A DNA stretch of 26,949 nucleotides from positions 1 to 26,949 of the IMG/VR virus record IMGVR_UViG_3300021962_000535; one strand, given 5' to 3'. Below the pieces are notes generated by a model. It made no database searches. It saw nothing but the letters and a program-made list of their open reading frames with translations, and was not told the DNA's origin. Positions 1-26,949 of this stretch are shown here, piece by piece. Position 1 is the stretch's first letter; each line of letters opens with the position of its first letter. This DNA comes from a virus. The position numbers were made by a program, and so were the translations under genes.

Positions 1-1
1 C

Positions 2-1030
2 AAGCAGACCGCTCACCCTCGGGCCACGATCGAAGGCCGCACCTACCACGTCATCCTGATCGATGAGTGCCAGGGCGCCGACGAGCGCGTGGTCAACAAG
101 AGCATCGGCCCCATGGGCGCGAGCACCAACGCCACGATGGTCTTCACGGGCACGCCGTCCTACGAGAAGGGCGTGTTCTACAAGCAGATCCAGCAGAACA
201 AGAGGCAGGCCACCAGACGCGGGGCCCGACAGAACCACTTCGAGGCCGACTGGAAAGAGGTCTCCCGGTGGAACGAGAACTACTCGAAGTTCGTCAAGAA
301 GGAACTGCTCCGCATCGGCGAGGACAGTGACGAGTTCCGCCTCTCCTACCGACTCCACTGGCTGCTCGACAAGGGGATGTTCACTACCTCGGAGCGTCTC
401 GACGCGCTCGGCGACCTGTCCATGGAGGTCGTGAAGTCGTGGCACAAGAGCCCCGTGGTCGTCGGCATCGACCCGGCCCGTAAGCAGGACTCGACCATCG
501 TCACCGTCGTGTGGGTCAACTGGGACCGGCCCGACGAGTTCGGCTACTACGAGCACCGGATCCTGAACTGGCTCGACCTGTCCGGCGTCGGGTGGGAGGA
601 GCAGTACTTCCGCATCGTGGAGTTCCTCCGCAACTACAACGTCTTCGCCGTAGGGGTCGACGTGGGAGGCGTAGGAGACGTTGTGGCGGCTCGGCTGAAG
701 GTCCTGCTCCCACACCTAGACATCGTGGAGATCGGCTCGCAGAGGCCCGACCAGTCGAAGCGCTGGAAGCATCTGATGGAGTTGCTAGATCGTGGGAAGT
801 TGGGATGGCCCGCGCACGCCAAGACGCGTCGACTGAAGACGTACCGACGGTTCCGCCAGCAGATGGAGGACCTGGAGAAGAAGTTCGAGGGTCCGTACGT
901 CCTGGCCGCAGCCCCTCGTGAGGCGGACGCGCACGACGACTACGCCGACTCGCTGGCCATCGCCTCGGTGCTCACGCTCGAACACACCATGCCCGAGATC
1001 GAGGTCAGCCACGGATCCTTCTTCGGCTGA
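2..1030 (+). CDS. Terminase large subunit, 3' part (ATPase end plus nuclease domain)
   Basis: This is the DNA-packaging motor protein; the 5' end lies before the window. The frame is open from base 2 and gives 342 residues. Near its start, residues VILIDECQGAD form a Walker-B-like ATPase strand (around residues 17-27). The C-terminal part has the RNase H-like nuclease pattern of phage terminases: GIDPARKQDST (first acidic site), AVGVDVGG (second acidic strand) and DAHDDYADSLA (third acidic cluster). In the family this domain cuts concatemeric DNA at packaging. A GTG at 89 is in frame but lies after the Walker-B strand, so it is not the true start. The gene ends 47 bases before the next one. 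The order ATPase then nuclease and the three acidic motifs make the call firm; headful or cohesive-end packaging cannot be told from this piece. Confidence 0.93.
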   Translation, partial: KQTAHPRATIEGRTYHVILIDECQGADERVVNKSIGPMGASTNATMVFTGTPSYEKGVFYKQIQQNKRQATRRGARQNHFEADWKEVSRWNENYSKFVKKELLRIGEDSDEFRLSYRLHWLLDKGMFTTSERLDALGDLSMEVVKSWHKSPVVVGIDPARKQDSTIVTVVWVNWDRPDEFGYYEHRILNWLDLSGVGWEEQYFRIVEFLRNYNVFAVGVDVGGVGDVVAARLKVLLPHLDIVEIGSQRPDQSKRWKHLMELLDRGKLGWPAHAKTRRLKTYRRFRQQMEDLEKKFEGPYVLAAAPREADAHDDYADSLAIASVLTLEHTMPEIEVSHGSFFG

Positions 1031-1077
1031 CTCGCTGGCATACTGGGGGCAGACCTTCACCCTAGGACGGGGCGCGC

Positions 1078-1866
1078 ATGCCTAACGACTACGACCCGTT
1101 CGGCCCCTGGAACACCCCGGGCTGGACTGCGGCCAACGGCTACCCCCTCGTAGTCTCCGATGACGGGATCTACACCCCCGAGGTGGCCTGGCCCGTCGAC
1201 CTGGTGCTGGTGGACATCACCGGAGACTTCCTGGACCAGTGGGGTCTTCCCGTCAACGGTGTCGTGCGCTTCACCCGAACCATCCAGTTCCGACTCGGAG
1301 ACGTCGTCATCAACCCCGGCGAGACCGTAGGCGTAGTCCGCGAGGGCGTCCTGACGGTCGAACTCCCGGCGTCGAACGACCCGTCCTACGACCAGGCCTT
1401 CGTCTACGACGTCAAGGAGTGCTGGCCGGGAGGACGCAAGTACCGCATCGAGGTCCCGTACGACGAGATCGATCCCGTCCCTCTCTACACGCTGGAGACG
1501 GACGAGACCAACGAGTCGGTGTCGGTGAGCCCGAGCACCACCTTGCGCGTGACGCAGGGCGCCACCTTCGACAAGACCTTCGGGTACTTCTACTCGAACG
1601 GGCAGCCGGTGACGGGTCTCACCAACTACACGGCGCACTTCGTCATCCGACCTACCCCGGCCGACGCGCCCATCTACGAGGACAACGCCGCGCCGTTCGA
1701 CAGTGTCACCGCAGTCGTGTCCCTCGAACTCACCTCGCTAGAGACGGCGGCCATTCCTGTCGGACGCTACGTCTATGGGCTCGAACTCGTCAGCGACGAT
1801 GTCGTACCGATCGTGATCCCGCTAGTGGCCAACGGCGCAATGCTGGTGTCTGAATCGGTGGCCTAA
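1078..1866 (+). CDS. Putative virion structural protein, two beta-rich domains
   Basis: A 262-residue protein of unknown function. The start ATG follows AGGACGGGG (about 1064-1072) at good spacing. It has no signal peptide or membrane segment and is rich in V, T, D and Y, as expected for beta-sandwich virion proteins. Residues 1-130 look like one domain, containing the pattern [17 protein letters not shown]. Residues 150-262 look like another: it begins near [16 protein letters not shown] and resembles, in general style only, the Ig-like adaptor domains of baseplate or tail-fibre proteins that begin with an unmodified linear term (TxGDTxxF...). Its stop overlaps the start of the collagen-like gene (TAATG), so the two are translationally coupled and may form one appendage. 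Function is inference from context. Confidence 0.75.
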
Positions 1867-2954
1867 TGGCCGACATCGTTATCCAGTCGCCTAGCGACCA
1901 CCAGATCGTCATTGGTCCTGACGACGAGGTCGTAGAGGTCATCACCCCGGTCGCCGAGACCGAGGTAGTCATCGGACCTCCCGAGACCGAGATCGTCATC
2001 GACCCCCCAGCGAACATCGTCGTCATCGGTGACGAGGATGACGTGCTCGGAGTCCCCCTGGAGCAGTTCGGACCCACGGGACCGCAGGGGCCTCGCGGGT
2101 ACACCGGAGCAACTGGACCTACCGGAGTCACAGGCGCGTCCGGGGCCACCGGTCCTGTCGGTGCTACCGGAGCGACCGGAGCCACGGGCGTCGGGACAAC
2201 CGGCGCTACTGGAGCCACAGGGCCAGTCGGAGCAACCGGCGTCACCGGTCCTACCGGTGTTGGCACCACAGGTGCTACCGGGCCCGAAGGAGCGCTCGGA
2301 GCATCCGGACCTACTGGACCCTCGGGACCTCCCGGTGCTACGGGAGCCGGAGTCACAGGTGCCACAGGTCCCGTCGGCGCAACCGGCCCGGTCGGACCCA
2401 CGGGTGCCGGAGTCACGGGGGCCACCGGCCCTACAGGTCTCACGGGCAACGAAGGTCCCACCGGACCTCCCGGATCCACCGGCCCCACCGGTCCCACAGG
2501 CGTCACGGGTCCTCGCGGAGTTACCGGGGTCACCGGACTGCAAGGAGTCACCGGGCCGACCGGAGTGACTGGACCCATCGGGCTCACCGGAGCCACGGGA
2601 CCTGTTGGAGCGACGGGCCCGCTCGGAGTTACCGGTCCGATAGGACCAGTAGGACCGGCCGGAGTCACCGGGGTTACCGGTCCGCAAGGAGTTGCTGGCA
2701 CAGTTGGAGCAACAGGTGCGACAGGGCCGATGGGACCGGAGTTCGATGTGCCGTACGACATTGAGACCGACCTCAGCGTTCCCGGTGTTGTGTACGTCGG
2801 TCAGGCAGATCCTGGTTCCTCAACCTCCGCTGCGGTGTGGCGCGTGAAGAAGATCACCGAGAGCGTAGGCGGCACAAGCATCGACTGGGCAGACGGCGAT
2901 GCTGAGTTTGATAACGTCTGGGACGACCGCGATACCCTTACGTATGGGCCCTGA
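1866..2954 (+). CDS. Collagen-like virion protein 1
   Basis: A 362-residue protein whose middle is a Gly-X-Y collagen-like tract. Residues 1-68 are a short beta-rich N-terminal region with repeated IVIGP/VVIGP/IVIDP phrases, likely the anchoring part. Residues 69-292 are about 75 uninterrupted Gly-X-Y triplets, mostly GAT, GPT, GVT and GPV. Residues 293-362 are a small C-terminal domain ending [20 protein letters not shown], a type of end domain that recurs in phage tail proteins and could nucleate trimer folding. Known bacterial and phage collagen-like tracts form triple helices, so a trimeric fibre or whisker is expected. The start overlaps the previous stop by one base. Lysine and aromatic residues are nearly missing from the tract. 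Whether it sits on the head or tail is unknown. Confidence 0.9.
2070..2741 (+). repeat. Gly-X-Y coding repeat of collagen-like protein 1
   Basis: About 75 consecutive nine-base units encode Gly-X-Y triplets. The amino-acid pattern is strict, but synonymous codons vary (ggt/gga/ggc, acc/aca/acg/act), so long exact DNA repeats are scarce. This stretch also produces long meaningless Pro-rich frames on the opposite strand. Confidence 0.95.
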
Positions 2955-2988
2955 GTTGCTCGGCTCTTCATAGTCTTGGGAGACCAGA

Positions 2989-4893
2989 ATGGCGATTGCT
3001 ACCGACTTCGAGGTCCAGGTTGACGGCGACATCCGCCACGTCTCTGGTACTTCCACCTACACAGTGCTGGAGTTCCACCGCTGGTTGCAGGACCTCGCTG
3101 ATGACGCGCAAGCGGCTGGCGATGACATCCTCGACATCACCGACCTGACTCCGTCAGAGCGATCGACCGACAACATTATCACCCTGAACTCGCCGTTCAA
3201 CATTGACGACACCGCCGCTCAGTACCTCTACGACGGCTCGATCACCCAACTCGGCGGCGACACTGTCTACTCCGGTCTGGTAGTCGTGGGCGCGGTCGAG
3301 TCCGGCACCGAACTCCAGATCATCCAGGACAACCAGGTCGTAACTTCGTACTGGTCCACCGGCCTCAACGTCGACGCCGCAGCCAACATTCTGCTCCGCA
3401 TCATGGTCAAGACTCGTGACGCTGGCGCGGACATCGACGGCAAGCGCATCCGCGTCCAGGCCCGCGAACTCGGTGACACCTACTCAGAGTTCTCGGCCAC
3501 CCTCGGCCAGGGTAACTCCACCGCCGCTATCTTCACTGGTGTCGATCTGAACAACCAGACTGCCTCGGGCACCATCGCAGGGTGGACGATCACCAACACC
3601 GAGGGCTACCAACTCCTGGAGATCGACGGCACAGCCCCCGCCGAGGCCTACTACTCGCAGTGGGATCCCGGCACCCAGAGCATCAACGACCTCTACGAGT
3701 ACGCCAAGTACATCCAGCGACGCGGCACCTCCGAGGTCATCCACGGGCTCAATGGATTCCTCTTCCGAGGCATCACCGGTCAGTTTGGCTACGACACCGA
3801 AACGGCTGGAGGGCTCACTGAGGATTCAGTCCTTGCCTGGGGAACCTCCTTCGCGTACGACGGAGCAACTGGAACAGCCCTGGTCGTTGGAGACAAGGTC
3901 GAGAACACCACCAATGGTGGTACCGGAACCGTGGTCTACAACACCGGCACCAACATGGTCATCGCCCGCGACTCCGGTGGTGGCACCTGGGACGACAACG
4001 ATGACATCGTCAGGGTGGCCAACGCTGCCGGAGGTGCTCTGGTCGCTGGAGCCGTCCTCACCAACGGAACGGTCAACGACAACACCGCCTCTGGTGGTAC
4101 GGCCAAGTTGCTCGCCCTCTTCGACAACGGCACTGACGGAACAGTCTGGTTCCAGTTGCTGTCTGGCTCGAACCCAGTCAACAACCTGCCGATCTGGCAG
4201 CAGGGCGATGCTTCCTCCCGCGCTCTGGTCAACGGCTCAGTGACCGCTCGCACCGTCTCCTCGACCTTCATCGGTGTCTCCACTGGCTCGGCCCTGATTG
4301 GTGCCTTCGGTATCGGTGTTGTTCCGTCCGAACTGACGGCCTCCGACCTACTCTTCGACCTCACCAACACGCCTCGTACGCCTCCGAACAACGTCACCTT
4401 CACGGTCGGCGGGCTGGTGTCCGGCGAGGACCGCGTGCTGGTCGGCCCGGAGTCTGGTGGAACGCTGAACGTGGCCCAGTTCTCCCTCAACACCACGCTC
4501 TCTGGCGCCGCCGAGACCGCAGTGGTCATGGGCAGTGCTATCCCATCAGACACCCCGGCGACGGGAACGATCCGCATCGAACTCGACTCGGGTATCTACC
4601 GTCGGGTGGCCTACACCTCATGGACCGGCTCGACGTTCACCATCGCGTCCACGTCCTTTGCGGCTGACAACGCCACCTCCGGCAACAACGTGTTCATCTC
4701 GTACATCGACCTGCTCGCGTCAGCGGCCACGGCCTCCTTCACTGCGGTCTACCTGTCCAACCGGTCGCTCTTCATCCGCGTCCGTGACGGTGGTACCGCT
4801 GGTGACCTGGTCGGCATCAAGACCTTCGAGACCACGGGTACGCTTGGATCTGCTGGTGGTTCGACTACGGCCATTCGCACATCTGACGCGTAA
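2989..4893 (+). CDS. Large virion structural protein, conserved phage type, function unknown
   Basis: A 634-residue protein preceded by GGGAGA at good spacing. The N-terminal third (roughly residues 1-230) has a pattern I associate with a structural protein family of environmental phages: TDFEVQVDGDIRH, EFHRWLQDLADDA, LYDGSITQLGGDTVYSGLVV, KRIRVQARELGDTYSEF. The middle has Gly/Thr-rich short beta modules such as NGGTGTVVYNTGTNMVIARD, the kind of sticky surface module seen on capsids and tails. The C-terminal part is Ser/Thr/Ala-rich beta sequence. There is no signal peptide, membrane segment or enzyme motif. It is flanked by a collagen-like gene and a zinc-ribbon gene. A tail-fibre or capsid-decoration role is inference; family memory is not backed by a search. 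Confidence 0.8.
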   Translation: MAIATDFEVQVDGDIRHVSGTSTYTVLEFHRWLQDLADDAQAAGDDILDITDLTPSERSTDNIITLNSPFNIDDTAAQYLYDGSITQLGGDTVYSGLVVVGAVESGTELQIIQDNQVVTSYWSTGLNVDAAANILLRIMVKTRDAGADIDGKRIRVQARELGDTYSEFSATLGQGNSTAAIFTGVDLNNQTASGTIAGWTITNTEGYQLLEIDGTAPAEAYYSQWDPGTQSINDLYEYAKYIQRRGTSEVIHGLNGFLFRGITGQFGYDTETAGGLTEDSVLAWGTSFAYDGATGTALVVGDKVENTTNGGTGTVVYNTGTNMVIARDSGGGTWDDNDDIVRVANAAGGALVAGAVLTNGTVNDNTASGGTAKLLALFDNGTDGTVWFQLLSGSNPVNNLPIWQQGDASSRALVNGSVTARTVSSTFIGVSTGSALIGAFGIGVVPSELTASDLLFDLTNTPRTPPNNVTFTVGGLVSGEDRVLVGPESGGTLNVAQFSLNTTLSGAAETAVVMGSAIPSDTPATGTIRIELDSGIYRRVAYTSWTGSTFTIASTSFAADNATSGNNVFISYIDLLASAATASFTAVYLSNRSLFIRVRDGGTAGDLVGIKTFETTGTLGSAGGSTTAIRTSDA

Positions 4894-4912
4894 CACCGGG
4901 AGGGCATGACCC

Positions 4913-5137
4913 ATGGCCGTTCACACATGGGTGACCCGAGCCTACTGTCCTGAGTGCGACCAGTTTCTCTGGACGAACCCAGGCAGTGACTCGGTCATCT
5001 GTGGCTGCGGCGCATCTGAGATTCACGAGGATGTCGTCATCACTGGCGATGCCGTCGCGGACGAGGTCGTCTTCGCACAAGCAGTGGCTGACGATCTCAA
5101 CGTATCCGTGGAAGACCTTGAACTCTTGGAGGGCTGA
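4913..5137 (+). CDS. Small zinc-ribbon-like protein
   Basis: A 74-residue acidic protein with YCPECDQ near residue 11 and ICGCGASE near residue 29. The CxxC and CxC pairs, about 18 residues apart, suggest one structural zinc site. The second half is acidic and helical (DAVADEVVFAQAVADDLNVSVEDLELLEG). GGGAGGG upstream selects the ATG at 4913; the nearby ATG at 4906 is out of frame. The gene is coupled to the next by TGATG. Small CxxC proteins among virion genes may be assembly helpers or transcription-related; nothing here decides between these. Confidence 0.75.
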   Translation: MAVHTWVTRAYCPECDQFLWTNPGSDSVICGCGASEIHEDVVITGDAVADEVVFAQAVADDLNVSVEDLELLEG

Positions 5138-7005
5138 TGGCAGCGCCAGCATGGGCCACAGACCTCACAGACATCATCGTTGACCCAACATCGACCACTG
5201 GCTGGACGGCTCTCGGTGGCGGTGCGTCCGGTCTCCCCACAGCGGGTGAGACGGACTACTACGTCCAGGGCAGCACCTGCATGTCGAAAGGTGCCTGGAC
5301 CAACGCCCTGAAGGGCATGATCTACGCCAACGGCGGTGGTACTCCGGCCAACTTCACGGTTCCCACATCTGGTGTCGTGCTCGCCTGGGGCTACTACTCA
5401 GCGCCCGCCTCGCTGTCCAATAAGGCCGGTGGTGGGCTTCGCATCGTCATCGGATCGGGAACCGGCGCGTACTACCATTACTACGTCGGCGGGAGCGACA
5501 CCCTGACCTTCGAGTCGTGGGTGCCATACGTCGTTGACCCCAACACCGCCACAGCGGACACCACTACCGGCGCACCATCCGGCACCGAGGGCTACGTCGG
5601 CATCCTCGCCAACCTGCCCACCACAGCAGGCCCCACTAAGGGGAACCCCATCGCTATCGACGCGATCAGGTATGGGCGACACACCCTGACCTACACGCTC
5701 GGTGATGGTGCCCCGAACTACAACACCTTCGCGCTCGCAGAGGCTACGGCCAACTCGAACACGAACCGCTGGGGCAACATCGAGTACAACAAGGGTGTCT
5801 ACCTGGTCCAGGGCTTCCACTCCTTTGGGTCCTCGGGCACGGCTGTGGACTTCCGCGACTCCAACAAGGTGCTCTTCATCCGTGCCTCTGGTGGCAACAA
5901 CGGAGGCAACGACGCGGTGGCTACGGCCTACAACCGCTTCGAGATCCTCAATGCCAGCAGCAACGTGTCGTGGACGAACATCTCCCTCTCGGCGCTGGGT
6001 ACTCGTGCTCGTGGTGTCTTCGTTCACACGGCAGGCACCCTGACGCTCGACTCCTGCCAGTTCACAGACATGGACACCTTCTCGTTCCTGGCCGCAGCCA
6101 GTGTGACCGACACGGTCTTCCGTCGCTGTAACGCTGTCACTGCTCCCGGCACCAACCTCGTTGGCTCACAGATCCGCACGCCAACCGTGGCGGCTGACGC
6201 CTCTGGCTTGGTGTGGAACGTCGCAACTGACACTGACGGCAAGTTGGACGACATGGTCTTCACCAAGGGGACCAACGCTCACCACGCAATCGAGTTGGGG
6301 ACGACCAGCCCCACGACGGTCACGCTGCGCGGTCTGACGTTCACCGGCTTCAACGCCAGCAACGCGCAGAACGACTCGACCATCTACGTCAAGCGCACCA
6401 CCGGTACTGTCACCATCAACCTGGTGGGGTGCTCCGGCAACATCTCCTACAAGACCGATGGCGCCACGGTGGTGCTGGTGACCGACCCGGTCACCCTGTC
6501 CGTGCACGTCCAGGACGCCAACACCGGCTCGCCCATCTCAGGAGCCCGCGTCTGGGTGCCAGTCACCTCCAGCGCCGGTGGCCGTCCCTACCTCCAGTCC
6601 ATCTCCTCGATCACCCGCTCGGGTTCAACGGCGACGGTGACGACCGGTACAGATCACAACCTAGCCACCAACGACTATGTGGACATCGCTGGTGCGACCG
6701 AGCAGGAGTACAACGGCACCTTTCAGGTCACGGTTACTGGAGCAACCACCTTCACCTACACCGTGACCGGCACCCCCAGCACACCAGCGGGCGGTACCAA
6801 GACGGTGACCTTCGTGGTCATCTCTGATCTCACTGATGGCTCAGGAGACATCTCAGCGACATACTCATGGAACGCGAGTCAGCCCGTATCAGGGAGGGTC
6901 CGTAAGGGTTCAAGTGCAACGTACTACAAGACATCACCCATCTCCGGGACTATCGACTCCGGGGCGGGCCTGGCTGTTACCATTCAGATGATCCCTGACG
7001 CATAG
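5137..7005 (+). CDS. Putative beta-helix virion protein (tail spike or fibre type)
   Basis: A 622-residue protein starting within the previous stop (TGATG). Residues about 1-200 are Gly/Thr/Tyr-rich beta sequence with a chain-end or anchoring look. Residues about 200-440 contain short hydrophobic strands spaced as in right-handed parallel beta-helices (FEILNASSNVSWTNISLSAL, LTLDSCQFTDM, TLRGLTFTGF, INLVGCSGNISY). From about residue 450 there is an Ig/CarboxypepD-like strand (LSVHVQDANTGSPISGARVWV), followed by a small domain with ATVTTGTDHNLATNDYVDIAGA, a motif common in phage adhesins. I see no clear catalytic residues, so depolymerase activity is not supported. Role as a receptor-binding or surface protein is inferred from fold style and context. 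Confidence 0.75.
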   Translation: MAAPAWATDLTDIIVDPTSTTGWTALGGGASGLPTAGETDYYVQGSTCMSKGAWTNALKGMIYANGGGTPANFTVPTSGVVLAWGYYSAPASLSNKAGGGLRIVIGSGTGAYYHYYVGGSDTLTFESWVPYVVDPNTATADTTTGAPSGTEGYVGILANLPTTAGPTKGNPIAIDAIRYGRHTLTYTLGDGAPNYNTFALAEATANSNTNRWGNIEYNKGVYLVQGFHSFGSSGTAVDFRDSNKVLFIRASGGNNGGNDAVATAYNRFEILNASSNVSWTNISLSALGTRARGVFVHTAGTLTLDSCQFTDMDTFSFLAAASVTDTVFRRCNAVTAPGTNLVGSQIRTPTVAADASGLVWNVATDTDGKLDDMVFTKGTNAHHAIELGTTSPTTVTLRGLTFTGFNASNAQNDSTIYVKRTTGTVTINLVGCSGNISYKTDGATVVLVTDPVTLSVHVQDANTGSPISGARVWVPVTSSAGGRPYLQSISSITRSGSTATVTTGTDHNLATNDYVDIAGATEQEYNGTFQVTVTGATTFTYTVTGTPSTPAGGTKTVTFVVISDLTDGSGDISATYSWNASQPVSGRVRKGSSATYYKTSPISGTIDSGAGLAVTIQMIPDA

Positions 7006-7008
7006 GAG
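7004..7008 (+). promoter_or_regulatory. Ribosome site that decides the start of the coiled-coil gene
   Basis: AGGAG here overlaps the previous stop codon. It is only one base from the ATG at 7010 but four bases from the ATG at 7013, so 7013 is the better start of the next gene. Confidence 0.6.
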
Positions 7009-7012
7009 CATG

Positions 7013-7261
7013 ATGTCCACCGAAGAAGTTGAGCCCGTTCGCGCCGTCAAGATCGGTGATGGGCTCGTGCGCGAGGGGTCTGCCGCCCACATGAACGCCA
7101 AGGCCCTGGCACAGGAGATCGTTCGCCTTCGCACAGATCAGGAGGCTCGCTTCACCGTCCTGGAGAACCGGGTCGCCATGCAGGACCAGAAGATCGCCCA
7201 ACTCCAGAACCTCTTTGCCACCCAGATGGTGACCCGAGGCTCGGGTCCGACTGCGGAGTAG
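7013..7261 (+). CDS. Small coiled-coil protein
   Basis: An 82-residue protein (83 if the adjacent ATG at 7010 is used). Residues about 25-70 form a heptad-like helix: AKALAQEIVRLRTDQEARF then VLENRVAMQDQKIAQLQNLF, with regularly spaced V, L, I and A. It has no cysteine, signal peptide or membrane segment. It lies between two structural genes and stops four bases before the next start. A short trimeric coiled coil could act as a connector or chaperone for fibres; this is inference. No family recognised. Confidence 0.75.
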   Translation: MSTEEVEPVRAVKIGDGLVREGSAAHMNAKALAQEIVRLRTDQEARFTVLENRVAMQDQKIAQLQNLFATQMVTRGSGPTAE

Positions 7262-7264
7262 CCC

Positions 7265-7762
7265 ATGGCCATCTCCGTGAACTGGAACACCAAGGTCATC
7301 TTCGTGCCTCAGGCCGACCTGACCTTGGTCTCTGGCACGCTCTATGAGTTGGACACGGACTGGTTCAGGCTTCAACTGAAGGACATCGAGGACGACGAGG
7401 GCATCCCTTTCCTAGACACCCACCGGCACAACACCGAGGTCACGGTGGCGGGTACCACCTTCGCCCGCGTCATCGAGATCATCAACGGGTACTCCGTCGA
7501 GTTCGAGGACGGGGCCTACACCGTCCGGCTGGCTGGCTCGAACAACAACATCTTCGACGTGGAGAACGGCATCCTGGTTCAGAACCAGGTCCAGATCATC
7601 GCCCAGAACTCAGCCGGTCTGATCGTCCTGGCTGGCGGGGTCGCGGCCACCCCCGCCGAGATCGCCGACGCCGTGTGGGACGAGCCTATGTCCGACCACC
7701 CGGACCCCGGTACTTTCGGGCAGCGGCTCCGCAACCTCTTCCCGTCCTACTGGGGCGTCTGA
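7265..7762 (+). CDS. Conserved virion structural protein, function unknown
   Basis: A 165-residue protein. Residues 1-110 are beta-rich (YELDTDWFRLQLKDIEDDEG, VIEIINGYSVEFEDGAYTVRLAG) and contain NGILVQNQVQIIAQNSAGL, a phrase I associate with many tail-region phage proteins. The C-terminal tail IADAVWDEPMSDHPDPGTFGQ is also a recurring phage element, thought to be a linker or end peptide of tail proteins. The stop overlaps the next start (TGATG). A minor tail or fibre-associated role is likely but not proven. Confidence 0.78.
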   Translation: MAISVNWNTKVIFVPQADLTLVSGTLYELDTDWFRLQLKDIEDDEGIPFLDTHRHNTEVTVAGTTFARVIEIINGYSVEFEDGAYTVRLAGSNNNIFDVENGILVQNQVQIIAQNSAGLIVLAGGVAATPAEIADAVWDEPMSDHPDPGTFGQRLRNLFPSYWGV

Positions 7763-8241
7763 TGCCTGTCGACTTCCCGGACTCCCCGAGCGTCAACGAC
7801 GAGTTCTCGGTTGACGGGGTCACTCGAATCTGGACTGGCACTGCGTGGGTGCTGAAGACGAGCGGCGGCGGTAGTGCCAGGACCACCGCAACGATCACTA
7901 CCGCCTCCCTGGCCAGCGGAGCAACCGAGGATGCGACGGTTGTTCTCGCGGCCGGGTACCGTCTCCTTCAGATAACCACCGATCGTGCCTGTCGTGTCAG
8001 GCTTTACACAACGAGCGCTAAGCGCACCGCCGATGCTGCTCGCAGTATTGGGGTGGATCCCACAGGAGATCACGGGCTGCTGTTCGAGTTCGTGGCCACA
8101 GGTGCAGTCGCCGACTACGACCTAACGCCCACGATCGATGGATTCTGCCCAGCCGGTACGTCGGCGTACTACGCCATAGAGAACCGCTCGGGCAGCACGA
8201 GCACAGTCGAGGTCATACTCGCCTGGATCAGGACGGAGTGA
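7762..8241 (+). CDS. Small virion protein with tail-fibre-type N-terminal module
   Basis: A 159-residue protein. I chose the ATG at 7762 because it overlaps the preceding stop as TGATG, and the protein then begins MPVDFPDSPSVNDEFSVDG, a module (with RIWTGTAWVLK) found at the ends of many phage fibre proteins. An upstream in-frame ATG at 7675 lies deep inside the preceding gene and adds Pro/Arg-rich nonsense. After a Gly/Ser linker near residue 40 comes a beta-sandwich-like domain (TTATITTASLASGATEDATVVLAAGYRLLQI), ending EVILAWIRTE. Probably a small fibre or head-decoration protein; function unproven. Confidence 0.78.
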   Translation: MPVDFPDSPSVNDEFSVDGVTRIWTGTAWVLKTSGGGSARTTATITTASLASGATEDATVVLAAGYRLLQITTDRACRVRLYTTSAKRTADAARSIGVDPTGDHGLLFEFVATGAVADYDLTPTIDGFCPAGTSAYYAIENRSGSTSTVEVILAWIRTE

Positions 8242-8242
8242 G

Positions 8243-9136
8243 ATGGCGGCAACGACGTGGATGGCGACCTATCAGCAGACTACGGATGCCGAGTTCCGTG
8301 CCTGGGGCTCTGCCACCAAAGCAGGACTTGCTGCTGCGGGCTTCGTACAGACTTCCGACACCGGACAGATCGACTGGACTACGGTCTTGGCCCCTACGGT
8401 GGCAACGACTGCCCAGGGCTATGAGATCTGGAGCCTCAACGACGCGGCTCAGTCCACCTGTCCTATCTTCTTCAAGATCGAATACGGCTCAGGCTCTACG
8501 ACACCCAGCGCACGTCCCAACATCTGGATCACTGTAGGTACTGGGTCCAACGGTTCTGGCACCATCAACGGTGTCACGATCTTGTCTCGCACGGCCTTCA
8601 ACACCAGTACAAACGGGGTCGCGGGAGAGACGCCTAACTGGGCTTGCTGTCACGATGCTTCTGGCGCCTTCTGGTTTGCGTTGGCCCCAGTCAACTCATC
8701 TGCTCCTGGCGGGTTCTTTGGGATCTTCAGGTGGGCTGAGGACGACGACACGGTCGGGACTCGTGGCGTCACTGTGATTCATCAGACCACCACCGGCTCC
8801 ACTATCATCACGACGCACTACCGTCGTGCGTTGGCGAGCACGCTGTCGGGTCGTGGGGGTTGGTCATACCCCTTCTCTCAGACCTCTGCCACACTGGCGC
8901 AGGGGCTGACGCTACCGGTCTTCTACGACTACGGCCAAGACGCTGATGCCTTGCGGCCCATGATGGGCTTGTTCGGCCACAACTCGGGTGACTTCCAACA
9001 GGGCGCTATCATCCCCATCACGGCCTATGGAGCAACACGCAACTTCATCCGTATCCCTGGCTCCGGGTCGGGGTCTCCTGTGGGCACGGACCAAGCGCAG
9101 AGTAGCGCTGCCAAGGCGCTCTTCGTGTACGAGTAG
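8243..9136 (+). CDS. Putative virion structural protein
   Basis: A 297-residue protein beginning one base after the previous stop. N-terminal residues TYQQTTDAEFRAWGSATKAGL followed by DTGQIDW and YEIWSLNDAAQ are, in my memory, typical of a phage structural family in environmental tailed phages; the rest is Gly/Ser/Thr-rich beta sequence. Two adjacent cysteines (WACCHD) occur near residue 135. No catalytic motif, signal peptide or membrane segment is visible. It sits among fibre-like genes, so an appendage or virion-surface role is the best guess. Confidence 0.75.
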   Translation: MAATTWMATYQQTTDAEFRAWGSATKAGLAAAGFVQTSDTGQIDWTTVLAPTVATTAQGYEIWSLNDAAQSTCPIFFKIEYGSGSTTPSARPNIWITVGTGSNGSGTINGVTILSRTAFNTSTNGVAGETPNWACCHDASGAFWFALAPVNSSAPGGFFGIFRWAEDDDTVGTRGVTVIHQTTTGSTIITTHYRRALASTLSGRGGWSYPFSQTSATLAQGLTLPVFYDYGQDADALRPMMGLFGHNSGDFQQGAIIPITAYGATRNFIRIPGSGSGSPVGTDQAQSSAAKALFVYE

Positions 9137-9138
9137 CC

Positions 9139-9894
9139 ATGGCCACCCGTATCCGACTGTCGAGTCTGACCAGCACCCCGTCTCCGGCTTTCGCTGGAGG
9201 TGGGTACTGGACTTCTACCGCTAGTGCTTTGAGGTACGGTGCGTTGCCGTGTGAGGCCCCACCGATCACTGCGACGAAAGGTGTCGCGGAGACCAGCACG
9301 TCTCGCACCAACATCCTTCTTGCTCAGTTGTCCATCCCGCTCTTGGCAGAGCAGACCATCAGCGGAACTATGAAGGGGCAGATCCGCGCCCTGGAATCCC
9401 TGGCTGCCGCAGACATGCACCTGCTGCTGCATGTGCGGGTGGTTGGTCTCGACGCAACCGAGCGGGGCACGCTCTACTCGTCGTCGTCCAACGCCTCGAC
9501 TTCGGTGGGCTCTGCTGGCTCGGACACATACGAACTTGACACCACCGCCACCAACAGGAAACTCCCCCCAGGCTGGTCGGGCTCTGGGGTCTCCCTCTCC
9601 TCGGTCGATGCCCAGAACAACGACTTGCTCGTCATTGAGGTTGGGTACCGCGCCACCAACACGGTGAGTACCTCCTACACCGGCACCATTCATCTCGGTT
9701 CGCTGTCGTCTTCTGACTTGCCTGAGGATGAGACCGACACGACTGACAAGCAGCCCTGGATCGAGTTGTCGCACGATCTACTGCTCCTGGATGGGGCTAG
9801 GTTGCCGCTGGAGGAAAGGATTCTCTACCTAGGCGGAGGAGGGCAGGCATCGGTGCCGCTGGTGGGCCAGACCTGGCCAAGGGGTTCAGGCTAG
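9139..9894 (+). CDS. Putative virion structural protein
   Basis: A 251-residue protein starting two bases after the previous stop, with a weak ribosome site, so it probably depends on coupling. The N-terminal half contains an amphipathic strand set (ILLAQLSIPLLAEQTISG, LLLHVRVVGLDATERGTLY) like a jelly-roll surface domain. The middle is Ser/Thr-rich, and the end is a short tail with GARLPLEERILYLGGGGQ. No enzyme motif seen. Family not recognised with certainty; appendage role inferred from neighbours. Confidence 0.72.
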   Translation: MATRIRLSSLTSTPSPAFAGGGYWTSTASALRYGALPCEAPPITATKGVAETSTSRTNILLAQLSIPLLAEQTISGTMKGQIRALESLAAADMHLLLHVRVVGLDATERGTLYSSSSNASTSVGSAGSDTYELDTTATNRKLPPGWSGSGVSLSSVDAQNNDLLVIEVGYRATNTVSTSYTGTIHLGSLSSSDLPEDETDTTDKQPWIELSHDLLLLDGARLPLEERILYLGGGGQASVPLVGQTWPRGSG

Positions 9895-9900
9895 TACCAA

Positions 9901-9972
9901 CCTGGGATCAATCCTAGGTACCGTTTCAGGTGAGGCCACACGTACCGAGTGGCGAAACCTTTCTGACGAAAG
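9901..9972 (+). promoter_or_regulatory. Intergenic segment with two small stem-loops
   Basis: This 87-base gap is one of the larger gaps in the tail-fibre cassette. Bases 9901-9918 can fold as a stem of about seven pairs (CCTGGGA with TCCTAGG, one G-U pair). Bases 9959-9972 form CTTTC-TGAC-GAAAG, which ends nine bases before the next ATG and includes the only purine-rich stretch that could serve as its ribosome site. No T-run follows either stem, so these are not typical terminators. A role in translation control is possible but weakly supported. Confidence 0.3.
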
Positions 9973-9981
9973 TGGCTGCGA

Positions 9982-10353
9982 ATGGCTTCCAACAATCTCG
10001 CGCTCCTGGTCAACGCGGCGCTCAACGGAACCCCGACGTACACGACCAACATCTACTCCCCGGGAACGATCACGGGCAACGCAGGTCTGGCAGCGGCGAC
10101 ACCCTTCGCGGTGATGCGCCACATCCACGTCTTCAACAAGAACGCCTCCGCGATCACGTTCCGACTTCAGGTCGGCGCTACCGGCGCGGCAGCCGCTGGA
10201 ACGGAGATCTTCTACGACCAGTCCGTGGCCGGGAACACCGGCTTCGACTGGTACGGAGCGATCCGCTTCATCGGTGGCACGACCTTCCTCACGGGTGCCG
10301 CCAGCACGACGCTGGTGAACATCACCGCGTGGGGCGAGTTGGGCATGTACTGA
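9982..10353 (+). CDS. Small virion surface protein candidate
   Basis: A 123-residue protein, basic-neutral and beta-rich: ALLVNAALNGTPTYTTNIYSPGTIT, then FAVMRHIHVFNKNASAITFRLQVGATGAAAAGTEIFYD, ending TTLVNITAWGELGMY. Small proteins of this style, with one sandwich domain that measures a response to neighbours (NKNASAITFRLQVG), occur as head-decoration or fibre-tip proteins. The ribosome site is weak and lies in a small stem-loop. It stands between a structural gene and the second collagen gene. Function is not known. Confidence 0.75.
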   Translation: MASNNLALLVNAALNGTPTYTTNIYSPGTITGNAGLAAATPFAVMRHIHVFNKNASAITFRLQVGATGAAAAGTEIFYDQSVAGNTGFDWYGAIRFIGGTTFLTGAASTTLVNITAWGELGMY

Positions 10354-10405
10354 GACTGACCACCGAACTGATCTGATGGACCCTGACAACATGCGAGGTA
10401 GTTAG

Positions 10406-12340
<1,935 letters not shown>

Positions 12341-12353
12341 CGACCGGTCGACT

Positions 12354-12357
12354 AGGA
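12354..12357 (+). promoter_or_regulatory. Ribosome site that decides the glycosyltransferase start
   Basis: AGGA overlaps the ATG at 12357, so that codon cannot use it. It is eight bases from the ATG at 12366, making 12366 (MTIHLVG) the preferred start. The ten-base palindrome CGACCGGTCG lies just upstream. Confidence 0.6.
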
Positions 12358-12365
12358 TGACCGGC

Positions 12366-13523
12366 ATGACCATTCACCTAGTAGGACTCCCGCACACCTC
12401 CCTGGACGACGTCACCTTCTCGACGTGCGCCTTCACTACCAAGGCAGTCCGCTGGATCGAGATCCTCCAAGACCTCGACCTGGACGTCGTCGCGTACTGG
12501 GGCGGAGGAAAGACGACAGCCACCTGCGAGGTGGTCGAACTTCTCTCCGAGCAGGAGCGACTCGACTACTTCGGTCCCGACGTGGCCACGGTGCTCCCCT
12601 TCATCGAGTGGGGTGAGCACGCCGAGTACTGGCGGGTGTTCAACCATCGGGCACGCACCGAGATCGGTACGCGCATCAAGCCGGGGGACCTCATCGCGGT
12701 GTGGGCAGGCGGGGCACACCAGACGGTGATCGACGCCTTCCCAGACAACACCTCGATCGAGCCTGCGGTCGGGTACGAGGGCTTGGCGCGGAATACGTTC
12801 GCCTGCTTCGAGTCGTACGCGTGGATGCACCACCGCTACGGCGCGCACAACATCAACGACGGGCGAGCCTTCGACGCGGTGATCCCTAACTTCGTCAGAC
12901 CCGGCGACTTCTACAACGAACTCGACGCGGGCTACCTGCTCTTCATCGGCCGCGTGAGCGTTCGCAAGGGGCCGCACGTTGCCGCTGACATCGCGGAGCG
13001 TGTTGGAAAGCCACTGGTCGTAGTCGGGGCCGGTGGTACTGACCTTGGGAACGGCTTCATCCGGGCCGACGGTGGTGTGGAGTTCGCGGGGGACTACCGA
13101 GGACCGGTGGGGCCCGCCGAACGCGCCAAACTCATGGCGAACGCCTCAGCCCTTATCGTCCCGACGCTCTACATCGAGCCCTTCGGCACCGTACACGTCG
13201 AGGGGATGATGTCCGGGATCCCTCCCATCGCTCCCGACTACGGTGTCTTCACCGAGACGATCCGACAGGGCATAACGGGCTTCCGGTACCGCACGCTTCA
13301 GCAGGCCGTCGACCAGGTCCACTTGGCCGACCGGCTCTCTCCTGAGACGATTAGGCAGGAAGCCATCAACCGCTTCTCCCTGAAGGCCGTCGCTCCAGCG
13401 TTCGATGAGTGGCTGTGGCGCGTCAGGTCGGTTCGAGAGTCAGGCGGCTGGTACTCCACGGAGTACTTCGGGAAGGGCAGCGATGAGGGCAGCGGACTTC
13501 GCGGTGGGAGCAGCCCCGGTTGA
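12366..13523 (+). CDS. GT4-type (GT-B fold) glycosyltransferase
   Basis: A 385-residue retaining glycosyltransferase that moves a sugar from a nucleotide-sugar donor to an unknown acceptor. The C-terminal Rossmann domain begins at LLFIGRVSVRKGPHVAADIA; R196 and K201 are at the places that hold the donor diphosphate in this family. The E-x7-E motif is complete: EPFGTVHVEG with E271 and E279, followed by MMSGIPPIAPDYGVFTETI. The N-terminal acceptor domain (residues 1-185) begins directly with IHLVGLPHT, with no signal peptide or membrane segment, so the enzyme is cytoplasmic. It is the first gene after collagen-like protein 2; threonine-rich collagen repeats are glycosylated in Bacillus BclA, so a fibre is a likely acceptor. 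DNA or host wall sugars are alternatives. The end overlaps the next gene by 41 bases. Confidence 0.88.
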   Translation: MTIHLVGLPHTSLDDVTFSTCAFTTKAVRWIEILQDLDLDVVAYWGGGKTTATCEVVELLSEQERLDYFGPDVATVLPFIEWGEHAEYWRVFNHRARTEIGTRIKPGDLIAVWAGGAHQTVIDAFPDNTSIEPAVGYEGLARNTFACFESYAWMHHRYGAHNINDGRAFDAVIPNFVRPGDFYNELDAGYLLFIGRVSVRKGPHVAADIAERVGKPLVVVGAGGTDLGNGFIRADGGVEFAGDYRGPVGPAERAKLMANASALIVPTLYIEPFGTVHVEGMMSGIPPIAPDYGVFTETIRQGITGFRYRTLQQAVDQVHLADRLSPETIRQEAINRFSLKAVAPAFDEWLWRVRSVRESGGWYSTEYFGKGSDEGSGLRGGSSPG

Positions 13524-14217
13524 GCGAGCCCGCAGAGGAGCCGCATCCTTCCAGTCGATGGCCGGGCTCGCCCCGGACACTCGCGACTACAGCCGAGCCC
13601 TGGTCACCCCGGGCATCGTCAAGCAGGTAGCGAAGGCGTACGGCGACCTACCCGACTTCGACCCCAAGGCCCTCCCGGCCTTCCACGCGATGCGCGAGGA
13701 GGTCAAGCGGCAGTACGACCACCTGACCGCCCCGGAGTCCAAGGGCGGCATGGGGATGCAGCACGAGGTCACCCCGCACGACCCGTACGGAGACCCCGAC
13801 GCTGGCGGCACCAAGCACTTCTTCAACGACATCGCCGAGGGTCGAATCAAGACCTTCTCCGCCGCGAGCACTGGCGGCCACCCCGTCTTCAGCAACGACG
13901 AGAACGACATGTTCCGCGCCGTCCACGACGTCTTCGGGCACGCCGGGACCGGCCGAGGTGTCGACCGGCACGGTGAGGAGGCGGCCTTCCAGAAGCACGC
14001 CGCGATGTTCAGCCCGCTCGCCAGGCAGGCGCTCGCCACCGAGACGCGCGGCCAGAACCACGCGATGATCGCAGCCGGTGGGCAGTTCCAGGAGCAGAAG
14101 GTAGGGCTCCTCCGTCCGAGCATGTCGATGGTCCGCTTCACCGAGGCGGGCAACGCACACGAGCGCGCGTCGGCGCTGCTCCAGGCGCAGCAGTTCCATC
14201 GGAACCAGGGCCTCTAA
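13483..14217 (+). CDS. Conserved phage protein with H-x4-H motif, function unknown
   Basis: A 244-residue protein. I chose ATG 13483, which follows GGAAGGG (13471-13477); a longer frame from 13405 adds only residues read out of frame from the glycosyltransferase. Residues 60-105 (LPAFHAMREEVKRQYDHL, EVTPHDPYGDP) and 140-195 (NDMFRAVHDVFGHAGTGRG, DRHGEEAAFQKHAAMFSP, LATETRGQNH) match my memory of a widespread phage family without known function. H148 and H153 form HDVFGH, and E187 lies 34 residues on. This H-x4-H...E pattern resembles the iron site of aromatic amino acid hydroxylases (HDLLGH type), but that link is speculation. Other conserved polar residues are H163, E165, E166 and H172. No signal peptide or membrane segment. 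Confidence 0.8.
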   Translation: MRAADFAVGAAPVERARRGAASFQSMAGLAPDTRDYSRALVTPGIVKQVAKAYGDLPDFDPKALPAFHAMREEVKRQYDHLTAPESKGGMGMQHEVTPHDPYGDPDAGGTKHFFNDIAEGRIKTFSAASTGGHPVFSNDENDMFRAVHDVFGHAGTGRGVDRHGEEAAFQKHAAMFSPLARQALATETRGQNHAMIAAGGQFQEQKVGLLRPSMSMVRFTEAGNAHERASALLQAQQFHRNQGL

Positions 14218-14292
14218 CACCGCAGCCCTGTCGTCTGAGATCCTAAGACTGCGAACAACAACTGCCCATACGAACGTCAGCGAGGTCACGCC

Positions 14293-14463
14293 ATGGCCGA
14301 TAATCGGTATGGCAACGGTACGCCCAACGTGGCGACCGTTCGCGAGTTCGTAGCGGGCTATCAAGCGAAGAACAAGGCCGAGGCTGTGTCCGGGGCTAAG
14401 ACCCTGGCCGTCGGTCTCCTTACCGCCGCAGCCGTGTCGTTGTACGGCCGCAGGAAGCGGTAG
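14293..14463 (+). CDS. Small single-membrane-segment peptide
   Basis: A 56-residue reading frame in a gap that otherwise would be about 250 bases long. GAGGT lies six bases before the ATG. Residues 1-36 are polar (MADNRYGNGTPNVATVREFV, then KNKAEAVSGA). Residues 37-51 are hydrophobic (KTLAVGLLTAAAVSLY), followed by a basic end, GRRKR. The hydrophobic part is short for a full membrane span. It stops three bases before the next ATG, with two stop codons in a row (TAGTAG). Ribosome site, G/C-biased third positions and tight packing support a real gene. A holin-like, membrane-anchor or virion-peptide role cannot be separated from the sequence. Confidence 0.6.
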   Translation: MADNRYGNGTPNVATVREFVAGYQAKNKAEAVSGAKTLAVGLLTAAAVSLYGRRKR

Positions 14464-14466
14464 TAG

Positions 14467-15213
14467 ATGCCCTGGCTTCTCAACGAAGACGCAGCCCTGA
14501 AGAGGAAACTCCAGGGACTGAAGGTCACCGACGTCAACGAGCCAGCCGGGGGTCGACCGGTCCCCGTACGCTTCCGACTCCCCGAGACCGAACTAGCCGA
14601 GATGACCTTCCCCACGATCATCATCGAGCACGCCGGGATCAGCAAGGACTCCGAGCGGGAACACCGTGGTGTCGAGCGCCTGACCTACATCCCCGAGGAC
14701 TACGACCCCCGTGGCATCTGGCCGACGCTGGTCGACGTGGTGGACGATCCCGTTGATGACGGCGTCAACGACATGACCACGAACGCCCGAGGCGAGTTGT
14801 ACACGACTGACGACCCGGAGAAGGGAGTCCTCGAAGATGACATCCCGTACTTCGCGGAGTTCCCGATCCCCTACAACCTCGACTACCAGGTGACGGTCTA
14901 CAGCCGCAAGGCTCTCCACAACCGCGACCTCCTGGGGAAACTGGCTGTCAACAACAGGCTCCCCCACCGATTCGGCTTCCTGGAGATCCCCGAGGACGGG
15001 ACGATTCGCCGTCTCGACATCATCGGGGGGCCCACGGAGGACCACGATAAAGACCGCGATGGGAAGAGGATCTTCCGTAGCATCTACGCTGTACGAGTGT
15101 CCTCTGAACTTCTTCAGGGGGCCGTCGAGACCTACTACCAGGTCCTGTCCGACCCAGAACTGACTTTGGAATACCAGATGGGCCCTTACGACGACGAAAC
15201 AGATCTGGACTAA
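14467..15213 (+). CDS. Putative tail-completion (neck or tail terminator) protein
   Basis: A 248-residue acidic protein with AGGAAG at 14452 as ribosome site. It starts with a lysine-rich helix (LKRKLQGLKV), then FRLPETELAEMTFPTIII, which has the extended strand pattern of neck proteins, then many acidic loops, ending AVETYYQVLSDPELTLEYQ. It lies directly before the sheath gene, where myoviruses often keep the tail terminator or tail-completion gene. In such phages this protein caps the sheath and tube at the neck. The assignment rests mainly on position; the sequence also could be a general head-tail connector. Confidence 0.6.
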   Translation: MPWLLNEDAALKRKLQGLKVTDVNEPAGGRPVPVRFRLPETELAEMTFPTIIIEHAGISKDSEREHRGVERLTYIPEDYDPRGIWPTLVDVVDDPVDDGVNDMTTNARGELYTTDDPEKGVLEDDIPYFAEFPIPYNLDYQVTVYSRKALHNRDLLGKLAVNNRLPHRFGFLEIPEDGTIRRLDIIGGPTEDHDKDRDGKRIFRSIYAVRVSSELLQGAVETYYQVLSDPELTLEYQMGPYDDETDLD

Positions 15214-15258
15214 CACCCGGCAACCCAGGAATCAAACGAACTGCTCTGAGGAGATGGA

Positions 15259-16815
15259 ATGGCTACATACTCACGGCCCGGCGTCTACATCGAGGAGAAC
15301 CTCTCCCCGCTGCCGCAGGCCCCCGTTGCCCCGGGTGTTGCTCAGGCTGCCTTCATTGGCACTGCCGATCGCGGCCCGACCGACCCGACCGTGGTGAACT
15401 CCTGGTCCGACTACGTTCGCATCTTCGGCGGACTGAACGGCGGAGACCTGGCGTACGCGGTCTGGTTGTTCTTCAACAACGGCGGAACCTCCTGCCGTGT
15501 GATCCGCGCGTACTCTTCGGACGCCACGAAGGCAGACGTCGGGATCAACGACCTCGACGGCAATGTCGACGCGCTGACGTTCACCTCGAAGTACCTAGGG
15601 GACTGGGGCGACAGCATCTACGTCACCCTCGCTACCCCGACGATCGTGGACGCTGCCCGTCCCGGACGCTTCGACCTGACGATCAAGTACGGCGGCACCG
15701 CTGACAGCAACATTGTGGAGCGATTCGCCGACCTGAGTCTCGACCCGCTGGACTCGCGCTACCTGGTCAACATCGTCAACAGCCCCATCTCGGGATCGAC
15801 CTACGTCGACTCCGCCGTCAGCGGCGTCGTTGTCCCAGGCGAGTACGACGCGGCGCTGCACCAGCCCGTCTTCGCGGCCGACTCGGTCCTGACCGGTGGC
15901 GCTGACGGTGTGGCCTCCCCCGGCTACAACGCCGCAATCGACCGCATCGACCTGATCGATGGTGTCGTGCTGCTGAACATCCCCGGCGTCACGAGCACCT
16001 CGATCATCGACTACGCCAACGAGTACGGCAAGGCCTCCGGCCGGGTGTTCACCATCGTGGACTCCCCGGCTCCCGATGTGGACGCCGCTGCTTCGCTGAC
16101 GGCTATCGAGGCCTTCCTCCCGGGCGGTGGCACCCCGTACGACGCCTCCTCCTACCTGGCGGTCTACGGCCCCTGGATCACGGTCCCGGACCCGCAGTCG
16201 TCCGCCTCTGGCGCCACGGTCACCCTGCCTGCTGGTGGGGCTGTCGTGGGTCGCTTCGTCACCGCCGACGTCTCACGCGGCACGCACAAGCCTGCGGCTG
16301 GCACCAGCCTCCCGCTGCTCGGTGTCGTGGCTGCCGGGACTGTCTTCTCCGGAACGCAGCAGGACACACTGTTCGCCAAGGGGTTCAACCTGATCAAGGC
16401 CGTACCCGGTGCAGGCTTCTGCATCTGGGGACAGCGCACGCTCGGCCAGGGCACCCCGGACCGCTCGGTCGCTGTGCGGCGCACGCTGCTCCAGATCCGC
16501 GCAGAACTTCACGCACGCGTGCAGTTCGCAGTCTTCGAGCCGAACACCCCGAACCTGTGGGAGACCGTCGAGAACGTGCTGGACCAGTACCTTCTCCAGG
16601 TCCACCAGGACGGTGTGCTGGCCGGAGATTCGCCGCGTCAGTCCTACTACGTGGTGTGTGATGCAAGCAACAACAACGACCTGACGGTCGCCAACGGAGA
16701 GGTCCACATCGAGGTTGGCGTGGCCCTTCAGACCCCGGCCGAGTTCGTGGTCATCACGATTGGCCAGTTCGACGGAACCACCGTCGTTACCGAAGAGACC
16801 AGCGACGAAGGCTGA
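15259..16815 (+). CDS. Tail sheath protein
   Basis: A 518-residue contractile sheath subunit, a normal size for phage sheaths. TGAGGAG (15247-15253) is the ribosome site. The N-terminus YSRPGVYIEENLSPLPQAP and AAFIGTADRGPT, with the arm that laces to neighbouring subunits, is diagnostic. GGTSCRVIRAYS follows, as in many sheaths. The variable middle (about residues 90-390) includes FLPGGGTPYDAS. The C-terminal domain, about residues 410-510, has VRRTLLQIRAELHARVQFAVF, then NLWETVENVLDQYLLQVHQDG, and EVHIEVGVALQTPAEFVVI, the conserved polymerisation core. The tube gene follows after eight bases. Contraction of this sheath drives the tube through the cell envelope. The call is firm. Confidence 0.97.
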   Translation: MATYSRPGVYIEENLSPLPQAPVAPGVAQAAFIGTADRGPTDPTVVNSWSDYVRIFGGLNGGDLAYAVWLFFNNGGTSCRVIRAYSSDATKADVGINDLDGNVDALTFTSKYLGDWGDSIYVTLATPTIVDAARPGRFDLTIKYGGTADSNIVERFADLSLDPLDSRYLVNIVNSPISGSTYVDSAVSGVVVPGEYDAALHQPVFAADSVLTGGADGVASPGYNAAIDRIDLIDGVVLLNIPGVTSTSIIDYANEYGKASGRVFTIVDSPAPDVDAAASLTAIEAFLPGGGTPYDASSYLAVYGPWITVPDPQSSASGATVTLPAGGAVVGRFVTADVSRGTHKPAAGTSLPLLGVVAAGTVFSGTQQDTLFAKGFNLIKAVPGAGFCIWGQRTLGQGTPDRSVAVRRTLLQIRAELHARVQFAVFEPNTPNLWETVENVLDQYLLQVHQDGVLAGDSPRQSYYVVCDASNNNDLTVANGEVHIEVGVALQTPAEFVVITIGQFDGTTVVTEETSDEG

Positions 16816-16823
16816 GGAGCCCC

Positions 16824-17408
16824 ATGAGTAACGGATACTTCAACCAGAAGGGCTCGATCGGTCACCTGAAGACCGATCCCCTCCGCAACTTCCGGTTCAT
16901 CGTGGAGATCCACGACGGCAACGGCGGGTTCGGGGACCAACTCGGGTTCATGTCGGTCTCCGGCCTGAGCATCACGACCGAGGTCATCCCCTACCGTCAG
17001 GGCGGACACAACACGACCACGCAGAAGATGCCTGGTCAGTCCGACTTCGCCCCGCTGACGCTGTCTCGTGGCCTCCAGATGGGCCGCACCGACAAGCAGT
17101 CGAGCCGATGGATGAGGCAACTCTTCAGCGTCCAGCAGGGCGCCGGGGCTCGTGGTGGTGCCGACCTGAACGACGACTTCCGTCACCGGGTCACCATCAA
17201 GGTCCTCGACCACCCTGTCACCCAGGGCAAGGTTCCCGTCAAGGCCGCGTGGCGCGTCTACAACGCGTGGCCGACCTCGGTTGCCTTCTCCGACCTCGAC
17301 GCGGGCGCCAACGCCATCGTCATCACCCAGATGACCCTCGCTCACGAGGGCTGGGAGTTCGCGCTGGCCGACGGCATCGGCATCAACAAGACGGCCCAGT
17401 TCAACTAG
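16824..17408 (+). CDS. Tail tube protein (T4 gp19-like)
   Basis: A 194-residue inner tube subunit. It follows GAGGAG and begins MSNGYFNQKGSIGHLKTDPL, then NFRFIVEIHD. The pattern LGFMSVSGLSITTEVIPYRQGG and KMPGQSDFAPLTLSRGLQ is characteristic of the gp19/Hcp-related tube family, in which a beta-barrel ring of six subunits is stacked into the tube. The C-terminal part has VAFSDLDAGANAIVITQMTLAHEGW, also typical. The next gene begins after a 64-base gap with AGGAG at 17462. Size, order after the sheath, and motifs agree. Confidence 0.96.
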   Translation: MSNGYFNQKGSIGHLKTDPLRNFRFIVEIHDGNGGFGDQLGFMSVSGLSITTEVIPYRQGGHNTTTQKMPGQSDFAPLTLSRGLQMGRTDKQSSRWMRQLFSVQQGAGARGGADLNDDFRHRVTIKVLDHPVTQGKVPVKAAWRVYNAWPTSVAFSDLDAGANAIVITQMTLAHEGWEFALADGIGINKTAQFN

Positions 17409-17472
17409 GCGACAGCGTTCGTGCAGTAGGATTCGGCGTAGTTTGATTCGTGACACCGACTAGGAGAACCAG

Positions 17473-18387
17473 ATGAGCAGCGAGACCGTTGACCGGATCG
17501 AGTTCGCCAACGATCCCTTCGAGGATCGAGACAACGCGGCGAAGGCGAGCGCTGGCGAAGGCCCTCCTGCGTACACCCCGGAAGAGATCGCGAAGATCAA
17601 CGCGGAGAGCGCGGCGGTCATCGCCTCAACCACGGTGGCGCAGCAGCCGTCACTCGAACTGCCGACCAACACGTACGTCACCCTTCCCGCTGGTCTCATC
17701 ATCGACGGGGTAACGTACACCGAGGCTCAGGTTCGAGAACTGAACGGGGACGACGAGGAGGCGCTCGCCAAGGCTGCGCTCAGCGGAGACTCATTCCGGT
17801 ACGTCAAGGTCCTTCTCGACCGTGGTGTCGTGTCGGTAGGGCCCGTTCCCGCCTCTCCCACAGTGCTTCGGGATCTTCTCATTGGAGACCGTGAGGTGCT
17901 GATCATGTCTGTTCGACAGGCTACCTTCGGGGACGACGTGATCATCGACCCGTACTTCTGTCCGAACTGCGGGGACGAACTGGTGGCCACTATCCAACTG
18001 AGCACCGTCCCGATCAAGGCGCTGGAAAGCGAGCGCGAGTTCGACGTCCCACTCCGGAAGGGTGGAACGGCCCGCGTGCGTCTCCCTGACGGACACGTTC
18101 AGGAGGCTACCCTCAGCAACGGCAACATCACGGCTGCCGAGCAGAACACGATCCTTCTGTCCAAGTGCGTCCTCAGCATCACGGACTCCAACGGAAAGGC
18201 GGAGTTCATCAGCGGATCCACCTCGAAGGTGAACGCCCTCGGAATCTCCGACCGTCGGACGATCCTGAAGGAGTTTGGCGAACGTCAGCCAGGTCCCCGG
18301 TACGATGAGGTGAAGATGCGGCACGAGGCATGCGACACGGAGGTTGGGGTTCCCCTGACCGTGGTGGAGATGTTTCGCGGCCTCTGA
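17473..18387 (+). CDS. T4-baseplate-family protein, probable tail assembly chaperone (zero-frame product)
   Basis: A 304-residue protein. Residues 1-65 are polar and Ala/Glu-rich. Residues about 70-190 contain VTLPAGLIIDGVTYTEAQVREL, GDDEEALAKA and DREVLIMSVRQATFGDDV, a pattern I relate to the T4 base-plate protein family (gp26-like). FCPNCGDEL (CxxC, about residue 161) and a later HEACDTEV may bind zinc. It sits between tube and tape measure, where tail assembly chaperones are found. A 57-codon frame (18359-18532) overlaps its end in the +1 frame and has no usable start codon, which strongly suggests a longer frameshift product of about 352 residues. The chaperone role comes from position and the frameshift arrangement. 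Confidence 0.8.
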   Translation: MSSETVDRIEFANDPFEDRDNAAKASAGEGPPAYTPEEIAKINAESAAVIASTTVAQQPSLELPTNTYVTLPAGLIIDGVTYTEAQVRELNGDDEEALAKAALSGDSFRYVKVLLDRGVVSVGPVPASPTVLRDLLIGDREVLIMSVRQATFGDDVIIDPYFCPNCGDELVATIQLSTVPIKALESEREFDVPLRKGGTARVRLPDGHVQEATLSNGNITAAEQNTILLSKCVLSITDSNGKAEFISGSTSKVNALGISDRRTILKEFGERQPGPRYDEVKMRHEACDTEVGVPLTVVEMFRGL

Positions 18388-18388
18388 C
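18373..18388 (+). promoter_or_regulatory. Probable +1 programmed frameshift site
   Basis: The zero-frame codons are TTT CGC GGC CTC TGA C. Shift to +1 must happen between 18359 and 18387, because a stop lies in the +1 frame at 18356 and the zero frame stops at 18385. Two candidate slips are visible. At TTT-C, tRNA-Phe (GAA) could move from UUU to UUC with perfect pairing. At CTC-TGA-C, the layout resembles the CTT-TGA-C site of the release-factor-2 gene, with a weakly terminating UGAC; the CUC-to-UCU re-pairing is poorer. A GGAG lies at 18366-18369. Confidence 0.65.
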
Positions 18389-18532
18389 TACATACAAACG
18401 CAGCGTGAGATCGTAGAACTATCCGAAGAACATCCCGGCTGGCCCCTTAGTGACATTCGCCGACTAACCGTACGTGAACGGTCCTTCTGGTACAGGAAGT
18501 TCCGTTACGACTACGAGCGAAGGACGTACTGA
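18377..18532 (+). CDS. Frameshift extension of the tail assembly chaperone
   Basis: These 51 codons, read in the +1 frame, encode a plausible helical peptide: YIQTQREIVELSEEHPGWPL, then SDIRRLTVRERSFWYRKFRY, ending ERRTY. The LTVRERSFW style is common in the C-terminal parts of tail assembly chaperones. There is no ATG, GTG, TTG or CTG in this frame from 18359 to 18532, so independent translation is unlikely. It ends two bases before the tape-measure start, filling what would otherwise be a 147-base gap. Chaperone pairs made by frameshift just before the tape measure are well known in tailed phages; most use -1, fewer use +1 or -2. Confidence 0.72.
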   Translation, partial: AASDYIQTQREIVELSEEHPGWPLSDIRRLTVRERSFWYRKFRYDYERRTY

Positions 18533-18534
18533 GG

Positions 18535-21500
18535 GTGGCTGAAGACAGCATCGCCGGAGGTCGACTCCTCGGTACCGCCAAGGTGCAAGAGGGCATTGAC
18601 GAGGTCGGCAAGCAACTGAAGGCCCTTGCCGAGCAGATCAAGGGTCTCGCTGCGCTGACCAAGACCTCCGTCGTGGGAGGCAGCGTAGCCTCCGGCTCGG
18701 TACCCATGTCGATGGGTAAGGCCAACGGCGGTGGTGGCAAGTTTGCCGGGGCCGAGTTCCCGCAGGCCGGTGCTCCTTCGCCGTTCCGGGCCGGGCTTGC
18801 TACCGGAAACCCGCAGTCTCCTCTCACCAGCCAGCCCACCCAAGCCCCACCCAACACTCCCAACGGTGGTGGAGGCTCCTTCGCGGGATCGATGCCCGGA
18901 CGGGCTCTGTCCGGTGGGGCTGCGACCTTCGCCGCTCTGGCCAACTACGGCAACCGGGTCATGCCCGAGCAGGTGGCCAACAACTACGTCGAGCGCTACG
19001 CCTCTCGCGGGGCGGTGACCTCGGGCAGCCTGACGAAGAGCATGTTCACCAACCAGTTCTACGGACAGTCGTCGGAGGATCTCCAGCAAGGTGCGATGAC
19101 CTACGTCAGCCAGTCTGGTAACGCGTGGGGTAGCCAGCAGCAGATCCGTGACACCCGTCAGTTGGGTGGCTACTCGGTAGCGAACCCGACGATGGCGTAC
19201 GCCGACGTCATCAAGGGGCAGATGGATGCCACCTCCACGAAGGGGTACTACGGCCTCGCACAGTGGGGTGTGAGCACCCTTGGAGCCAACGGCCGCACGG
19301 TAGGGGCCCAGGGGATCGGCAACCAGTTGTCGCGGACGATGGGGATCAACCCGAACGCGGACTGGACCAAGAAGCAGATCAACGCGACGTTCAACGACCA
19401 GAACTCGGCGGTGAACTCGAACTTCCGCATGCTCGTTGGCACCGGGGCTATGACCCAAGAGACCGCTGACATGCAGTTGGCGCAGATGCGATCTCGCGCG
19501 GTGGCCAAGTCGAACGGTATGTCTGGCTCCGTCTACAACCAGACGATGAAGGCGTACCTGGGATCCGATGACGGCTCCTCTGAGCACGAGGCGGCGGCTA
19601 AGTCGTTGTCGGAGGCCGGTATCACCGACACCGGTATGCAGAAGATGCAGGAGTTGGCCGGTACGCAGCGCAACCGCACGGTGAACCAGACGGACGCGTT
19701 CATCGACGGGCTAGGAGATGCAGCAGACGTCATCGGCAAGTTCTCTCAGGCGATCACCGACTTCCTAGAGAAGACCGGACTCGACAAAGCCATCGGGTAC
19801 GGCGGAGGAATGTCCTCGATGTTTGCTGGAGCGGCTGGAGGAACGCTAAGCACCCTAGGCAGTATCGCCACGGGGTTCGGTGTCACCAGTCTCGCTAAGG
19901 GTGCGCTTAGCAAACTACCTATCCCCAAGGGGCTCCCGAAGCCGGGCATGCCGAAACTTCCTGGCGGTGGTCTTGCTACGGCGGGAAACGCGCTGCGTAC
20001 AGGAGCGACAGCAGTGGTCGGCGGAGGGGCTACGACGGTGGCCGCTCTAGGCACAGCGGCGGTAGCAACTACTGCTGTGGCCACAGAGCGATCTCTGCGC
20101 GCCTGGGACGCAATGAACGCCCGCGAGGACTTCATCAACGTCTACGACAAGGAGTTCGACTCCTTCACTCCGGCGCAGCAGCAGTACCTTATGTCGAGGT
20201 ACGGCGAGGTACAGGACGCGATGGCGGCCGACGAGCACGCCAACAACACCGACGGCGTCTTCACCTCGCTCATGGGCGGCAGTGGTGAGGAGAACCTCCA
20301 GGCAACCATGGACAGCATCCTGTCCGGCATGCCCCTGGACACCGCTGCCACAACTGGTGGCGCCACTGTCGTGGACGGCGTCACGCTAAGTGAGAAGAGT
20401 GCGCTGGCCCGAGGGATGGGCACTAGCCCTGGTGCCGGGGCTAAGAGCCGACGGAACACTGGTGGTGGTGGTCCCGACACCTCCGGCCGTACCTCCGGTA
20501 AGAGTAAGGGTCACCGCAGCGGTAAGCCGCAGGTGTCTGGAGACGCCATCGCCAAGTACGCCCTGACGTTCGTTGGCAAGGTGCCGTACGTGTGGGGAGG
20601 AGAGACCCCCAACGGGTGGGACTGCTCCGGGTTCGTCACCTACGTGTTCAATCACTTCGGAATCTCGGTGCCTCGCCTGGCCGGTGACCAGGCCCGTGCC
20701 GGTAAGCCCGTGAAGAAGGGCGACATCAAGCCCGGAGACCTGCTCTTCTTCGAGTTGGGATCACAGTCGGCCACCGACAACGGATCGCGCGCCGACCACG
20801 TAGGTATCGCCATCGGTGGCGGGAAGATGGTCAACGCCGCGAACACGTCCGACGACACTTGCGTCATGCCTATCTGGGACACCTTCACGCACGCACGCCG
20901 ATTCGCCGGAGCCGGGTCGGGCTCGTACGACGGCAAGAATGGAAAGGGCGGTGACGAGGAGTCGACAGACCCGGGCAACGGGTCGTCTACCAGCACCGTT
21001 GGCGCCTCGTCTGAACTCGCAGCCGTGCAGGCGGCCATGGCCGGTGTCGCTGGCGGGGGCGCAGGAGTTAGTGGTGCCAGCGGAAGCAACAAGAACAGGG
21101 GTGGAGGATCCGGTGGACCTAGCGCAGCAGCACTGAAGGGCAACACTCTTCTGAAGACACTCAGCGACGCCGGGTTCAAGGGTGACGGCCTTCGTACTGC
21201 CTGGGCTGTGGCGATGGCCGAGTCTGGTGGGCGTCCCCGCGCGCTGGCTGACGACTCCGACGACCTGTCCTACGGCCTGTTCCAGATCAACATGATCGGG
21301 GACCTAGGCCCCGCTCGGCGCGAGCAGTACAACCTGAAGTCCAACGAGGATCTCTACGACCCTGCCACCAACGCTCGTGTCGCGTTCTTGATGTCTCAGA
21401 AGGGCACCAACTGGAGCCCCTGGACCACATACACAGGTGGTGCCTACAAGGACTACTACAACAAGGTTCCCGGGTACGCCCGGGGAGCCTGGAAGATTGA

Positions 21501-21771
21501 TGGCGACCAGGCTGCCACGGTCCACGACGGGGAGATGATCATCCCGCGTGACCAGGCCGAGACCATCCGCTCCGTCCTGATGAGGGAGAATGTGGGTGGG
21601 CTCAACGGCAACCGTGGCGGCGGTGCGGGGGGTCTCTACATGATCTTCCAGCCGGGGTCGATCAAGTTCGGGTCGGCCGGATCCGGGTCTGACGCAAAGC
21701 GCTTCGCGAAGCAGTTCGTGGACGCTGTTGCCGACGACCACCGAGTCAAAGAGTTGCAGAAGGGGCGCTGA
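18535..21771 (+). CDS. Tape measure protein with NlpC/P60 and lytic transglycosylase-like domains
   Basis: A 1078-residue protein with a GTG start and GAAGGA (18519-18524). It sets tail length and helps DNA entry. Residues 1-45 are a coiled-coil-like start. Hydrophobic Ala/Gly-rich segments lie at about 420-460 and 485-518. Residues about 668-785 form an NlpC/P60 domain: WDCSGFVTYVF with catalytic C697, ADHVGIAIGGG with H755, and N767 at the usual third polar site. Residues about 880-985 look like an SLT/lysozyme-like domain: AWAVAMAESGG with E896 and SYGLFQIN at 912-919. VHDGEMIIPRDQAE near the end is a common tape-measure motif. The enzyme domains would open the cell wall during injection. 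The stop overlaps the next start (TGATG). Confidence 0.95.
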   Translation: MAEDSIAGGRLLGTAKVQEGIDEVGKQLKALAEQIKGLAALTKTSVVGGSVASGSVPMSMGKANGGGGKFAGAEFPQAGAPSPFRAGLATGNPQSPLTSQPTQAPPNTPNGGGGSFAGSMPGRALSGGAATFAALANYGNRVMPEQVANNYVERYASRGAVTSGSLTKSMFTNQFYGQSSEDLQQGAMTYVSQSGNAWGSQQQIRDTRQLGGYSVANPTMAYADVIKGQMDATSTKGYYGLAQWGVSTLGANGRTVGAQGIGNQLSRTMGINPNADWTKKQINATFNDQNSAVNSNFRMLVGTGAMTQETADMQLAQMRSRAVAKSNGMSGSVYNQTMKAYLGSDDGSSEHEAAAKSLSEAGITDTGMQKMQELAGTQRNRTVNQTDAFIDGLGDAADVIGKFSQAITDFLEKTGLDKAIGYGGGMSSMFAGAAGGTLSTLGSIATGFGVTSLAKGALSKLPIPKGLPKPGMPKLPGGGLATAGNALRTGATAVVGGGATTVAALGTAAVATTAVATERSLRAWDAMNAREDFINVYDKEFDSFTPAQQQYLMSRYGEVQDAMAADEHANNTDGVFTSLMGGSGEENLQATMDSILSGMPLDTAATTGGATVVDGVTLSEKSALARGMGTSPGAGAKSRRNTGGGGPDTSGRTSGKSKGHRSGKPQVSGDAIAKYALTFVGKVPYVWGGETPNGWDCSGFVTYVFNHFGISVPRLAGDQARAGKPVKKGDIKPGDLLFFELGSQSATDNGSRADHVGIAIGGGKMVNAANTSDDTCVMPIWDTFTHARRFAGAGSGSYDGKNGKGGDEESTDPGNGSSTSTVGASSELAAVQAAMAGVAGGGAGVSGASGSNKNRGGGSGGPSAAALKGNTLLKTLSDAGFKGDGLRTAWAVAMAESGGRPRALADDSDDLSYGLFQINMIGDLGPARREQYNLKSNEDLYDPATNARVAFLMSQKGTNWSPWTTYTGGAYKDYYNKVPGYARGAWKIDGDQAATVHDGEMIIPRDQAETIRSVLMRENVGGLNGNRGGGAGGLYMIFQPGSIKFGSAGSGSDAKRFAKQFVDAVADDHRVKELQKGR

Positions 21772-22634
21772 TGGCTAAGAACTCTGGCTCTGGCGGCCTC
21801 TACACCGAGACGGGATGGGGTCCCACCCTATTCCAGGCTCCCTTCGACAAGCGCATCACGTCGATCCCCGACTTCACCGACTCCAAGCCGGTGCAGTCGG
21901 GTCGCATCCTAGTGCAGCCTGGTAACAGGGTGACCTACGGCGACGCCGACAACCTCGGACTTCGCTTCCTCTACAACCCCAGCGAAGTAGCGCTCAACTA
22001 CTCTCCCGACATGGAGTACGCCCCTCCGCCAGCGAGCACAGTAGACAAGGCTGCCCGAGGCAACTTCATGGGAGCCACCGGGTCGCTGTCGTTCGCGATT
22101 CTCTTCGACCGGACCTACGAGACGTGGAACCAGTCGCTTTCCAACAACATGAACGGGTACGACGTGCAGCAGTACGGTTGCTACGTGGACGTGCGGCAGA
22201 TGTACCTGATGTTCGGGATGCTTATGCCCTCGAACAAGGGGTCTAACGGATCCGGAAGCACCGCAGGAAGCCACGGCACTACGGGGCATCAAGGAAACGT
22301 CGGACAGAACCCGCTCCGAGTTGACGACTACGAGTTGCAGACTAGCCCGATGATCCCAACTCCGATTCAGGTGTTCTTCGGGGACAAGAAGTCTCTGACG
22401 TTCTACGGACGCTGCACGGGGTTCAACATCACGTACACCCACTTCACCCGTGCGATGACACCTAACCGATGCGCGGTTACGCTCAGCATGGAGTCCTTGA
22501 TCAAGGGGTCCGCCATCAAGGGTGGCAAGGTGCTGACCGAGGAGCAGGAAGAGAAGCGCGACAAGAACCGTAAGGACGGAAACAAGGCCGAAGATCGGCT
22601 GAACCCCAATCACAGTCCGCAGGCGAACCCATGA
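21771..22634 (+). CDS. Putative baseplate hub or tube-initiator protein
   Basis: A 287-residue protein directly after the tape measure. FLYNPSEVALNYSPD (about residues 66-80) and the strand-rich GATGSLSFAILFDRTYETW fit tail-tube-like hub proteins, such as the gp48/gp54 or LysM-adaptor group of contractile systems. ITYTHFTRAMTPNRCAVTLSMESL near residue 235 is also a common phrase of these hub proteins. The last 50 residues are very charged (EEQEEKRDKNRKD) and probably disordered. It overlaps the next gene by four bases (ATGA). The call rests on motif style and on position between tape measure and the gpX-like gene. Confidence 0.75.
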   Translation: MAKNSGSGGLYTETGWGPTLFQAPFDKRITSIPDFTDSKPVQSGRILVQPGNRVTYGDADNLGLRFLYNPSEVALNYSPDMEYAPPPASTVDKAARGNFMGATGSLSFAILFDRTYETWNQSLSNNMNGYDVQQYGCYVDVRQMYLMFGMLMPSNKGSNGSGSTAGSHGTTGHQGNVGQNPLRVDDYELQTSPMIPTPIQVFFGDKKSLTFYGRCTGFNITYTHFTRAMTPNRCAVTLSMESLIKGSAIKGGKVLTEEQEEKRDKNRKDGNKAEDRLNPNHSPQANP

Positions 22635-22909
22635 TCAGCAGCCGGTCACGCTACCGCTTCGCCACGGTCCAGCGCGCCGCTGACCGTACCGGCGAGTCCA
22701 TGGTGAGCGCGCTGCACATCCCCAGCAAGCCGCGCTTGTCATTCAACTTCACGTTCTACCAGTGGACCTCCACCGACCGGGTAGACCACGTCGCTAGGTA
22801 CTTCTACGACGACGAGACGCAGTGGTGGATCATCGCTAACGCCAACCCTGAGATCCTGGTGTGGGACGAAGTGGAGCCGGGCACAATCATCAGGATACCC
22901 AGTGCCTAG
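22631..22909 (+). CDS. LysM/gpX-like small tail protein
   Basis: A 92-residue protein. DRVDHVARYFYDDETQWWIIA followed by [22 protein letters not shown] is a LysM-like fold typical of phage tail protein X and the small baseplate adaptor (gp53-like) of contractile tails. In P2/Mu-like phages this protein sits next to gpD, as here. It probably helps attach the hub to the tube. Its start is inside the end of the previous gene (ATGA overlap), and its end overlaps the next gene by eight bases. Confidence 0.88.
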   Translation: MISSRSRYRFATVQRAADRTGESMVSALHIPSKPRLSFNFTFYQWTSTDRVDHVARYFYDDETQWWIIANANPEILVWDEVEPGTIIRIPSA

Positions 22910-24122
22910 TGGACCGATCATCAAGGAGTACCCACTCGTCCGCGCCACCATCAACGGCGTGGAGGAGTCTCGGGTCATTGAGGACTTCCGTCTTATCGAG
23001 GAACTAGGCAAGCACGACGTCGCCCTCGTTACGGTGAAGCACTACCCCAACATCAGCCGGGGTGCGATCACTCGAACAGTTCATCCCGAGAAGAGCCGGT
23101 GGGTGGATGGTGATCCGATCATCCTGGAGTGGGGGTGGGCCCCGAAGGAGATCGGGACCTTCTACGGGTACGTCGAGGGAAGCCTCGTGAAGCGCACGGA
23201 GAAGGACTCCGGTGTCTTCTACGTGGAGTACGTCGTACGAGGCACGTCGAGGCCGATGCAGTCCTACCGTCAGAAGGACTGGATGAACTGCTCCGCCTCC
23301 TACATCGCTCGATCGTTGGCGAAAGCAAACGGGCTTCGTGCTGTCGTTGACCGAACCGTGGAGGTCTTCGACTTCCTTGGCCAAAGCCAGAGCGACTTCC
23401 ACTTCCTTTCCGAGTTGGCTGAGCGCGTCGGGTATCGCTTCTACGTGTCGGGAGGGGACCTCTACTTCGTGGACCCGTACCGCGTGTTCACCAACCCGCG
23501 CCGGGGCATCCCCACCTTCCGCATGGACAAGAAGTACCGATTCCGTGACTCGCTGCGTGACTTCATCCCTGCCGTCGGCTCGATGCTCCCCGATGGTGGG
23601 TTCGCGGCCGACCGAATCATGCACGTTGTGGACGACGCGACCGGAGAAGTCATCACCGTGAAGTCGCCGTACATCAGGCCCGAACCGTTCCGAAGCAGTA
23701 CCAACGACCCTAACGTCGCCATCACTGTGCTGTACGACGACCGCTCTGCCGCGAACTACCGTGAGGGAAGGCAACTACTCGCGGCGCAGCAGCGCAACAA
23801 CCGAAACTGGGTGTCGGCTAAGGCTCGCACAGAGGGCAACCCGAAGGTGTACCCGGGCGGGCTGGTTCGGATGGACGGCGACGCTATCGAGCCCACTGAG
23901 AGAGGCCTGTGGCTGGTGGAGTCGGTGACTCACCGGATGACTCTGACCACCAGCAACGACCTGAACTCCTACCTCTACGAACTCGACCTCGTAGTCAGCA
24001 GGGACAACGCCAAGGGAGATGTTCGGTACACCGACACAGTTGAGTGGCTTCCGGCTGTAGACCCCGCTCCGGTCATCTACCGAAACGGAAAGTGGCAGGC
24101 CTCGAACGCGGGTGGTCTCTGA
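22902..24122 (+). CDS. Baseplate hub protein, late control D (gp27-like)
   Basis: A 406-residue protein with a GTG start inside the gpX-like gene. In contractile tails gpD/gp27 trimers form the hub between tube and spike. [28 protein letters not shown] is the first barrel-like domain; [42 protein letters not shown] and [11 protein letters not shown] follow the standard gpD pattern of helix plus second barrel. The C-terminal part has [27 protein letters not shown], a gp27-like end. The stop overlaps the spike gene start (TGATG), consistent with fixed ratio and assembly of hub with spike. Confidence 0.92.
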
Positions 24123-26949
24123 TGGCTGCCAGTAACAGGTACCTCGGTGTCTACAAGGCCGTAGTCAAGTCACGACACCTCGACGGGATCCGCCTGAAGG
24201 CGCAGGTACCTGACGTCCTCGGTCAGGCCCTATCGGCGTGGGCCTATCCGTCAGTGGCTGGTGGAACTTCCCCCGCAGTAGGAACGGCTATCTACGTTGC
24301 GTTCACCAAGGGCGATGTCAACCGACCGATCTACTTCGTGGGCGCTAACGCGAGCGGCGGAGCAACCGGCCCCACTGGTCCTACCGGTCCCACCGGTCCC
24401 GCTGGAGCCGACGGTGTCAGCGGCCCTACTGGAGCGACGGGTCCAGCGGGATGGAACTGGACCGGAGGCTGGCGTAACGACACCAACTACGACTACAAGG
24501 ACGTCGTAGTAACTTCTGATGGATCGTCCTGGCTTAGTTACATCGTCGGCACCAACAACAACTACAACCACAATCCGGAGAACCAGGGCACGGACGTAAA
24601 CTCTGTTGTTGGTGCTCAGGCTAACGGCGGGGCAACACCTAACGAGTACCTCGCTTACCTGTATGGCGACCCAACACCGGGCGCTTCTAGTTTCGGTGTC
24701 TACGCCAACCCCGGAGTTATCGTTGTCCGGTCGATCACTCTTCGCACGAAGAACGGAAACATCCCTCCCGGAACAATCATCGGCATCACCAATCACATCG
24801 TCTCCGGGCCAGTCGTCATTGACGACATCGACTGGCTAGGCTACGCCGTTGCCGACTCCTACTCGGGAACCAACGGATACACCACCTACGTCTTGAACCG
24901 TCCCGTCTACTGCTACAGCGGTCAGTACTACACCATCGTTGAGACCTCAGGGCAGGCCGTCTATGGCACCGGGTCCGGCACAGCGAGCCCGTACACCGCC
25001 GCCTTTGGAACCCTTCTCTACGGGGCCAGCCTGGAGAACTCTTTCAGCGGCTTTCTTGACTACTCCGTCAACGGACCGGCGACCACCTACTGGGTGCCCG
25101 TTGGTGCGGCAGGGGATACCGGTGTTGCTGGAGCCGTAGGAGCCACCGGGCCGACCGGTCCAACTGGGCCTACTGGAGCACAGGGACTTGACGGAGCGGA
25201 CGGAGACGTTGGAGACGTTGGACCACCCGGGCCTACCGGGGCGGATGGGGATTACATCGTCTCGGACACAGCCCCGCCCTCTCCCTACGAGGGGCTGGTG
25301 TGGTGGCGGTCCACCGACGCGCGGACGTTCGTCTACTACGACGGCTACTGGGTCGAGACGGGATCCGCTACCGCAGGACCCACCGGGCCAACTGGACCGA
25401 CGGGAGTCGCCGGAGCCACGGGGCCTGCTGGAGCAACCGGACCGGCTGGTGCTACCGGAGACACCGGAGCAACCGGACCTGCTGGGGCGACAGGAGACAC
25501 AGGACCTACCGGGCCTGTTGGAGTAACCGGGCCTTCTGGAGCGTCCGGAACTCCAGGGCTCGATGGATCCGACGGCGAGGATGGCGCTCCCGGTACGGCC
25601 GGTGCTACCGGACCTGTAGGTGCCAGCGGTCCTGCGGGAGCGACTGGTCCGGTCGGAGCAACGGGTCCCGACGGGGCAACCGGACCGGCTGGAGCGACCG
25701 GACCTGTCGGGGCTACGGGCGACACGGGTGCCACGGGTCCGGCAGGAGTCACCGGACCATCCGGAGCATCTGGCGCTACTGGCATGCCCGGACTCGACGG
25801 CAGTGACGGCGAGGACGGAGTCGCTGGCCCTGTTGGTGCTACTGGACTCACGGGACCTACCGGACTCGCTGGTGCAACAGGACCTGTCGGTGCTACTGGA
25901 CCCGTGGGTGCCACGGGACCTGTCGGAGCGACTGGAGACACCGGAGCAACCGGTCCTGTAGGAGCGACTGGAGACACCGGAGCAACCGGTCCTGTCGGAT
26001 CCACCGGACCGATCGGCGTCACAGGCGTAGCCGGACCTACCGGCATGCCCGGGCTCGACGGAAGTGACGGAGACCCAGGTGACCTTGGTCCGCAAGGACC
26101 TACTGGAGCGAGCGGTGCCACCGGGCTCACGGGCGCTACCGGCCCTGTAGGAGCAACAGGTCCCGTAGGTGCAACGGGAGACACTGGCGCGACTGGACCT
26201 GTTGGTGTTACCGGACCTGTCGGAGCAACAGGTCCCGTAGGTGCAACAGGAGACACGGGAGCAACCGGTCCCGTCGGAGTCACAGGGCCTGTTGGGGTTA
26301 CTGGAGTCACCGGACCTGTCGGTGTTACCGGCATGCCTGGGATCGACGGCAGTGATGGGATCGATGGAGAGCGAGGACCAGCCGGACCAACCGGAGTCAC
26401 CGGCCCGACCGGGCTTACTGGAGCGACCGGACCTGTTGGTGCCACCGGGCCCGTCGGAGCAACGGGCCCTGTTGGTGCTACTGGAGACACCGGAGTCACC
26501 GGACCTGTCGGTGCAACGGGTCCTATCGGGGTTACCGGAGTCACTGGAGTCACAGGACCTACCGGCATGCCCGGGCTCGATGGAGAGGACGGCACCGACG
26601 GCGAGCGAGGTCCGGCAGGACCCACCGGGGTAACGGGCCCGACGGGCCTCACGGGTGCTACGGGGCCTGTCGGAGCAACTGGACCTGTAGGTGCCACTGG
26701 TGACACTGGAGCAACTGGACCTGTGGGTGCCACGGGTCCCGTAGGAGCGACTGGAGACACCGGGCCTACGGGATTGACTGGTGCCACTGGACCCGTCGGC
26801 GCTACTGGCCCTGTTGGGGTCACCGGAGTTACCGGACCTGTCGGGGCTACCGGTATGCCCGGACTTGATGGCAGTGACGGTGAGGACGGACAGGCAGGAC
26901 CTAAGGGGGCTACGGGAACGACCGGCCCTACTGGTCTGACGGGAGCAAC
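24122..26949 (+). CDS. Baseplate spike (OB-fold gp5/V type) fused to a collagen-like fibre, 3' end beyond window
   Basis: An open frame of at least 942 residues without a stop before the window edge. Residues 1-78 are an OB-fold spike domain: [37 protein letters not shown], then [14 protein letters not shown] and [10 protein letters not shown], as in gp5/gpV/VgrG needles. Residues 80-110 are collagen-like. Residues 111-155 ([20 protein letters not shown]) look like a chitin-binding-type module often found in phage fibres. Residues 156-330 are an unnamed beta domain. Residues 331-377 are collagen-like. Residues 378-416 have [20 protein letters not shown], a common phage tail module. Residues 419-942 and beyond are Gly-X-Y. 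Trimeric OB spike and trimeric collagen match in symmetry, so a spike with a long whisker is expected. The lack of a strong ribosome site points to coupling with gpD. Confidence 0.9.
24359..24451 (+). repeat. First Gly-X-Y segment of the spike-fibre gene
   Basis: Ten Gly-X-Y triplets ([16 protein letters not shown] and following) link the OB domain to a carbohydrate-binding-like module. Confidence 0.85.
25112..25249 (+). repeat. Second Gly-X-Y segment of the spike-fibre gene
   Basis: About 15 Gly-X-Y triplets; the latter part is acidic ([13 protein letters not shown]). Confidence 0.85.
25376..26949 (+). repeat. Long punctuated Gly-X-Y tract of the spike-fibre gene
   Basis: At least 174 triplets, open at the window edge. 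Acidic punctuation modules of the form [13 protein letters not shown] occur at 25547 (GTPGLDG), 25781, 26042, 26330, 26564 and 26852. Their spacings are 78, 87, 96, 78 and 96 residues. Between them lie blocks of [12 protein letters not shown]-type triplets. Confidence 0.95.

Follow-up and report, generated by a model that had tools for sequence, protein, structure and literature searches.

The window analyzed here, that is, the whole stretch of 26,949 bases of the virus record IMGVR_UViG_3300021962_000535, raises the question of how a reading frame devoid of start codons comes to be expressed between a tail assembly chaperone gene and the tape measure gene of a contractile-tail module (Table 1). 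From stop to stop, this frame, shifted by +1 relative to the chaperone gene, runs from 18359 to 18532 (57 codons), with ATG, GTG, TTG, and CTG all absent; the GTG of the tape measure gene, at 18535, lies two bases past its end, and the overlap with the zero frame covers the 29 bases from 18359 to 18387. A first-pass annotation had described this start-less frame and had confined any shift to the overlap; an ORF scan confirmed the coordinates, and the frame overlap confirmed the confinement. The gene order is that of a G/GT locus, the gene of the short chaperone G lying between tail tube and tape measure and overlapping the start-less second frame. Sequence comparison leads us to propose that a programmed +1 frameshift at UUU_C yields a G/GT chaperone pair, a reading to which we assign a probability of about 90%.

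Table 1. Features of the tail module around the frame junction (positions within the window).
Feature	Position	Strand	Basis or remark
Tail sheath gene	15259..16815	+	phrog_23, E 3.8e-44
Tail tube gene (T4 gp19 family)	16824..17408	+	PF06841, E 8e-31
G, short tail assembly chaperone of the T4 gp26/PF12322 family, zero frame, 304 aa	17473..18387	+	PF12322, phrog_150, AlphaFold, Foldseek
Putative slip heptamer ATG_TTT_C	18370..18376	+	TTT (18373-18375) would be in the P site; C (18376) makes UUC after a +1 shift
Zero-frame stop TGA	18385..18387	+	Four codons 3' of the slip codon
CTC-TGA-C, second candidate slip site, rejected	18382..18388	+	Not conserved in homologues
T, +1-frame C-terminal domain of the predicted long form GT, without start codon	18377..18532	+	Would add 51 residues
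Conserved T motif GW-x(10)-RER-x-x-W	18437..18490	+	Homologue alignments
Tape measure protein, a single chain with both NlpC/P60 and SLT-type lysozyme domains	18535..21771	+	Domain matches

Elsewhere in the window, two long collagen-like proteins with a GATGPTG repeat (1866 to 2954 and 10406 to 12340) are probably fibres, a third repeat-rich stretch runs to the right end, and an ORF between two structural gene blocks (12357 to 13523) resembles a glycosyltransferase by the look of its sequence alone. A tRNA search of the window found none.

As regards the first protein, G matches PF12322 with 36.2 bits against a cut-off of 24.5 (E 6.7e-9 in the family-model search) and phrog_150 with an E value of 5.5e-13, in agreement with the earlier assignment to a chaperone family of the T4 baseplate. 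Furthermore, the fusion read through TTT-C has 352 aa, the size that had been anticipated, and reaches further along the phrog_150 profile, to position 270 of 282 instead of 231. The AlphaFold model, computed for the G protein only, without T, has a pLDDT of 89.5, and the Foldseek comparison with viral models retrieved T4-like hub assembly proteins (E 9.9e-21), SP-15 (1.2e-10), and gp26 of Aeromonas phage 25 (7e-5). Judging from this model, G shares its fold with the PF12322 tail chaperones typified by T4 gp26 and gp51. A PDB fold search with the same model gave no significant match, the best sensible one being the HK97 chaperone 2ob9 (prob 0.47, E 0.64). The invariant cysteines C163, C166, and C287 of G resemble a zinc-ribbon-type site and recur across the broader PF12322 family.

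A tblastn search against phages returned six records from five Streptomyces phages (BRock, LuckySocke, Alone3, pSt2308, and GiJojo), each with the first protein, at 36 to 41% identity, and the +1 peptide. The annotation records a frameshift in none of these five regions; it presents the second frame as a separate hypothetical gene with differing starts (BRock gp135, GiJojo 83, LuckySocke 91) or, in pSt2308, omits it. On the reading proposed here, Streptomyces phage genomes thus have the long chaperone either misannotated as a small gene of its own or overlooked. Scans of IMG/VR and of genome contigs added about 90 more loci, among them contigs of Saccharothrix, Streptomyces, Actinomadura, and Nonomuraea; single-protein scans with L091, SP-15, and Atu_ph07 each matched only the query itself. 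From the phages, IMG/VR, and prophage contigs, mostly of actinobacteria, we assembled 70 distinct junctions. The first-pass annotation had called for an alignment of homologues, and in this alignment the break in the frame, the +1 peptide, and the bases of the slip site are all conserved; the observations that it had named as contrary, namely, an unbroken frame, a normal start for the second frame, or an unconserved +1 peptide, were not encountered in the homologues.

An in-frame TTT followed by C was found in 69 of the 70 junctions, in the same alignment column and a few codons 5' of the zero-frame stop, although these sequences share ancestry and the counts are not independent events; UUU then C in the zero frame corresponds to the UUU_C class, the +1 direction being inferred from the frames and the re-pairing. 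The lone exception, locus L091 (1560 to 1600), reads GAT CTT CTA TAG, i.e., CTT-C, as if CTGTTTC had lost three bases, and re-pairing of tRNA-Leu with UUC makes this a possible +1 site. In the codon alignment, made only of TTT-C sequences (68 sequences, 52 clusters at 80% identity, with L091 and the truncated contig L025 excluded), the slip Phe codon is TTT in 68 of 68, the sole single-codon column among 32 conserved chaperone columns; the next best shows one codon in 90%, and TTT represents 30% of the other Phe codons. The codons neighbouring the slip site vary synonymously. The preceding codon is CTG (36), TTG (19), CTA (8), or another (6), and the following one is always a sense CNN codon (CGN 45, CTN 16, CAR 6, CCN 2), Arg being encoded always by CGN and never by AGR, and Leu always by CTN and never by TTR. 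Since the zero-frame stop occurs 2 to 9 codons past TTT and all three stops are used (TGA 32, TAA 21, TAG 16), the shift must be at TTT-C. In the window itself, TTT is rare (10 of 207 Phe codons in 14 genes, 5,509 codons) and an in-frame TTT-C occurs only twice in the 14 genes, one of them exactly inside the 29-base overlap, which is therefore more than chance.

The peptide encoded downstream, already described as chaperone-like, follows in the homologues the pattern YxxL-x(4)-PGWxLxEIxxLxxRERxxW, and in the T alignment R336 is invariant and W323, E335, and W339 are each conserved in at least 90% of sequences. T is a conserved domain and, as judged from sequence, evolves as a coding sequence: comparison of close homologues (94 pairs, not independent) gives 1272, 719, and 2873 differences at codon positions 1, 2, and 3, respectively. 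ATG, GTG, and TTG are absent after the slip in the window and in five others, and before the conserved W in 37 of 68. Both the slip site and the second-frame product are thus conserved in the relatives, as in G/GT systems.

According to the proposed mechanism, two tail assembly chaperones would be made from one start. The majority of ribosomes would terminate at the TGA at 18385 and release G, whereas a fraction of them, whose P site holds tRNA-Phe (anticodon GAA) paired with UUU, would slip by +1, the tRNA passing from a wobble pairing with UUU to a perfect match with UUC, and would read the +1 frame to its end at 18532 to give GT. By analogy with the lambda G/GT proteins, coating of the tape measure would fall to G, and recruitment of the tube protein probably to the T domain of GT. 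The sequences themselves show how the frames are arranged, that TTT-C is conserved, that T is coding, and to which family G and T belong; what happens at the tRNA, how efficiently, and what G and GT each do are what we infer, and P-site re-pairing of tRNA-Phe from UUU to UUC fits better than any alternative tried. Our literature search, which covered few subscription papers, found no paper on UUU_C shifting in PF12322 or in bacteriophage chaperones.

Among the alternatives, a -2 shift at this position, of the kind known from gpGT of phage Mu (PMC5009743), would reach the same frame and would give a product with one extra residue (M-F-F-A-A-S-D-Y). However, this would require the Phe anticodon to pair anew with UGU, a mismatch, and both the constant C after TTT and the absence of TTC would be left unexplained, which makes this shift improbable. 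It is slightly less probable still that T is a separate small protein made from an internal or noncanonical start, even though it is so annotated as a CDS in BRock, GiJojo, and LuckySocke, the window frame contains ATA, ATC, and ATT codons, and translational coupling near the stop is possible. In fact, the window frame lacks all of the four start codons considered above, the annotated starts fall at differing points within or just before the domain, the conserved +1 residues begin upstream of these starts and before the zero-frame stop, and the conservation of TTT-C would find no explanation.

Of the two slip sites listed in the first-pass annotation, TTT-C stood, whereas CTC-TGA-C, right before the zero-frame stop, did not. 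The latter string occurs in the window as well as in many relatives and could suggest slippage resembling that of release factor 2 (RF2), but 37 of 69 junctions close the zero frame with TAA or TAG, the distance from TTT to the stop varies as reported above, CTC is often absent, and an SD-like element is not enriched, all of which renders such slippage highly improbable; the site was rejected, BRock having CTC-TAA, L008 GGT-ATG-TAA, and L009 CTT-TAG. A sequencing error or a decayed gene, with one intact frame in reality, could not be excluded from one window alone, but the homologues already refute it: dozens of independent assemblies and five sequenced Streptomyces phages have the same break at the same codon, and T is under coding constraint. 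Transcriptional slippage, instead of ribosomal frameshifting, is known elsewhere to yield two products from a single gene (PMC5009743), but the run in the window consists of three T, far too short by current knowledge. We consider these last two explanations next to inconceivable.

With regard to elements that could stimulate the +1 frameshift at UUU_C, no downstream hairpin or pseudoknot was detected, the RNA being less structured than control windows of the same genes (z +1.1 to +1.5), and SD-like elements showed no enrichment at the junctions (11 of 52 versus 155 of 874 in the control); the window carries GGAG three bases 5' of TTT (-6.4 kcal/mol). A rare A-site codon was not present either, the CGC of the window being common (19.4 per 1000 codons). 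The A1 codon is commoner than the A0 codon at only 15 of 52 sites, and only these satisfy the corresponding PRFect rule. The distinct TTT-C junctions, nearly 90 over two branches, thus form a large natural set of candidate bacterial +1 sites without a recognised stimulator, which makes it testable how a phage sets the G:GT ratio without pausing elements.

The second of these branches comprises the Firmicutes-type relatives (SP-15, Streptococcus phage GXN1, and IMG/VR contigs), where T lies in the +1 frame at 24 of 27 distinct IMG/VR junctions, with TTT-C in 18 of the 24, mostly as TTT CGT. The LIS04 junction reads TTT TTT AGT and that of a Firmicutes-type sub-branch AAT CCC AGT, where CCC-A may act as the +1 site; therefore, TTT-C can be lost or replaced. 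In the jumbo/proteobacterial-type branch, 56 of 56 distinct junctions place T in the -1 frame and carry an X_XXY_YYZ heptamer, which is T_TTT_TTC in every junction listed. The loci with T in the -1 frame (L100-L101, L106, and L149-L231) have T_TTT_TTC, except for T_TTT_TTT in L106 and L149, and in the phage records L100, L101, and L106 T is unannotated or a separate small gene. Such a heptamer occurs in outlying branches only; throughout the actinophage clade, the frame of T is +1. For T4, a two-gene solution without frameshift has been published (Vladimirov, Gautam and Davidson 2022, cited in PMC10885494 and PMC12846349): gp26 consists of the PF12322 domain only (1 to 206 of 208), and gp51 of the same domain plus 48 residues. 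The T4 gp26 and gp51 paralogues are located at 6803 to 8229 of L098, with gp51 bearing an extra T-like tail.

In profile searches run against 2,876 decoys (best decoy E about 1), the actinophage T matched the Firmicutes-type T (E 6.6e-4) and the -1-frame T of L149-L151 (E 2.8e-4), the gp51 tail matched the T of L149-L151 (E 1.1e-7), and the Firmicutes-type T matched the jumbo-type T (E 5.2e-5). The direct HMM match between the actinophage T and T4 gp51 was not significant, and the link passes only through intermediates. These sequences lead us to infer three routes by which one T domain is attached to one G domain, always at the same Phe. We regard it as fairly probable that the PF12322 family changed its decoding rule but retained its pair of products and the same-Phe join, with +1 at UUU_C in the actinobacterial and Firmicutes types, -1 at U_UUU_UUC in the jumbo/proteobacterial type, and duplication in T4; a short U-run plus C, read in two registers, would be the switch, and UUU_C would represent a minimal bacterial +1 signal that needs neither structure nor an SD-like element nor a rare codon. 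If so, +1 shift, -1 shift, and duplication would be interchangeable solutions within one family.

Tail chaperone shifts of -1, -2, or +1 have been reviewed (PMC5009743), and chaperones of the lambda gpG/gpGT type use a programmed -1 shift (Xu, Hendrix and Duda 2004, as reviewed in PMC5009743). Different from lambda, the shift proposed here is +1 at TTT-C, without heptamer or structure, and G is of the PF12322 family; that G domain is shared with T4 gp26 and gp51, and the 48-residue tail of gp51 is homologous to T via intermediates, but T4 relies on two genes without a frameshift. Shifts of +1 in structural proteins are known in Listeria phage PSA and in SPP1 (PMC5009743, PMC3498833), likewise in bacteriophage tail genes, but they concern major tail/capsid proteins, and PSA slips at proline codons. 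The first-pass annotation had called a +1 shift unusual for a tail chaperone, which is fair, yet a +1 shift at TTT-CGC has been proposed for the tail chaperone of HF1-like haloviruses and HSTV-2 (PMC7230728; PMC5009743). The proposed slip bases and the genome position are the same, HF1 reading AAG TTT CGC AGA TAG, but its chaperone is phrog_14268, with no phrog_150 match, and its host is archaeal; therefore, TTT-C there is probably convergent, the same bases having been found twice. Influenza A PA-X is produced by UUU_C +1 slippage, as shown by mass spectrometry (PMC3498833), and shares with our junctions the P-site tRNA-Phe passing from UUU to UUC, a following codon that is mostly CGN, and no obvious structure. 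PA-X differs in being eukaryotic, in its E-site UCC as opposed to mostly a Leu codon (CTG/TTG/CTA) here, and in the rare A-site codon suggested there, which is not required for the class and is not seen here. The UUU_C class predicted from PA-X would thus be extended to bacteria, and, next to the TTT-CGC proposal in HF1-like haloviruses and the two-gene solution of T4, which were already known, UUU_C in PF12322 is an added variant.
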